Source of the DNA: Rhodopirellula sp. P2
GTDB lineage: Bacteria > Planctomycetota > Planctomycetia > Pirellulales > Pirellulaceae
Length of the DNA stretch: 64,000 nt
Assembly (NCBI RefSeq): GCF_028768465.1
Contig: NZ_CP118225.1
Coordinates: 3,825,001-3,889,000, forward strand
Direction of reading: 5' to 3'
Shown: positions 1-64,000 of the stretch, one piece after another
Layout of the letters: every line of letters starts with the position of its first letter
Position numbering within the stretch: position 1 is the stretch's first letter
The notes under the pieces: model-generated
The model's database searches: none
Told to the model about the DNA's origin: nothing
Seen by the model: only the letters and a program-made list of their open reading frames with translations
Made by a program: the position numbers and the translations under genes

Positions 1-516
1 AAGGACACGTTCCGGGACTTTCGGCTCTACCTCGAGTTCATGATCCCTTTGAAACCCGAACCACCGATCAGCCATCCGCATCGCGGGAACAGTGGCGTCT
101 TTGCGGTGGGGGCTTATGAAGTCCAAATATCGGACAACTTCGGTTTGGATCCCAATCCTCGGGCCTGGCAAGACATGGACATGTTGAAACCCGTCAACAC
201 TTGGTGCGGAAGCATCTACGGAATTCGCGAAGCCGATTGGAATGTCTGCTTGCCACCGCTGGCGTGGCAGAGCATGGAAATTGATTTCACCGCGGCGAGA
301 TTTGAGAACGGAAAGAAAGTCACGCCCGCGGTCATCTCGGTGACCCAAAATGGGGTCTTGCTTCACGATCAAGTCGAATTGCCCAGGGGAACCGGCGGCG
401 GTCCGGCGGGGCCGCGACCCGAGGTGGGCGAAGGACCGATCTACCTTCAAAACCACGGCAATCCCAATCGGTTCCGCAACATTTGGATCGTTCCACGATC
501 GCCAACGGACCAGTAG
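1..516 (+). CDS. 3-keto-disaccharide hydrolase (DUF1080) domain protein, C-terminal part
   Basis: The reading frame is open from base 1, so the 5' end lies outside the window; about 171 residues are visible. The segment fits the PF06439 (DUF1080) beta-sandwich: NSGVF, then YEVQISDNFG, a WCGSIYG turn, a PPLAWQ segment where many members have an xGEWQ-like one, VTQNGVLLHDQVELP, and the closing strand QNHGNPNRFRNIWIVPR. The family is concanavalin-like; characterised members act on 3-keto-glycosides, and planctomycetes carry many secreted copies of unknown substrate. The frame ends 79 bases before the next gene. The domain is clear; the substrate is not. Confidence 0.8.
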   Translation, partial: KDTFRDFRLYLEFMIPLKPEPPISHPHRGNSGVFAVGAYEVQISDNFGLDPNPRAWQDMDMLKPVNTWCGSIYGIREADWNVCLPPLAWQSMEIDFTAARFENGKKVTPAVISVTQNGVLLHDQVELPRGTGGGPAGPRPEVGEGPIYLQNHGNPNRFRNIWIVPRSPTDQ

Positions 517-595
517 CGAATTCAGCGAAGTGCCGACCTCTCCACCATTGTCCTTCCATCACTCTCTCCTCCTCTCTTCCCAAACGCCCAACCCT

Positions 596-1315
596 ATGTC
601 TCGATCTGTCCTCGTGGTCGCGTTTGCGACGATCGCTTTCGCGACACTCTCAACGCTTGTCGCTGACGACGCGTCCTCGGTAACGCCCGAAACAAAAGTC
701 CTATTCGAGGATGACTTCGAAGGTCGTTCGGAATTGGGCGAAGGATACCGGACCGGACGTGGGATGGAGGCCGGATGGAACATTCGCGACGGGGTTTTGT
801 TTGGCGAACAAGTTCGGGACGACCATGGTTCCACCATGCGAAAGCAAATGGAGTTTGGTGATCTTCATGTGTCGTTTGACTTCCGGTTTAGTGGTGGAAG
901 TCGTTTCAACTTCGTGATCGATGACAACAATGAAAAGTCCGTGCACGCGGGACACGTCGCGCGTGCATCTGTATCGCCCAAACGGATCTCGATTAGCGAT
1001 GACAAACTGGGATCCATGAACCTGGAAGTTCGTGAGAAACGCAAGCAGAAGTCATTGCCGGCGGAAGAACAAAAGGCGTTGGATTCGCTGTTGGCTCGCA
1101 CGCAGGCATCCGCCGAAATCAGTGCGAAGCAAGGAGAATGGCATCATTTGGAAGTGATCATTCGCGGAACCGTGATGACCGTGCATTTGGATGGCAAACA
1201 AGTTGTCACGTTGGACTCGCCCGGATTCGCTCACCCGACCAAGACCCAATTTGGGATGACGGTGAATGGAACCACCATTGATTTTGACAACCTGAAAGTT
1301 TTCGCGACGGAGTGA
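596..1315 (+). CDS. Secreted DUF1080/LamG-like protein
   Basis: A 239-residue protein starting at the ATG that opens a signal peptide (MSRSVLVVAFATIAFATLST, cleavage near the following VADDA). The mature part begins VLFEDDFEG and has beta-sandwich hallmarks: GWNIRDGVLFGEQ, FGDLHVSFDFRFSGGSRFNF, a WHHLEVIIRG strand, VHLDGKQV, and a final FDNLKVFATE. These are typical of the DUF1080/laminin-G-like folds secreted by planctomycetes. A longer upstream frame exists but lacks a plausible leader and overlaps the previous gene, so the leader ATG was chosen. It lies between a DUF1080 protein and two sulfatases, which suggests carbohydrate binding or hydrolysis in the periplasm. No catalytic residues can be assigned. 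Confidence 0.75.
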   Translation: MSRSVLVVAFATIAFATLSTLVADDASSVTPETKVLFEDDFEGRSELGEGYRTGRGMEAGWNIRDGVLFGEQVRDDHGSTMRKQMEFGDLHVSFDFRFSGGSRFNFVIDDNNEKSVHAGHVARASVSPKRISISDDKLGSMNLEVREKRKQKSLPAEEQKALDSLLARTQASAEISAKQGEWHHLEVIIRGTVMTVHLDGKQVVTLDSPGFAHPTKTQFGMTVNGTTIDFDNLKVFATE

Positions 1316-1332
1316 GATTCGATTGATAGTGT

Positions 1333-1385
1333 GGCATAGGCTTCCAGCCTGTGTTCCGCGCAATCACAGGCTGGAAGCCTATGCC
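1333..1385. repeat. Perfect 21-bp palindrome (REP-like hairpin)
   Basis: Two 21-base arms are exact reverse complements (1333-1353 beginning GGCATAGGCTTCC, and 1365-1385) separated by 11 bases. It lies 17 bases after the stop of the upstream gene and could fold as a transcript-ending or mRNA-stabilising hairpin. No T-run follows, so a classical Rho-independent terminator is unlikely. It reads like a dispersed REP-like unit. Confidence 0.75.
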
Positions 1386-1450
1386 GCTTGTTTTCCGCTC
1401 AGTCCCTGTCTGCTTCGATCCACTTCCCTGCCCTCTTCTAATATGAATCC

Positions 1451-3124
1451 ATGAGAAAACAATCTCCATTCATTCTCACGCCTTTGTGTTTGATATTCGC
1501 CGCGATCTTTTCATCGAACGCGGTGGGTGCCGATTCGCGGCCTAATTTTCTGTTTGTTCTGACGGATGATCAGTCTTACGGCATGATGGGATGCGATGGC
1601 AACGAGTTGACTCGAACGCCCAATATTGACCAATTGGCTCGCGAAGGGATCTTCTTTGATCGAGCGTATGTGACCAGCGCGATCTGCACTCCGAGTCGGA
1701 TCTCGATCTTTCTCAGCCAGTACGAACGCAAGCACGGCGTGAACTTCAACTCCGGAACCAGCGTCGCACCGGAAGCCTGGGCCAAGTCTTGTCCGGTGGT
1801 CATGCGAGACAACGGGTACTACACCGGCTATGTCGGCAAGAACCACGCGCCGATCGGGAAAGGCGGTTACAACAGCGGATTGATGGAAGAGTCGTTTGAT
1901 TACTTCTACGCGGGACACGGACACATTCGTTTCTATCCCAAAGACGTCCATGAGATCTTCGAAGGAGCGGCGTACGACACTCAGGTCGAAATCGTCAATG
2001 AGGGGGCTCAGGACTTCCTTTCGTATGAGCATCGCCTGGACGGCGCGGTGCGATTCCTGGAGGAACGTCCTGCGGACAAACCGTTTTGCTTGAGCATTTG
2101 TTTGAACCTGCCGCACAGTGCAGGAACGGGCAGCATGCAGCAGCGAGAAAGTGACGACGAGATTTACAAGTCTCTCTACCGTGACATCGACATTCCGCTG
2201 CCAAAGCACTACGTCGCCAAGGATGAGATCAAGACGCCGCGTTTGCCTGCTGAGGTGCTGCGGGCCAGCGAACGGCAGGCCAGCTACAACTTTGTCGACA
2301 CGCCTGAACTGTTGAAAGAACGTATCATCCGGCAAATGCAATCGCTGACAGGAATCGATCGTCTGATCGGGAACTTGCGGACCAAGTTGGAAACCGAAGG
2401 GGTGGATGACAACACGATCATCCTCTTTTGTTCCGACCACGGTTTGTTCATGGGGCAGCATGGTCTGGGTGGAAAGGCATTGTGCTATGAGCAGACGACC
2501 CACGTCCCTTTGATCGTTTACGATCCGGAGTTGCCTGCCGTCTTGAAAGGGGCTCGTTGCAACGAATTGGTGCAAACGATCGACATCGCCGCCACGATGC
2601 TGGATCTGGCCGACATCAAAACGCCGGCAACGTTTCAAGGCAAATCGATGCGGCCGTTGTTGAGTGGCGATGGCGGTGCGATTCGTGATCACGTTTTCAC
2701 GGAGAACCTCTGGGTGACCCATTTCGGAAACCCGCGTATCGAAGCGGTTCAAGACAAACGCTGGAAATACATTCGGTATTACCGAAATGACAGTGTGCCT
2801 GCTTCCGTCAAGATGCAGGTGGCCAAGGATCTCGGCATCAAGTCGTCAACCATGCTCTATGGCATCCATGACAACGAGATCGCGGTGTACCGGAATCATG
2901 CGGAAGCGTCTTTGCGTGGCGAGGAACCCATTCACGAAGAACTATTTGATCTCGAAAGCGATCCGGACGAGCTGAACAATCTGATCGACAATCCCGCCGT
3001 GAAGACTCAATTGGAGACGCTTCGCAGCGTTTGGAAGCAGCAACTCACGGAAGCTCGCGGCGAAGGATTCCCGGCGGTGCTTCGCTACACGGTCGATAGC
3101 GAGAAAGATTACAAATCGAAGTGA
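1451..3124 (+). CDS. Secreted type I sulfatase
   Basis: A 557-residue arylsulfatase-family protein that hydrolyses sulfate esters, probably on algal polysaccharides, in the periplasm or outside. It starts with a Sec signal peptide (residues 1-27, ending SNAVGA). The metal-binding start of the alkaline-phosphatase-like fold is RPNFLFVLTDDQS (D39-D40). The formylglycine signature is C79-T-P-S-R, followed by ISIFLSQYERKHG instead of the commoner LLTGR. The second metal site is CSDHGLFMGQHGLGGK, and the C-terminal subdomain has the usual LFDLESDPDELNNL. The cysteine-type site needs a formylglycine-generating enzyme, not seen in this window. The next sulfatase follows directly, so the two probably share a transcript. 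Confidence 0.93.
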   Translation: MRKQSPFILTPLCLIFAAIFSSNAVGADSRPNFLFVLTDDQSYGMMGCDGNELTRTPNIDQLAREGIFFDRAYVTSAICTPSRISIFLSQYERKHGVNFNSGTSVAPEAWAKSCPVVMRDNGYYTGYVGKNHAPIGKGGYNSGLMEESFDYFYAGHGHIRFYPKDVHEIFEGAAYDTQVEIVNEGAQDFLSYEHRLDGAVRFLEERPADKPFCLSICLNLPHSAGTGSMQQRESDDEIYKSLYRDIDIPLPKHYVAKDEIKTPRLPAEVLRASERQASYNFVDTPELLKERIIRQMQSLTGIDRLIGNLRTKLETEGVDDNTIILFCSDHGLFMGQHGLGGKALCYEQTTHVPLIVYDPELPAVLKGARCNELVQTIDIAATMLDLADIKTPATFQGKSMRPLLSGDGGAIRDHVFTENLWVTHFGNPRIEAVQDKRWKYIRYYRNDSVPASVKMQVAKDLGIKSSTMLYGIHDNEIAVYRNHAEASLRGEEPIHEELFDLESDPDELNNLIDNPAVKTQLETLRSVWKQQLTEARGEGFPAVLRYTVDSEKDYKSK

Positions 3125-3171
3125 TGGACTTCGTTGCCAATTCAATTCCCATTCTTCCAGTCAGAGCTCTC

Positions 3172-4608
3172 ATGTTGAAACAAAGTCGTCTTTTATTGTC
3201 GTTGTTGGCGGTCCTGCTCGGCCTTTCAACGTCGGTTGTCTGTGCGAAGGATCGCCCGAACATTGTTTTGATCGTGGCGGATGATCTCGGTTACAGCGAC
3301 GTTGGTTTCAATGGATGCAAGGAAATTCCGACGCCGCATTTGGATGAACTGGCGGCATCGGGTGTGGTCTTCACCAACGGTTATGCGTCGCATCCGTATT
3401 GCAGCCCCAGCCGCGCTGGATTGTTGACGGGCCGCCATCAACAACGTTTTGGTCACGAGTCCAATCCGGAACCGGATACGCAGTGGCACGGCGAAGACAC
3501 GCCGGGCATGCCGCTCTCGGAAACGACATTGGCAGATGCCTTGAAAGAAGCGGGCTACGTCACTGGAGCAATCGGGAAATGGCATTTGGGCGATGCGAAA
3601 CCGTTCTGGCCAAATCGTCGTGGGTTTGATGAATGGTTTGGTTTCAGTGGGGGCGGATTCAGTTACTGGGGTGACTTGGGCAAGAAGGATCCATTGTTGG
3701 GCGTGCACCGAGGTGACGAACCGGTGGACCCCGCAACGTTGACCCATTTGACCGATGACTTTTCGACCGAAGCGGTCAAGTTCATTCAGCGGCATGAGAC
3801 CGAGCCGTTCTTTTTGTACCTGGCCTACAACGCGCCGCATGCACCTGACCACGCGACGCGAGCGCACCTTCAGAAGACGGCCCACATCGAGTACGGAGGG
3901 CGTGCCGTTTACGGAGCGATGGTGGCCGGGATGGACGAGGGCATCGGCCGAGTGGTCGACCAAATTCACGAATCGGGTTTGGGCGAAAACACGATGATCA
4001 TCTTCTACAGTGACAACGGTGGACGGCGCGAGCATGCGGTGAACTTTCCTTATCGAGGTCACAAAGGCATGCTGTTTGAAGGCGGCATTCGCGTGCCTTT
4101 CTTGGTTTCTTGGCCGGGAACGGTTCGGAGTGGCATGAAAGAGGAATCGCCGATCACGGCGCTCGATTTGTTTCCCACCGCACTGGCGGCTGCGGGGATG
4201 GATCCATCTCAGAATGACAAACTCGATGGCCAGAATTTGTTGCCTGTGCTAACCGATGCCGAACAACGTTTGCCAGAGCGGCCTTTGTTCTGGCGATATT
4301 CAATGGGCGACGATTCGTATGGCTATGCCGTTCGCGACGGCGATTGGAAGCTGATCGACAGTCGCTACAAAGATCGGAAGCTGCTGTTTGATTTGGCGAA
4401 CGACCCTTGGGAACGCGAAGATTTGGCTGAGCAGCACCCCGAACAAGTGGCTCGGCTATCTCGAATGATGGAGGCCTGGGACGCCCGCAACGTGCCGCCG
4501 AAGTGGAGCGACGCCCACGGCGCTAACGTTCGGAAGGAAGAGAACACGCGAAACGAAGCCGTCGAGAAAGCCTCCCGAGGAGAACGTGCTCGGCCGGATC
4601 TGGATTAA
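3172..4608 (+). CDS. Secreted type I sulfatase
   Basis: A 478-residue arylsulfatase-family protein. The start chosen is the ATG opening a signal peptide (MLKQSRLLLSLLAVLLGL, cleavage near VVCA); an in-frame GTG at 3121 overlaps the previous stop and would add a non-leader extension. Motifs: IVLIVADDLGYSD (metal aspartates D37-D38), formylglycine signature C77-S-P-S-R-A-G-L-L-T-G-R, GAIGKWHLG, FYSDNGG, and a C-terminal LFDLANDPWEREDLAEQ. It differs from its neighbour around the active site, so the two probably take different sulfated sugars. The TAA stop is the first three bases of the 127-bp hairpin element that follows. Confidence 0.93.
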   Translation: MLKQSRLLLSLLAVLLGLSTSVVCAKDRPNIVLIVADDLGYSDVGFNGCKEIPTPHLDELAASGVVFTNGYASHPYCSPSRAGLLTGRHQQRFGHESNPEPDTQWHGEDTPGMPLSETTLADALKEAGYVTGAIGKWHLGDAKPFWPNRRGFDEWFGFSGGGFSYWGDLGKKDPLLGVHRGDEPVDPATLTHLTDDFSTEAVKFIQRHETEPFFLYLAYNAPHAPDHATRAHLQKTAHIEYGGRAVYGAMVAGMDEGIGRVVDQIHESGLGENTMIIFYSDNGGRREHAVNFPYRGHKGMLFEGGIRVPFLVSWPGTVRSGMKEESPITALDLFPTALAAAGMDPSQNDKLDGQNLLPVLTDAEQRLPERPLFWRYSMGDDSYGYAVRDGDWKLIDSRYKDRKLLFDLANDPWEREDLAEQHPEQVARLSRMMEAWDARNVPPKWSDAHGANVRKEENTRNEAVEKASRGERARPDLD

Positions 4609-5068
4609 GCAGGTACGCAGGTGTCATCGGGTATGTGAGCCGTTGGCGTTAGCCACGGTTTTCACGCGCAACCGGGGCGAACGCTGGACTGTCAAAAGGT
4701 TGGTATTGACACGGAAAATGCGACATTGATTTTTATTCTGTCCTACGCCCCAACGGGGTAGCTCTAAGATAGCCCCAGGCATCGCCTGGGGTTTCGTTAC
4801 GGAGATTCAGACACCAGCCCCAACGGGGCGGCCCTAAGAAAGACTCCCCAAAACCTGCTAGGACCGCCCCCGTTGGGGCTTTGTAATCTTGGTCCCGCCA
4901 CAACCCAGGGCGTTGCCCTGGGCTGGCATAGGGCTGCCCCGTTGGGGCGAAGTCGAGGAACGAAACCTGCGCAGTCCAAAGCGGTGTCAATACCAACCTT
5001 TTGACAGCCCAGGCGAACGCCCAAACGGCTCACATGGTTGTGCCCGATCATTCCAGCCGACCTGCTTA
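4606..5068. repeat. 127-bp hairpin element, interrupted by a MITE
   Basis: Removing the inserted element plus one 9-bp target copy (336 bases) leaves exactly 127 bases, the length of the intact copy at 21910-22036 (opposite orientation), and the two match almost base for base. The ends are inverted (TAAGCAGGT ... ACCTGCTTA), and inner arms such as ATGTGAGCCGTT and AACGGCTCACAT pair, so the whole unit folds as one long hairpin. Its first three bases are the stop codon of the upstream sulfatase. TA at both ends is compatible with a TA-target MITE, but REP-type origin is also possible. Confidence 0.85.
4685..5011. mobile_element. 327-bp MITE with 28-bp inverted ends and 9-bp target duplication
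   Basis: The terminal inverted repeats are 4685-4712 (TGGACTGTCAAAAGG...) and 4984-5011, 28 bases with one mismatch; their inner 24 bases (4689-4712 and 4984-5007) are perfect. The element is flanked by a direct repeat GGCGAACGC at 4676-4684 and 5012-5020. The uninterrupted 127-bp copy at 21910-22036 has a single such site (GGCTAACGC), so this is a true insertion. The interior has no convincing gene but holds several GC-rich mini-palindromes of the type GCCCCAACGGGGC. It is therefore non-autonomous; no transposase of matching ends is present in the window. Confidence 0.88.
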
Positions 5069-5075
5069 GCATTCA

Positions 5076-5174
5076 ATGATTGAGCCTGCCGTGCTGTTTT
5101 GCGCGGCCGAGGAAACCAAAGAGAAGCTGCATTCGTTCAACGTGCATTTGCCTCTGGGGCCAGTTCAGGACTGA
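5076..5174 (+). CDS. Possible 32-residue small protein or gene remnant
   Basis: A short frame starting ATG right after the 127-bp element, reading [20 protein letters not shown] and ending LPLGPVQD. Codon choice resembles real genes (C/G-rich third positions). There is no clear ribosome binding site and no recognisable family. It could be the broken end of an older gene or noncoding. The rest of the stretch to 5219 shows nothing further. Confidence 0.15.
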
Positions 5175-5219
5175 GTTGTTGCCACACAACTGGCGACTTG
5201 TCAAACCGCGAGGTTGCAC

Positions 5220-6638
5220 TCAAGCCAGGATCTCGTGGAGAACGTTTCCGTGAACATCGGTGAGCCGGAAATCGCGGCCGCCGCTGCGGAAGGTCAGTTG
5301 TTCATGGTCGATTCCCAGTTGGTGCAAAACGGTTGCCCACAAGTCATAAAACGTGCACGGGTTTTCGACGGCATGGTATCCCAGTTCGTCCGTCGCGCCG
5401 TAGACCGTTCCGCCGCGAATGCCGCCCCCCGCCAGCCACATGCTGAAGCCAAACGGATTGTGGTCCCGGCCAGCTGACCCTTGAGAGAATGGAGTTCTGC
5501 CGAACTCCCCTGTGAACACGACCAAGGTATCGTCCAGCAACCCGCGCGCGTCCAGGTCTTGGATCAGTCCGGCGATCGGGCGATCGACCTCATGTGCCAT
5601 CGCGCGATGACCTTTTTCCAAATCACCGTGTTGGTCCCAGGGGTGCGAGGAGGCGGGGGCAACGGTCTCCGGCGAGACGCATGACAATTCAACGAAGCGG
5701 ACGCCTTTTTCAACCAACTTGCGAGCCAGCAGGGCTTGTTTCCCATACGCAGCCGTCATCGGATCGGCATCATCGATGCCATACAACTTGAGAGTTGCGG
5801 CAGTCTCGTCGGAAATGTCACAGATCTCGGGGACAGAGGACTGCATTCGAAACGCGGTTTCATAGTTCTTGATCGCCGCATCGACCTGTTGGTCCCGGGA
5901 TTGTGCCGCGAACGCTTGATCGATTTGTGCGACAAAATCCAGTTGCCGTCGCTGCATGGAGGCTGCTTGAGCAGGCTGGATGTGAGGGATCGGTTCTGGT
6001 CGGTCGGCTTGCAGAATGGACGCCTGGTGTTGGGCGGGCAGGTAACCACTGCTGAACACCCCGGCCCCGCCCAGAGGCGGAAGGCCACCGTCGCTTTGCA
6101 AGACAACAAAGCTGGGCAGATTTTCATTGGCGGTTCCAAGCCCGTAGCTGATCCAGGCTCCCGCGCTGGGGTGCCCTAGAAAAGGGAATCCGGTGTGAGC
6201 CACGTAGTTTCCTTGAGAGTGCTCGTTCACCGTGGTGGTTGCCGAACGAACTACAGCCAGGTGATCCGCGCACTTTCCAATTTCAGGAAACAGATCGCTG
6301 ACTTCGAGTCCACTCTCTCCGTTGCGGTTGAATGCAAACGGGCTGCCAAAGATGGAACCATTGTTGTTGAACTGAGTCTTTTCAATTTTGCCTGGCATCG
6401 CTTGGCCATGCCGCTTTCGCAGTTCCGGTTTCGGGTCGAACGAATCGACATGCGACACTCCACCTGACATGTAACACAGGATGACCTTGGTCGCTTTGGG
6501 TTGAATCGCAAGATTTGCCGGAGCCGCATTCAGGTGGTGCTGCATGCTCGACAGGGCTAGCATGCCAAAACCACTGCTGCAGGTTTGCAACCAGCGTCGA
6601 CGGGAGGCGAGATTGGGCGAGGAGGGATCAGCGGACAT
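5220..6638 (-). CDS. Tat-exported DUF1501 protein
   Basis: A 472-residue DUF1501 protein, a planctomycete-rich family related to the alkaline phosphatase/sulfatase fold whose activity is unknown. The N-terminus carries a twin-arginine leader ([14 protein letters not shown]). Family landmarks follow: [20 protein letters not shown], the segment [15 protein letters not shown] near residue 375, and [17 protein letters not shown]. The start codon lies inside the end of the upstream PSCyt/PSD1 gene (11-base overlap) with an AGGAG seven bases before it, so the two are translationally coupled. DUF1501 proteins almost always pair with PSD1 proteins, implying a joint secreted complex or pathway. Confidence 0.9.
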
Positions 6639-9600
6639 AGAGGAACTCCTTCATGTTGATCAGTGCGTGCGTGAAATCGATCCAGTGCTGCTGCGGTTCC
6701 GGGAAGGCTGGGCACTCGTCACGTTGCCTTTGATGTTCGGCTCGCTGCTCTTCGAGAGTGAGCAGCCGGTCGCGTGTTGCCGGAGAGAGAGAGTCGATGA
6801 CGGCCTGACGCGAAACGACGTGCGTGGCATGGTTCGCCAAGTGTTCGACCTGGGTGGACGACAACGCGTGATCGTAGAGTTTGGCTGTGAAGAGGCGTCC
6901 CTTCAGCATTCGACTTTGGTTGAAGGTGGTTCCATGACGCATCCCGAAGATCACGTGCGAGCGATCCGCTGGGAAAGTTTGCAGCTTCGTTTGGTAGGCC
7001 GTTCCGTATACCTGACCATTGCGATAGCAAGTGATTCTTCCCTCGTTGCTGTAGGTCAACACGAGATGAACTGGTTCCGTATCGGCCACGTCCTCGGCGG
7101 TGCCGCGGAAACTCTGTGTCCGTTTGCTGTTGTCGCTTCCGTTCATCCACTTCTGTGGTTCGCGTTCGCTGAACACGATCGCATCGAACAGCACGCCATC
7201 GGTCGTTTGGACGGAGATCGCTGCCCCACCGGTCTGTTTCAGGTCATCCAATTGCACAATGACTTCGAGCGATTTGCTGGACAGAGGCACTGGCAAGGGA
7301 TCCGCAACGGCCCAGCCATTTCCATCGAGGATCAACGCTCCCTCACGCAGCGCTGCTGAACCGTGCAGTGTCAGTCCCTCCGCCGCGGAGGAAGAATCGG
7401 CCAATGCATGAAAATTCCATTCCCTCATCGGCCGTGGCGCCGCAGGCTCGACGGCATTGGTCGCGGAGGATTGCGCCGAGTCCGTGTCGCGGCTGTTGCG
7501 TTTTGTCGCGATCAATTGTTGACGAGCCGGGCGGATGATCGCGTCGATCTCGTTGGTTGCTTCGGCAATTTCCTGGTCGAGCCGCTGGATCTTTTTGCGG
7601 AGGGCCTCGTTGCCCAATTCGCTTTGATGCAGGAAGTCGCTCGCCGCAGCCAACTGCGATGGAGTTGGTTCGCGTCCGAAATGGCGTCGCCAACTGGTCC
7701 GAATTCTGGAGGGAGTCTCTGTCAGCGATGGATCGGACAAAATGTTGTTGGCGGACGATTTCGCAGTGCTGATTCCAAACGGACTGTTGAGCATCATCAA
7801 AGCTTGGGCAGGAACATTCGTCACATCGCGACGCCCTTTGCAGGAAAACGGGACCGGAGCATCGAAGCTGGCCAGGAATGGATCCATGTTGTTGCGGATC
7901 ACACGCACGTAGACCGAACGACGATCGCTGTTGCCAGCAACAGAACCAGGCGGCGGAGTCGTCTGCAAACGGCCAGATACAAATAGCAACGCATCTCGAA
8001 TCGCTTCGGCATCCAATCGTGTGGTGTTTCGATAGGAGAGCAACCGGTTTTTAGGGTCGATTTGCTGAGCGGCTTCGGTTGGTTGGGACTGCTGCCTCCA
8101 CGTCTTCGAGGTCACGATTTGTCGAATCGTTCTTTTGAGCGACCAGCCTTCTTGGCGGAATTGATTGGCGAGGTAGTCCAATAGTTCAGGATGCGTTGGC
8201 TGATCCCCCAGTCGCCCAAAGTTGTCCGTCGTTGCCACAATGCCGCGGCCAAACAGATGGTGCCACAGGCGGTTGACGAGCACGCGAGCTGTCAACGGAT
8301 TGTCCTCACTGAGGAGGTCTTCCGCAAATTGGCTGCGACCGCTGAGCTGGGTTGGATAAGGTGTGTCATCAAACGCCTCCAGGAATCGCCTGGGGATGGT
8401 AACACCTGGCTGTTTGTGGTCGCCGCGAAGATACAACGCTTGGTCCTGCCCCTTCCATTCTGCAACGGTTGGGATCCGCACCGCGACAGGAATTTCCGCT
8501 TCCAATTGGCGGTAGCGTTCAATCAGCGGTCTGGCCTTGGGAAGCTGAGCCAGCGTGTTGGGAAGCAGGTTGTGTTGCAAACATGCGTCCAACAGCAAGG
8601 CTTGCGAATCGTCGATGGTTTCGTCGTACCAAGCTTCCACCGCTTGCATGATGATATCCTGGTAAAGCGTCGCAAGATCTTCCATCGACTGAATGTTTCT
8701 GGATTTTGCCGCTTGAAAAACGAGTGTCTGCGACTCGTGGAAGTCGACCGGTGGCGTTTGCCCTGCCCCGGTAACAATCGCTTGACGAATTCCAAACCAG
8801 GATCGGTCGCTGTTCTTGACTAGCAAGGGGGCGTCCCGGGCGGTGGTCAATTCGATGTGGGTTGCATCGCCTTGCCAATAACCGAGATCAAACTCCTGCC
8901 AATGCCATTGCTTTGCTCGAGGCCCTGCCAACTGGTTGACCGGGTAGACCGTTCCGTTGCGAGGGTAGTTCTGGACCACATAGCGATTGGACGCCAAGCC
9001 ATCGCCTGCGATTTGCAACCATAAACGCTGCCCCTCGCCCACGCGGAAGTCGGTCGAGGTCAGCACACCGGGAAGTTTGTCGCTGAGCAGGTGTGAGAAC
9101 AGTCCCGCAGGATAGATTGCGCGAATGGCCGCGTTGGAATCACTGACCGACACAGAGAATTCTCCAGCCGGTGTGGGGGTCGGTTGGTGATCCGCGCTCG
9201 CCTGATCGACGAGTCCTGCTCCGTAGGCAAACCACTCGTTGGCGGGCTGTTCGAATGCCAGGTTCCAATGGTGAGCGAAGGATTGTTCCGCAAACTGACG
9301 CTGCTTTCCCAACAGTGCATCGTGCTGCTGGACCCGGCGTTGCCAAGCTTCTTCGAATGACGACCCCGCTTCAATTTCACGCTGCAGGGAAGTCCCGAGT
9401 TCAACGAACGCACGGGGCGTTTCTGATGGCGTCGGGTTGGCGATCGTGTCCTGCAGTCGAGAGACGACTTGTTCGGCTGCGAGTTGCCAGTCAGCAATGA
9501 TCGCATCGCGAATCGATGGTTTCAGCTTGGCGAGTGAGTCACGATGAATGTTCAAGCGTTGTGGCAGATCGATTGCGGCCCGGGCGGGCCGCGTGGAACC

Positions 9601-10749
9601 AACGATTCCGGCGAGCGCGTAGTAGTCGGCTTGGCTAATCGCATCGAACTTGTGGTTGTGGCAGCGTGCGCACGAAACGGTCAATCCGAACACCGCTTTG
9701 CTGACGACATCGATCGCATCGTCCGTGAATCGCACCCGCTCGTCCAAGGCATCGGTGGGAGCGAAGCCATGAAAAACCATCCGCCAGTGGGCCGTCCCAA
9801 TCATCGACTCATTGATGCCAAGTTCGGGATTGATCCGTGGTTGCGACAGTTGGTCCCCAGCGATGTGTTCGCGGATCAGCTGGTCGTAGGGGACGTCAGC
9901 ATTGAGAGCACGAATCAAGTAGTCGCGGTACAAATCGGCTCCGACGATTTCCGGATCGCCTTCGCTTCCGTGTGACTGAGCATATCGAAACCAGTCCATC
10001 CAATGGCGTGCCCAACGTTCTCCGAAATGGGGCGACTCGAGTAGTCGATCGACAAGCGTTTCATAGGCATCGGGGGAGGCATCCTTCACAAACGCATCGA
10101 TTTGCGATGGAGTGGGCGGCAATCCAATCAAGGCGAAGTGCAGCCTTCGGATCAGCGTCACACGATCGGCCTGCGGGGCGGGAGGCAAACCTTCGGCGTG
10201 CATCTTGCGATACACAAATCGATCGATCGGTTGATCGGACCAGTCTTGATTCACGTCAGGGGGGTGAACCTCGCGGATCGGTTGAAAACTCCACCACTCG
10301 GCACGCTTGTTTCGTACCGCCTCCCAAGACGTGGACTTGGCGAGCGTTTCTGGGGATGGCGGAGTGTCGCGAGGATCGGGGGCCCCCATTGAGATCCATT
10401 GTTCGAAGTCCGCGAGAATCGCGGGGCTCAACTTCTCGGCCCCTTCGGGCATTTCCAGCCCTTCGATTTCATGTCGCATCACCTGCAGCAGGAGACTGTC
10501 GTTGGGTGGCTCTGAGATCGCCGCTCCCGACTGACCACCGGTTCGCAGCGGGGCTCGCCAGTCCAAGGCAAACTCGCCCTCTTGAGCTGAACCGCTGTTG
10601 TGGCATTCATAACAGTGGTCCACCAACACCGGTCGGATCTTTGATTCGAAAAACTCCACTTGAGCATCCGAAGGTGCTTCGTCGGCGGAGGCTGACGCGA
10701 TGCTCGCGGCAATCAAGAAACTCAGTGCATACCAACGGTTTGAATTCAT
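6628..10749 (-). CDS. PSCyt1-PSCyt2-PSD1 (DUF1549/DUF1553) protein with C-terminal LamG domain
   Basis: A large secreted protein (1373 residues from the ATG opening the leader [20 protein letters not shown]; an in-frame ATG 57 bases upstream gives a poorer leader). Order: PSCyt1 with heme motif CYECH near residue 47; DUF1549/PSCyt2 with [28 protein letters not shown] and [10 protein letters not shown]; a long linker; DUF1553/PSD1 with [20 protein letters not shown] and [12 protein letters not shown]; and near the C-terminus a concanavalin-like LamG module ([19 protein letters not shown] ... [11 protein letters not shown]). Two CxxCH motifs predict covalent heme, so a periplasmic electron-transfer or oxidative role is likely. 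The substrate is unknown. LamG suggests carbohydrate contact. It forms an operon with the following DUF1501 gene. Confidence 0.9.
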
Positions 10750-11117
10750 TTGGATTGCCTGGGGAAGGGACACCGCGAGGGGCAAGACACCGTTGTTGGG
10801 TGTCATTGAGGCCGCGATGAAGGCAACGAGGCGTCGTCACGACCTCGTGGGTGCTGTGGGGGCACAGGGGTGGGAGGCATTGGGTTGCAATGGCCTTGGA
10901 GGTGGGATTGTACCCCGTCGGTTAGCGGGAAGCCACCAAACCGTTCGCAAGGCAACTCCGGCTTTGAATTGAGATCCGATTGATAAGGAGATCACCAGCC
11001 TGGGTGGTCGATTGGTTGACGATGGACAACCGTTCCGTGAAGCCGTGCTGGATCAGCGATGTCTTGGTCGGGGAAGCAGGAGTCATTCGGCATTTGAACT
11101 GTTTGGCGAACGTCACT
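10750..11117. other. Gene-free stretch upstream of the PSCyt/PSD1 operon
   Basis: About 370 bases without a convincing gene. Short frames exist on both strands but lack leaders, family motifs and ribosome binding sites. The part next to 10750 must contain the promoter of the minus-strand operon, but no clear -35/-10 pair was identified. Confidence 0.5.
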
Positions 11118-11192
11118 GTTCCCACGTGCAACCGGGGCCAACGCCCAAACGGATCACATGGTTCTTCCCGATCATTCCTGCCCACCTGTTTC
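11118..11192. repeat. Decayed half copy of the 127-bp hairpin element
   Basis: The sequence matches the right half of the 127-bp element: GCAACCGGGGCCAACGCCC, then CACATGG, then CCCGATCATTCC and CCACCTG. The left half is missing and the end is mutated (CTGTTTC instead of CTGCTTA). It overlaps the 3' end of the minus-strand glycosyltransferase gene, whose TGA stop (11172-11174) lies in it. Confidence 0.7.
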
Positions 11193-12449
11193 GACCTGCC
11201 GGCAAAGTTCGTTGGCAAGTTGTTTCGCGGTCGCGATATCCGATGCGTTGATGTCGGCCGCAACCATCTCCGTCAGTTGGTGGACCAATTGATCGGGGCG
11301 TTTGAAATCTTCCCCGTTGACACGATGGCAATTCGCCTCTTGCTGAAGGTGGCCAATGGCGGATACTGCTCGAGCATGGTGAACGGCATCCAGCCCAACC
11401 GGTGGTCTCGGGTTTTCAGCGTTGACCACGATCAAGATCGCGTGCGGCCACGCGGATCGAATCTCCCGATGCATCAAGGCGAGTTTCGGTTGTGTCGCAC
11501 CGATTGGCATCATTGGATTGGCGGACTTCAAACGCCGGTCAGCCCACATTTTCAAATGGCAAATACGGAACGCGTCATCATTGGCAAGATGCCACGCCGG
11601 ATCAACGACCAAGTGGTTGCAAACGGTATCGAGCCCCGGCGCACAGTAGGATTCCGGTGCTTGGTCGATTGATCCCGGTGGCGGTGCATTCCCAAATGAA
11701 ATGCCCAAACGATGCAGGATGGCGGCGACAATCAGTCGGTGCCTCCGATCAATTCCAATCACCACGACGACGGGCCGATCGATTGGCAGGTCGTAGAACG
11801 ATCGTGCATCGGGAAAGAAGCTGGCTTCGAGATGCTTTCGTTTGATGTTGCTGTAGCCCGCTTCCTGTCCGATGAGCCAGCGATCGGGACAATACAGCCC
11901 CGTCTCAAGCGTTGCGTGCATCTCGCCGAAACGATGGTCAATGTGGTGTTTCTCGCCCCATGAATCACGGTCATGCAAATGAGCGACCACCCTTTGCATG
12001 GCGGTGGTACCGCGTAACGCATACGCGTGGCTACGATGCACATTGTACGGCCTGTAGACATGCTCGGTGATCGGGATCGGCAGACCTCGCTCTCTTTGGA
12101 TGTGTTGCCCGCCCAAGTAAACCCACTGCCAATCGGTTGGGAGTTCCGTTGCGAACCGTTGAAAGAGTCCACTGAACTCGGGATGACAAAACGCGTCGTC
12201 TTCCATCACGAGCAATGACTGGACCTGATCGTTGATGGCTTGCTCGATCACGAACTGATGGGAGCGAAAACAGCCCCAGGCGGCATTCCCCGCAACCCAC
12301 CATGGCGGCCCTGGAATTCGAGAGCCATCCAATGCCGAGAACCGCTCTGGTTTGGGAAAGGGCCAATCGACCGGCAAAGCCTGATAGAAACGTTGCAGTC
12401 GCTTGGAGTCGCGATCGAGATTGATCACCACAGCACGCTCGATTTCCAT
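11172..12449 (-). CDS. Glycosyltransferase family 25 (LPS biosynthesis) protein with decayed P-loop-like C-terminal domain
   Basis: A 425-residue protein. The start at 12449 (alternative 12455) was chosen because homology begins there, MEIERAVVINLDRDSKR; a longer frame to 12638 has no family features. Residues 1-205 look like GT25: VVINLDRDS, then FSALDGS, the MEDDAF motif (E83-D85) near the donor site, VYLGGQH, a HAYALRG segment and DHRFGEM. Residues 226-254 read VVVVIGIDRRHRLIVAAILH and then RLGISFGN, the outline of a sulfotransferase-type P-loop but without its GxHRSGTS core. The last residues (ETGGQE) are encoded by a decayed repeat element. Probably a glycan-modifying cytoplasmic enzyme. 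Confidence 0.7.
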   Translation of the reverse strand: MEIERAVVINLDRDSKRLQRFYQALPVDWPFPKPERFSALDGSRIPGPPWWVAGNAAWGCFRSHQFVIEQAINDQVQSLLVMEDDAFCHPEFSGLFQRFATELPTDWQWVYLGGQHIQRERGLPIPITEHVYRPYNVHRSHAYALRGTTAMQRVVAHLHDRDSWGEKHHIDHRFGEMHATLETGLYCPDRWLIGQEAGYSNIKRKHLEASFFPDARSFYDLPIDRPVVVVIGIDRRHRLIVAAILHRLGISFGNAPPPGSIDQAPESYCAPGLDTVCNHLVVDPAWHLANDDAFRICHLKMWADRRLKSANPMMPIGATQPKLALMHREIRSAWPHAILIVVNAENPRPPVGLDAVHHARAVSAIGHLQQEANCHRVNGEDFKRPDQLVHQLTEMVAADINASDIATAKQLANELCRQVETGGQE

Positions 12450-12658
12450 CGTCATCGACTTGCCCTCCTTCGCTTTCGGGAACCATGGAATCCATCGTGA
12501 TGGACGCGGGTCAGCACGGAATCTTTGCTCGATGATCCATTTTATCGCGATTTCATTGCGTCGGGGGACCGATGGGTGTCGATCGACTGACGCCTTCGGA
12601 ACGGGTGACCTTGCTTGGTAAGCCGACCCGTCAGCCACGGATGGGATGTGAATCGCTC

Positions 12659-12683
12659 GCCTCCGAGTCGGAGGCCCCTTTTT
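12659..12683 (+). terminator. Terminator-like hairpin in the 455-bp gap upstream of the GT25 gene
   Basis: An 8-bp perfect stem (GCCTCCGA/TCGGAGGC around one G) followed by CCC and five T. No plus-strand gene ends just before it, so it may be an orphan terminator or part of a repeat. The remainder of 12450-12904 shows no gene. Confidence 0.35.
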
Positions 12684-12904
12684 CCAGTCGCGTCACCTCG
12701 TTCCGATGCCACTGGTCGTTTCGGGGCGTCAAGAATCTAAATTGCAATCAGCGTCAATGCCTGAGCGATTCAAGCGTTTGGTCTCATCCGCTTGACGCAC
12801 CAGTTTGATGAGTCCGGACCAGGAGCTGACCAATCATTTTGTCGAACACGTCGGATCGCTTGGATGATCAGAAAATCCAGTGCATCTTCCTCGGGAGAAT
12901 CGTT

Positions 12905-13831
12905 CTACTTCGACGTCAGGTTGGTTGGGTCAGACAGAACCTGATTCATCCAATCCCAAGCTGCTGAGCGGTACCGACTGGGGCGATTCAGCCAGCGATC
13001 GTTGTGCACAGCCTTGGCGAATTCGTTCGGGAAAGGGCCAAGTGCTTCGGTCGTTTTGACTGACAGGTAGGTGAAATTTCGTGCGTTCGGGAGGACGTCA
13101 CCGACAAATTCCTGGGTGGCATACGAACCATTTTGGCAAACCAAATACGGGCGATCTCTCACGCGTTTGAGTCGCTGGCTCGCCTCGGATTGATAGTTTG
13201 CGAGGGGACTGCCCCAATCCGTCCCTTTCCACGCACGCACACCGTCGAAGTGGTCATGGGTGACAAACGCCGTCCAAAGATTCGCGATTTCATCGTCATG
13301 CAATCCGATGTAGTTCACCGCGATGGCACCACGGGAAAAACCGCAGAGAAACACACGATCAGGATTCGCCGAAAATTGACGGAGGATCCGAGGAACGTTG
13401 ACCTTCGCATATTCAACCGTCGCTTCCTCGTCGCCCCACCAAGTGATTTGATTGCGTTGACGATCGTGACCGATGAATGGCAGCGTCACCCAAATGAATT
13501 GACCTGCGGACAACCCAAACCCCAACCCCGCGTCAGCCACTTCGCCGGTTGATCCCGATGCCGGATAGTGATTGCCGGTGTATTCGAAAATGATCGGCAA
13601 TGATTCGCCGTCAGCGGTCCAGTCATTTGGAAGGTAGACCGTGTGATGGACGTCCGTTCCAGCGTATTCAATCGGCGTGACGGAAACCCGTTTCCCCGGT
13701 TGAGGTTCACCGTTTGTGACCGTCGGAGTTCGCAAAATCGAATTCGAATCGACCGGCAATGGTGACTCGGCCGTTGTCGAAGTCGCGAGTCGAAGCAGTA
13801 GCAAGCAGAAGGCGAACAGTCGAGGGCTCAT
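12905..13831 (-). CDS. Secreted alpha/beta-hydrolase (esterase-like)
   Basis: A 308-residue protein with a signal peptide (MSPRLFAFCLLLLRLATSTT, cleaved near AES), chosen as start over a longer leaderless frame. The core is an alpha/beta hydrolase: a strand LPIIFEYTG with GNHYPASG in the oxyanion region, WVTLPFIGHDRQRNQ, and the nucleophile elbow FLCGFSRGAIA. A candidate acid lies in THDHFDG and a candidate histidine in AKAVHNDRWL. It resembles polyhydroxybutyrate-depolymerase or feruloyl-esterase-like secreted hydrolases; substrate unknown. It lies 100 bases downstream of the FAD dehydrogenase and may or may not share its transcript. Confidence 0.75.
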   Translation of the reverse strand: MSPRLFAFCLLLLRLATSTTAESPLPVDSNSILRTPTVTNGEPQPGKRVSVTPIEYAGTDVHHTVYLPNDWTADGESLPIIFEYTGNHYPASGSTGEVADAGLGFGLSAGQFIWVTLPFIGHDRQRNQITWWGDEEATVEYAKVNVPRILRQFSANPDRVFLCGFSRGAIAVNYIGLHDDEIANLWTAFVTHDHFDGVRAWKGTDWGSPLANYQSEASQRLKRVRDRPYLVCQNGSYATQEFVGDVLPNARNFTYLSVKTTEALGPFPNEFAKAVHNDRWLNRPSRYRSAAWDWMNQVLSDPTNLTSK

Positions 13832-13931
13832 CGGGAAGCAGTCTTGGACGTGACAGGGAACCGGGCGTGAAGACGAGTCCCTGTAGTTTAGCCGCCCGTC
13901 GTCCGTTGAACGCAATCCACTCGGCCGTCGG

Positions 13932-15191
13932 TTAAAACCTGCTCGGCGAATAGGGAGCTGGGTCCAAGTGTGGTTCTTTCCCGGTGACCATCTCGGCAAT
14001 CAAACGCCCCGTTGCCGGTGCAAGACTGAGCCCGAGCATGTTGTGTCCCGTTGCCAGCAAACCGTTCTTGAGTTGCGGGAGTGCCCCGATGATCGGCAAA
14101 CTGTCCCAGGTCATCGGTCGCCATCCATACCACTGCGATTGAGCCGGTCCGTCAACAGACGCGACCAAGTAGGGCCGAGCCGAATCGCGAAGTTGCTGGA
14201 TTCGGTGTTCAGGAATCGAAGTGTCGTAGCCCGAAAATTCCATCATCGATCCGAGGCGTAACCCTTCGTCGAATGGCGATACACCGACCTTGTGTTCGGG
14301 GAACAAAATGGCGTGATGGGGCGAGTGATCGGGTTTCGAAAGCGTGACCGAGTAGCCCTTCCCCGGTTGGACCGGGACGGAGCATTGCAGTTCCGTTTCC
14401 CATTTGGTGCTCCAGGCTCCCATCGCGAAAACGAAGTGGTTGCTGTTGAAGTCGCCTTGGTTGGTTTCGATGGCGACGATCTGGCCTGCTTCTTTGCGGA
14501 TCGACTTCAGTTCGCAGTTCTCGACGAACCGAACGCCTCGTCTTTGTAGATTCGCCGCCCACTGAGAGTTCAGTTTGTCGGGACGCACGGAGGTGTCATT
14601 GGGATACAAAAACGCACCGGCCAATCCCTCTTTCAAACCGGAATCAAATTTCGGCAGGTTGATCCCATCAATGCGAGTGGCGGGGATCCCAAACTCTTCG
14701 GAGACCAACCGATCCGTTTTCGCGAATGTCTCCATGCCGCGTTCGGTTTGCAGGACGTACAGCAAACCCGCTTCTTTCCATTCACAATCCAGCTTCAATC
14801 GTTCCATCAGCGAGTGGTATTCGCTCATCGAAGCTTCCAGGATGGCTTGCAGCGGTTTGCCCGCGGCCAACATTTGTTGGTGCGTGCAACGTTTGGCAAA
14901 TTGTAGCATCCACTTCCAGAGTGCCGGACTGAATTGCGGTTTGACTCGAAACGGAGACCGAGGGTTGAACACCGATTTCAGGGCGACCGAGAAGGCACCC
15001 GGTTCTGTCAGCGGCAACGCATGGCTGGGACAGATGTACCCGCAGTTCGCATGAGAGCACTCTGCGGCGATGGAGCCGCGATCGATGACGGTGACATCGA
15101 GTCCGGCCTCTGCCAAATAATGAGCGCAAGCGATTCCGACAACGCCCGACCCAACAACGGTGACGGACTCGGACGATGAGTTGGCGTTCAT
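13932..15191 (-). CDS. FAD-dependent D-amino-acid dehydrogenase (DadA-like; possibly D-hydroxyproline dehydrogenase)
   Basis: A 419-residue member of the DAO/DadA family. The start at 15191 places the FAD dinucleotide fold close to the N-terminus: VTVVGSGVVGIACAHYLAEA (GxGxxG), ending in the acidic VTVIDRG. Further family features are HANCGYICPSHALPL, the conserved FVFAMGAWS, the substrate-side PVQPGKGYSVTL, and the C-terminal WYGWRPMTWDSLPIIG followed by GHNMLGLSLAPATGRLIAEM. It oxidises a D-amino or imino acid, passing electrons to the respiratory chain. The DHDPS-family gene starts the same operon 10 bases upstream, an arrangement seen in trans-4-hydroxyproline catabolism, but no epimerase is present here, so the substrate is inferred. 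Confidence 0.82.
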   Translation of the reverse strand: MNANSSSESVTVVGSGVVGIACAHYLAEAGLDVTVIDRGSIAAECSHANCGYICPSHALPLTEPGAFSVALKSVFNPRSPFRVKPQFSPALWKWMLQFAKRCTHQQMLAAGKPLQAILEASMSEYHSLMERLKLDCEWKEAGLLYVLQTERGMETFAKTDRLVSEEFGIPATRIDGINLPKFDSGLKEGLAGAFLYPNDTSVRPDKLNSQWAANLQRRGVRFVENCELKSIRKEAGQIVAIETNQGDFNSNHFVFAMGAWSTKWETELQCSVPVQPGKGYSVTLSKPDHSPHHAILFPEHKVGVSPFDEGLRLGSMMEFSGYDTSIPEHRIQQLRDSARPYLVASVDGPAQSQWYGWRPMTWDSLPIIGALPQLKNGLLATGHNMLGLSLAPATGRLIAEMVTGKEPHLDPAPYSPSRF

Positions 15192-15201
15192 GATCGCGTG
15201 C

Positions 15202-16173
15202 TCATGAACAGATGTAGGATTTGCCCGACCAGTTCTTCCACCAAGTTTGGAAGAGCGCCAGTTGTTTCTCGGCGTATCGAGCTTGGCTGGGCGCCAGCGA
15301 GTCCGACGCATTGAGTTGGAATTCGTAGTCCTTGTCGCCCAACAAGAACAGCAGGTACTTGTAGTACAGGACCAAGTCAGGGCCTTCGTCGAAGGTCGAG
15401 AGGACGGTCAGTGCGTTTGACAACTCACGCGCGTACTGATCGGCTTCGCAATTGCCTTTGGCAGCGGCTTCACACAATTCAACGTACTTCAGCACTTCCT
15501 GAGGAAGACAGTTGCCAATGCCGGTGATGGCACCTGTCGCGCCGCACTTCACGAATCCGTGATAGACCTGGGTGTCGACACCTGCCATCAACAACACGTC
15601 GTCGCTGGTGTGAGTGATGTGTTCTCCAGCGTAGGACAGCGACGCGGCACCGCCGAATTCTTTGAACCCAACCAAGTTTGGAAACTCGGCTCGCAAGTTG
15701 AAGAACAGGTCCGCTTTGGTTTCGAAACCGTAGTATGGGCTGTTGTAAATCACGGCGGGGACATGGGGGGCCGCAGACAGAATCGCCGCGAAGTGATTTC
15801 GTTGTGCAGTCGGCGACGTGGCTCGCGAAAGCACCCGTGGAATCACCATCAATCCTGCCGCACCGACTTCCGCAGCATGGCTGGCATGCGCCGCAGCCAA
15901 CGAGGTGTTCTGGGCACCGGTTCCGACCACCACGGGAACGCCCGCCTCGGTCAGTTCCCGAACACCTTGCTGGCGTTGTTCGTCCGTCAGCAGTGGCCAA
16001 TCGCCCATCGACCCGCAGTACACGACTCCCCTCATCCCCGCGGACATCATTTCTTTGCCTTTGCGGACCAGCCCGGCAAAGTTAATTTTGCGATCGGCGT
16101 CACAAGGAGTCATCAGGGCGGGAATGCAACCCTGAAAGATAGAAGCGTCGATGGCGGGTTGGCTGGTGCTCAT
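15202..16173 (-). CDS. Dihydrodipicolinate synthase/N-acetylneuraminate lyase family protein
   Basis: A 323-residue DHDPS/NAL-family class I aldolase. The start at 16173 was chosen since homology begins with GCIPALMTPCDADRKIN; upstream residues look noncoding. Motifs: the phosphate/carboxylate loop VVYCGSMGDWPLLT (in place of the usual GTTGE), GVPVVVGTGAQNT, the catalytic tyrosine in VIYNSPYYGF, and the Schiff-base lysine in LVGFKEFGG. Loss of the GTTGE loop argues against lysine biosynthesis. Linked to a DadA-like dehydrogenase, it may be 1-pyrroline-4-hydroxy-2-carboxylate deaminase or a related keto-acid lyase. It is transcribed divergently from a PAS-AraC regulator. Confidence 0.85.
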   Translation of the reverse strand: MSTSQPAIDASIFQGCIPALMTPCDADRKINFAGLVRKGKEMMSAGMRGVVYCGSMGDWPLLTDEQRQQGVRELTEAGVPVVVGTGAQNTSLAAAHASHAAEVGAAGLMVIPRVLSRATSPTAQRNHFAAILSAAPHVPAVIYNSPYYGFETKADLFFNLRAEFPNLVGFKEFGGAASLSYAGEHITHTSDDVLLMAGVDTQVYHGFVKCGATGAITGIGNCLPQEVLKYVELCEAAAKGNCEADQYARELSNALTVLSTFDEGPDLVLYYKYLLFLLGDKDYEFQLNASDSLAPSQARYAEKQLALFQTWWKNWSGKSYICS

Positions 16174-16293
16174 GGCAAGGTGACTCTGCAATCGCAATGG
16201 GAAGGTTGAAGTTCGCCCCCAGGGTAAATGTCGGGGGCGTGGTTGTCTTGTCCGAGGCTCGACAAGCAACTTGAAAATGCGCACAATCAGATC

Positions 16294-17046
16294 ATGACGT
16301 CCAGCCCCTTGCCTGACCCGTTGTTCGAACTGCTCGCCGAACCGTTCACGGCGGAGCGTTTGTTCGATGGGCTGCACGACACGGTGTATTTCATCAAGAA
16401 CGCCGACGGGCACTATGTCGTCGTCAACGAAACGTTGGTGCAGCGTTGTGGTTTGAAGCAAAAGTCACAGTTGATCGGCCGGACGTCCGAGCAGATCTTG
16501 CGGGCACCGTTCGGAGCCAATTTCACGGCGCAAGACAAAGCCGTTTTGCAATCTGGCAAACCACTCGAGGCCCAGTTGGAATTGCACCTGTACGCGTCAC
16601 GAGACGTGGGGTGGTGTTTGACGAACAAGTATCCCTTGCGCGGTCGAGATGGGAACTCGGTGGGGGTGGTTGGGATCTCTCGAGATTTGGGCCGGCCGAA
16701 CAAATCCAGTGACGACTATCAGAGTGTTGCCAAAGCCTTGGCGTTCGCGGAACGGCATCGCGACAAACCGACCAGTGTCACTGAAATGGCCGAGGTTGCG
16801 AACCTTTCGCGATTTCAACTGGACCGCCGGATGCGAATCGCGTTTGGGCTCAACACCGGACAATGGTTGGTGAAGCAACGCATTGATTTCGCGTGCCAGC
16901 ATCTCGAGTCCACGCAGCAACCCATTGTGCAAGTCGCGCAGAATGCGGGCTACGCCGACCAAAGTGCGTTCACTCGACAATTTCGGCGAGCGACGGGACT
17001 CTCACCCAGCCAGTATCGCAAAGCCAAGCAAGACAACGAGCTCTGA
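16294..17046 (+). CDS. AraC-family transcription regulator with N-terminal PAS domain
   Basis: A 250-residue regulator. The first ~130 residues form a PAS-type sensor (LHDTVYFIKNADGHYVVVNE ... LIGRTSEQIL ... VGISRDLGR). The last ~90 form an AraC/XylS double helix-turn-helix: MAEVANLSRFQLDRRMRIAF and the second helix pair ending in QSAFTRQFRRATGLSPSQYR. It faces the DHDPS/DadA operon across a 120-base gap, so it most likely controls it, sensing a pathway compound through PAS. The start at 16294 precedes a compact PAS domain; an upstream in-frame start would run into the shared promoter region. Confidence 0.85.
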   Translation: MTSSPLPDPLFELLAEPFTAERLFDGLHDTVYFIKNADGHYVVVNETLVQRCGLKQKSQLIGRTSEQILRAPFGANFTAQDKAVLQSGKPLEAQLELHLYASRDVGWCLTNKYPLRGRDGNSVGVVGISRDLGRPNKSSDDYQSVAKALAFAERHRDKPTSVTEMAEVANLSRFQLDRRMRIAFGLNTGQWLVKQRIDFACQHLESTQQPIVQVAQNAGYADQSAFTRQFRRATGLSPSQYRKAKQDNEL

Positions 17047-17164
17047 CGGATTGGCTTCCGGTGAGTGGAAAGCAAATCGATGCGTTGTCCGGTGGTAACC
17101 TCTACAATCGAAGGGAAGGCCAACGGCAATTTGGCGGGCCAACGGATTTCATTCCCCGAGCAGG

Positions 17165-18733
17165 ATGATGGTGATGAACTCAATCAACCGAAATGAAATG
17201 ACACGTGCGAGATCTTCGTTGCAACGTCGCAAATTCATGGAGGTCCTCGGTGGTGCGTCCGCTGCCCTGGCGTTGAGTGACGTGGTGATGATGCGTGGCC
17301 TGCCGCGGGTCAGCGCCGCGGAAGCCAAACTGGATCACAACACGGTTCGGTTCAGCGACGATATTGAACCCCTGGTCCGATTGTTGGAGGACACTCCGCG
17401 CGAACGCGTGGTCCAAGTTTTCGCGGACAAGATTCGTAGCGGAACCGGCTACCGTGAAGTGCTGACCGCGTTGTTGTTGGCAGGGATCCGGAACGTTCAG
17501 CCTCGGCCATCGGTTGGTCACAAGTTCCACGCCGTGTTGGTCGTCAACTCGGCTCACTTGGCCAGTCTCGGTTCCCCCGATGAAGATCGCTGGTTGCCGA
17601 TCTTCTGGGCCTTGGATTACTTCAAGTCCGCGCAGTCGAGGGACGTCAACGAAGGCGATTGGACGATGGCGGCGGTCGATGAATCTGCGGTGCCGCCACC
17701 GCACCTTGCGAAACGCGACTTCGAAGAAGCGATGCGGAACTGGGACGTGGAAGCCGCTGATGCTGCGATCACGGGTTACGTTCGCTCCGCGGGGGCCAAC
17801 GAAGTCTTCGAGTCGATGGCATACTTTGGTTGCCGGGACTTCCGTAGCATTGGTCACAAGGCGATCTACGTCGCCAACGGATTTCGGACTTTGCAGTGCA
17901 TCGGTTGGCGGTATGCGGAGCCGGTGTTGAGATCGTTGACCTACGCCTTGCTCAATCACACGGGCGAACCGAACCCCTCGACGAGTGACTTGGCGGCGGA
18001 TCGTGCAGTTCGAGTGACGGAGCAGCTTGTCACCGAGATGGATGCTGGATGGAACGAGGGAAAGATCGATCCTCAGGCTGCGATCGAGCACTTGCAAACG
18101 CTTCGGCAAGCGACCCCCGAGGACGCTGTTCGGGAGACCGCGAAGCTGATTCAATCCGGGGTGCATCCTCAATCGATCAGCGACGCGTTGTTCTTGTCGG
18201 CTGGTGAAATGGTGATGCAACAACCAGCGATTGTGGCGTTGCATTCGGCCACGTCGACGAATGCATTGCAGTACGCCTACCGGACTGCCTCCGGTGATCA
18301 AAACCGAATGCGATTGCTGCTACAAAACGCGGCCTTCATTCCACACTTCCGGCAAGCCATGGAGTCTCGCGGCAAGGTGAGTGATTCGCAGATCAACGAA
18401 CTCACGGCGGATGCATCCAGCGACGATGACGTGAGCGTGGACCAGATCTTTGAGTCGGTGGGACAAGATCGATCGCGTGCCGCCAAGGCGACTTACCAGT
18501 ACCTTGAATCGGATGGCAAGGCAGAGGATTTGATCCATGCTGCCCGGCAGTTGACATTTCTGAAGGGCAACGACTCGCACGACTACAAATACAGTTCCGC
18601 GGCACTGGAAGACTACTACGCGATCTCACCGGAACTGCGCAACCGCTACTTCGCCGCGGCAACTTACTTGCTGCCGGGGAAGAACGACCGCAATAACTCG
18701 CTCGTCAACCGAGTCCGAGAAGCGCTGGCGTGA
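17165..18733 (+). CDS. Tat-exported protein of unknown function
   Basis: A 522-residue protein with a twin-arginine leader (LQRRKFMEVLGGASAALALS) ending near VSAAEAK. Alternative ATGs lie at 17168 and 17174. The mature part is alpha-helical, with no transmembrane segment and no catalytic motif I recognise. Landmarks are ERVVQVFADKIRSGTGYREV, HKFHAVLVVNSAHLASLG, GHKAIYVANGFRTLQCIGWR, and histidines spread through the sequence. The style (Tat leader, helical repeats) suggests a folded, possibly cofactor-loaded periplasmic protein. It stands alone, with repeats on its 3' side. Function unknown. Confidence 0.75.
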   Translation: MMVMNSINRNEMTRARSSLQRRKFMEVLGGASAALALSDVVMMRGLPRVSAAEAKLDHNTVRFSDDIEPLVRLLEDTPRERVVQVFADKIRSGTGYREVLTALLLAGIRNVQPRPSVGHKFHAVLVVNSAHLASLGSPDEDRWLPIFWALDYFKSAQSRDVNEGDWTMAAVDESAVPPPHLAKRDFEEAMRNWDVEAADAAITGYVRSAGANEVFESMAYFGCRDFRSIGHKAIYVANGFRTLQCIGWRYAEPVLRSLTYALLNHTGEPNPSTSDLAADRAVRVTEQLVTEMDAGWNEGKIDPQAAIEHLQTLRQATPEDAVRETAKLIQSGVHPQSISDALFLSAGEMVMQQPAIVALHSATSTNALQYAYRTASGDQNRMRLLLQNAAFIPHFRQAMESRGKVSDSQINELTADASSDDDVSVDQIFESVGQDRSRAAKATYQYLESDGKAEDLIHAARQLTFLKGNDSHDYKYSSAALEDYYAISPELRNRYFAAATYLLPGKNDRNNSLVNRVREALA

Positions 18734-18853
18734 CCTGGAATGGTGCGAGGTGCATCCGACGAGGCCCGCGCTTGTCGGGCAAGCCAGAAATGTCCATTCA
18801 ACCAAGTTGCCACGTCTTGCCTTCATCCACTTCGAGCTGACGTAAGAGAATCT

Positions 18854-19095
18854 TTGTCGGGATTTTGCCACAGAGTTCACAGAGATAGGTATCGGATTCC
18901 GGCATTTGTCCCGCGCAATTCTCTGTGCTCTCGGTGACCTCTGTGGCTAGAAAGCAGTTTGAGAAGCTCCGGATCAGCGTGGGATTTGGCCGAGTAGCAT
19001 TTCGACTTGCGCACCGGTTTGTGAATTGATTCGAGGATGTTGTCGGTGGGATTTCGCCACCGAGGACACAGAGTTCACAGAGAGAGCCGTCGGAC
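18854..19095. repeat. Tandem repeat array, left part (two units)
   Basis: Two units, anchored by GTCGG at 18857 and GTCGGTGG at 19042, carry the same blocks as the units at 19561-20070: CACAGAGTTCACAGAGA, then CTCTGTGCTCTCGGTG, then CCTCTGTGGCTAGAAA. The first unit is about 12 bases short (185 instead of ~198). The second is broken off at 19095 by the GxxExxY gene. The blocks CACCGAGNNCACAG and CTGTGCTCTCGGTG are inverted, so each unit can fold as a hairpin. Confidence 0.8.
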
Positions 19096-19443
19096 TCCGT
19101 CAATGAGCTTGGGCTGACTGAAATTGATCAACAAACCGCGTTTCAATCGCGTTGATTTGAGATAGGAAAGCGTTTGTGCGGTTGCGACATCAGGAAGTTT
19201 GGCAACCGCTTTCAGTTCGACGACGACCTCGCTCTCGACCAGAATGTCGAGCTTTTGCCCCTTGATGACGTGTCCCTTGTAGACCACGTCGATTTGTTTT
19301 TGACGTTCGCAGCTGATGCCTCGCAATTGCAGTTCATGACACAAGGCTTCTTCGTAAATGGACTCCAAAAGTCCAGGACCCAGAAGGCGATGCACTTCGA
19401 TCGCCGCCCCAATGATCTTTTCTGTCAGTTCGTCTCTCGTCAT
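19075..19443 (-). CDS. GxxExxY family protein
   Basis: A 122-residue protein of the GxxExxY family (TIGR04256). It starts MTRDELTEKIIGAAIEVHRL, with the name-giving motif in LGPGLLESIYEEAL, then HELQLRGI and VELKAV. The acidic DILVES and VVELKAV resemble a PD-(D/E)xK nuclease core (D..ExK), but activity is unproven. Its ATG follows a stretch resembling the repeat (ACCGAGGTCAC), and its last five codons (RRLSL) and stop lie inside the repeat copy at 19071-19095, so gene and repeat form one unit. Genes of this family often sit in such repeats, suggesting a mobile or selfish cassette. Function unknown. Confidence 0.85.
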   Translation of the reverse strand: MTRDELTEKIIGAAIEVHRLLGPGLLESIYEEALCHELQLRGISCERQKQIDVVYKGHVIKGQKLDILVESEVVVELKAVAKLPDVATAQTLSYLKSTRLKRGLLINFSQPKLIDGVRRLSL

Positions 19444-19560
19444 TGTTAGTGACCTCGGTGTTCTCAGTGGTCGATCTTTCAAACCAAGTGTACCGGGGCA
19501 ATTTGCTGTACGCTTGATCGTCAAAAGGGCGACCTCTTCCAACTATCGGTTTCGACTTAA

Positions 19561-20070
19561 GTCAAGGTTGTCGTCGGTGGAATTTGCCACCGAGGACACA
19601 GCGTTCACAGAGAGAGGTATCGGGTTCCGGCATTTGTTCCACGCAATCCTCTGTGCTCTCGGTGACCTCTGTGGCTAGAAAACTGCTTGAGATGTGCCCG
19701 ATCCAGCGAGCGACTTGGCCAAGTGGCATTTCGACTTGCGCATCGGTTTTGAATTGATTCGAGGTTATTGTCGGTGGGATTTCGCCACCGAGTGCACAGC
19801 GTTCACAGAGATAGGTATCGGATTCCGGCATTTGTCCCGCGCAATTCTCTGTGCTCTCGGTGACCTCTGTGGCTAGAAAGCAGTTTGAGAATTGCCGGAT
19901 CCAGCCTGGGATTTGGCCGAGTGGCATCTCGACTTGCGCACGGGTTTTGAATTGATTCAAGGATGTTGTCGGTGGGATTTTGCCACCGAGGGCACAGAGA
20001 TGAGTATCGGACTTAGGCAATCGACCTACACGATCCTCTGTGCTTTCGGTGATCCCTGTGGCTAGGAATT
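19561..20070. repeat. Tandem repeat array, right part (three units of ~198 bp)
   Basis: Anchor GTCGGTGG recurs at 19573, 19770 and 19968, a period of 197-198 bases. Each unit has an inverted pair (CACCGAG...CACAG with CTGTGCT...CGGTG), a variable middle, the shared CCTCTGTGGCTAG, and a second half ending TTGAATTGATTC. The third unit ends after its first half. On the minus strand the units stay open in one frame, with a 66-residue peptide repeat (ATEVTESTE...). Confidence 0.85.
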
Positions 20071-20148
20071 GGCTCGATCGAAAGATGTTTCTGCTCGCAC
20101 CGATTTTCTACGGAAGTTCAGGTCCTACGCTTTGCTCGGAAAAACCAC

Positions 20149-21093
20149 TCAGTCGATGGCGGCGGGGACGGTGTCCAACGCGTGGTAGTTGTGTTGAATG
20201 CTCGTTTCTTGAACTTGGACGATTCGTAAACCGGAAGGATCCTTTCCGAGCGGTCGGCCGACCGGACCGGTGGTGATCATTTCCATCTCACCGGCTCGCC
20301 CGTACGCGTTGCGATGGTAGTGTCCCGCAAAGATGGCTCGCACTTGGGCTTTTTTCAGCAGGGCAATCAACGGCGTGCGTCGCTCCAAGGGGATGTTGAA
20401 GTACTGATCTGGTTCGTCTGCTCGTTCCAAGAACAGCGGATGATGCAGGAACACGAAAATGTGTTTGGCGTCCTTCACCCTAGGATGCTGGAGTTGTCGC
20501 TCCAACCAGTTCTGCTGTTGTTGCAGTTGCTCTGGAGCACCACTGGGATCTTTCAGCAGACTTGAATTGAGAACGATGTGGAAGACGCCGCCGACCCAAA
20601 ACGAAAAGTAGTCGTCGCCGAAATGGTGGGTGTAGCGAGCAATGGATTCCGCCGTGGGGCGATTCCCGACATCATGGTTTCCGCAGACGCAAACCAATGG
20701 GATCTTGGGATCGATCTGAGAAAAATCTTGCTGATACTGGCTGACTTGAGCTTCGTAGCGGGCTTGGTTGGGGGTGGCATTGGTGAGGTCCCCGCAAACG
20801 ATCACGAACTTTGGTTGAAGGCGATTGATATGTTCGACCGCTTGCTCAACGAGCACTTTTTCTTGGTCCAGCCCTTGGTTGCCGGTGAACATGCCGTACT
20901 GAGGATCGGCAAGCTGCATGAAAAAGTAGGGCTTGTCCCACGTTTGTTCGGTTTGCGAATCAAACGCTTGGAAGGTGCGTGAGCGGGCTTGTTGAAACCG
21001 ATTCGAAGCGACTTCTCCCGGTTCGTCGGCCTGAAGAAGTGGCGTTCCAAGCAAACACAAAATGAACGGCAAGACAATGGTGGATCGATTCAT
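20149..21093 (-). CDS. Secreted metallophosphoesterase (CPPED1-like)
   Basis: A 314-residue calcineurin-like phosphoesterase with a signal peptide (MNRSTIVLPFILCLLGTPLL, cleavage near QADE). Metal-ligand motifs appear in order: FMQLADPQYG (D-x-Q in place of D-x-H), VIVCGDLTNA, CVCGNHDVG, FVFLHHPLF and FAGHYHRN. The Q in place of H in the first motif is characteristic of the CPPED1-like subgroup. It hydrolyses phosphoesters in the periplasm; the substrate is unknown. The start is the ATG at the head of the leader. It is not obviously linked to neighbours; the repeat array lies downstream. Confidence 0.88.
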   Translation of the reverse strand: MNRSTIVLPFILCLLGTPLLQADEPGEVASNRFQQARSRTFQAFDSQTEQTWDKPYFFMQLADPQYGMFTGNQGLDQEKVLVEQAVEHINRLQPKFVIVCGDLTNATPNQARYEAQVSQYQQDFSQIDPKIPLVCVCGNHDVGNRPTAESIARYTHHFGDDYFSFWVGGVFHIVLNSSLLKDPSGAPEQLQQQQNWLERQLQHPRVKDAKHIFVFLHHPLFLERADEPDQYFNIPLERRTPLIALLKKAQVRAIFAGHYHRNAYGRAGEMEMITTGPVGRPLGKDPSGLRIVQVQETSIQHNYHALDTVPAAID

Positions 21094-21118
21094 CAAACTT
21101 CAGTTGGTAAGGGGGATG

Positions 21119-21442
21119 CTATGACGGAAGACCGTTCTGGTCGGCTTGTATCACGTCGCTTTCGCGGTCAGTGCTGTGCGACGAGAAATTTTGGTCTCTG
21201 ACTTGTTTCTCAATCTGCACGAAAGAGGTCACAAACGAGATGAAGAAGAGGATGAAGTGGTTGCCAAACGATAGGTCGCTGAAGAACCTCCTGTCCTCAT
21301 CGACATGCAAAACGTGCTCTTGTAGCAATGAATGCAAGTAGAACAAGCCGATTAATAGAATCGCCTTTGTGACCGCCGCGCTTTCATTGGCGGGCGAGTT
21401 GATAGGGAACGGTTCGTCGCTATCCAGCGAGACGGTCGACAA
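21119..21442 (-). CDS. Possible small two-helix membrane protein
   Basis: A 107-residue frame from a TTG codon with two hydrophobic segments: AVTKAILLIGLFYLHSLL (about residues 23-40) and NHFILFFISFVTSFVQI (about 60-76). A charged tail follows. I do not recognise a family. The TTG start and the overlap with an oppositely oriented frame lower confidence. The membrane-helix pattern is more regular than chance usually gives. Confidence 0.35.
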   Translation of the reverse strand: MSTVSLDSDEPFPINSPANESAAVTKAILLIGLFYLHSLLQEHVLHVDEDRRFFSDLSFGNHFILFFISFVTSFVQIEKQVRDQNFSSHSTDRESDVIQADQNGLPS

Positions 21443-21569
21443 GTTGACCGAGCGGTTGACGCAGTGCGTGGACCGAGACGAATCCGGCCGGCCTCAGTTG
21501 CGGATCAGCCTTGAAAACGATGAGTCCCTGCGTTCCTTGGCGACAACGCTGGCAAGGTTGCTCGGGTGA
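21369..21569 (+). CDS. Possible small hypothetical protein
   Basis: A 66-residue frame starting GTG, ending SLRSLATTLARLLG. It is helical and charged (LSSETVDKLTERLTQCVDRD), with coding-like third positions. No family recognised and no clear ribosome binding site. It overlaps the start of the minus-strand membrane-protein candidate by 74 bases, so at most one of the two starts is likely correct as drawn. Confidence 0.35.
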   Translation: MTAALSLAGELIGNGSSLSSETVDKLTERLTQCVDRDESGRPQLRISLENDESLRSLATTLARLLG

Positions 21570-21625
21570 GCCCGCGGTGAAATGGTCGACGGGCTCGGAA
21601 GTCCATCGTACGGGCGATTTGGCCG

Positions 21626-21853
21626 TTAGCGTTCAAGAGGCTGAGTGGGGATGCCATCCGGAGGGGCGTGCTCGTCGCATTTTTTGCACTCCAGGTGGTG
21701 GCCGAGCATTGAGTCGCGGCCTTGGGGGGTGGTGACCCAGGGGCGATTCATCCATGGCGGGTCGTGGCGGACGTGTTGATTGTGTCCGCACGCAAGACGT
21801 GCGACCCAGTGGTTTTCTTCGTCCGTGAGGTACGCGACGATGGGTTGTTGCAT
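21626..21853 (-). CDS. DUF3565 family protein
   Basis: A 75-residue protein of the DUF3565 family. It begins MQQPIVAYLTDEENHWVARL at the second in-frame ATG, chosen because the family starts there. It then has CGHNQHVRHDPPW, NRPWV and a C-terminal CKKCDEHAP. Cysteines and histidines (CGHNQHxRH, CKKC) suggest a small zinc-binding fold. Function unknown. It stands alone, upstream of the intact 127-bp element. Confidence 0.85.
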   Translation of the reverse strand: MQQPIVAYLTDEENHWVARLACGHNQHVRHDPPWMNRPWVTTPQGRDSMLGHHLECKKCDEHAPPDGIPTQPLER

Positions 21854-21909
21854 CAGAACTCTCGAAGGCAATTTGGTTCACCCGGAACGCGTCAATCGAT
21901 GCTCGGCAC

Positions 21910-22036
21910 TAAGCAGGTCGGCTGGAATGATCGGGCACAACCATGTGAGCCGTTTGGGCGTTAGCCCCGGTTGCGTGTGAAAACCGTGGCTAACGCCAAC
22001 GGCTCACATACCCGATGACACCTGCGTACCTGCTTA
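21910..22036. repeat. Intact 127-bp hairpin element
   Basis: An undisturbed copy, opposite in orientation to the one at 4606-5068. It runs TAAGCAGGT ... ACCTGCTTA with long inverted inner arms and a short loop around GTTGCGTGTGAAAACC. Read on the minus strand, its first three bases are the TAA stop of the GH5 gene (22034-22036). The hairpin follows directly in the transcript and could act as a terminator or 3'-end protector. Confidence 0.88.
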
Positions 22037-23596
22037 GTTCCCGAGGATGGCGTCGCGGAGGCTTTCTCGCCATTCGTCTTGCTCGGGATCGTAAACTCCG
22101 AACCCGGAGTAGAACTCCCAGTAGGCGATTCCGATTCGTCGCTTGATGGCTTCGTCGGCGACGAAACGGGTCCATTGATTTCGCGATTCCATGTCGGCTT
22201 CTTGATAAGCGCCAAACTCACCGAGGTAGATGGGGACCTCGTTTTCAACGCTCCAGCGCAAGGCTCGATCGAGATCGTTGCGAACGGCCTTTTGTTGCTC
22301 GGGGGTCCCGGTCCAGGTCGTGCCTTTCCAGCGTTTGGATTCTTCGCCCAACCAACTGGCACCTTGGTGCGTGAATTGAAACGGGGAGTAGTAGTGGAAG
22401 GTCGCAACCAAGTTGGCGCGATCTTCGGGGAGTTTCAGGAACTGCAATGCATCAATCGAATTGAAGTTCGCTGGTCCAACCACGATGGTCCGAGTGGGAT
22501 GTTTCTCACGAATGATCGGCAAGGTGTCCGTCAACAGACGATTCCATTTGCCCGCATCCAAGTTTTCGTGAGGCTCGTTGAGGACTTCGAACACCAGTTC
22601 ATCCGGTGCACCTGCGAATGCATCCGCGATCTGTCGCCACAATTCCAGGAACCGCTCGTGATGTTGTTCCGGATTCGCGTACAAGCCCTCGTAGTGATGA
22701 ATGTTGATCATCACTTTCAGATCCCGGCGAAGAGCTTCGTCGACGACCCACTGAACCCGCTGCATGAACTGGGGATCGATTCGGTACGGCGTAGTCTTGG
22801 ATGCATGGGTCGACCAGCGAACGGGGACACGAATGGAATCAAACCCGGCCTGTTGAATCTGATCCAAGTGCTTGGCTTCCAAGCGAGGTCCCCAATCGCC
22901 TTCGCGGGGAGCTTCCAAGGTGTTGCCAATGTTGACCCCGCGTCCGAAGAAGGGCGTTTGGCTTCGGAAGAATGCTGATGTCTTGAGTTGTTCCAACAAA
23001 CGTGACTCGCTGACGGCGCGGAGACGCTGGATCACAATCGAACTTTCCCGGGCGGGTTTTTCGATCATGACCGACACCGACTGAACTTTGGCGGAATCAA
23101 AAGGCACATCCGTTTGACCGTGCCAACTGCCAAACGCGACTCGAATCACCCCGGATGAATTCGCGGGCACCGTTGCCGCTGCGGCACTGCTGCCGTCGCG
23201 ACCTTGTGATCCGGGGTTGCGAGTCGACAACACGACCTTGACCGGTTGGTCCCCAGGATTGAAGACATCGGCTTCCAAGGCGTCAAAGGCTTCCAAGTCG
23301 AGTGGTTTGCTGGTGGCATCGAACTGCACATCCGGGTAGCCGTTGCTCGGCGGAACCGTCAGCTTCAGCGAGCCGTTGGGAGCACGTTCGATCTGGGCGT
23401 TTTGAGAGGTGATCTTGATGTTTGTGATCGCATTCTCGCCGAACAAAATCTTTTCGCCGTCCGAGTCCTTTTCATTGTCCGGGGATTGTGCGGCCACGGT
23501 TGTCGAGTTGGCAGCGAAGAACCCCGTCGCGGAGAGTACCAAAACCGGGAGCCAGTGCGGCAGACGAAGACGGATACCAAGCGTGCAAACGAACAT
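22034..23596 (-). CDS. Secreted GH5-family glycoside hydrolase (cellulase-like)
   Basis: A 520-residue protein; the ATG at 23596 opens a leader (MFVCTLGIRLRLPHWLPVLV, cleavage near VAAQS), preferred over a TTG 60 bases upstream. Residues ~50-210 are a beta-rich, carbohydrate-binding-like domain (DVQFDATSKPLDLEAFDALE). The catalytic GH5 barrel follows: GVNIGNTLEAP, FDSIRVPVRWS, INIHHYEGL, acid/base glutamate in VFEVLNEPHENL, HYYSPFQFTHQGASW, and nucleophile glutamate in IYLGEFGAY. It should cleave beta-1,4-glucans or mannans outside the cytoplasm. The stop codon belongs to the 127-bp repeat. It stands alone. Confidence 0.92.
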   Translation of the reverse strand: MFVCTLGIRLRLPHWLPVLVLSATGFFAANSTTVAAQSPDNEKDSDGEKILFGENAITNIKITSQNAQIERAPNGSLKLTVPPSNGYPDVQFDATSKPLDLEAFDALEADVFNPGDQPVKVVLSTRNPGSQGRDGSSAAAATVPANSSGVIRVAFGSWHGQTDVPFDSAKVQSVSVMIEKPARESSIVIQRLRAVSESRLLEQLKTSAFFRSQTPFFGRGVNIGNTLEAPREGDWGPRLEAKHLDQIQQAGFDSIRVPVRWSTHASKTTPYRIDPQFMQRVQWVVDEALRRDLKVMINIHHYEGLYANPEQHHERFLELWRQIADAFAGAPDELVFEVLNEPHENLDAGKWNRLLTDTLPIIREKHPTRTIVVGPANFNSIDALQFLKLPEDRANLVATFHYYSPFQFTHQGASWLGEESKRWKGTTWTGTPEQQKAVRNDLDRALRWSVENEVPIYLGEFGAYQEADMESRNQWTRFVADEAIKRRIGIAYWEFYSGFGVYDPEQDEWRESLRDAILGN

Positions 23597-23827
23597 TTCT
23601 AACTCGAGTGAAAATGGTGAGGGTGAGGGACGAGACTCCGAGACCACCGACTGCAATCATATCCCATCCCAAAACAAAGATGCACGCGTCGGAACCCCAA
23701 ACGGACTCTCGCGGTCAGCTACAATGGGCGAAGTCGTCTGAGGACGAGTCCCGCCCCATCTGATCCGCCCACTGATCGTCCCCACAATCGATCACCGGCT
23801 TCCGATCCAGCCCCTGGAACCGCAGCC

Positions 23828-25204
23828 ATGTTGAATCTGACTTCGCGTGCCAAGACGCACACATGCAACGGGGCGACCCGTCGCGACTTTTTGCAGGTCG
23901 GTACCCTCGGTGCGTTGGGCTTTGGGCTGCCGCAATTGTTGGCCGCAGAGGCCGCCGGAGCGGCTGGCGAGAACACCGACCGGAAATCGTGCATCATGAT
24001 TTTCAACTTGGGCGCCCCCAGCCAAATGGACACCTTTGATCCCAAGCCGAACGCGCCGGCGGAAGTCCGCGGGCCGTTCCATACCATTTCGACTCGCGGC
24101 GATTTTGAGCTGACGGAGATTCTGCCCAAGCACGCTGAAATCGCGGACAAGTTCTCCATCGTTCGCTCGTGTTACCACACGGCCGCCGCGGTTCACGATG
24201 CGGGATGGCAGATGCTGCAAACCGGTCGTCAATTCACGGGCGGCGTGAACTACCCACATGCCGGGGCGGTGGTGGAGTACCTGCAAGGCCGCCGGACCGA
24301 CTTGCCCGCGCACGTGGTGTTGCCAGAGACGATGGGCCGGGGCGGTGGGAACCTGCCCAACGGACAAGCTGGCGGTTTTCTCGGCAAGGCTTACGATCCC
24401 TTCGCGTTGATGGCGGATCCGAGCAAGCCGACGTTCAAGGTTCCTGATTTGTTGCCCCCGGCGTCGCTTCCGGACGTGCGCATCGATCGGCGGCGACGCA
24501 TGCGGGATTCCATCGAGAGCCACATGGCCCGATTCGAAGCAACCGAATCGGCGAAGTTGTTTGATGCCAACTTCGAAGCTGCCTACCGGATGATGAACAG
24601 CCCCGAAGCTCGGCTGGCGTTCGATCTTTCCAAAGAACCCACTGCGGTTCGCGAACGATATGGCATGAATCGTTTCGGCCAATGTTGTTTGCTCGCGCGT
24701 CGTTTGATCGAAGCCGGTGTGCGGTTCGTCACCATCAACACGTTCCTGACGGTCTTCAACGAAGTCACCTGGGACATTCACGGCAGCAAGCCGTTCACGA
24801 CCATCGAGGGCATGAAGAACATCGTGGCACCGATGTACGACCAAGCTTACTCGGCATTGATCACGGATCTGCACGACCGCGGGTTGCTGGAAGACACGAT
24901 GGTTTGCGGACTGGCCGAATTCGGACGCACGCCCAAAGTCAATCCAGCGGGCGGTCGAGACCACTGGCCGCAGTGTTTCTCGTGCACCTTTGCCGGTGGC
25001 GGGGTGGTCGGCGGACGAGCGGTCGGCAAGTCCGATCCTGTCGGTGGCGTGCCCGCGGACCGTCCGACGAATCCCGGTGAGATCATCGCGACAATCTTCA
25101 AAGCCATGGATTTGGACCTGCACGCGGAATTGCCTGGCCCCGGTGGCCGCCCGTTCCCTCTGGTTGACTTTGGCGTCCGAGAAATCAAGGAGCTGTTCGC
25201 GTGA
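23828..25204 (+). CDS. Tat-exported DUF1501 protein
   Basis: A 458-residue DUF1501 protein with a twin-arginine leader (TRRDFLQVGTLGALGFGLPQ). Family landmarks: CIMIFNLGAPSQMDTFDPKP, FSIVRSCYHTAAAVHDAGWQ, GLAEFGRTPKVN, and GRDHWPQCFSCTFAGGG near the C-terminus. It belongs to the same family as the protein at 5220-6638 but differs greatly in sequence. Its stop (TGA) overlaps the GTG start of the next gene (GTGA), so the two are translationally coupled. It heads a three-gene operon with a PSD1 and a PSCyt1/WD40 protein. Biochemical activity of the family is unknown. Confidence 0.92.
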   Translation: MLNLTSRAKTHTCNGATRRDFLQVGTLGALGFGLPQLLAAEAAGAAGENTDRKSCIMIFNLGAPSQMDTFDPKPNAPAEVRGPFHTISTRGDFELTEILPKHAEIADKFSIVRSCYHTAAAVHDAGWQMLQTGRQFTGGVNYPHAGAVVEYLQGRRTDLPAHVVLPETMGRGGGNLPNGQAGGFLGKAYDPFALMADPSKPTFKVPDLLPPASLPDVRIDRRRRMRDSIESHMARFEATESAKLFDANFEAAYRMMNSPEARLAFDLSKEPTAVRERYGMNRFGQCCLLARRLIEAGVRFVTINTFLTVFNEVTWDIHGSKPFTTIEGMKNIVAPMYDQAYSALITDLHDRGLLEDTMVCGLAEFGRTPKVNPAGGRDHWPQCFSCTFAGGGVVGGRAVGKSDPVGGVPADRPTNPGEIIATIFKAMDLDLHAELPGPGGRPFPLVDFGVREIKELFA

Positions 25205-27708
25205 GAAGGTCCCTTTCCAAGAAGATTCTTTGGACGCTCGCGTTCTTGGCTGTTTCGCCCCTCATGGTCTCCGAGAGCATCGCGGAAACGGCCGAGTCAT
25301 CGATCGTCTTGTTGCCTCAGCAAATCACTCTGTCACATGCTGGTGATCTTCAGCGTGTCTCGGTGGCTGAGTGGACCGATGGCAACGCCGGAGCAGCGAT
25401 CGATGGCGTCATCGTTGAGTCCTCCGACCCGAACATCGTCAAAGTCGTGGGGCAAACCTTGCAGGCGGTTTCCGCTGGAATGGCGGTGGTGACAGCCACC
25501 ACCGAGAACGGTGAAACCAATTCCGTTGAGGTGACCGTCAGCGGCACCGGCAAACCTCATTCCTGGAGTTTCCGGAACGATGTCCAAAGCGTGCTGGCCA
25601 AGCAGGGGTGCAACATGGGGGCGTGCCATGGTGCTTTGGCCGGCAAAGGAGGTTTTGTGCTCTCGCTGCGAGGGTATGACAGCGACGCAGATTTTCGTGC
25701 GATCACTCGGCAAGCCCGCGGGCGTCGAATTGAAATGGCGGATCCGGGACGCAGTTTGCTGCTCGCAAAACCGACCGGTGCATTGCCGCACAAAGGCGGT
25801 CTGCGTTTGGACACGGAATCGCGAGACTACGAGATTCTGGCTCAGTGGATCGCCAACGGGGCCGCGGCTCCGGCGGACGAAGATGCGTTGATCGAGAGGA
25901 TCACGGTGACACCGGGAAATGCCAAGCTGGGGCTGGGCGATCGCTCGCAGGTCCTGGTGACCGCGCATTACAACGACGGCAGTTCACGGGACGTGACGCA
26001 CTGGGCACAGTTCACCGCCACCGACGAAGCCGTTGCTGGAGTCGACGAAAACGGTCGCGTTCAAATCAACGGCAGTGGGGAAGCCGCGGTGTTGGTTTGG
26101 TACGCGAGTCAAGTTGCTCTCGCTCGAATGACGGTCCCGTATCCGAATCAAGTTGAAGCGGGTGTGTACACGTCTGCACCGCGTCGTAATTTCATCGACG
26201 ATCTGAATCTGCAGCAACTTCAAACCTTGCAATTGCCGCCTTCGGATCGGTGTGACGACGCAACCTTTCTGCGGCGTGCAACACTGGACACGATTGGACG
26301 CTTGCCCACTCAGTCCGAACGCACTCACTACTTCTCTTTGCCGGAGCACCAGCGTCGTGACGCATTGATCGATCAGCTTTTGGCCGCGGATTCGTTCACC
26401 GACTATTGGTCCTACAAGTGGTCCGATGTGTTGGTCATCAGCGGCAACAAACTGCGCCCGGTTGCGGTCAAGTCTTACTACGATTGGCTGCACGACAGCG
26501 TCCGCACCAACAAGCCCTGGGACGTGCTGGTGCGAGAGATTTTGACCTCCACCGGCAGCAGTGCCACCAACGGGGCCACCAACTTCTTTGCGGTCAACCA
26601 AACGCCCGAGGAGATGACCGAAAGTGCGTGTCAGTCGTTCCTGGGACTTTCCATTGGATGTGCCAAGTGTCACAACCATCCGCTCGAGAAATGGACCAAC
26701 GACCAATACTACGCAATGGCCAACCTGTTCTCGCGAGTGCGTGCAAAGGGCTGGGGCGGCGATTCCCGAAATGGAGACGGTCGACGGCAATTGTATGTGT
26801 CGAATTCAGGCGAATTGGTTCAACCGAAACTCGGCAAGGCTCAACCGCCAGCACCGCTTGATTCGGAACCGATGGCATTTGATGACCCACGCGACCGAAG
26901 GGAAGTTTTGGCGGAGTGGCTGACTGACCCTTCCAATCCTTACTTCGCCCGTTCGATCGCCAATCGCATCTGGGCCAACTACTTTGGACGGGGGTTGGTC
27001 GAACAAGTCGACGATCTCAGGCTCAGCAATCCAGCTAGCAATGAAGCACTGCTGGACGCCGCGTCGCAGCATTTGATCGACGCCCGGTTTGATCTCAAGA
27101 CATTGATGCGGACGATTCTGCAGAGTGAAACCTACCAACGCAGCAGTGTGAGCGTTGCGGAAAACCGTGACGATCCAATGTATCTCAGTCACTACGCACC
27201 GCGACGTTTGATGGCGGAAGTCTTGCTGGATTCGATGGACCAAGTCCTGGGCACGTCGACCTCGTTCACTGAGATCGCTTTCGCGGGTGCTGACAAGCAG
27301 AAGACGGATTTTTACAACGCGGGAACTCGAGCGATTGAGCTCTATGATTCAGCTGTGGACTCGTATTTTCTGAAGACGTTCGGCCGCAACCCTCGCGAAA
27401 TTGTTTGCGAGTGCGAGCGGGATGCGGAGCCGTCGATGGTTCAGGTCTTGCATCTCTCCAATGGCGAAACCCTGAATCCAAAGCTGAATGATCCGGCGAG
27501 TCTGCCTAGTCTGGCGGCGTCTGAAGAATGGGACCGTGACGAATACCTCGACACGCTTTTTCGACGGGCTTTGTCACGAGTCCCAACCGTGGCGGAACGT
27601 CGATCGTTGGTGGCCGTCATGGATGAATACGGCGACGACCAAACCACCGCGATGCGAGACGTCGCATGGAGCGTGTTGACCAGCGTCGAGTTCACTTACA
27701 ACCACTGA
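25201..27708 (+). CDS. Secreted BIG2-PSCyt2-PSD1 (DUF1549/DUF1553) protein
   Basis: An 835-residue protein starting with GTG inside the upstream stop. A leader (KILWTLAFLAVSPLMV) is followed by an Ig-like BIG2 domain (~35-115), a cytochrome-like stretch with C137-N-M-G-A-C142-H (CX4CH spacing), a second Ig-like segment (~230-320: VTPGNAKLGLGDRSQV), DUF1549 (ATFLRRATLDTIGRLPTQSE; CAKCHNHPLEKW) and DUF1553 (NPYFARSIANRIWANYFGRG; APRRLMAEVLLDSMDQVLG). Compared with the 6628-10749 protein it lacks LamG and has Ig-like domains instead. The CxxCH in DUF1549 and the CX4CH both predict heme or metal binding. It works with the DUF1501 partner in the periplasm; substrate unknown. Confidence 0.9.
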   Translation: MRRSLSKKILWTLAFLAVSPLMVSESIAETAESSIVLLPQQITLSHAGDLQRVSVAEWTDGNAGAAIDGVIVESSDPNIVKVVGQTLQAVSAGMAVVTATTENGETNSVEVTVSGTGKPHSWSFRNDVQSVLAKQGCNMGACHGALAGKGGFVLSLRGYDSDADFRAITRQARGRRIEMADPGRSLLLAKPTGALPHKGGLRLDTESRDYEILAQWIANGAAAPADEDALIERITVTPGNAKLGLGDRSQVLVTAHYNDGSSRDVTHWAQFTATDEAVAGVDENGRVQINGSGEAAVLVWYASQVALARMTVPYPNQVEAGVYTSAPRRNFIDDLNLQQLQTLQLPPSDRCDDATFLRRATLDTIGRLPTQSERTHYFSLPEHQRRDALIDQLLAADSFTDYWSYKWSDVLVISGNKLRPVAVKSYYDWLHDSVRTNKPWDVLVREILTSTGSSATNGATNFFAVNQTPEEMTESACQSFLGLSIGCAKCHNHPLEKWTNDQYYAMANLFSRVRAKGWGGDSRNGDGRRQLYVSNSGELVQPKLGKAQPPAPLDSEPMAFDDPRDRREVLAEWLTDPSNPYFARSIANRIWANYFGRGLVEQVDDLRLSNPASNEALLDAASQHLIDARFDLKTLMRTILQSETYQRSSVSVAENRDDPMYLSHYAPRRLMAEVLLDSMDQVLGTSTSFTEIAFAGADKQKTDFYNAGTRAIELYDSAVDSYFLKTFGRNPREIVCECERDAEPSMVQVLHLSNGETLNPKLNDPASLPSLAASEEWDRDEYLDTLFRRALSRVPTVAERRSLVAVMDEYGDDQTTAMRDVAWSVLTSVEFTYNH

Positions 27709-27720
27709 GGCGATTGCTTG

Positions 27721-30498
27721 ATGAAAATTTTCTGCCTCCCGTTGGTGTTGGCCGTTTGCTGGTGCCCAGAAAGATCCTGGGCCGTCGATTTCGCCCAAGA
27801 CGTGGCCCCGATCTTGCAAACGTATTGCGTCGGCTGTCATGCCGAGGACGATGCGCAAGGCGGATTGGCAATGGACACGCATGCCGCGTTGATGAACGGC
27901 GGCGAATCAGGGCTGGCACTCACCCCAGGGGTGGCTTCGAGCAGCCGGATGTTTCTGATGGCATCGGGCAAACTCGATCCCGTCATGCCGCCCGATGACA
28001 TGGAAGGGCCGAGTGAAGAGGAACTGGAGATTCTTGCCGAGTGGATTGAAAACGGTGCTCCGGGACCTGACGGTGACATGCCAATTCGGCGTGATTTGAA
28101 GACACCGAAGATTGCAACTGCCAGTCATGTTGCCCTGCCCGTGACAGCGATCGCACTGTCCGCCGACGGAGCATGGCGGGCGACGGCACGTTTCGGTTCG
28201 ATCACCTTGGTCCATCAATCCAGTGGTGAATTGAAACAGATCGCGACCGAGCTCGGGAAAGTCAACTCGCTCTCGTTCAACCACGATGGCTCGCAGTTGC
28301 TGGCTGCCTCGGGGCTGACCGGCGGTTACGGACAAGCCACCTTGTTCAAGGTGGCGGATGGAACGGTGAAGCAGGAATTCATGGGGCACGATGATGTGCT
28401 CTATGCCGCCGCGTTTTCACCCGACGGCAAGCGAATTGCCACGGCGGGTTACGACAGAAGGATCCTGATTTGGGATGCGGTTTCTGGGGCGTTGATTCGT
28501 GAGTTGGTTGGTCACAACGGTGCGGTTTTTGATCTCGCGTTCTCTCCGGACGGCGGGCTGTTGATTTCGGCTTGTGCGGACGAAACCGCCAAGGTGTGGC
28601 ATGTTGAAACAGGCGAGCGTCTGGACACGCTCAGCCAGCCGGAAGGCGAAGTCAACTGCGTTCTGTTTTCCAAAGATGGCCGGTGGATGCTGGCGGGCAG
28701 CGCTGACAATCGACTGCGTGTTTGGGAATTGGTTTCAAAGGCTGGGCCTGCAATCAACCCGATTGTGCAAACTCGGTTTGTTGATGAATCACCGATCACT
28801 CGAATGGCGTTGACCCCGGATGGGCGTGGCTTGGTGATTCTCAGCGAAGCCGGCAACGCGAAAATGCTGCGCACGGATGATTGGTCCGTTGTGGGTGCGA
28901 TGGAACCTCTGGGCGAGACCCCCAGCGACTTGGTTGTCTCCGCCGATGGAACAACAGCAATCATTTCGTTGATGGACGGACGTGTGGTGGAACGGCGGTT
29001 GCCTGGCATGGGACGCCAGGATGCCGAATCCAGAGGGAAATCGTTGGATCCGGTTTATCTGGATTTAGGATCGTTGGCCAAGTGGAAGGAGTCTGAACTG
29101 TCGTTCAACGATGGAATCGCGAGTGTTCCGCGTGGCGTCCAAGTGACAGGGACGTTGGCAGCAGAAGGCGAAGCAGATTGCTATCGATTTTCTGCACGCC
29201 GCGGCGAGGCTTGGATGATCGAAGCGGATGCAACCTCCGGAGACTTGGATCCAAAGCTTGCGGTGCTGGACGAAGCTGGGCAGCCGCTGTCGCGAGCCAG
29301 GCTGCAGGCCGTTCGAGACACGTACTTCACTTTCCGTGGCAAGAACAGCAATCAAGTCAATGACTTTCGGTTGTTCGGATGGCAGGAGATTGGTTTGAAC
29401 CAGTACCTGTACTCCAACGGCGAAGTCACCCGGACCTGGCGACATCCGCGTGGCCCTGACTCGGGGTTCGATGTCTATCCCGGTTCTGGGAATCGTCTGA
29501 CCTACTTTGGCACGACTCATACAACGCATGCTCTGGGGGAACCAGCTTACGTTGTGCGAGAATTGGGGCCACAGGAAGAACCGGAGCCCAACGGTCTGCC
29601 TGTGTTCGAAGTTTTCTATGAGAACGACGATGACCCAAGCCGGATCGCAGGGAAGTCGAGTCGCTTGCAGTTCATTGCCCCGCGTGACGGGGAGTTCACG
29701 GTTTGTGTCCGCGACACCCGCGGCCATTATGCAGAGGACTTTCAGTACCGATTGCGAATCCGACCGGCGGCTCCTTCTTACATCGCATCGATCGGGAGCA
29801 TGAACCCCCTGCTGCTTCCCGGGGCTGGCCGAAAGATCGACTTGAAGATTGAACGCATCGATGGGTTTGCTGGCCCCGTCGCATTCGAAATCGGTGATCT
29901 GCCTTCAGGCTGGCATTCCAATTTCCCTGTCGTCATCGAGCCCCATCAGTTTTCTGCCGAAGGATTGATCTTTGTGCCCGAAGGGATCGAGTCACCGTCG
30001 GAGCCCGTTGATCTGCAGGTCAACGCCTCCGCCGAAATTCTGAATCGTCGCGTCGAGAGAAAGGCAGGCACGATTCAAGGTTTGACCATTGGCTCCCCAC
30101 CGAGCGTGATTCCGAGGATCCAACCCAGCGGTCGAGATGTCCCTGACAATGAAGACTGGACGCTGGTGATTCCGCGAGGCACCACGGTCTCGGCCCGCAT
30201 CGTCCTGCGACGAGGCGAGGATGCGAAGGGCAACGTGAACAACCGTGAGGTTCGGTTCGGGAAAGAGGGCAGCGGACACAACGCGGCCCACGGCGTCTAC
30301 GTCGATAACATCGGATTGAGCGGGTTGCTGGTGCTTCCCAATGAAAATGAGCGAGAGTTTTTCATCACCGCGGATCCTGTTGCTAGACCGGGGAAACGTT
30401 CGTTTTTCTTGCTCTCTGAAAACGAGGGTGGGGTCGCCAGTTTCCCAATCACGGTCGAAATTCGCGACGCCTCGGCACTCAGTGCTTTCCAGGATTGA
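27721..30498 (+). CDS. Secreted PSCyt1 cytochrome with WD40 repeats and PPC-like domains
   Basis: A 925-residue protein; the ATG at 27721 follows the previous stop by 12 bases. Leader (MKIFCLPLVLAVCWCPERSW), PSCyt1 with heme motif YCVGCHAEDDAQGGL and PVMPPDD, then a WD40 propeller (residues ~130-430; GHDDVLYAAAFSPDGKRIAT, then IWDAVSG, GHNGAVFDLAFSPDGGLL, VWHVETG, VWELVSK), and a C-terminal half with PPC-like bacterial pre-peptidase domains (GTLAAEGEADCYRFSARRGE, DPKLAVLDEAG). The propeller suggests a scaffold or redox sensor. Last gene of the DUF1501/PSD1 operon, so it is probably a partner in the same complex. Confidence 0.9.
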   Translation: MKIFCLPLVLAVCWCPERSWAVDFAQDVAPILQTYCVGCHAEDDAQGGLAMDTHAALMNGGESGLALTPGVASSSRMFLMASGKLDPVMPPDDMEGPSEEELEILAEWIENGAPGPDGDMPIRRDLKTPKIATASHVALPVTAIALSADGAWRATARFGSITLVHQSSGELKQIATELGKVNSLSFNHDGSQLLAASGLTGGYGQATLFKVADGTVKQEFMGHDDVLYAAAFSPDGKRIATAGYDRRILIWDAVSGALIRELVGHNGAVFDLAFSPDGGLLISACADETAKVWHVETGERLDTLSQPEGEVNCVLFSKDGRWMLAGSADNRLRVWELVSKAGPAINPIVQTRFVDESPITRMALTPDGRGLVILSEAGNAKMLRTDDWSVVGAMEPLGETPSDLVVSADGTTAIISLMDGRVVERRLPGMGRQDAESRGKSLDPVYLDLGSLAKWKESELSFNDGIASVPRGVQVTGTLAAEGEADCYRFSARRGEAWMIEADATSGDLDPKLAVLDEAGQPLSRARLQAVRDTYFTFRGKNSNQVNDFRLFGWQEIGLNQYLYSNGEVTRTWRHPRGPDSGFDVYPGSGNRLTYFGTTHTTHALGEPAYVVRELGPQEEPEPNGLPVFEVFYENDDDPSRIAGKSSRLQFIAPRDGEFTVCVRDTRGHYAEDFQYRLRIRPAAPSYIASIGSMNPLLLPGAGRKIDLKIERIDGFAGPVAFEIGDLPSGWHSNFPVVIEPHQFSAEGLIFVPEGIESPSEPVDLQVNASAEILNRRVERKAGTIQGLTIGSPPSVIPRIQPSGRDVPDNEDWTLVIPRGTTVSARIVLRRGEDAKGNVNNREVRFGKEGSGHNAAHGVYVDNIGLSGLLVLPNENEREFFITADPVARPGKRSFFLLSENEGGVASFPITVEIRDASALSAFQD

Positions 30499-30620
30499 AC
30501 TTTTGGGCGTCCAACTGCATCAGAACGCCAGCAACCATTCGGGGAATTGATTCTCGATCTCCCCCGAAATACACAGGAGCAGCGTTGAGTTTGCAAAACC
30601 GATACCTGGATGATCAAAGA

Positions 30621-31613
30621 ATGTCCATTCCCCGTCGAATCGGAATCTGTTTCGCGTTCGCGTTCGCGTTGCTTTGTGTTTCTGCGATGGAATCGGTGGA
30701 AGCCGCCACGTTCGCGAACTTCTCAGCAGACCGGCACAACCGCTTTTTGGGCGACGATTCGCTCAATCCAAACTTCTGGTTGGATCATGCGTTGCTCACC
30801 GGCGTCGCGGTTCAGCGTGCTGTTTTGATTTCCCCGCAACACTACGTGACTGCGACGCACACGGGAATGATCAACCCGACCTTTGTTGCCGCCGATGGGA
30901 CGCGGCATACCTACACCGCTGATTCGTCGACCATTTTGCAAACAACCTTGCAGAACGACTTTCTGCTTTCGAACGGCACGACATTGCTGGCAGGCACCAG
31001 TCACAACAGCGATTTGTTGCTCGTCAAACTGGATGCCCCGGTTCCGCTTGCCGATGGGATCACGCCGTTGGCGGTACTGGGCGGTGGCTACTTTGACATG
31101 CTGGGGCGGAGCATGATCGTTCAAGGTCAAAATTCTCAGTTCGGGTCCGACACGATCGATTTCACGCAGACGGTGGAACTGAACACCGGTGCAATCACCG
31201 AGTCAGTGATTTATCGATGGGATGATCCACTGGGTGGGGGCGGCCTGGATGAGCTCACGCTGGTCGGTGGAGACTCTGGCGAGGGCTCGTTCATCGAACT
31301 TGGCGGGCAGTACGTGTTCACCGGAACGAACATGGGAATCGCCACGGATTCGGAAACGATGGAGAAGTTCAGCTTCAACAACTTCGTTTCGCCTTACGTG
31401 GATCTGATTGCGACAGAAGTCTCCGCGGACGGTTTTTCGATCTCCGTCGTCGCGGTGCCGGAGCCGTCCATGGCTTGGGCGATGCTTACAACGCTGGGCT
31501 TTGGATGGGCGCGACGACGTACCAAGCGATCCCGATTGCGTGGACAAGTGACGCAAGCAGTACCATCAGGTGCCACACCGCATGCAAGTACGGGGCTCTG
31601 CGATCGTTCATGA
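30621..31613 (+). CDS. PEP-CTERM secreted trypsin-like serine protease
   Basis: A 330-residue protein. Leader MSIPRRIGICFAFAFALLCV (cleaved near VEA). A chymotrypsin-like domain shows the histidine in YVTATHTGM, an aspartate candidate in NSDLLLVKLDAP, and the serine in LVGGDSGEGSFIE. The C-terminus carries a PEP-CTERM sorting signal: VPEPS, a hydrophobic helix (AWAMLTTLGFGWA) and RRRTKRSR. Usually such proteins end there; here about 28 residues follow, overlapping the oppositely oriented hemolysin III gene by 128 bases. The signal implies exosortase-dependent sorting to the envelope or matrix; no exosortase is in the window. It follows the PSCyt operon but is likely separate. Confidence 0.87.
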   Translation: MSIPRRIGICFAFAFALLCVSAMESVEAATFANFSADRHNRFLGDDSLNPNFWLDHALLTGVAVQRAVLISPQHYVTATHTGMINPTFVAADGTRHTYTADSSTILQTTLQNDFLLSNGTTLLAGTSHNSDLLLVKLDAPVPLADGITPLAVLGGGYFDMLGRSMIVQGQNSQFGSDTIDFTQTVELNTGAITESVIYRWDDPLGGGGLDELTLVGGDSGEGSFIELGGQYVFTGTNMGIATDSETMEKFSFNNFVSPYVDLIATEVSADGFSISVVAVPEPSMAWAMLTTLGFGWARRRTKRSRLRGQVTQAVPSGATPHASTGLCDRS

Positions 31614-32145
31614 GAAAGATGGTGCCCAGGCTGTAGAGCACGCCGCCAATGAACATGGCGTAGGCGAGTTCCACGGGCACATTTGCGATCAGCGGAATGG
31701 CTGGCAACCAACCCAGCAACAAGTACGAAACCACGCTGATTGAATGCAGTCGATGCATCCGCACAGCTTTGTTGAAGAACCCAGCCAGAGCTGCCACCCA
31801 CATCGCGGTGAGCAACGGAATCCGCCAACCGCTTGGTGAATACGCATAAGCGATCGGCGTGTACGTTCCGATGATCATCAAGTAGATCGCGGCTTGATCA
31901 CAGGCACGGAAACGGTCCACCCAGGGACGCTTCAGGAACACGTGTGACAATGTCGAGCAAACAAACGTTGTGACAACCGAAGCGGCGTAGACGCCGCAAG
32001 CAATCGCCAGACCAGGATCGCCTGCCGATGACCTCACGAGCCAAGTTCCAACGCCACACCAGAGAACGGCGGACAACCCGTGTGTCCACGCGTTCGCCCA
32101 TTCTTGCTCGGGCTGAATCGGCGGTGCATCCAAGGTGTGGTTCAA
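31486..32145 (-). CDS. Hemolysin III / adiponectin-receptor family membrane protein
   Basis: A 219-residue integral membrane protein (PF03006). A TTG start at 32145 was chosen: it follows an AGGAA ten bases upstream, and the longer frame overlaps the upstream esterase. It has about seven hydrophobic segments. Conserved features: WANAWTHGLSAVLW (first His), TTFVCSTLSHVFL, ACDQAAIYLMIIGTYTPIAY, and AVWHLMVLLASLVH (last His near the C-terminus). The three conserved histidine regions suggest a metal-dependent ceramidase-like fold; the bacterial role is unknown. Its 3' end overlaps the PEP-CTERM gene on the other strand. Confidence 0.9.
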   Translation of the reverse strand: MNHTLDAPPIQPEQEWANAWTHGLSAVLWCGVGTWLVRSSAGDPGLAIACGVYAASVVTTFVCSTLSHVFLKRPWVDRFRACDQAAIYLMIIGTYTPIAYAYSPSGWRIPLLTAMWVAALAGFFNKAVRMHRLHSISVVSYLLLGWLPAIPLIANVPVELAYAMFIGGVLYSLGTIFLMNDRRAPYLHAVWHLMVLLASLVHAIGIAWYVVAPIQSPAL

Positions 32146-32149
32146 CGTT

Positions 32150-33076
32150 TTAGTTTCCTGATAGAAGGTTTTCGTCACGCAGCCAGCGCAGACAGAGTTC
32201 GGGCCAAAGGTCGTCGGCTCGACCGTCCATTCGTCCTCCGAAACCGTGCCCGCTTCCGGTGAACACGTGCAGTGCCGAGGGCACCCCGGCTTCATGCAGT
32301 TTGGTGAACATGGTCACGCAGTTCATGACCGTCAGGCGATCATCTTCGCCATGGACCAAGAACATCGGCGGTGAGTTCTCGTTGATTTCAAAGCCGTCCA
32401 GTTCCGTGGGGGAATCTTCTTTGACCAACCAAGCGGGATAGATCAGGCAAGCGAAATCGGGAAGCCGGATTGCTTCGTCGTGCTCATCGATCGATTTGTA
32501 CTGACGTTCTGTGATCGTCGCTGCACGGCATGCCGCCTGACCACCGGCAGAAAAACCCATCACACCGACCTGATCGGGGGCGTTGCCCGTGACCTTGCCC
32601 GCCCGAATCAGGGCGATTGAACGTTGGATGTCTTGGACGGGTGGTTTCCATTTGGGATCCATGGAACGGGTCGGCACCCGGTACTTCAAAACCACGCTGG
32701 TCACACCGCCGGCGACCAGTTGCTCTGCGATTTCAGTGCCTTCCAAGTCCCAAGCCAGAATCGAGAACCCGCCCCCTGGGCAGATGACCATCACGGTCTT
32801 GGACGGATCGCCGTTCTCATCTTTGGCGGGAAAGACGTGCAGTTCTGGAGTGGAGACATTTCCCAGGCGAATCAACCGTCGACCACCCACTTGATTGTCG
32901 GTCGGTTTGGTGAAATCACTTTCTGGTTCTGTAGGCGCGTCCCACTGCGGTGCCGCGGAGGGCCAAACGGGAACAACATCGACGGGTTCTGCGCCGAAAC
33001 AGGTGGTGGCCATCAGCATGGCGATCAGGGAGACGCTCCAAAGTCTGTTTTGATTGATCAAACAATTGATTTTCAT
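32150..33076 (-). CDS. Secreted alpha/beta-hydrolase (BD-FAE/xylan-esterase-like)
   Basis: A 308-residue esterase/lipase. The ATG at 33076 opens a leader (MKINCLINQNRLWSVSLIAM) with cleavage near CFGAEP; a longer frame overlaps the next gene. Motifs: MVICPGGGFSILAWDLEG (oxyanion HGGG-like loop, here PGGGF), VSSVVLKYR-like strand, nucleophile elbow VMGFSAGGQAA, acid region LVHGEDDRLT, and histidine GSGHGFGG. It matches planctomycete carbohydrate esterases that deacetylate xylan or similar. It is followed five bases later by the hemolysin III start, so the pair may be co-transcribed. Confidence 0.88.
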   Translation of the reverse strand: MKINCLINQNRLWSVSLIAMLMATTCFGAEPVDVVPVWPSAAPQWDAPTEPESDFTKPTDNQVGGRRLIRLGNVSTPELHVFPAKDENGDPSKTVMVICPGGGFSILAWDLEGTEIAEQLVAGGVTSVVLKYRVPTRSMDPKWKPPVQDIQRSIALIRAGKVTGNAPDQVGVMGFSAGGQAACRAATITERQYKSIDEHDEAIRLPDFACLIYPAWLVKEDSPTELDGFEINENSPPMFLVHGEDDRLTVMNCVTMFTKLHEAGVPSALHVFTGSGHGFGGRMDGRADDLWPELCLRWLRDENLLSGN

Positions 33077-33140
33077 TGCAGGCAAATCCGTGGGGAGAAC
33101 ACTTTCGAAAAACAGATCGACATCGTAACCCATGCGTTGT

Positions 33141-33710
33141 TCACGCGCGGCTCCACCAGAAACGGACCAGATCCGCGACCTGTTCACCTTCGATTTCATC
33201 TCCCAGCATCAGCTCGTCAGCCAATGCCGCGATCGCCGACCAGCAGGGATCCGCGGCGACGATTTTTCGCAACCGATGGACCGCTTCCCGTAGCAATTGA
33301 ACTTGCTGTGCCGCCTGTGGCTTGATCGCCGCGGCACACAGCTGAGCCTGTCGCCAATCACTGGCCCATGTTCGAACGTCCAGCAAATCCTCGTCACCAC
33401 TTTGGTAGACAAATTCGGCGACTGGTCCGGCAAGAATCGTCAGCAATTCACGTTGTCGTTGCCAGCTGTCACTTGGATCGACCCGCCCCCAGTTGACGAT
33501 GCAGTCACCAAAGCGATGCGGCATCCCGTCGTCTTGGTCATCGAACATGGACGCTTGCGACAGGCTCACGCGGTCGATCTGCGCCCCCAGAGCGCAGCCC
33601 ACGATCGCGTGACCGGCCTCGTGGTAGGCGGTCACCAACTCGTCTTCGTCGTCTGCCCAAGTCCAGTCCATCAACCATTCATCGTGCTGGTGTTTCGTTG
33701 CGATGTTCAT
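33141..33710 (-). CDS. Stand-alone FtsH (M41) peptidase-like protein
   Basis: A 189-residue protein with no leader, membrane segment or AAA+ domain. It has the zincin motif TAYHEAGHAIVG (H30, E31, H34) and, further on, LTILAGPVAEFVY and a DLLDVRTWASDWRQA segment that matches the third-ligand region of FtsH (D118 is the likely ligand). It therefore looks like the M41 peptidase domain alone, cut off from the ATPase that normally feeds it. It may cleave small or unfolded substrates or be an inactive regulator. The upstream gene gap is 151 bases and the esterase follows after 64. Confidence 0.72.
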   Translation of the reverse strand: MNIATKHQHDEWLMDWTWADDEDELVTAYHEAGHAIVGCALGAQIDRVSLSQASMFDDQDDGMPHRFGDCIVNWGRVDPSDSWQRQRELLTILAGPVAEFVYQSGDEDLLDVRTWASDWRQAQLCAAAIKPQAAQQVQLLREAVHRLRKIVAADPCWSAIAALADELMLGDEIEGEQVADLVRFWWSRA

Positions 33711-33779
33711 CGTAGCGGTGACGATTGATTTGCACGACCTGACCGGGATCGATTGCGGCAGCGGGGGGGACGGCGCACG

Positions 33780-33815
33780 AAAAAACCGCCGCGAGTGAGC
33801 AACACTGGCGGCGGT
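33780..33815 (-). terminator. Rho-independent terminator
   Basis: On the minus strand: stem ACCGCCGC ... GCGGCGGT (33785-33815) followed by six U (33780-33785). It ends the transcript of the thioredoxin-like gene (stop at 33862), 46 bases downstream. Confidence 0.85.
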
Positions 33816-33861
33816 CCATTGGCATGGTTCGAGAAGCTCGGAGTGCGAGCTTCGAGACGAA

Positions 33862-34413
33862 CTAGTTCAACATTTGCTTGACTTCGGACATCACAGCTGC
33901 GACGTCGACCTTGTCAGCATCGAATTCGTGGCGAGCGACGACTTGCGAGTCGTTGGCGATCACGATCGTGACCTGTGCGTCGGACAGTTTGTAGTTGGCA
34001 GGGCCATTCTTGTCCTTGGCAACGACGATTGGCACGTTTTTGCTAGCCATTTTCTTGCCTTCGCCTTTGAGGCTATCAGCTTTGTCGCCGAACAGCGTGA
34101 CGAAACCCTTCAGTTGTGCGTCACCGTTGGCAGCCACGGCGGAATCGATTTCCTTGACCAATTTCGCGACAGGTTCACCCGTTTGGCGAGCGAAAACCAT
34201 GACCATGGGGCGTGAGCCGTACTTGCAGCGATAGCAAAGAGCTTCGCCGGCTTCGACACCATCGTCTTCAGCGCCAGCGACTTTGGTCACGTAGAACGCG
34301 CCGATTGGGTCGCCCTGGCAGAGTCCTTTGTCGGCGGTGGCAGGGTCTGCGGCGAACGCAGCGGGAATTGCCATTGCACAGGCCAAGGCGGCAGTCAGAA
34401 ACAAACGCGACAT
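33862..34413 (-). CDS. Secreted thioredoxin-like protein with CxxC
   Basis: A 183-residue protein with a clear signal peptide (MSRLFLTAALACAMAIPAAF, ending AFAADP). C60-Y-R-C63 lies after GEALC, and the following strand MVMVFARQTGEPV matches a thioredoxin-type core (strand-helix). An additional cysteine is C32. The last part (AQVTIVIANDSQVVARHEF) is the closing strand pair. A periplasmic redox or metal-handling role is likely. It is transcribed away from the neighbouring cysteine-rich protein, a pairing that hints at disulfide chemistry on that protein; this is inference. Confidence 0.7.
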   Translation of the reverse strand: MSRLFLTAALACAMAIPAAFAADPATADKGLCQGDPIGAFYVTKVAGAEDDGVEAGEALCYRCKYGSRPMVMVFARQTGEPVAKLVKEIDSAVAANGDAQLKGFVTLFGDKADSLKGEGKKMASKNVPIVVAKDKNGPANYKLSDAQVTIVIANDSQVVARHEFDADKVDVAAVMSEVKQMLN

Positions 34414-34745
34414 CAAGCTTCTCCGTTTGAAGCGGGGATACTTTGCGAGGTTGGGCAGAGTCGCCCAAATTCCTCGCGAGGGGGAACAAGTACTGTGTGA
34501 GGGAAATGACGTTTGGATCAATTGATCCGCCATTGTTGGTAGCCAATCCGCGAGAAAAATTTGCGACTTGGGGGACCGCTTCTGATTATTCTAACGTCCA
34601 TGCGATGCGGCTAGTGAGGATCGCTCCAATTGTATCGTGTTGTTCCCTGACAATGGGCTCAATCTGATGGCAAGGTTTCCCCCAAACGCACAATTGCGTT
34701 GAAAGTTACAGCGTGTACCTGCTCCTTACCCGTTAGGAATTTCCA
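34414..34745. other. Divergent promoter region between redox-like protein and cysteine-rich protein
   Basis: 332 bases, more AT-rich than surroundings, with no gene. It must contain both promoters. TTGCGA and TTATTC lie about 19 bases apart near 34560-34590, but spacing is poor, so no promoter is claimed. The cysteine-rich gene has AGGAA about seven bases before its ATG. Confidence 0.5.
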
Positions 34746-35144
34746 ATGAATTTCGCTCGTTTCTTTGCCGCTGCTGCGGTTGCTGTTTGTGTTTCGTTCG
34801 CTTCAACCGCCAGCGCTTGCGGCCTGCTCGGCTGTGGCAGCGACTGCTGCGAAGCCGCTCCCGTGTGCTGCGAAGCACCCGCACCGGTTTGCTGCGAACC
34901 AGCTCCCGTGTGCTGCCCACCGGCACCTGTGAAGGTCTCGTGGTGCGTCAAGAATCCTTTGACCTGCTGCCCTGTTGAAGTCAGCGCCTGCGTTCCTGCT
35001 TGCTGCGAAAACGTGATCCCTGAAATGGTTTGCTGCAAGAAGGGTTTCTTGGGCCGCAAGGTCATGACTTTCAAGTTCCCTTGCTGTGACACTTGCGTGG
35101 ACGTCGTCTTCACGCCACTGGGCCGCGTCATCGTTCGCGACTGA
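34746..35144 (+). CDS. Secreted cysteine-rich protein (22 Cys of 132)
   Basis: A 132-residue protein with a signal peptide (MNFARFFAAAAVAVCVSFAS, cleaved near ASA). The mature part is built of CC pairs, with four near-identical blocks (APVCCE, APVCCEP, APVCCPP and similar) at ~38-60, then LTCC, PACC, MVCC and FPCCDTC. It has 21 cysteines after the leader. It ends TPLGRVIVRD. There is no recognisable family; Cys-Cys pairs and prolines suggest a structural, cross-linked envelope protein or metal binder. A strong terminator follows. It lies opposite a thioredoxin-like CxxC protein across a shared promoter region. Confidence 0.85.
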   Translation: MNFARFFAAAAVAVCVSFASTASACGLLGCGSDCCEAAPVCCEAPAPVCCEPAPVCCPPAPVKVSWCVKNPLTCCPVEVSACVPACCENVIPEMVCCKKGFLGRKVMTFKFPCCDTCVDVVFTPLGRVIVRD

Positions 35145-35206
35145 TTGGGAACGGCTGGCCGGATCACCGACCCGCCACAATTGAACAACGTCTTTAAGAC
35201 GACTAC

Positions 35207-35240
35207 AAAGCCGGTTGAGTTTTCAGCCGGCTTTCTTTCT
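35207..35240 (+). terminator. Rho-independent terminator
   Basis: Stem AAAGCCGG / CCGGCTTT (35207-35234) with a loop and a following TCTTTCT stretch. It lies 63 bases after the stop of the cysteine-rich gene and just before the DUF952 gene, isolating the two. Confidence 0.75.
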
Positions 35241-35250
35241 GCGCAGTGCC

Positions 35251-35586
35251 ATGTCCAGCAACCAACTGTCCAACGACCCGCCCACCGTCGTTTGTAAAAT
35301 TGCAACCCAGCAGCAATGGGAGCAAATGCAAGCCACGGGCGTCCTTCTGCCAGCACCGATTGATGTCAGCGATGGCTTCATTCATCTGTCGAGTGAGCAA
35401 CAAGTCCCCGGAACATTGGCGGCTCACTTCGCCGGCCAGACCGGGTTGGTGGTGCTGCACATCCGTGTCGCTGAGATCGAGGCGAATTTACGATGGGAGG
35501 AATCACGCGGAGGCGACCGCTTCCCACACCTCTATGCGGAGCTGCCGCTCTCGGCGGTCGAACGAGTCGAATCGGTGTTGACCTGA
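35251..35586 (+). CDS. DUF952 family protein
   Basis: A 111-residue protein of the DUF952 (PF06108) family. Landmarks: VCKIATQQQWEQMQATGVLL, then SDGFIHLSSEQQVPGTLAAH, LVVLHIRVAEIE, and FPHLYAELPLSAV near the end. The fold relates to ADP-ribosyltransferase-like or glutathione-transferase-associated domains; no confirmed function. The start at 35251 was chosen since homology begins soon after. The 3' end overlaps the next minus-strand gene by 55 bases. Confidence 0.88.
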   Translation: MSSNQLSNDPPTVVCKIATQQQWEQMQATGVLLPAPIDVSDGFIHLSSEQQVPGTLAAHFAGQTGLVVLHIRVAEIEANLRWEESRGGDRFPHLYAELPLSAVERVESVLT

Positions 35587-35906
35587 TTCGGCAACGATCG
35601 CGCAGCCGAGTTTTCGTGGCCGCGAGCGTGTTGCAGTGTCCAGCCCCAATAGCGAAGCCATCGCAAACCGCCCCACGCCGACGCGATGAACATGAATCCG
35701 CAAAACACAGAAGCGAGCATCAGACCCAGGATGACTTCTTCCAAGATTGCTAAGTAACCGAGTCCGAGAACAATGCAGGACGCCAACCAGATCAAAAGCC
35801 CACCCAATCCGGCAGCGAAGCTTTTCCTGTCCACGGCACGCCAAGTTTGGAACCAACCTTGGTTGGTCGGAAGCTGAGCAGATGAATGGTCAGGCGGCAG
35901 GTCCAT
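35532..35906 (-). CDS. Small membrane protein of unknown function
   Basis: A 124-residue protein with two hydrophobic segments (AAGLGGLLIWLASCIVLGLG, and VILGLMLASVFCGFMFIASA). The N-terminal ~25 residues are polar (MDLPPDHSSAQLPTNQGWFQ) and the tail is charged. No family recognised. It follows tag on the same strand after 29 bases and may share its transcript. It overlaps the end of the DUF952 gene on the other strand. Confidence 0.6.
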   Translation of the reverse strand: MDLPPDHSSAQLPTNQGWFQTWRAVDRKSFAAGLGGLLIWLASCIVLGLGYLAILEEVILGLMLASVFCGFMFIASAWGGLRWLRYWGWTLQHARGHENSAARSLPNQVNTDSTRSTAESGSSA

Positions 35907-35935
35907 GCTGGTCTCCTTCCACGGGATCCCGCGGC

Positions 35936-36529
35936 TCACATCGATTGAATCAAGGGATGTCGATGGCAGCCAACCAAATGATCGTTGACCATGCCGGACG
36001 CCTGCATCAGAGCATAACAGGTCGTTGGTCCGACGAATTTCCAACCGGACTTCTTCAGCACGCGGCTCATCTTGGTTGACTCGTCGGTGATCGCCGGGAC
36101 TTGATCGAGTCTTCGATAGACCCGTTGTTTCTCAGGGGCGAATTGCCAAAGCAACTCGGCAAGCGACTCACCATCATCCAGCAACGCTCGCATCGTCCGA
36201 GCGTTCTGAATCGCGGCTTCCATTTTGGCTCGGTTTCGGATGATCCGAGCATCGATCATCAGTCGCTCAACATCGGACGGCGTGAACTTCGCGAGCCGAT
36301 GCGGATCGAAGCCAGCGAAGCATTCCCGGAACGCTTCGCGGCGTTTCAAAATCGTGATCCAAGACAGGCCGCACTGAAAACCTTCCAAGCAGATCTTTTC
36401 AAACAGACGGAGATCGTCTCGGACAGGGACGCCCCACTCCTCGTCGTGGTAGCGGATGTAGACCGCGTCGGGACCGCACCAGCCACAGCGAGCATTGCCT
36501 TCTTCGTCGGTGAGGAGATCCTGTGGCAC
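35936..36529 (-). CDS. tag: DNA-3-methyladenine glycosylase I
   Basis: A 197-residue Tag protein, removing 3-methyladenine from alkylated DNA. Landmarks: CGWCGPDAVYIRYHDEEWGV (first zinc cysteine and substrate pocket), FEKICLEGFQCGLSWITIL, the catalytic-region loop GFDPHRLAKFTPSDVERLM, KKSGWKFVGPTTCYALMQAS, and the C-terminal zinc ligands in VGCHRH. Length is normal. It lies 36 bases downstream of the long helical protein and probably shares its transcript, though with no clear functional link. Confidence 0.95.
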   Translation of the reverse strand: MPQDLLTDEEGNARCGWCGPDAVYIRYHDEEWGVPVRDDLRLFEKICLEGFQCGLSWITILKRREAFRECFAGFDPHRLAKFTPSDVERLMIDARIIRNRAKMEAAIQNARTMRALLDDGESLAELLWQFAPEKQRVYRRLDQVPAITDESTKMSRVLKKSGWKFVGPTTCYALMQASGMVNDHLVGCHRHPLIQSM

Positions 36530-36565
36530 GTCGCTGGACTGTTGCTCAGTGGAAGCGAAACGGAC

Positions 36566-37807
36566 CTACACCAGCGAGTCACCGCGAGCGTAGCGGCCGA
36601 GGGTTTGCTGGTATTTCTTCTTGCCTTCCTCGACGCTTTTGCGAATTGCCTTGGTGCTCTCTTCGCTTTCTTTGCGGAGTTCAGCGATCATCTGCAGCGA
36701 TTCGATTTGGAAACCGCTGATCGCGTCGACCAGTTTCTGCACCGACTCGGGATCGATCGTGCTTCCGTAACCGGCTTTCAAAGCGGCACGTTCCAATTCG
36801 CGACCCAAGCCAGCGATGTCTTCCAGTCCCTTGTTCACGCCTTCTTTCATGGCCTCGGTGGCCTGGGTGACTTCGTGCAAACCATGTTGGCTGGTGTAGA
36901 CCGTGCCCAGGATCGTGAAGACGTGTTCGTTGGTGGTGAAGAACGTCACGGCGCGACGGAACACACGTTCCTTCACATCGTGAGTTTGTTTCAGTTTGGT
37001 GATCAGCGTTTCACCGACGTCGTAACCAACCTCGAGGTTCTCAGCGATGTCCTTGAGCAATTGGTAGGTTTTGTCCTCTTCCTCAAATTTGTGACGCGCT
37101 TCGTCGCGTCGCAATTGCAGTTGGCTCTTGCCCGCTTGGTCTTCTCCTGCGTAGTTGTCGAGCGCCTCTTGCGCGGTTGCCAACCCATCTTTGGCGGCTT
37201 CTAGAATCGGAGCGTGGGTGTCCAGCAATTCGCGAGCGAGCACTTCGGCTTCCTTGAGCGCGAAGCGGAAGTCGATGTACGCGTCCATGATCTGTTCTTC
37301 GATCTTCAACGCATCCTTCGTGTCTTTGGCGACCTCGCCGTAGACTTCCGCGATTTTTTCAAATCGATCGCTGGGGGTTCCGCGACGGAGTTTCATCCAC
37401 CAGTTCGAAACCTTTTCGGTGCCGCTGATCTTTCCATCGTCCAATTGTGAGATCAGACGCTTGCTGTCCTCGCGGACCGAATCGAACATCTGGGTGATGT
37501 CCATGTAGCGGTTGCCGATCTGGACCGATTCGATGTTGTCACGGACGAGTGCGTTGAACGAACTCATGTGTTTGATCACGTCCGCGATTGCCAGCACCTT
37601 GGCTTCGTCCAGATGCCGAACACCTTCGAGCAAGCTGAGCAGTTCTTGGGGGGCCGTGTTTTCGGCCGCGCCAAACTTCTTCAGCGTTTCGAGGGCACTG
37701 TCCAGGTACTGGCGCATGGATTGAGTGTCACGCTGCGTCGCCGGAGCGGCCGGCGTGGTTTGTTGGGCGGACTCTGCCGGAGCAGAGGCTTTGGCTTGCT
37801 GGCTCAT
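36566..37807 (-). CDS. Long helical protein, TelA-like (unknown function)
   Basis: A 413-residue, almost wholly alpha-helical, charge-rich protein with no leader or membrane segment; the start at 37807 begins MSQQAKASAPAES. Segments: MRQYLDSALETLKKFGA, SNWWMKLRRGTPSDRFEKIA, a long central coiled coil (QLQLRRDEARHKFEEEDKTY), TNEHVFTILGTVYTSQHG, and KSVEEGKKKYQQTLGRYARG at the end. The shape resembles toxic-anion-resistance (TelA) proteins, but signature residues are not certain. It faces a small tail-anchored protein and a second long helical protein across a 423-base gap, suggesting a shared, uncharacterised system. Confidence 0.55.
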   Translation of the reverse strand: MSQQAKASAPAESAQQTTPAAPATQRDTQSMRQYLDSALETLKKFGAAENTAPQELLSLLEGVRHLDEAKVLAIADVIKHMSSFNALVRDNIESVQIGNRYMDITQMFDSVREDSKRLISQLDDGKISGTEKVSNWWMKLRRGTPSDRFEKIAEVYGEVAKDTKDALKIEEQIMDAYIDFRFALKEAEVLARELLDTHAPILEAAKDGLATAQEALDNYAGEDQAGKSQLQLRRDEARHKFEEEDKTYQLLKDIAENLEVGYDVGETLITKLKQTHDVKERVFRRAVTFFTTNEHVFTILGTVYTSQHGLHEVTQATEAMKEGVNKGLEDIAGLGRELERAALKAGYGSTIDPESVQKLVDAISGFQIESLQMIAELRKESEESTKAIRKSVEEGKKKYQQTLGRYARGDSLV

Positions 37808-38230
37808 GACCAAGAACTCGTGCGTAAAAATAGAAACGTGAAAAGGAAACTCATTCTCGGGGGACGCATCCAAGGCAGGATGTTCCGCCGCGAGATTGTA
37901 CCATTGCCCAGCTTGGCGGATTTTTACCACCGATCAGGGCGCATCAAATTGATCGTGTCAGTTGGACGTCACGGGAAACCACCCTGCCCCATTGGCGTGG
38001 AACGTGAAGAGGCGGGAAAGTCGTTTCCAGGACCCTGGTTAGACTACGTTGCTCTGCAACCAGGGGCAATCATACGAAAGCGGAACAGACCACTCCCGCG
38101 ATGCCGCGACTCAGCGATACAATTCATTCCGCAGCATCACGAAAGACTTGTTCGATTTGCAGCGCCTCGAAGATCGCGATGAACGGCCTTCTTCATTCAA
38201 CGCCAACCACTTTTCTCCATTCTCGTCCTC
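37808..38230. other. Divergent promoter region of the helical-protein cluster
   Basis: 423 bases between two divergent genes, with no supported gene. It contains a CCTGG...CCAGG inverted pair near 38030-38065 (CAGGACCCTGG and CCAGGGG). No promoter is certain. The length suggests that both halves of the cluster are controlled from here. Confidence 0.5.
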
Positions 38231-38647
38231 ATGGCCAACGCTCAAGCACAAGCGACCGCACCGTCCACCATGGAACAGCTGCGCGAACGACGCGCGGCGA
38301 CCAAACTGCCTGGCGAAGACCTGACGATCGCGGAAACCTTGCGGGTCATGGACGTGGCTCGTGAATTGCGGGACCGGCGTTCCACCGCCGAAGACATGTT
38401 TCGTTCCGACGACGTCCGGATTCAATTGCGTGAAAAGCTGATGCGAACCGCAGCGTTGTCTGGCGATCACGTCAGTGCGGCGGAGATCGACGCCGCGATT
38501 GATCAATACCTGTCCAATCTTCACACCTACGAAAAACCCCAGCCCGGGTTCAAAAAGTTTGTCGCCTATTGCTGGATTTGGCGAACTCGGATCGCCATGG
38601 CCGCAACGACGGTCGCCGCCGCGGGAGCTTGGTACTTTTTTTCCTGA
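38231..38647 (+). CDS. Small tail-anchored DUF6384-like protein
   Basis: A 138-residue protein. The first ~110 residues are soluble and helical (EDLTIAETLRVMDVARELRD, then RIQLREKLMRTAALSGDHVS, DAAIDQYLSNLHTYEKPQPG). The C-terminus is one hydrophobic segment (FVAYCWIWRTRIAMAATTVA, to YFFS), so it is probably tail-anchored in a membrane. It resembles the DUF6384 family as I recall it; not verified. The next gene starts 78 bases later on the same strand, so they probably form an operon. Confidence 0.6.
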   Translation: MANAQAQATAPSTMEQLRERRAATKLPGEDLTIAETLRVMDVARELRDRRSTAEDMFRSDDVRIQLREKLMRTAALSGDHVSAAEIDAAIDQYLSNLHTYEKPQPGFKKFVAYCWIWRTRIAMAATTVAAAGAWYFFS

Positions 38648-38725
38648 GCCGACCTCGGTCTTCACTTCGATCTCGCTGCCTCCTCGCGTTTTTTGCAAAC
38701 GTTCCTTTCTCCCCCTCGTCTCGCC

Positions 38726-40144
38726 ATGCCGCTGACCGGACCCACCGTCCATCAACAACTGCTGACGGCTTACAACCAAGCCGCCGTGAAATTGGAACAG
38801 TTCCGTTCTCAGTTGGGTGACTTTCAGTCGACCCAAGACACGTTGCAAAATCAGCGGGAAGAGACGCTGCGCAGTTTGGCTCAGCACTACCTGCCGGAGT
38901 TGACCACCGAAGCGATCCAGGAGACCTGGTCCGAGGTGCGACCCTCGATGGCCGAAATTCTATTGCGAAAACAGGACCATGCACGGCGATTGCACGAGGA
39001 CCTGGAGGCCGACACGCATGGACGAGAGACCCAAGAAGCCGCGCTGGCGGAGCTGAATGAATCGATCGAGTTGGCCGAAGCGAAGCAAGAAGAACTGATC
39101 ACCGCCGTCGAGCAAACGCTCCGAGAGAACCCCGGTTTTGTGACTCTGTCGGACCGCGCCGCCATGGCCGAGGCCGCGCTGGAACGCGCCGAAGCCAACT
39201 TGGACGAAATCAGTCAAGATGCCGCGAGAAAGCTGCCGGCGTACGAAGAGTGCAATCTGTTCAGCTACTTGAAGGACCGAAAATTTGGAACGTCCGAGTA
39301 CACCCACCGTGGGCTCACGCGGCGGATGGACCGCTGGGTTGCCAAGCTGACCAAGTACCACGAATCCAAACGCAACTACGACTACTTGACGACCACTCCC
39401 GAGACGATGCGAACGATCATCGCGGAAGATCGGGAGGCTCTCGAAACCGTCATGGAAGAGCTGGCGAAATATCGAGACGATGCCGCTGCCCAACACGGAT
39501 TGGATCAACACCTTCGCGAAGTGCGGACGCTCCATCGGCAACGCGATGCGACGCTGAAGGATCTCGACGAGTGGACGCAGCGTTGTGAACAAACACAGGC
39601 CAAGCTGACCGAGCTCGAGACGCCGCAGTGTTCGTATTACCAAGAAGCGATCGATCTGTTCCGTGACATGCTGGCTCGGACCGACACACATGAACTTCGC
39701 CAGCAAGCCCGGCGGACGCCCGAGATCACCGACGATCAAATCGTCGCGTCGCTACGTGGGATCGAAACCCGCATGGACGAGACGGAGTTGTCGAGCAATC
39801 GGCATCAGGATGAAATGGTGGAGCAGCAACAAATCCATCAAGCGATTGGCCGATTGATTCAGCGATTTCGTGCGTCGGGTTACGAGCAAGCTCGTTGTCA
39901 GTTCTCGGACATGCTCGATGTGCTGACGCCGCTGGATCGAGCCCGCACGGCACACGATGTGGACGACCTCTGGAATTCCATCCGGCGGATGCAAAGTTGG
40001 GGGCCAACGGCGATGGATCGAGTCACCAACGTCGCGACGCATCCCATGACGCAGGTCCTGGTCAACGCAATGGCGCATGCTGCCGCTGGTGCGATGAGCG
40101 AGCACGCTCGCCGCGCCGGTCGACGCACCCGTCGTCGCCGCTGA
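38726..40144 (+). CDS. Long coiled-coil protein of unknown function
   Basis: A 472-residue protein rich in E, Q, R and A, with extended coiled coils: LEQFRSQLGDFQSTQDTLQN, ELNESIELAEAKQEELITAV, RAEANLDEISQDAARKLPAY-type stretch, and TLHRQRDATLKDLDEWTQRC. A short conserved-looking core (NLFSYLKDRKFGTSEYTHRG, then LTRRMDRWVAKLTKYHESKR) interrupts the helices. It ends with an arginine-rich tail (RAGRRTRRRR) after a small-residue segment (VNAMAHAAAGAM). No leader or catalytic motif. It follows the DUF6384-like gene and faces another helical protein, so the three likely act together; role unknown. Confidence 0.65.
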   Translation: MPLTGPTVHQQLLTAYNQAAVKLEQFRSQLGDFQSTQDTLQNQREETLRSLAQHYLPELTTEAIQETWSEVRPSMAEILLRKQDHARRLHEDLEADTHGRETQEAALAELNESIELAEAKQEELITAVEQTLRENPGFVTLSDRAAMAEAALERAEANLDEISQDAARKLPAYEECNLFSYLKDRKFGTSEYTHRGLTRRMDRWVAKLTKYHESKRNYDYLTTTPETMRTIIAEDREALETVMEELAKYRDDAAAQHGLDQHLREVRTLHRQRDATLKDLDEWTQRCEQTQAKLTELETPQCSYYQEAIDLFRDMLARTDTHELRQQARRTPEITDDQIVASLRGIETRMDETELSSNRHQDEMVEQQQIHQAIGRLIQRFRASGYEQARCQFSDMLDVLTPLDRARTAHDVDDLWNSIRRMQSWGPTAMDRVTNVATHPMTQVLVNAMAHAAAGAMSEHARRAGRRTRRRR

Positions 40145-40510
40145 TCGCTTTCGAATCGCGTGGTCCGTGTTGGGTCTCGAGTCGCTTCTCGCTTCTCCCT
40201 ATCGCGGAGGTCGTGCCGTTTTGAAGTCGTGACTTGCAGGACCCCGCCCGCTGAAAACGGGAGGGGTCGGAAAACGAGCGTTCAGCGAGCTTTCCGGGGG
40301 AGGGTAATTCACGCCGCCTCCCATGCCCGTCCCTCACCCTCGCGTACGCCTGAACGGCGTCGCGCGATCTGTCCCCCAACTTCGTTTCGGGAGAAGGGTT
40401 CGGGCCGTAGCGAAAGTCGTCAAGACTTTTGGTTTTCCCGCTATCAGCAAAACGCTTGCCGAGTTTCGCTACCCTGAAATCAAGCTGTAACAGACCACTG
40501 GTTGGCAAAA
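40145..40510. repeat. Gene-free stretch with small dispersed repeats
   Basis: No gene is supported. A hairpin lies at 40240-40268 (GACCCCGCCCG ... CGGGAGGGGTC). Around 40410-40430 the text GTAGCGAAAGTCGTCAAGAC has its reverse-like partner (GTCAAGACTTTTGG), the look of a dispersed planctomycete intergenic repeat. GC-rich tracts such as CCCTCACCCTCGCG are present too. Confidence 0.5.
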
Positions 40511-40552
40511 CAAGAAAAAGCCACGCTTGGATGATGGGCATCCAGGCGTGGC
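40511..40552 (-). terminator. Rho-independent terminator
   Basis: On the minus strand the stem GCCACGCCTGGATG pairs with CATCCAAGCGTGGC (40520-40552, one mismatch), followed by UUUUUCUUG (40511-40519). It lies 56 bases after the stop of the PPIase gene. Confidence 0.88.
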
Positions 40553-40607
40553 CGATGTTGTTGTCTGAGCGATCTTGCTCAGAGAAATCGTTGAGTGTTC
40601 CCGGCGA

Positions 40608-42416
40608 TCAGCGAGTGCCGTTGCTCTCGGCCGCCACGCGTGGGATTTCTTTGGCAGCGACGAAGAAGTTGTCGATCTCAGCTGTTTGCTTGAGTTGGTC
40701 GTATTTCAGACCCATCGCCACGTTCATTTTCTTTTCGATCAGAACGCTGCGAAGTTCTTCTTGGACCGCATTGAAGTCCGAAACAACGGGCTCGGTGAAT
40801 CCTTGGCAACGCAGGATGATGTACTTGTCGCCGGTTGCGATGATGCCACTGAGGTCGCCGGGCTTCATTTGGAAGACCTCTTTTTCAACCGAGGGTTGGC
40901 CACCGTGTTTGCGAATCGGTGGGACCTTCCCGAAGTTGCTGGAAGAAACCGGTTCGATGCTGTACTGGTTGGCCAGCTGGCCGAAGAATTGGTCCGTTGG
41001 GTTGTCGCGAGCCATCTCCCAAACCTTTTGGGCGCTGCGTTGGTCGGACAACACGCACGCCAGGACTTCGGCACGAGGTCCGTAGTGCGATTCGAAGCCT
41101 TGTTGCAGGTCTTCTTGGGTCAGGTTCGTTTCGTCTTCGACCAACTTCTTGAGTGCGACGCTCGGCCAGACCACATCTTCGATGTAAACCTCACGGGTAC
41201 CGGGGCCACCTTCGAGGACGGCAGCGAACCAGCCTTCGATGTCCGCGGATCCGTTGGCGTTCATGTAGCCAAAGCTGATCGCTGCTCGTTCGATCTCGAG
41301 TTTCAAGTCCTCGTTGCTGATCTTCTTGCCCGATTTCGCGAGCGCTTGAGTCAGCAGCTTGCGATTGATTTCGCCTTCCAAGACGCTTTCGCCATGACGC
41401 TTGATGCATTCGGCTGCCACGTTGGCGATCGAAACTTGCTGTCCGTTGATGATCGCGGCGACGCCGGGGTGCTTGGCTGATGCTTCGGCATCTCCCAGGA
41501 CTTTGACGACCTGAGCTTGCTCCTGAAGTTGGGCGAACAGCTGGCTGGCAGCCGTCTTCATTTTTTCGTCGCGGATTCGGTCGTTGATCTGTTCTTTGAT
41601 CGCGGGCAAGGCTTGCGGTGCTGGTTGACTGGCTGGCATCCGGCGAACGGCTTGCAGGAACATCCAGTGGTCGCCGACTGGCAACACATCGGAGACTTCC
41701 GCGACATCCAAAGCGAAGGCGGCATCTTCGATGGCTTGGTCACCCATGTAGCGGCGGATCGGTGGAATCAAACCACCGACGCTGGCACTGGTGGGGTCTT
41801 CGCTGAACTCCTTGGCAAGGCGAGCAAAGCTGCTTGGTTCGGCGACGGCTTGAGCATGCAATTGGGTGGCTTGCGATTTGTCTTGCACCATCACCATCCG
41901 GCATTTGATCGCTTCGCCATACTGTGAAACAAAGGCGCGGTTGAATTCTTCTTGCGTCACGACCACTTCATCGGCCACCAGCTTTCGCAGTGCCAGCATG
42001 GGCCAAATGATTTCACGGCTGTATTGATCCGGTGTGATGTCGCGTTCTTCTTGCAGCAATTGCAGGTAGCTTTCGACATTCAGGCCGAACTTCTTGGCGA
42101 CCCGAAAGATTTCGGTGCGAACCTCTTCGTTGGTGACGCCGAGTCCACGGCGTTTGCATTCCTGCATGATCAGGTGTCGGTTGATCAGGTTGTCCAGCAC
42201 ATCGGTCCCGTACCGCTCAACGCTGGCAGATGCCAATGCGTCACGTGAAATCGGGTCGGCATTGACCACGGCGACGACCGAGTTTTCCGCCGCTTCGACT
42301 CGCATGGTCGAAACGCCGCCCAGGATCGCCATGATGGCAGCGGTGAGCACAATGGCTCGCCGAATGAACGTGCGGGAAGACGTTGGGGGCAACGCCAAGT
42401 GTGATTGAATGGTCAT
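40608..42416 (-). CDS. SurA-like parvulin PPIase with tandem-duplicated modules
   Basis: A 602-residue periplasmic protein. A long leader (RRAIVLTAAIMAILGGVST, cleaved near VEAAE) is followed by two similar modules of about 290 residues. Each has a SurA-like N-terminal helical part (VNADPISRDALAS / INGQQVSIANVAA; LINRHLIMQECKRRGL / EINRKLLTQALAKSG) and a PpiC-type parvulin domain (module 1: FSEDPTSASVGGLIPPIRRY; module 2: SSSNFGKVPPIRKH). The duplication includes the REIIWPMLALRKLVADE / EDVVWPSVALKKLVEDE segment. It is probably an envelope chaperone for outer-membrane or secreted proteins. A strong terminator ends its transcript. Confidence 0.85.
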   Translation of the reverse strand: MTIQSHLALPPTSSRTFIRRAIVLTAAIMAILGGVSTMRVEAAENSVVAVVNADPISRDALASASVERYGTDVLDNLINRHLIMQECKRRGLGVTNEEVRTEIFRVAKKFGLNVESYLQLLQEERDITPDQYSREIIWPMLALRKLVADEVVVTQEEFNRAFVSQYGEAIKCRMVMVQDKSQATQLHAQAVAEPSSFARLAKEFSEDPTSASVGGLIPPIRRYMGDQAIEDAAFALDVAEVSDVLPVGDHWMFLQAVRRMPASQPAPQALPAIKEQINDRIRDEKMKTAASQLFAQLQEQAQVVKVLGDAEASAKHPGVAAIINGQQVSIANVAAECIKRHGESVLEGEINRKLLTQALAKSGKKISNEDLKLEIERAAISFGYMNANGSADIEGWFAAVLEGGPGTREVYIEDVVWPSVALKKLVEDETNLTQEDLQQGFESHYGPRAEVLACVLSDQRSAQKVWEMARDNPTDQFFGQLANQYSIEPVSSSNFGKVPPIRKHGGQPSVEKEVFQMKPGDLSGIIATGDKYIILRCQGFTEPVVSDFNAVQEELRSVLIEKKMNVAMGLKYDQLKQTAEIDNFFVAAKEIPRVAAESNGTR

Positions 42417-42576
42417 CTTCGGACATTCCTTTATCCGGGTGATTTTGGTCCTGAAGTCGCGACTTTAGGAAAATCACATTTTTGCCTCAAGTTCAATCAA
42501 ACCACGCAGCGACAGAAACGGCGGCAAAGAAGAGGCATCGCTGGTAAAGCGGGCGGTCTCGGCAGGTCAGGAAGGG

Positions 42577-45393
42577 TCAGGAGTTCGCTGCTTCTCTTTC
42601 GAACAAGCAAATGCGAGCGTGGTTGGGCAGCAATCCATCGGTCAACGGCTGTCCGAACGCTTCCATCGAATCGGCGAGCAACCGCCAGGATCCAGGCGAG
42701 TCTTCCATCGGTTTGGCCGGCAGCGGTTGGACGGTCGCTGCTTCCTGGGAGGCCTCTTCTTCCTGCAGAGGTGAGAGGCGGACCATGACCTGCAACGCCT
42801 CGTCCGGTGTTTGGTAGCTGAGCGAGTAGAGGTTGATCTCGCGGTTGACGTCGACGTGAAAGTGGTCCGGTGACAAGAGCCCGGTTTCAACGAAGCGTTT
42901 GCGGATCGAGATCAGGGTCTTGTACCAGTTTCGCATCGTTTCGCTGCCCGATTCCACGCTGCCGATCACGGAGGACCGCATGGCGGCTTCGTCGGTGGGG
43001 AGCACCCCGTCGCTCCAATCGTGCTGGGGGTAATCGCGTTTGCGACCTCGGACCACCGCCCGTTGCAAGCGCGGGTCGCCAAAGTCAACGAAGAACTGAA
43101 ACGGGTTGGGGGAGGCGAATTCTTCTCCCATGAACAGCATCGGAATGGATGGCAGCAGGATCGCCAGCGTCACGGCGGCGGCCTGCGTCTCCGGTGAGGT
43201 CAGTTGGTGCAATCGCATGCCGGTCGGATGATTGCCGATGAAGTCGTGGTTTTGGATGCAGACGATGGACGACTGAGTGTTGATGCGTGGCAGCATTGCG
43301 TCTGTGTCCAAGGTGGTTTCCGACTCACGTCCTCGGTCGCCTCGGACGTCGCCAGCAAACACGAATCCACGCCGAAGCGTTTGTTCCAAGTCGCTGCCTG
43401 GCGAGTAAATTCGATGCGTGAGTTGTTCGCCCGGCCGAACAGTCGCGAACATGCTGTGGACATAGTCATCGCTCCACTGTGCGTCGAATCCGGTGCCGCC
43501 TTCGCTGAGTGGTTTGACCATCGCGGCATCGTAGACGTTGGTCTCGGCGATCAGCCAGACGCGACGGCCGACTTGGTCGGACCAACGCCGAATCTCTTCG
43601 CTCATCTGAGTCGTGATGTGTTTCTCCGAGTCGTCTTTCATGCAGTGAATGGCATCCACTCTCAGACCATCCAAGTTGTATTCGTTGAGCCACATGATCG
43701 CGTTGTCGATCACAAACCGACGAACGATGTCACCTCGTTTGGGATCATCGAAATTCGGGGCTGCTCCCCAGACGGTGTTGTGTTTGCGAGAGGTGTAAGG
43801 ACCGAATTCAGACCAGTAGTTGCCTTCCGGACCGAAGTGGTTGTAAACCACATCGACCATCATCAGCAGCCCGCGGGTGTGCGCGGCGTCGATGAGTTGT
43901 CGGAACTCATCGGGAGTTCCGAACGCCGTCATCGGAGCGTACCAATGTGTTCCGTCGTATCCCCAGTTCCAGCGACCGGCGCACGCAGCAATCGGCATCA
44001 ATTCAATGGCCGTGATTCCCAGGTCGACCAATTCGTCCAAGCGTTCGATGGCGGAGAGATAGGTTCCTTGCTCGGTGAACGTGCCCAGGTGCATCTCGTA
44101 GATGATCAGTTCATCCAATGCGTCGGCAGCTGAATCGGCTGTTGGTTGAAAGGGGAACTGAGTGGCGACAATCGCGGAAGGGCCATGGACACCTTCGGGT
44201 TGGAAACGCGATGCCGGGTCAGGAAGGGCATGCAACAGCATGTCGGCCGTCAGTTTGGTTGCCTCGTCATCGAACGCCTTGGCGTGTTCATCGCGAACGA
44301 ATCGGAATTGGTACCGGGTGCCATCCGTGACCCCGTCGACGATGGCATGATGAAAGCCTCGGTCTTGGCGTTGCATTCGGAACAGTTGGTTGGGAAGCAC
44401 TTCCAGGACCACTCGTTTTTGCTTGGGAGCCCACAACGTGAACTCGGCTCGGTTGGCGCCAATCAGTCGGGCTCCCCAGGGGATCGATTCAGGCAGCACT
44501 GCCGGGTTTGGTTCCGCCGGACTGTCTTCGGCAGGCGAATCAAACAGTCCAAACCAACGCGCGCCCTCCAGGACTCCTGACGTGCTGGTTCCACGCGCCA
44601 ACTTCAGTCGATCCACCCAGCCCGAAGCGTGATGCGTGTCGGCAATCTGGCGAGCGATCTGGCGGTCGGCGTTGCCAACCACCACCGCTCGATAGCCAGC
44701 AATGAGTGCCGCGGTGTCGTTGCCCGAGTCGCCGCAGAACACGATCTGCTCTGGTTGCAAATCGTTTTGTTCACACCACCACTGCAACGCGAAGGCCTTG
44801 GAGGCTCCGTGAGGCAAGACGTCGACCAAGCCATCGTTGTTGAACGGGTCGATGCTGCTGACGATGCTGCATGGAAGTTCGTGCAGTTTGAGATACGCTT
44901 CGACCGCGTTGTGGCAAGCGTCCAGTTGGTCGGCGGGAACGTAGTAGCTCCACTTGTGGCGGCCTTGCTTGAACGACTCTTGCAAGGTGAAGTCGTCCAG
45001 TTCGGCGATTGCTTGCCGATGTTTCTCCACCTCGATGTCACCGAGGACTTCATCGAGCAGTTCTTCGTAGGCGGATTGGAGCACGTAGTCGCCCTCCGTG
45101 TCCCGGCGATAAATGCTGACACCAACGTCACACAGAATCCATTCTGGTTTGGGCAAGTCGAATTCGCCGATGGCGTTTCGCACTGAGTCGAAATGGCGTC
45201 CGGTGACAAAAACCAGGGGGATTTCGTTGGCCTGCAGCAACTCCCGAATTTGTCCCATCGACACTATGGCGGCATCGTCCCCTTCGAGAGGCAGGAACGT
45301 CCCATCCAAATCCGTTGCCAAGACTTTGGGTGGCAAGGACGTCATGGAAACGGTTCGTGCAGGACTGGGGTTGGATGCGATCGTGGAATTCAT
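42577..45393 (-). CDS. Fusion: HAD (sucrose-phosphate-phosphatase-like) and maltooligosyltrehalose trehalohydrolase (TreZ-like GH13)
   Basis: A 938-residue cytoplasmic protein of two enzymes. Residues ~24-280 are an HAD phosphatase of sucrose-phosphatase type: LATDLDGTFLPL (nucleophile D28, D30), VFVTGRH (T64), K199 in HGASKAF, and FCGDSGNDTAAL (D222). Residues ~305-920 are GH13 of TreZ/GlgB type: ARLIGANRAEFTLWAPKQKR (CBM48-like), the barrel strand MMVDVVYNHFGPEGN, nucleophile region LDGLRVDAIHCMKDDSEKH, the acid/base glutamate in VWLIAETNVYDAAM, and IQNHDFIGNHPTG. No treY is in the window. It lies divergent from fructokinase, SPS-SPP and amylosucrase (79-base gap). The natural substrates of either half are inferred. 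Confidence 0.88.
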   Translation of the reverse strand: MNSTIASNPSPARTVSMTSLPPKVLATDLDGTFLPLEGDDAAIVSMGQIRELLQANEIPLVFVTGRHFDSVRNAIGEFDLPKPEWILCDVGVSIYRRDTEGDYVLQSAYEELLDEVLGDIEVEKHRQAIAELDDFTLQESFKQGRHKWSYYVPADQLDACHNAVEAYLKLHELPCSIVSSIDPFNNDGLVDVLPHGASKAFALQWWCEQNDLQPEQIVFCGDSGNDTAALIAGYRAVVVGNADRQIARQIADTHHASGWVDRLKLARGTSTSGVLEGARWFGLFDSPAEDSPAEPNPAVLPESIPWGARLIGANRAEFTLWAPKQKRVVLEVLPNQLFRMQRQDRGFHHAIVDGVTDGTRYQFRFVRDEHAKAFDDEATKLTADMLLHALPDPASRFQPEGVHGPSAIVATQFPFQPTADSAADALDELIIYEMHLGTFTEQGTYLSAIERLDELVDLGITAIELMPIAACAGRWNWGYDGTHWYAPMTAFGTPDEFRQLIDAAHTRGLLMMVDVVYNHFGPEGNYWSEFGPYTSRKHNTVWGAAPNFDDPKRGDIVRRFVIDNAIMWLNEYNLDGLRVDAIHCMKDDSEKHITTQMSEEIRRWSDQVGRRVWLIAETNVYDAAMVKPLSEGGTGFDAQWSDDYVHSMFATVRPGEQLTHRIYSPGSDLEQTLRRGFVFAGDVRGDRGRESETTLDTDAMLPRINTQSSIVCIQNHDFIGNHPTGMRLHQLTSPETQAAAVTLAILLPSIPMLFMGEEFASPNPFQFFVDFGDPRLQRAVVRGRKRDYPQHDWSDGVLPTDEAAMRSSVIGSVESGSETMRNWYKTLISIRKRFVETGLLSPDHFHVDVNREINLYSLSYQTPDEALQVMVRLSPLQEEEASQEAATVQPLPAKPMEDSPGSWRLLADSMEAFGQPLTDGLLPNHARICLFEREAANS

Positions 45394-45472
45394 CGTGTAA
45401 GATTAAGCGGTGTCGCGTGAGGATGATGTTTCGATTTTCAATCAGTTCGCTTCTCCAGGATTACAACGCACG

Positions 45473-46501
45473 ATGACCGATTCGTCGATTGCCCGCAGTC
45501 AAGATCATCCGGCAGGCGTTGCAATCATCGTGGGTGAAGTGCTTTGGGATTGTTTCCCCGATCGTCAAGTTCTTGGCGGTGCGCCGCTGAATGTGGCGTG
45601 GAATTTGGCTGGCTTCGGACTGCAGCCGTTGTTCGTCAGCGCCGTGGGCGATGACGATCTCGGCCACGAGATTCTTCGACGGATGCGTCAGTGGGGATTG
45701 TCCACCGAAGCCGTCGCTGTTCTGCCGGGCGTTCCCACCGGCACCGTCGCTGTGACGCTTGATCATGGCGAGCCACAATACGAAATCGTTCGTGGCGTGG
45801 CCTACGACCAGATTCCTATGCCCAACGATTCAGTGTTGGCGTCGATCAAGAATCGGATTCGCGAAGCCACCCGACAAGGTCTCCCGTCGTTGCTGTATCA
45901 CGGGACATTGGCTTACCGAAGTCCAGCCAATCGAGAAACCATTCATCGCCTCCGGGAACACTTTGCGGGCGACAAAGCCACCCAGCTTGAGGTGTTCTTT
46001 GACATCAATGTTCGCAAGCCGCACTACGACGTGGCTTGGTTGGATGACCTGATGCCGGGTGCGGGGTTGGTCAAATTGAACGAAGACGAAATGAGCGACT
46101 TGGCCGGTCGTCAATTGTCCAGTGCTGACGATCGACGAGCAGCGGCACGCGAATTGCTTGATAAATACAGCAATCTCAATTGCTTGCTGGTGACGCTCGG
46201 CGCGGACGGTGCGGAGTGTCATTTGAGCGAATCCAGCCAATCCGATAGCAGCGGTGATGCGAAACCGCTCACCGTGGCTGCTCCGGAACCAGATCCGCTG
46301 ATCGATCCGGTCGGTGCCGGAGACGCGTTTGCGTCGGTGGTGATCGCCGGGCATTTGAGAAATCTTCCGGTCGAGCCAACCCTGAACCGTGCGACTCAGT
46401 TTGCATCTCAGGTGTGTGGTTTGCCGGGAGCGACGAGCGACGAGACCAGTTTTTACCGGATTGATTTCACCGGGGATCCCCAACGCGTTCCGGATGATTG
46501 A
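45473..46501 (+). CDS. PfkB-family fructokinase
   Basis: A 342-residue ribokinase-family kinase. Landmarks: [20 protein letters not shown] (GG substrate motif), [56 protein letters not shown], and the catalytic [13 protein letters not shown] near the C-terminus. Neighbouring sucrose genes favour fructose as substrate, giving fructose-6-phosphate. The start at 45473 was chosen as homology begins soon after. SPS-SPP starts 41 bases after its stop, so it heads the operon. Confidence 0.93.
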
Positions 46502-46542
46502 ACGCAACCTGCGGGCCCGGCCCTTCTATCGACAGGAATGCT

Positions 46543-48858
46543 ATGAGTATGCCCGCCAGCGGGACACTTCGCGTCACTTTGCTGAGTTTGCACGGACTGA
46601 TCCGTGCTCGAGATCCCGAGCTTGGACGAGACGCGGACACGGGAGGACAGATCAAATACGTTCTCGAATTAGCGGAAGAGCTTTCGCGTCGAGAAGAAAT
46701 TGAATCCGTGGAATTGGTCACGCGGCAAATCTTCGACGAGCGGGTCGGGCCGGACTACGCCCAAGTCGAAGAGGTCATCAATCCAAAAGCGAAAATCGTT
46801 CGGGTGCCGTTTGGCCCCAAACGATATCTCCGCAAAGAGGGGCTCTGGCCATATTTGGAGACCTTCATTGATCAGATGTTGGGGCACTACCGGCGAGTTG
46901 GTTTGCCCGATTTGATCCACGGGCACTACGCTGACGCGGGTTACGCGGGCGGGCAACTGGCTCGTCTTCTGCATGTCCCCTATGTCTTCACCGGACACTC
47001 CCTAGGGCGGGTCAAACGCCAGCGTTTGATTGCGGCATCCCAAGAATCCAAGGCTCCCAAGCCGCCTCGCGATTTGGACAAAAAGTTCAAGTTCACGGTT
47101 CGGGAAGAAGCGGAAGAGTTCGCGCTCGAGACCGCTTCGCTGGTGATCACCAGCACTGGTCAAGAAGTCGAGGAACAGTACGCGATTTACGATCACTACC
47201 AACCCGATCGGATGGAAGTCATCCCGCCGGGCGTCGATCTCAAGCAGTTCCACCCGGTCGACGAGTCGGAGCCGCTGCCACGGATTCATGACCTGCTCAC
47301 GCCTTTTTTGAAGGACTCCGAAAAGCCGATGGTGGTCGCCATGGCTCGTCCGGACGAACGCAAAAACATTGAAATGTTGGTTCGAGTGTTTGGCGAGAAT
47401 CCCAAGTTTCGCGAAATGGCGAACTTGGTCCTCGTGCTTGGTTCACGAGAAGACCTTCGCGAGATGCCCTCTGGCCAGCGTCGAGTTCTCACCAACGTGT
47501 TGCATCTGATTGATGTTTACAACTTGTACGGTCACGTTGCGTACCCGAAGTCGCATCGTCCCAGCGATGTGCCGGAGTTGTATCGTCTGACCGCCCGACG
47601 CAAGGGGATTTTCGTCAACCCCGCACTGACGGAGCCGTTTGGATTGACGCTTTTGGAAGCCGCTGCCAGTGGGGTTCCGATCGTTGCCACCAATGATGGT
47701 GGCCCGAGCGATATCATCGCCAATTGCCAAAACGGGTTGCTCATCGATCCGCTTTCCCCGGAGGAAATCGATCACGCTTTGATGCGAGGTTTGACCGAAC
47801 CTGAGCAGTGGAAAACGTGGTCCGAAAATGGCATCGAAGGGTCTCGAACGCACTACAGTTGGGGCAACCACGTCGATCGATACTTGCGAGACGTGACCGA
47901 GATCATCGAGCAGTCCGCCACTCCCGCGTTGGCACAATCCGTTGGCCGAACGACGCGTCGACTGCCTGAGTTCGACCGCATCATCATGACGGACCTCGAC
48001 AACACGTTGACAGGTGACGACGACGCGTTGGCTGACTTTGTTGACCTGTTGAACACAGCGGGGCGAGACATCGGGTTTGGGATCGACACCGGGCGGTCTC
48101 TCGACGAAGCGATGGCGTTGATCACCAAGCTCAATTTGCCGCGTCCGGATGTTCTGTCGGCCGCCGTGGGAACGGAACTGTATTACGGCCAAGACCTCAC
48201 GCCCGACCTTTCGTGGCGAAAGCAGATCAAGCACCACTGGCAGCCCCAGTTGGTGCATGAAGTGCTGGACGATGTGCCGGGGTTGTTTCTGCAGCCGGAG
48301 AAGGACCAAACCGAATTCAAAATCAGTTATCGGATTGACCCAGAAGCTTCGCCGGCAGTCGCACAAATCCGCAAAATGCTTCGTTCGGCGGGACTTCGTG
48401 TGAAAGTCGTGTTGTCGTTGGGATCGTTTTTAGACATCATCCCGCTCCGCGGCGGCAGCGAACTGTCGTTGCGGCACCTCGCTTATCGCTGGGGTTTTGA
48501 ACCGGAGCGATTGCTGGTCGCGGGTGACTGCGGCAATGACGAAGGCATGCTGAAGGGCGGCACACTGGGCGTCGTCGTGGGGAATTACAGTCCCGAGCTC
48601 GACAAGCTGCGTCGATTGCCACGGATTTACTTCGCCGAAGGACATCACGCTCGCGGGATCATGGAAGGGATCGAGTACTACGATTTCCTGAACCACATCC
48701 GGATTCCGAACGATCGGATCGAGCACGAGCCTGGGAAGCACCGGACCAGCGAAACGGCGGGCGAGGAATCCAACGAACAACATGACGAACAATCCGCAGG
48801 CGAAATGAATGACGACCCTCACCAACGTCAATCTTCCGAAACCGCCACGGCATCCTGA
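46543..48858 (+). CDS. Fused sucrose-phosphate synthase and sucrose-phosphate phosphatase
   Basis: A 771-residue fusion. N-terminal GT4 sucrose-phosphate synthase (~1-460): [53 protein letters not shown], and the EX7E donor motif in [20 protein letters not shown]-terminal HAD sucrose-phosphatase (~480-740): [17 protein letters not shown] (nucleophile Asp), [12 protein letters not shown], and [12 protein letters not shown]. The fusion converts UDP-glucose and F6P to sucrose without releasing the phosphate ester. The ATG at 46543 has a good ACAGGA 5 bases upstream. The charged C-terminal tail ([20 protein letters not shown]) is not conserved-looking. It is followed by amylosucrase after 25 bases. 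Confidence 0.94.
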
Positions 48859-48883
48859 TTCAGCCCCCGGTCCAGCAGAAACC

Positions 48884-50866
48884 ATGAACGCAACGCACAC
48901 CAATGCGCTGATGCACGCGGTTCGCAATGGCGTGAAGGATTCGCGGGCGCAAAGTGCGCTGAATCGTTTGCTGCCACGACTGGAATCGTTTTGGGAGGTC
49001 GAAAACGTCTCTCAAAGAGAAGCCGACGAAATTCAATTGCGAATCGTTCAGCACTGGGATGACCTGTTTGGTCATCTGGTGCACTTGTACGGCGATCAGT
49101 GGGATTTCTTTTATCACCTTGAACAGATCCTGCTCACAATCATTCGGGGCTGGCGGATGCGCCCGGAACCGTTGAAAAAGGACGATGAAAACCGGATCAA
49201 CAATCCGGAGTGGTACCAGTCGGAGAAGTTGGTTGGCGGAGCGTTGTATGTGGACTTGTTCAGCGAGAACCTTGGTGAATTGCGGAAGCAGATCCCGTAC
49301 TTCCAAGATCTCGGGCTGACCTATCTGCACCTGATGCCTCTGTTTGCAGTGCGTCCCGGCAACAATGACGGGGGATACGCGATCAGCAATTATCGCAGCG
49401 TCGATCCGCGTGTCGGAACAATCGATGATTTGCGTCTGCTGGCCGCAGACCTTCGTGAAGCGGGCATCTTGTTGGTGCTGGACTTTGTGTTCAATCACAC
49501 CGCCGATGATCACTACTGGGCACAGCAGGCACAGTCCGGAAACGAAGAGTATCAGAAGTACTACTTCATCTTCCCTGATCGCAGCGTGCCGGATCAATAT
49601 GAGCGGACGCTACGTGAAATCTTTCCCACCGTCCGTCGTGGGAACTTCACCTGGCATGATGGCATGCAGCAGTGGGTGTGGACCACGTTCAATAGCTTTC
49701 AGTGGGATTTGAATTATCGAAACCCTGACGTCTTCCGAGCGATGTTGTCGGAGATGTTGTTCATCGCCAACACCGGCGTCGACCTGTTGCGACTCGACGC
49801 GGTTGCGTTCATCTGGAAGCAAATGGGAACGAATTGTGAGAATCTTCCCGAAGCCCACACATTGATTCGTGCTTTCAATTCTTGCGTCCGAATCGCAGCC
49901 CCGGGATTGGTTTTCAAAAGCGAAGCCATTGTTCACCCCGATGACGTGGTCCGGTACATCAGTCACAAGGAATGCCAGACGTCGTACAACCCAACGCTGA
50001 TGGCGCTGATGTGGGAGTCGCTCGCAGCTCGCGACACAAAGCTCCTGCGGCGTTCGCTTTCGCGGCGTCACAAGTTGCCCGAGCGGACCACATGGGTGAA
50101 CTACCTCCGCTGCCATGACGACATTGGTTGGACGTTTGACGATGCGGACGCTGCGGCGGTTGGCATTGAAGCGTTCGGGCATCGCCAGTTCCTGAATGCG
50201 TTTTACACCGGCCAATTCGAAGGCTCCTTCGCTCGCGGGGTCCCGTTTCAGCACAATCCTGAAAACGGTGACATGCGGATCAGCGGCACGCTGGCTTCGC
50301 TCGCGGGGTTGGAGCAAGCGATTGAAGCGGATCGCGATGATTGGAAGGAACTTGCAATCCGCCGGATCCTGTTGCTCAACGCGATGATGCTCAGTGTCGG
50401 CGGAATTCCGCTGGTTTACTTGGGCGAAGAGTGGGGAGCACTGAATGATTACGACTTCGTCAAAGATCCTGCCAAAGCCGGGGACACCCGTTGGGTTCAC
50501 CGGCCGAAGATGCAGTGGAAGTTCTTGGACGAACTGGGAGACGACGGCTCCATCCGAGGTCGCATTTATCGATCGATTCGCAAGCTGATTGCGATTCGCA
50601 AGATGACACCCGCGTTTGGTGGCTTGGACATGGAGTTGTTGATTCTCGAATCGTCTCACCTGCTCGGTTACGTCCGGCAACACGAAGGCAATCGCGTGAT
50701 TGTGGTCGCGAACTTCTGTGAGCATCCGCAGCAGATCGACAGCAATCGACTTCGGACGGCCGGAATGGGACGCTTCTTCGAAGACCTGTACTCCGGTCAG
50801 ACCATCACCACATCGCACCCGCTGGAGTTGGGGCCTTACGAGTTCATGTGGCTGCACCGCGTTTGA
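48884..50866 (+). CDS. Amylosucrase (GH13_4)
   Basis: A 660-residue GH13 enzyme that transfers glucose from sucrose to an alpha-1,4-glucan, releasing fructose. It matches amylosucrase closely: [35 protein letters not shown], nucleophile region [19 protein letters not shown], acid/base [15 protein letters not shown], and the transition-state residues in [14 protein letters not shown]. Length fits the family. It follows SPS-SPP, so newly made sucrose can be stored, used for glucan synthesis and returned as fructose via the fructokinase upstream. The start at 48884 was chosen over an overlapping upstream GTG. Its stop is immediately next to the queA stop on the other strand. Confidence 0.95.
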
Positions 50867-51976
50867 TCACACGATCAGCATCGCGTCGCCGTAGCTGAAG
50901 AAGCGGTATTCGTTTTCGATCGCCTCTTGATAGGCTCGGCGAATCAGTTCGTGGCCTGCAAACGCACTGACCAGCACCAGCAGCGAACTCTTGGGCTGGT
51001 GGAAGTTGGTCATCAACGCGTCCACGACGCCGAAGCGATACGGCGGTTTGATGAAGATGTCCGTTGCTCCGGTCCATGTTTCCGCGACCCCGCGCCCGTC
51101 AGATTTATTTCGATCGGCGACGCAGCTTTCCAAGACCCGGACGCTGGTCGTTCCGATGGCCACGCAGCGCCCGCCACCGCTCCGGCGGTCGTTGATTTGG
51201 GTGACCGCGTCGCTTTCGATGCGGCCCCATTCTTCGTGCATGCGATGCTCGTCGATGTCATCGACTTCGATTGGACGGAAGGTGCCGATGCCGACATGCA
51301 AGGTGACCTCCGCCATCGCCGTTTGCCCTTTGGCGATGTCCGCCAGCAACGACTTGGTGAAGTGCAGTCCCGCGGTGGGGGCGGCAACGCTGGCGGCATC
51401 TTCGGGTTTGCTGCTGGCGAAAACGGTTTGATAGTTGGTGACGTCCGCATCCACCATGTGCCCATCTCGAATGTACGGTGGGATTGGAATGCGGCCGTAG
51501 CGGTCCAGCCATTTTCCAGGCTCGATTGTCTGCGCCGGTCCCGCAAAGAAATCGTTAGGAACAGGTTGGACGAGCAGGTGTCCTTGATCGTCGCGGCCGA
51601 TCACGATCAGTTCTCCACCGGCTCGAGCATCACGGTCATCCAGGGTGATCGTTTCGCCGGTCTGCAGTGTTCCGCGTGTCTTCGTCAGCAGTTCCCAAAC
51701 ACCGGTTGCTCGATCCGACCGCAAGAACAGCCCCTGCCATCGGCCACCGGTTTTCGTTCGGCGTCCAAACAAGCGTGCCGGGACGACTCGCGAATTGTTC
51801 ATCACCATCACGTCTTCGGCTCGAAGCAGCTGCGGGAGGTCTCGAACGTGGTGATGTTCGATCTCGCCGGATGCCCGGTCGATCACCATCAGCCGAGCGT
51901 CGACGCGGTTGAGCAGAGGTTCCTGCGCGATGCGTTCGCGAGGCAATTCGTAGTCGTAGAGATCCAGGGATGGCAT
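50867..51976 (-). CDS. queA: S-adenosylmethionine:tRNA ribosyltransferase-isomerase
   Basis: A 369-residue QueA protein, adding epoxyqueuosine's cyclopentene ring to tRNA using SAM. Landmarks: MPSLDLYDYELPRERIAQEP at the start, LRAEDVMVMNNSRVVPARLF, WLDRYGRIPIPPYIRDG, YQTVFASSKPEDAASVAAPT, GLHFT, VTLHVGIGTFRPI, and the C-terminal ALMTNFHQPKSSLLVLVSAF. The ATG at 51976 fits the family start. It ends exactly where amylosucrase ends (TGA TCA), so the two transcripts converge. Unrelated in function to the sugar genes. Confidence 0.97.
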   Translation of the reverse strand: MPSLDLYDYELPRERIAQEPLLNRVDARLMVIDRASGEIEHHHVRDLPQLLRAEDVMVMNNSRVVPARLFGRRTKTGGRWQGLFLRSDRATGVWELLTKTRGTLQTGETITLDDRDARAGGELIVIGRDDQGHLLVQPVPNDFFAGPAQTIEPGKWLDRYGRIPIPPYIRDGHMVDADVTNYQTVFASSKPEDAASVAAPTAGLHFTKSLLADIAKGQTAMAEVTLHVGIGTFRPIEVDDIDEHRMHEEWGRIESDAVTQINDRRSGGGRCVAIGTTSVRVLESCVADRNKSDGRGVAETWTGATDIFIKPPYRFGVVDALMTNFHQPKSSLLVLVSAFAGHELIRRAYQEAIENEYRFFSYGDAMLIV

Positions 51977-52958
51977 GCGGAAGGACGCGTCCGAGCGGAG
52001 GAAATGGGTTGGAAAGAATCGAGCGACCAGCATAAGGGCGCTGAGCAATTGTCGCGAGCACAGCGAACGAGAGCCCGCTTTTCGTCAAAATGGTAACCCG
52101 ATGCGTGAGCGAGGGACCCAGAGGCTCGTTGCAATGGCACGCGATCCCTCGCTGACGCTTCGGGTTGGGATTCCATCAGCAGGCCGTCACGCGTCGGGTT
52201 TCTATTTCGGCGGGCTTGGAAGCTCATCGTACGGGGACTCGGAATGGGGGGCGTTCGGCGATGGGGCGGCGATCAACTGTCGTCGCTCCGGGACCGGGGG
52301 AGTTGTGTGTCGTGGGCGGATGACCTTGGGATGAAAACCCAAGGCTTTCGGCTTTCGTCGCTCTGCGACTGGCGGTGTGTGTTCGGGGATCGAACAACCG
52401 CGGAGCGGTGGCAGTTGTCAGCCTCGGGTTTTCAACCCGAGGTCTTAGGCGTTACGCCCTGCCTCGACCTGCCGCGGAGCGGCGGCAGTTGGAGAGCGGT
52501 GAGGTGGGGATCGATTGAAAAAGTGAAATTGTAAATTGCAAATTGAAAAATGCCGCAGACGATGTGGGGCCGCGTACCGGGGCACCATTCGGCGGCAATC
52601 ATCGCCCCGGAAGGGGCCGGCTTGCTTAGCTCGGGGCGGAAGCCCCGAGACCGATCACGAAAAACAAAAGGACGCCCCGGATGGGGCCGGCGTGGGGCAT
52701 GTCGCGTGGGCCTCGCTGACGCGTCGGGTTTCCAGGATGTTGACTCGGTGGTGTTGCTGGGGACTGAATCGGAAACGGGGCGGTGCACGCTGGATCCGAC
52801 GCGACCCTCCTGGCGGGAGGGTGGTCTGATTGGGGTGACTTTGCGGGCACCCGAAGGGCTGGTTGTGACGGCTGGCACTCATCTGCCGATCAAAGGGATT
52901 GGATCGTCAGGTGTCATTCGGGGTGGCGCTGGTCTGCTCGTGTTGGCGGAGGGCTGAG
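51977..52958. repeat. Nearly 1 kb of gene-free palindrome-rich sequence
   Basis: No gene is supported. It holds several repeat families. A near-perfect 22-base inverted pair lies at 52095-52116 and 52145-52166 (GCGTGAGCGAGGGA type). CCTTGGGATGAAAACCCAAGG lies near 52325, and CCTCGGGTT/AACCCGAGG near 52425. GC-rich mini-palindromes of the type GCCCCGGAAGGGGC appear around 52600-52715, comparable to GCCCCAACGGGGC motifs inside the MITE at 4685-5011. The last part carries the promoter and GGAGGG ribosome site of the porin gene. Confidence 0.65.
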
Positions 52959-54524
52959 GTGACACACAGACTGACTCGCGAGCTTTCATCGAGGCCGTGT
53001 GCAGCTCCGAGAGTGCTGGCGGTTGCGTGCTTGGCAATCCTAGTGGGATGGAACGCCCCAATGGCGAATGTCTGGGGCCAAGACGCTTCAGGGCTGGACC
53101 TTTCGACGCCAGACACTGCCAGCGTGTTGTCGGAACTGCAATCGCAACTGGACGCCCAGCAGGCCAGAATCGAAGAGCTTCAAAGCCGTCTTGAGATCGC
53201 GGAAGCTCCCTTCGGTTTGTTGGCGGAAGTCGATGGCGGCGGTTGCACGCCGGGCATGATCGAGCGGGTTGCGTTGGTCGCCGAACAACCTTCGGAGGCG
53301 AACTGTGATCAGAGCGAGGAAGCCAAGGCGTTTCGAACGCTTGATTACTACGCCGACTACGATCGCGGTTTCGTCATTCGCCCGTTCGACCAGAAGAAGC
53401 ATCCGTTCGATGTGAAGTTCAACGGTTGGACTCAATTCCGCCATCATTCATTTGTCACCCAGAGCGATTCCTGGACGGACAACGCCGGGGTCACCCGTTC
53501 GAAGGCGGACCGCAACGCATTGGATATCGAACGCGCTCGACTGGCGATTCGTGGCCACGTGATTGACCCAAGGTTGTCGTACTTTGTGCAGGTCGATGGC
53601 GACACGGACGGTGGCCACATGCTGGACTTCTTTGATTACTTCTGGGCCTGGCAGGCAACCGACCGTTTTCAAATTCAGATGGGCAAACGGAAGGTGACCG
53701 CGAGTCGGCAGTGGCTGCTTGGTGCAAGGCGGACGCGGTTCGCTGATCGCCCGATGGCGAACGACTTCTTTCGTCCCGATCGGACGGTTGGTCTGTTCGG
53801 CATCGGGAGATTTGCTGAGCACGGCCATTATCAAGTCATGGTTGGGAACGGGTATCGGACGGCCAATCTGCCAAATTCAGCAACCGACAATCGCTTCACG
53901 TTTGCGGCGACCAGCTACGTGGATCCAGCGGGCGATTTTGGATCGCAAATCGTTGACTTTCAAAACACCCCTGCGGCACTTTGGCGACTTGGGCACTCAG
54001 CGGTCTATTCGCCGCTGGCCGCCCAGCCGTCAGGAAGTTCCTACGACGAAGCCGATTTTGTTCGGCTTTCCGACGGCACTCGGTTGACCCAGACGGGGGC
54101 GATCGCGCCGGGCGTGTCCATTTCGGAGTTCGACGTTTGGTTGTACGGGGTGGACTTCGCTTGGAAGCGTCGCGGATGGAGTTTGACAAGTGAACTGTTC
54201 CTGCGCTGGATCACGGACTTGCAGGGCAATGGAGCGATTGCGAATGACGAGCTCTTCCAGCGTGGGCTGTATGTTGAGGGCGGCAAGTTCCTGATCGCCA
54301 AGCAGTTGGATCTGAACCTGCGGTATTCGCGAGTCGACGGTGATTATGGTGCGGCCAACGAGTACGCCGTGGGCATGAACTGGTACCCGTTGTCCAAGCC
54401 AAGTTTGAAGGTCACCTTCGACGTGACGCAGCTTGACGGCAGCCCGCTGCAGAACACGGCCAGCGACATTCTGGTCGGTGACAACGGAACCTTGTTCCGA
54501 ACACAGTTTCAAGCGGAGTTCTGA
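52959..54524 (+). CDS. Phosphate-selective porin (OprP/OprO)-like outer-membrane protein
   Basis: A 521-residue protein. A GTG start at 52959 was chosen: GGAGGG lies six bases before it and the leader follows (VLAVACLAILVGWNAPMANV, cleaved near WGQD). Next is a short coiled coil (VLSELQSQLDAQQARIEELQ), as in OprP-like proteins of planctomycetes. The barrel segment shows alternating beta strands: FDVKFNGWTQFRHHSF, IERARLAIRGHVIDPRLSY, FQIQMGKRKVTASRQW, and a C-terminal strand ending FRTQFQAEF, with the aromatic final residue of outer-membrane proteins. It probably passes anions or sugars across the outer membrane. Confidence 0.85.
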   Translation: MTHRLTRELSSRPCAAPRVLAVACLAILVGWNAPMANVWGQDASGLDLSTPDTASVLSELQSQLDAQQARIEELQSRLEIAEAPFGLLAEVDGGGCTPGMIERVALVAEQPSEANCDQSEEAKAFRTLDYYADYDRGFVIRPFDQKKHPFDVKFNGWTQFRHHSFVTQSDSWTDNAGVTRSKADRNALDIERARLAIRGHVIDPRLSYFVQVDGDTDGGHMLDFFDYFWAWQATDRFQIQMGKRKVTASRQWLLGARRTRFADRPMANDFFRPDRTVGLFGIGRFAEHGHYQVMVGNGYRTANLPNSATDNRFTFAATSYVDPAGDFGSQIVDFQNTPAALWRLGHSAVYSPLAAQPSGSSYDEADFVRLSDGTRLTQTGAIAPGVSISEFDVWLYGVDFAWKRRGWSLTSELFLRWITDLQGNGAIANDELFQRGLYVEGGKFLIAKQLDLNLRYSRVDGDYGAANEYAVGMNWYPLSKPSLKVTFDVTQLDGSPLQNTASDILVGDNGTLFRTQFQAEF

Positions 54525-54670
54525 TGCGGGGGGCGGACGCTGGGATCCGCCTCAACGCGTCGTCTCGACGAATCGGCTTTGAATCGCCATAACAGTGGCC
54601 GTCGCGAGAACTGCCGGATCATGGCGGTCTCTCCCCTCCCCTTCTTTCCCTCAATCTTTCAGGCAACTCG

Positions 54671-55762
54671 ATGGAAGCCGGAATCGTCGGCTTGCCCAAT
54701 GTCGGCAAAAGCACCCTTTTCAACGCTCTGACGTCCAGCGTCGCGGCTCAAAGTGCCAACTATCCGTTCTGCACGATCGAGCCGAACGAGGGAATCGTCA
54801 GTGTTCCCGATTCGCGTTTGAATCGGATCACCAATTTTATCAAACCTCAAAAGGTCATTCCATCGGCGCTGAAGCTGGTCGATATCGCTGGCATCGTCAA
54901 AGGTGCGGCTGAAGGCGAAGGTCTGGGCAACAAGTTTCTCAGCCACATTCGCCAGGTCGATGCGATCATGCAGGTCGTGCGCTGCTTTGAAGATCCCGAT
55001 GTGATTCACGTCAGTGGGCAAGTCAATCCAATCGCGGACATCGACACGATCGAAACCGAACTGGTTTTGGCCGATATGCAAACGCTCGAAAACGCGTTGG
55101 GCAAGGCACAGCGGACTGCACGCAGCGGTGACAAAGAAGCCAAGCTTCGCGTGGCCGTGATCGAGAAGTGCAACGCTCACCTGGAAAGCGAGCAACCGCT
55201 GCGAACGTTGGAATTGGCGGAGGCCGAACAGGCCGCGATCAGCAGCTATGGGTTGATGACCGCGAAACCGATTCTGTACATCGCCAACGTCGACGAAAAC
55301 GACCTCAAGGGCGAACACGAGTTGGTGGACAAGGTTCGAGAGCATGCTGCCAAAACGGGAGCATCGGTGGCCTGCGTTTGCGCCAAATTGGAATCCGAGA
55401 TCGCGGAACTTGACGAAGAAGATCGGGCCGAGATGTTGGCGGATGTGGGCTTGGAAGAGCCATCGCTGAACGTCATCGCACGGGAAGCCTACCGCACGCT
55501 GGGGCTGCAAAGTTTCTTCACAGCGGGCGAAACGGAAGTCCGAGCGTGGCCAGTCCGGATCGGATCAACCGCTCCACAAGCGGCGGGCGTGATCCACAGC
55601 GATTTCGAGCGCGGGTTCATCCGGGCCGAGATTTACCAGTTGCCCGAGTTGGAAGAATACAAGACCGAGAAAGACATTCGCCAAGCCGGTAAACTCCGTG
55701 TGGAAGGCAAAACGTACGTGATGCAAGACGGTGACATCTGTCACTTCTTGTTCAACGTTTGA
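54671..55762 (+). CDS. ychF: Redox-regulated ATPase YchF (Obg-family GTPase)
   Basis: A 363-residue YchF/OLA1 protein, a ribosome-associated P-loop ATPase. G1 is [16 protein letters not shown]3 is [20 protein letters not shown], and the specificity loop reads [11 protein letters not shown] (NVDE, favouring ATP). The last ~85 residues form the TGS domain ([20 protein letters not shown] ... [20 protein letters not shown]). Length is normal. No operon partner is obvious. Confidence 0.97.
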
Positions 55763-55850
55763 TCGTCTTGGCAGCAGCGAATCGTCGCTCCTTCCATTCG
55801 TTCGCCGACTTTTCGACGCTCCCACCGCCATCCCTCCTACTGACGGTTCT

Positions 55851-56432
55851 ATGAACAAAATGTTGATTCCCATTCTTTTCGCAATCGGCACAGCGTTGTT
55901 TTGGGGTTGTTACGGCCCCACGATCGGCAATGCCCAGGCACCTCGGGTCAACGGCGTTCCGCTTTGGTCGCCGTTCAAACCTTACGTGTTCATCGGCATC
56001 GCTTACTTGGTCATCGCGATCTTGGGCGGTTTGGCCATGATGGGCGTCAAAGGTGACTCGTTCAGTTTCTCTGGCGAGCACTTTGCGACCGTCAAATGGG
56101 GGTTCTTGGCCGGTTGCCTGGGGGCCTTTGGAGCGTTGTGTTTGACCACCGCGATGATGACCAGCAAAGGCAACGCGTTGTTGGTGATGCCAATTGTGTT
56201 TGGCGGAGCGGTGTCGGTGTCGGCATTGGTTTCTGTGCTCCGGTTGGGGGACCACGTGCAGGTCAGTCCGGTGCTGTGGGTCGGAATGACGTTGACCGTG
56301 GTGGGAGTGGTGGTGGTGGCGATGAACACGCCTCACGGGCATGCACCCACCAAGCCGGCGACCGAATCAAGCGAACCGGTTGAGTCGCATGCCGCGGCGC
56401 CGATCGAATCCGACGACACGCAAGCGTCCTAG
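55851..56432 (+). CDS. Integral membrane protein, DMT/EamA-like half transporter
   Basis: A 193-residue protein with about five hydrophobic segments (MLIPILFAIGTALFWGCYGP, FKPYVFIGIAYLVIAILGGL, WGFLAGCLGAFGALCLTTAM, LLVMPIVFGGAVSVSALVSV, VLWVGMTLTVVGVVVVAMNT) and a hydrophilic tail rich in H, E and S. The FWGCYGP start and paired helices resemble EamA-type drug/metabolite transporters, but it has half the usual helices. It may act as a dimer. The start at 55851 precedes the first helix directly. Substrate unknown. Confidence 0.65.
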   Translation: MNKMLIPILFAIGTALFWGCYGPTIGNAQAPRVNGVPLWSPFKPYVFIGIAYLVIAILGGLAMMGVKGDSFSFSGEHFATVKWGFLAGCLGAFGALCLTTAMMTSKGNALLVMPIVFGGAVSVSALVSVLRLGDHVQVSPVLWVGMTLTVVGVVVVAMNTPHGHAPTKPATESSEPVESHAAAPIESDDTQAS

Positions 56433-56476
56433 TTCTCGCCTTGGGAACGAGTTCTCGACATGGAAAGCAGATCGCG

Positions 56477-56836
56477 ATGACCCCACCCAGTGATCCACTC
56501 GCGGTTGTTCGAGCCATCGACGCCGAGCTGACTCACGTTTGGATGATCCGCACGTTTCTCAAGCACGCCGATGAGGCGGAAGAGGACGAGGATCTGAGAG
56601 AGGTGGTTCGCGATTTGTACGACTTCATTTTGGCGGTCGGCCCGGTGACGGACGAAACCGACCCGGCTGTCTACATGAAAATGGCCAAGAAAAAGCTCCG
56701 TCGCCTGCGCGGTGCCACGGAGCTGTACGAAGCAATCCAGCCTGAGGTCAGCGGGCACACGAACTTTGCGATGGCCGCGAAGTCCCTGCGATTGGCGGTC
56801 GATCGGATCATTGCGTTGGTCCAACCCCCGCAATAG
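56477..56836 (+). CDS. Small conserved-looking helical protein of unknown function
   Basis: A 119-residue, all-helical protein (DPLAVVRAIDAELTHVWMIR, then FLKHADEAEEDEDLREVVRD, MKMAKKKLRRLRGATELYEA, AAKSLRLAVDRIIALVQPPQ). No leader, membrane segment or motif. The start at 56477 follows a GGAAAG-like site. It stands between the DMT-like protein and carA; no family recognised. Confidence 0.55.
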   Translation: MTPPSDPLAVVRAIDAELTHVWMIRTFLKHADEAEEDEDLREVVRDLYDFILAVGPVTDETDPAVYMKMAKKKLRRLRGATELYEAIQPEVSGHTNFAMAAKSLRLAVDRIIALVQPPQ

Positions 56837-57072
56837 ATCGCTCTGTTTTGGCAAGCTTTCGGGAGGTGGTTGGGGGCGTCAGATCCCACTTCGCCTGATC
56901 GGGATCCAGCGAATCAGTGCCGTCCCAGCAGCCTGCAGGGAAACCACGCGAAATCAGCTGGAAAACGGGGCGAACGCAGGCTCGGGGGACTGGAAGAAAA
57001 TCGATTCGACAGCGATAACAGGGCACCTCTTCGAAGGTCTCCAATTTTTTCCGCGACTCCCATTGTGCATTG

Positions 57073-58239
57073 ATGAGCTCTCCCGCCAAAGCTGCCAAAC
57101 TCGCTCTTGAAGACGGCACCGTCTACACCGGAACCAGCCTCGGGGCAGAGGGGGAAACGACTGGCGAAGTCGTCTTCAACACCTCGATGACGGGATACCA
57201 AGAAATTTTGACCGATCCCAGCTATCGCGGTCAGCTGGTGACGATGACCTATCCCGAAATGGGCAACTACGGAATCAACTCCGTCGACCTCGAAAATCGC
57301 GGCACGTCGCTGGCTGGATTCATCATCCGCAACGAGAGTCGCCTGCACAGCAACTACCGCTCGGAGGGTTCCCTCAGTGACTATCTGAAGTCACAGGGTG
57401 TCGTTGGGTTGGCTGGCATCGACACGCGAGCCTTGGTGCGTCGCATCCGCAGTGAAGGTGCGATGCGAGGGGTTTTGTCCACGACGGATCTCGACGATGC
57501 ATCCTTGGTCGCCAAAGCCAAAGCTTCTCCCGGATTGGTCGGGCGTGATTTGGTTCAAGAGGTCATGCCGACTCAATTGGAAAAGTGGACCAACGAACTG
57601 GACGACTGGACCATTCGTGAAATTCGGGAAGCTGCCAAAGACAAATCCATCGACGATGAAAGCCGACCACACGTCGTCTGCATGGACTTCGGCATGAAGT
57701 GGAACATCCCCCGTCACCTGCGATCGCGCGGCAACCGGGTCACCATCGTTCCGGGAAACCTGCCCGCCGACGAGATCTTGAAGCTGAATCCGGATGGCGT
57801 CTTTTTGTCCAACGGACCTGGCGACCCTGAGCCGTTGACCTATGCACACAAGGCGATTGGCGAACTGCTGGGACAAGTGCCCGTGTTTGGGATTTGCCTC
57901 GGACATCAGTTGCTGTCGGTGGCTTGTGGCGCCAAAACGTTCAAGCTGAAGTTCGGTCACCGCGGTGCCAACCAGCCCGTCCTCGACTTGGAGACGGGCA
58001 AGGTTGAGATCACCAGCCAGAATCATGGCTTCGCAGTCGATGACCAAGGCTTGCCGGATTGCTTGGAGGTCACCCACCGCAACCTGAACGATGACACCAT
58101 CGCTGGTATTCGCCACAAAGACACCGGTGCCTTTGCAGTGCAGTATCACCCGGAAGCTGCAGCAGGTCCTCACGATAGCCATTACTTGTTCTCGCGTTTC
58201 CAAGAACAACTGAACGAGAAGTGCGGGGTGAACGCATGA
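57073..58239 (+). CDS. carA: Carbamoyl-phosphate synthase small subunit
   Basis: A 388-residue CarA. The N-terminal domain has TGEVVFNTSMTGYQEILTDP, GIDTRALVRRIRSEGAM and related landmarks. The class I glutamine amidotransferase domain has FLSNGPGDPEPL, the nucleophile cysteine in VFGICLGHQLLSVACG, LKFGHRGANQPV and the histidine/glutamate pair in FAVQYHPEAAAGPHDSHYLF. It releases ammonia from glutamine for carB, which is not in the window. Its stop overlaps the proS start (ATGA), so proS is translationally coupled. Confidence 0.97.
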   Translation: MSSPAKAAKLALEDGTVYTGTSLGAEGETTGEVVFNTSMTGYQEILTDPSYRGQLVTMTYPEMGNYGINSVDLENRGTSLAGFIIRNESRLHSNYRSEGSLSDYLKSQGVVGLAGIDTRALVRRIRSEGAMRGVLSTTDLDDASLVAKAKASPGLVGRDLVQEVMPTQLEKWTNELDDWTIREIREAAKDKSIDDESRPHVVCMDFGMKWNIPRHLRSRGNRVTIVPGNLPADEILKLNPDGVFLSNGPGDPEPLTYAHKAIGELLGQVPVFGICLGHQLLSVACGAKTFKLKFGHRGANQPVLDLETGKVEITSQNHGFAVDDQGLPDCLEVTHRNLNDDTIAGIRHKDTGAFAVQYHPEAAAGPHDSHYLFSRFQEQLNEKCGVNA

Positions 58240-59741
58240 ACAAAGCCCCCAGGACAGCCATCAGCCCCACTCGTGAAGAAAACTATCCCGAGTGGTATCA
58301 ACAAGTCATTCGGGCAGCCGATCTCGCTGAAAACTCGCCGGTTCGCGGCTGCATGGTGATCAAACCATGGGGGTATCAGCTTTGGGAAAACGTGCAACGT
58401 GCGTTGGACGACATGTTCAAGGCGACGGGCCACCAAAACGCCTATTTCCCGTTGTTCATTCCAATGAGCTTCCTCGAAAAGGAAGCGGAGCACGTCGAGG
58501 GGTTTGCCAAGGAATGTGCGGTGGTCACGCACCATCGACTTGAACCGGATCCCGATGGCGGTTTGCGGCCGGCCGGCAAGCTGGAGGAACCATTGATCGT
58601 TCGCCCCACCAGCGAAACGATCATCGGTGCGACGTACGCCAAATGGGTTCAGAGTTATCGTGATTTGCCGATCCTGATCAACCAATGGGCCAATGTGGTT
58701 CGCTGGGAGATGCGGACGCGAATGTTCTTGCGAACCGCGGAATTTCTTTGGCAAGAAGGCCACACGGTTCACGCGACTTCGGAAGAAGCGGTGGAAGAAA
58801 CCGAGCAGATGGTCGAGGTCTACCGTGACTTTGCCGAGAACTGGATGGCGATGCCCGTGATCGTTGGCAGCAAGACGCCGTTGGAACGTTTTCCGGGTGC
58901 GGTTGAGACGCTTTCGATCGAATCGATGATGCAAGATCGCAAGGCGTTGCAGGCGGGGACCAGTCACTTCTTGGGGCAGAATTTCTCGAAGGCCCAAGAG
59001 ATCAAATTCCAGAGTGAATCGGGTGAAATCGAATTTGCTTGGACGACGTCTTGGGGAGTCAGCACCCGTCTGATCGGCGCGCTGATCATGACGCACAGCG
59101 ATGACGATGGGTTGGTCCTGCCACCTCGTCTGGCGCCGATTCACGTCGTGATCCAGCCGATTTACAAGGATGATTCTCGTGCCGAGGTGATGGCCTACGT
59201 GCAGTCACTTCGCGAGGAGTTGACGGCGCAAACTTACGCCGGCGCTCCTGTCCGTGTGACAATCGACGATCGTGACATTCGTGGCGGCGAGAAGAAGTGG
59301 TACCACGTCAAACGCGGCGTTCCAATTCGACTGGAAGTGGGACCCAAGGACATCGCGGCAGGGACTGTTTTCTGTGGCATTCGGAATCAGCCCAAGAGCG
59401 TCGGCATCGAACGTTCTGTCTTGGTTGCCACCATCAGCGAAAAGCTGGCAACGTTGCAACAAGAGCTCTTTGATGCAGCGTTGAAATTGCGAGAAGACAA
59501 CACCGTCGAACTCAGTTCAGAAGCCGAGTTCCGCGAATTCTTTGCCGACAATGGCGAGACCGCGATCTCGGGCGGATTCGCGTGGTGTCACTTCGCCGAT
59601 GAGGATTCCTTGCAGCCCTTGCTGAAGGAGCTGAAGGTGACGATTCGATGCGTCCCGCGTGTCGACAACGACGTCCAAGGCACCTGTTTCTTGACCGGCA
59701 AGCCCGCCGCTCAGCGAGCTGTCTTCGCAAAGGCTTATTGA
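58236..59741 (+). CDS. proS: Prolyl-tRNA synthetase (short, archaeal/eukaryal type)
   Basis: A 501-residue class II synthetase of the ProS type that lacks the bacterial insertion domain. Motif 1 region PVRGCMVIKPWGYQLWENVQ, motif 2 TSETIIGATYAKW and WEMRTRMFLRTAEFLWQEGH, motif 3 region SWGVSTRLIGALIMTHSDDD, then the anticodon-binding domain (LAPIHVVIQPIYKDD) and a C-terminal domain ending AFAKAY-type residues with a terminal tyrosine, as in archaeal-type ProRS. The start ATG overlaps the carA stop. Charging of tRNA-Pro is its role; the carA link is probably just operon packing. Confidence 0.96.
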   Translation: MNKAPRTAISPTREENYPEWYQQVIRAADLAENSPVRGCMVIKPWGYQLWENVQRALDDMFKATGHQNAYFPLFIPMSFLEKEAEHVEGFAKECAVVTHHRLEPDPDGGLRPAGKLEEPLIVRPTSETIIGATYAKWVQSYRDLPILINQWANVVRWEMRTRMFLRTAEFLWQEGHTVHATSEEAVEETEQMVEVYRDFAENWMAMPVIVGSKTPLERFPGAVETLSIESMMQDRKALQAGTSHFLGQNFSKAQEIKFQSESGEIEFAWTTSWGVSTRLIGALIMTHSDDDGLVLPPRLAPIHVVIQPIYKDDSRAEVMAYVQSLREELTAQTYAGAPVRVTIDDRDIRGGEKKWYHVKRGVPIRLEVGPKDIAAGTVFCGIRNQPKSVGIERSVLVATISEKLATLQQELFDAALKLREDNTVELSSEAEFREFFADNGETAISGGFAWCHFADEDSLQPLLKELKVTIRCVPRVDNDVQGTCFLTGKPAAQRAVFAKAY

Positions 59742-59809
59742 GCCTTTGGCGGGGCGCCCGGTGGTGGGGCCCCGTGGTAGGGAACCAGTGAATGGGGAAC
59801 CAGTGAAGC

Positions 59810-61615
59810 TCAATTCGTTGCTGGTTCGCCGCGAAGCGTTTGGCGTGTTCGTCGACGAGTCACAAATTCCAACGCGATCACTGCCAGCCCACAGGCAGTC
59901 GCCACGCCCATCAGCCCGGCTGGCCAGGCTCCGATTTGGACGTACAGGCTGACTCGCCGATCACGTTGTGGCTGGGCTTCGATCACGCCGCTTTGGCCTT
60001 GGGGCAATCGCTGGACGACTCGGCCCGCCGAATCGATCCAAGCCGTGGGGCCGCCATTGGCTGCCGACAGGACGGGCCGTCGACAGCCCACCGCCACCAG
60101 TTGGGCACAACGCAGATGGTGATCCACCACAGCGGAATCGCGGAACCAAATGTCGTTGGTCAGCGTCACCAAGGCATCTGGCAATTTGGGGGTGGCACGC
60201 GAATTCAGCTCGTGCAGGTGATTGATCGGGATTCGCTCGACGGCGGTTTCGATGCACAGGTTTGGCATCAATGAGATGCCATCCAGATCAAAGCGTTCCG
60301 GTTGCGTGCCTCGATCCAGCCCCAATCCGGGCGGCACCAGGTCGCGGATCCAGGGCAGGCTGTGCACCAAGGGGATGGTTTCGCCGAACAGCACCAAGTG
60401 GTTCTTGGAGTATGTTCCAGCCAGCTTGCCCGCGGGATCGACCCACACGACCCCACTGTATTGGCTGGGATGTTTCGCGTACTGGACCAGCCCGCAGCCG
60501 CCGATGATTGCGGGGGGGACATCGCTGGGGAAATTGGAACTGGCGACCATCGCCAGTTGGAGATTGGTCGCTCGATCCAGGAAACCAGCCTGATTGTTTT
60601 CGACTGCGAAACGAAGCTGTTCAGGGGCCAGGGGTGGGAGCGAGGGATCCTGCATGAAATCGGGGACCGCCAAATCCGGGCCCGTCGTCATCCAAGGCAT
60701 GCCTCCTGAAAACATGGATTCTGGCCACACGACCGCCGTCACCTCGGACTTTGAGTTTGCCACCGCTTCCAAGGCCATTTCAGCGTAGACGGCAAAAATC
60801 TCTCGCTCACGCTCAATGTTTTGCTCGTAGACCGTCAGCTGATTGCCACCCAGCAAGGCAATTGTTTTGCCGATGGGTTCCGTGGCGACTTGGAGGGCGA
60901 CCGCGCCGTAAGCGATGGTGGCAATCAGCAGACCGCTGGCGATTGCGAGGGAGGACCAAGGCGTGTCGGAAGGTGGGCAACGGCGAACCACCCATCGGTT
61001 CATCGCTTCGAGCATCGCCACGTTGATGCAGACGATCACAAAGCTGACCGCGTAGGTGCCACCCAGATCCGCGATTTGAATCAGGATCGGCATGTCGGCC
61101 AACGCATGTCCCAGCATCAACACCGAGATTCCGGTGAACAGGTAGTTTCGAATCCACTCCAGTCCGACCCAGATCACCGCGGCGACCAAGCAGAATGGGA
61201 CGCGGTTCCGCCAGGTCCTGCTGGTTTGATTCTGGCCTGTGGTTCGCCAGCGGCGCAGCAGGGCGACGAACAGAACCGGATAGATCGCAAGGTAAGCCGA
61301 GAGTGCCAACCAAGGCAGGAACATCAGCGGGTGAGCATGGCGGAGTCCTTGCAGACTGACCAACCAGTACACGAGCGAAGCCAGGTACAGGGAGCGCTTC
61401 CAGGGCGATTGCGGGTCGACTTCTGCAATCGCCAGAAGTGGCACCAGGGCCACGAAGACCAGCGGTCCCATGGCGATCGGTGGGCCCGACATCCAGAGGA
61501 CGACTGCGAAGGCGAAGGACGCCGCCAGAAGCCACCGCATCGAAGCGGGGACGGCAGGAGGCTGTTTAACAAGGTCCGATGGGCGGGCATCGGACGCAGA
61601 AATGGATTCGCTCAA
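59810..61615 (-). CDS. lnt: Apolipoprotein N-acyltransferase
   Basis: A 601-residue inner-membrane enzyme that N-acylates lipoproteins. Hydrophobic segments occupy the first ~260 residues (WLLAASFAFAVVLWMSGPPI; ISVLMLGHALADMPILIQIA). The periplasmic nitrilase domain contains the catalytic Glu in VVWPESMFSGG, Lys in TYSKNHLVLFGE, and Cys in LMPNLCIETAV. A closing membrane helix lies near LMGVATACGLAVIALEF. Somewhat longer than E. coli Lnt. It follows cpaE on the same strand after 94 bases. Confidence 0.95.
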   Translation of the reverse strand: MSESISASDARPSDLVKQPPAVPASMRWLLAASFAFAVVLWMSGPPIAMGPLVFVALVPLLAIAEVDPQSPWKRSLYLASLVYWLVSLQGLRHAHPLMFLPWLALSAYLAIYPVLFVALLRRWRTTGQNQTSRTWRNRVPFCLVAAVIWVGLEWIRNYLFTGISVLMLGHALADMPILIQIADLGGTYAVSFVIVCINVAMLEAMNRWVVRRCPPSDTPWSSLAIASGLLIATIAYGAVALQVATEPIGKTIALLGGNQLTVYEQNIEREREIFAVYAEMALEAVANSKSEVTAVVWPESMFSGGMPWMTTGPDLAVPDFMQDPSLPPLAPEQLRFAVENNQAGFLDRATNLQLAMVASSNFPSDVPPAIIGGCGLVQYAKHPSQYSGVVWVDPAGKLAGTYSKNHLVLFGETIPLVHSLPWIRDLVPPGLGLDRGTQPERFDLDGISLMPNLCIETAVERIPINHLHELNSRATPKLPDALVTLTNDIWFRDSAVVDHHLRCAQLVAVGCRRPVLSAANGGPTAWIDSAGRVVQRLPQGQSGVIEAQPQRDRRVSLYVQIGAWPAGLMGVATACGLAVIALEFVTRRRTRQTLRGEPATN

Positions 61616-61709
61616 CGGAGGGGCTCACGTTCGCGGGCAGGTTGTAGGCCCCGTGAAATACCAGCCCAACCGCGGGCCGGCAACCCGTTTCAATCGTTCG
61701 CAGATCGGA

Positions 61710-62939
61710 TCAGGCCTTGGCGGCACCAGGCCAGAACCGTTTCCAGCGACTTTCGTTGCCCGCTTGGCCATCCGGACCGCCTTCGTCGTCCGGGGTGAGT
61801 CCAGCGTCTCGGTGAGTCAATCGATGGGCAACGTCCCGGAAAGCCTGGGTCAAGGCTGCCTTCGGGGCTTGCGTGATCAACGGCACACCGTTGTTGCGGA
61901 CTTCGACCATCGTTCGATAGTCGTTCGGCAGCAGCGCGAAGATTTCTCGGCCCAGCGTTTCCTTGGCCTTTTTCAGGCTGATCTGTCCCGCGTCCAAACC
62001 GGCTCGGTTGACGATGATTTCGACTCGATCGGCGAGACCTTCGGTTTCGTCAAAGCTCATCATCAAACGCACCACGTTGCGAAGACACGGCAAGTCCAAT
62101 TGAGTGACCAGCAGCACCTTCGACGCCGTTTCAATCGCGATCATGTCCAGCGCGTTGTAGGTCTTCGACAGGTCCACGATCAAGTGGGTGAACGAAGCTT
62201 TCAACAGTCCAATCACCTTGCGGAGGCTTTCCGCGTCGATTGCCTCGAGGTCATGCAGTTCGACGGGACGCGGCAGCAGGTACAAGCCGCTGGAGTGTTT
62301 CGTCAATGACTTCTTGAGCAGTTGGATATCCAATCGCCCGATGTTTTGAACGACATCGGCCAGCGTGTAGTCTGGAATGGCATCCAGGAAAACGTCGGCA
62401 TCGCCCAATGCCAAATCCAAATCCAACAGAGCGACGCTGTTGCGGCTTTCCTCGGCCAACACGCAACCCAGGTTCACTGCGGTGCTGGTCGTGCCAACGC
62501 CACCTGTGGCACCGGCGATCGCGATGACTTCGCACGAACGACTGCGAGCGTCGCCACCGCCAAACTTGGTTTGGCTGATTCGGCCGAGCGCCGATGAAAG
62601 CTCTTCTTCCACCAACGGCAGCGTCAGGAATTCACGTGCTCCCGCCCGGATGGCCTGCAGGATCAGTTGTCCATCGCTGACGGCACTGGTCGCCAACAAT
62701 GCTGTGTCTGGTGTCTCGCGAGTGATCCGCTCAATCAGTTTGATTGCTGCGGTGGAATCCGTGTCCAGGGAGATGACTCCCACATCCGGAGTCGTTTGGT
62801 CAACGATGTCCGGGAAGAACTCGTAGCGAGAACAGTCTGCTTCCAACCAAACGGTGTCCATGCCCAACAGCATGGCTTTGAGTGTTTCGCGGGACGAGTC
62901 GTTTGGATCGACCAAGGCCAATCGTAGGACGTTACTCAT
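61710..62939 (-). CDS. cpaE: CpaE/TadZ-type ATPase of the Tad/Flp pilus locus
   Basis: A 409-residue protein. Residues ~1-125 are a receiver-like domain (RLALVDPNDSSRETLKAMLL, then ISLDTDSTAA). Then comes a MinD/ParA fold: IAGATGGVGTTSTAVNLGCV (Walker-A region, residues 141-160), LLDLDLALGDADVFL, LIVDLSKTY, and IVNRAGLD. The P-loop is unusual: both lysines of the deviant KGGxGK motif are threonine (T145, T150), as in many TadZ proteins, so ATP hydrolysis may be weak or absent. It positions the Tad secretion complex. The upstream neighbour on the same strand is the cpaC secretin. Confidence 0.88.
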   Translation of the reverse strand: MSNVLRLALVDPNDSSRETLKAMLLGMDTVWLEADCSRYEFFPDIVDQTTPDVGVISLDTDSTAAIKLIERITRETPDTALLATSAVSDGQLILQAIRAGAREFLTLPLVEEELSSALGRISQTKFGGGDARSRSCEVIAIAGATGGVGTTSTAVNLGCVLAEESRNSVALLDLDLALGDADVFLDAIPDYTLADVVQNIGRLDIQLLKKSLTKHSSGLYLLPRPVELHDLEAIDAESLRKVIGLLKASFTHLIVDLSKTYNALDMIAIETASKVLLVTQLDLPCLRNVVRLMMSFDETEGLADRVEIIVNRAGLDAGQISLKKAKETLGREIFALLPNDYRTMVEVRNNGVPLITQAPKAALTQAFRDVAHRLTHRDAGLTPDDEGGPDGQAGNESRWKRFWPGAAKA

Positions 62940-63034
62940 AGCTGACTACTTCGATAGACGGAGAAGATTTTCATGGGGAAAGCCCGACGTTCCGTCGGAC
63001 AACATGTTGGGGCAACTGGATTTCACTCAAACGA

Positions 63035-64000
63035 TCATCGGTATTCCGGTTGGCTGACGATCACTCCATCCGCGATCTTCGTTGGTTCGGGACCGGGAAC
63101 GATTGCTCCCGGAGGAAGCAACTCACCCGCCCCAAAGCGATTGTTCGTAGGGCGTTGAGGTGCTCGTGCCATTTGCGGTGGGTAATACCCAGCCGGGTTG
63201 GGCATCGCTCGCGGTGGAGTGTTACGTGAGGCTTGCGGTGACGGCATCGTGGGGTCAACGATCTGGCCTTCTTGGTAGCCTTGGCTGGGGACACCGTTCA
63301 TCGGGGCGTGATAGATGGGCGGCTGATGCAGCATCGGGCCGGATTCAATCTGTCCACCGTGGAAGCCACCGGTGACTCCAGGTTGCAAGTTGGGGTTGTC
63401 GCAATCGTTGGCCTTCAGATTGGGCACTTCGATGTGACCCAAGGCATAGAACTCTTTGTCATCCGGCGAGTGTGTGTTCATGCCAGGACCGCCGCGAGGC
63501 ACTTCGTGAGGGTCCATCGCTTCCACCAATTCGGGCGTCACCATGATCAACAGTTCGATCTCGTTGCGACGCTCTTGCATTTGGCGGAACAGCGATCCGA
63601 CGTAGGGCAGACTTCCGAAGAACGGGGTTCGGCTGACGGTTGATTCGGTGCGGCTTTGCAGCAAACCCGCCAAGGCGAACGTTTGCCCTGCTTGCATCTC
63701 GACCGCGGTTTCGACGTACCGAGTCGTGAACGCAGTCACGTTGGTACCGTCGATCGTGATGGCACGTGAGGAGTCGGGCTCACTGACTTCGGGGCGAACC
63801 TCCAGACGAATGCGTCCGGGGCCGACGACGAAGGGCAAGAAGTCGATGCTTGTGCCGTAATCTTCGTAAGTGACTTGAACCTGGCCATTTTGACCGGGAA
63901 TGATCGTTGGGATTCGTCCCCCCACGGTGAACCGAGCGGGACGACCGTGTGTGGCAACGACAGTGGGTTCAGCCAGCAGCTTGACCATCCGTTGTTCCTC
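63035..64000 (-). CDS. cpaC: CpaC/RcpA-type secretin, C-terminal part
   Basis: The 5' end lies outside the window; the reading frame continues past 64000. About 321 residues are seen. The secretin core is clear: VKLLAEPTVVATHGRPARFT, VGGRIPTIIPGQNG, RIRLEVRPEVSEPDSSRAIT, AGQTFALAGLLQSRTEST, FFGSLPYVGSLFRQMQERRN and ELLIMVTPELVEAMDPHEVP. A long proline-rich tail (residues after ~170 of the visible part: GYQEGQIVDPTMPSPQASRN) follows and is unusual. It forms the outer-membrane channel for Flp pili, consistent with cpaE next on the strand. Confidence 0.9.
   Translation of the reverse strand, partial: EEQRMVKLLAEPTVVATHGRPARFTVGGRIPTIIPGQNGQVQVTYEDYGTSIDFLPFVVGPGRIRLEVRPEVSEPDSSRAITIDGTNVTAFTTRYVETAVEMQAGQTFALAGLLQSRTESTVSRTPFFGSLPYVGSLFRQMQERRNEIELLIMVTPELVEAMDPHEVPRGGPGMNTHSPDDKEFYALGHIEVPNLKANDCDNPNLQPGVTGGFHGGQIESGPMLHQPPIYHAPMNGVPSQGYQEGQIVDPTMPSPQASRNTPPRAMPNPAGYYPPQMARAPQRPTNNRFGAGELLPPGAIVPGPEPTKIADGVIVSQPEYR

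Follow-up and report, generated by a model that had tools for sequence, protein, structure and literature searches.

A probable IS630/Tc1-type miniature element of 127 bp that can lie in stop codons of unrelated Rhodopirellula genes

Several families of short bacterial repeats share features with the 127-bp element described here. The nearest precedent is RUP with IS630-Spn1, a likeness of design only. In the cited passages of two sources, RUP is about 107 bp long, exists in >100 copies, is intergenic, carries TA at its ends and stops in six frames, and has terminal inverted repeats resembling those of a resident IS630 (PMC2229807, PMC3049150). The 127-bp element is likewise multicopy, TA ended, and intergenic, with IS630-like terminal inverted repeats and stops in all six frames. 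Whereas RUP is AT rich, the 127-bp element has a host-like GC content (57%) and resides in a planctomycete. RUP is described in those passages as overrepresented between convergent genes, an excess that is not significant for our element, and the passages make no mention of RUP inserting inside native stop codons, as the 127-bp element does. BOX of pneumococcus resembles our element in encoding gene stops; as the relevant part of PMC3049150 has it, 36 of the 58 annotated CDSs that BOX overlaps take their 3' stop codon from it, with evidence for truncation that is not strong. BOX differs in being modular, with different terminal inverted repeats and a link to ISSpn2, not IS630. In the same part, all three repeat families are reported to be overrepresented between convergent genes, which is interpreted as tolerance.

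Among autonomous elements, ISY100 and IS630 (Tc1/mariner-type IS) insert at TA and duplicate it, as does the 127-bp element; an excerpt of PMC2170065 reports insertion of ISY100 in vitro at TA with TA duplication in 34 of 39 products. Such elements encode a transposase, whereas the 127-bp unit has stops in every frame. REPs are 20- to 40-bp palindromes with a GTAG or CGTC end tag, and, according to the passages cited, the termini of GTAG-tagged REPs often give flanking ORFs a TAG stop, which recalls the 127-bp element (PMC3733652); unlike it, they are short, tagged, and linked to RAYTs. Correia/NEMIS elements, in the section cited, are MITEs with TA at their ends, about 107 and 155 bp long (PMC2229807); they share the TA ends but differ in their Neisseria host, and RNase III cleavage and an IHF site are reported for them. 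Neither term of interest appears in a 2024 review on MITEs of prokaryotes, which mentions neither stop codon nor IS630 in the main text available (PMC10969869). A RUP/IS630-Spn1-like MITE is already a known type, and the coincidence of the present element with stop codons is explained by a neat and checkable reason.

The window analyzed here is a stretch of 64,000 nucleotides (bases 3825001 to 3889000) from the single-contig, 7.29-Mb genome of Rhodopirellula sp. P2 (G000). It contains two full copies of the element in opposite orientations (Table 1). Copy 2 is uninterrupted, while copy 1 comes to 127 bases once a 327-bp insert and one 9-bp duplication are discounted; with the insert and one GGCGAACGC removed, the two agree at 125 of 127 positions, in keeping with the near identity reported in the initial annotation. 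That the first three bases of the element are the TAA of both a sulfatase and a GH5 gene, also reported there, is confirmed by the reading frames. The element ends are mirror images, TAAGCAGG...CCTGCTTA, so that TAA is offered by either end, whichever the orientation. The unit has no coding capacity. Its hairpin is far beyond chance (z scores of -10.0 as DNA and -9.1 as RNA), its stability being reached by 0 of 200 shuffles in either case. The insert within copy 1 is a second, unrelated MITE with 28-bp terminal inverted repeats (TGGACTGTCAAAAGG..) that have one mismatch, and sequences matching it over 320 bp or more occur at nine other fetched loci. The TGA of a minus-strand frame with a weak score (11172 to 12638) lies within the decayed relative of the element, ~18 bases from its edge.

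Table 1. Coordinates of the elements and adjoining genes in the window
Feature	Position	Strand	Remarks
127-bp MITE copy 1	4606..5068	+	Contains the second MITE; bases 1-3 serve as TAA of the sulfatase gene upstream
127-bp MITE copy 2	21910..22036	-	127 bp; TTA at 22034-22036 reads as TAA for the minus-strand GH5 gene
Decayed element relative	about 11076..11191	+	79% identity over query 12-126; ends not intact
Sulfatase gene ending at copy 1	3121..4608	+	Pfam Sulfatase; frame closed by TAA 4606-4608; end new in this lineage
GH5 hydrolase gene ending at copy 2	22034..23656	-	Pfam Cellulase/GH5; frame closed by TTA 22034-22036; orthologues in 6 relatives end alike without the element
Second MITE, unrelated, within copy 1	4685..5011	+	327 bp; 9-bp target duplication GGCGAACGC

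A search of the own genome with the element returned 42 near-full-length copies (E-values of 2.3e-51 or below), and 58 such copies, sized 125 to 129 bp, were extracted from fetched loci. With the interrupted window copy, the genome total is at least 59. This is a lower bound, as it draws on the first places of the end motif TAAGCAGGTNNNNNGG, which occurs 173 times in the genome versus 12 times for the reversed control. Half-elements (matches of about 64 bp), matches of <76% identity, and those covering less than about 115 positions were excluded from classification. Among the 58 extracted copies, 51 are 92.5 to 100% identical to copy 2. Matches at 1e-5 were found in 13 of the 40 genomes searched (own included), in 2 of 28 genera, and copies in the related strain G009 reach 99% identity. 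Many half-elements of the own genome (L051 to L080) share the right 64 bp alone or are 129-bp relatives at 76 to 78% identity, pointing to probable subfamilies. At G000:C1:4225718-4226268, three copies form a tandem array with a 212-bp period. The flanks of the inverted copies 2729325 and 4648905 are swapped in G009 (L242 and L243), where three of the flanks match over about 1.5 kb at 91 to 95% and the fourth matches in two pieces; G003 has both 2729325 flanks together. The swap is as a 1.9-Mb inversion through recombination between the copies would give, and a draft-assembly misjoin at the 127-bp repeat is also possible.

To define the target, flanks were counted for 43 of the 59 copies, those with at least 90% identity and TA at both ends (16 were left out). 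Base -1 is a pyrimidine in 40 of the 43 (p = 1.5e-9 versus one half) and base +1 a purine in 36 (p = 4.5e-6 versus one half), which gives the palindromic target YTAR. Across all 59 copies, YTAR accounts for 46, followed by CTAC (7), GTAG (3), CTAT (2), and ATAA (1). Stop sites, of which 12 were called in all, make up 4 of the 13 targets off strict YTAR (857891, 1284307, 3172289, and 3905583); on the gene strand, 3172289 and 3905583 remain TAG targets. A preference of IS630 for CTAG is reportedly the subject of a paper, going by its title.

The joined flanks of 22 sites were then searched in G009 and G003, with junctions aligned to fetched loci. Junction-spanning matches were obtained in these two genomes for 9 of the 22 queried sites and for none of the other 13. 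At eight of the nine, two bases lie between the flanks: the empty site keeps TA at 1113024, 1188513, 3172289, 3905583, and 5984521, and has two bases with a substitution at 3947010, 376985, and 3829606. The junction at 2142067 aligned with gaps. Site 5984521 lies within another repeat family, of which G003 and G009 together have 13 element-free copies, and at 376985 the evidence comes from a repeat family akin to the second MITE, in six copies. The element makes a 2-bp TA duplication, as IS630/Tc1 elements do; of the origins that the initial annotation had proposed, an IS630/Tc1-type MITE with TA target duplication is the one upheld by the empty sites, by the YTAR flanks, and by the IS630-matching ends described below. 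YTAR targets of the IS5 type would entail duplication of 3 or 4 target bases. A duplication of this length was rejected, since the left TAA and right TTA are not mutual copies and the empty sites show two bases.

Flanking sequences held further repeats. Composite query 3684 to 3775, a flank of copy 5495036, belongs to another repeat family, and query 4012 to 4189, the flanks of 5984521, to a different one, each with many matches in G009 and G003; the 127-bp MITE has inserted in or beside repeat families at both places. In the G009 copy at site 3403254 (L129), extra bases separate the element end from the common flank (CCTGCTTG TCTAGCG), so it differs from the P2 copy in its duplication or in what happened later.

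How the element comes to end genes is best seen from orthologues that lack it. Eighteen open frames of at least 150 codons reach an element end, and the first TAA closes 13 of them; the others fall three and two into the remaining two frames (13 of 18 versus one third, p = 0.0009). Orthologue ends were compared at eight of the twelve stop sites ever called (all but 6267438, 857891, 3058956, and 1284307), and the nine stop-site reading frames scanned for Pfam domains, from eight sites, are supported by them. The GH5 gene ends at the same place in all six relatives without the element, with TAG in G009, G003, G004, G006, and the distant G010 and TGA in G011. Element-free orthologues also end at the same codon for a KAS III gene (TAG in G009 and G003), a BNR protein (TAG in G009, TAA in G003), and the sulfatase at 2729325 (TAA in G003). 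At 1584353, both genes of a convergent pair stop at the same codons in G003, with TAG and TAA, and a different repeat lies between them there. The sigma-70 factor at 4648905 and the DUF547 gene at 3403254 were compared with occupied orthologues alone. Element-free orthologues were seen for six stop sites, and at five of these the gene ends at the same codon without the element, a result that the initial annotation had itself set against its proposal of a mobile terminator cassette. As those orthologues already stop at that codon, at GH5 and the four other sites the element replaced a native stop by TAA and added no new stop. The G009 DUF4112 gene at 1584353 (L128) has a history of its own: CAA stands in place of its stop TAA, and reading continues for six codons to a TAA in the element, by which this gene end is now made.

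The exception is the window sulfatase, whose relatives read past the stop at 4606 to 4608 in G003 (97% identity), G004, G006, and G011; the first, second, and third of these have TTG at the stop position. In G009, a separate in-frame TAG precedes this place by a few codons, and G001, G002, G005, G007, G008, and G012 (60 to 66% identity) stop within about six codons of the sulfatase end. Because these six distant relatives stop so close by, the window gene ends where shorter homologues do; because the closest relatives do not stop there, its end is new in its own lineage. The target rule suggests that TTG changed to TAG first and that insertion came afterwards. The initial statement that the element supplies stop codons to unrelated genes is mostly incorrect, as it does not describe GH5 and the four sites with a native stop in orthologues.

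To place the copies relative to genes, we used a home-made codon-usage caller, its models trained on the window or retrained on 400 kb from 20 spaced stretches. With the window-trained model, the 59 joined sites comprise 48 intergenic, 11 stop, and 0 coding; with the retrained model, 46 to 48 are intergenic, 10 to 12 at stops, and 1 coding. Background YTAR sites of the same 400 kb are 346 to 357 intergenic, 30 to 33 stop, and 145 to 153 coding. Stop codons hold 10 to 12 of 59 copies versus 4.5 to 5 expected after 4-mer matching (p = 0.003 to 0.013), about 2.2 to 2.4 times background, and the excess persists when copies with shared flanks are merged (p = 0.0017 to 0.007); the expectation is rough, as the crude caller marks 72 to 73% of the background sample as coding, below the 84% of the window. 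Divergent gaps are depleted (4 of 53 copies versus 84 of 369 background sites, p = 0.010), and convergent gaps show no significant enrichment (17 of 53 versus 94 of 369, p = 0.32), in an orientation test made at one caller threshold with unknown-neighbor sites dropped (6 of 59 copies and 10 of 379 background sites). With divergent sites taken out of the background, 12 of 54 copies are at stops versus 11.2% (p = 0.015). In four relatives, at least 46 element copies are present among the matches listed, with 5 of 22 at stops in G009, 1 of 10 in G003, 1 of 10 in G004, and 0 of 4 in G006; 2 of 10 in G003 and 1 of 10 in G004 were called coding. Among the G009 copies not common to P2, 3 of 16 are at stops, again among the matches listed.

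The stop codon excess is real but modest, roughly twofold. The initial claim that position at stop codons is conserved holds to the extent that this small bias exists. We read most of the excess as tolerance, that is, purifying selection on TA insertions, with a mild preference possible. A stronger version, in which the same MITE has a transposition machinery that favors stop codons or the 3' ends of genes to TA sites elsewhere, draws on the significance of the excess, with or without merging, and on the G009 copies not common to P2. We regard it as quite unlikely: the bias weakens without the divergent background sites, its expectation depends on the caller just described, and selection against other intergenic sites would give an equal bias. 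Pure tolerance is no obvious explanation for an excess of this size. In the window (1 to 64000), TGA, which the element cannot hit silently, ends 32 of 42 called genes.

The initial annotation suggested a mobile terminator cassette, a reading in which the hairpin would be selected at gene ends for terminating transcription and for offering a stop codon in every frame. The stability of the hairpin, the stops in all six frames, the stop codon excess, and the G009 DUF4112 gene that now reads to the element TAA would all suit it. Yet no terminator-like site was found around copy 2 (21700 to 22250), where the stem is followed by no T run or U tract and the element ends in CCTGCTTA; no promoter-like site was found around this copy either. 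Most copies (46 to 48 of 59) are intergenic and off stop codons, convergent gaps are not significantly enriched, and genes of relatives that lack the element stop at the same codon. Covariation can be read both ways. RNAalifold gave a weak 13-pair structure for 104 aligned copies, and pair counts were therefore made on the copy 2 fold. Double pair changes number 30 in 29 distinct old copies versus a shuffle mean of 19.8, and 29 in all 94 distinct copies versus 15.0, with 0 of 200 shuffles reaching the observed count in each case. However, 50 distinct young copies have double changes in 1 cell versus 1.3 in shuffles, 220 of 1,421 pair cells are broken in the old copies, and the shuffles ignore relatedness, so that inherited subfamily differences can yield an excess. 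Support for a host function that would keep the hairpin in place is thus weak, though not absent, and we consider a terminator cassette very unlikely.

The ends of the element match those of an IS630 element in the same genome. Only one IS630 transposase gene of P2 lies above the family cutoff (NF033545, 203 bits); it is an intact 341-amino-acid ORF with a DDE_3 domain, in an intact element of 1,193 bp (G000:C1:800211-801403) bounded by the longest inverted repeat of the locus, TAAGCACGTCTGCATGAGTCATCGGG / TAAGCACGTCGGCAGGTGTGATCGGG. Scored against the best of three MITE end versions, the termini of this IS match at 23 and 21 of 26 positions, facing inward, and are the best two places in 3.9 kb, versus 18 of 26 for the best of 60 shuffles. 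The MITE and the resident transposase element thus have terminal inverted repeats in common. A partner search covered 13 relatives in 49 locus views among the matches listed, several of one place. Matching ends on both sides of the gene were found there for the own-genome copy, for its G009 counterpart (21 and 21 of 26, with one in-frame TAA), and for two related copies in G008 (19 and 17), and no IS with paired ends closer to the MITE was found in these 49 views. Single better ends, at 26 and 25 of 26, lie by an IS630-like gene in G003 (L146) and in the own genome (L145 and L162); they were rejected as partners and look like MITE pieces, as no partner end lies across the gene. From the shared ends, the MITE was probably mobilized in trans by the transposase of the 1,193-bp IS630 or a near relative. 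The actual mobilizer may be another, lost IS, given that the IS ends differ from the best MITE end version at 3 and 5 of 26 positions.

The initial annotation had also raised a REP element moved by a RAYT. A REP/BIME-type palindrome mobilized by this Y1 transposase would agree with the palindromic and mostly extragenic nature of the repeat, and GTAG REPs are reported, in the passages cited above, to give TAG stops to flanking ORFs (PMC3733652). The TA duplication observed against empty sites does not fit such a mover, the element is 127 bp long with TAAGCAGG/CCTGCTTA ends that have no GTAG or CGTC tag, and these ends match an IS630 element; we find this origin hardly credible.

We conclude with high confidence that the 127-bp element is a non-autonomous IS630/Tc1-type MITE that inserts at TA, is silent in stop codons, and has survivors sorted by selection. 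It would be cut and pasted in trans, probably by the transposase of the 1,193-bp IS630 or that of a near relative. TA is the insertion site, in most cases as part of YTAR, and becomes duplicated. Where TA occupies codon positions 1 and 2 and a purine follows, the in-frame TAR is itself already a stop codon, which would account for the coincidence with gene ends. Since the duplicated TA precedes an A as the first element base at both ends (TA|AGC), insertion would rebuild TAA and leave the protein unchanged, with orthologue support at five sites. Insertions within genes would break them and be removed by selection, as their rarity suggests; the expected survivors are copies in intergenic DNA, rarely between divergent genes, plus those in TAG and TAA stop codons. 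The strong hairpin would be the inverted-repeat architecture of the transposon itself, with no dedicated terminator role implied.

A more far-reaching idea is that the transposon is "stop transparent," its terminal A being kept for silent colonization of TAG and TAA stops in either orientation, after which decay of the native sequence would leave the host dependent on the element stop. The MITE and the IS both carry this A next to the duplicated TA, at either end, and the G009 DUF4112 gene suggests such later dependence; we hold the idea to be doubtful. If true, gene ends would have been opened as safe sites.

No literature joining Rhodopirellula with miniature inverted elements was found among that searched, and both the MITE family and the IS630 element that is probably its partner may be new to the literature. 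What had seemed a stop codon cassette reduces to a rule, by which TA duplication, a YTAR target, and an end that starts with A together make insertion silent at TAA and TAG. The rule provides a clean test of neutral tolerance versus preference, and it predicts where such MITEs survive. For annotators, it means that TAA codons made by the element should not be taken as truncations.
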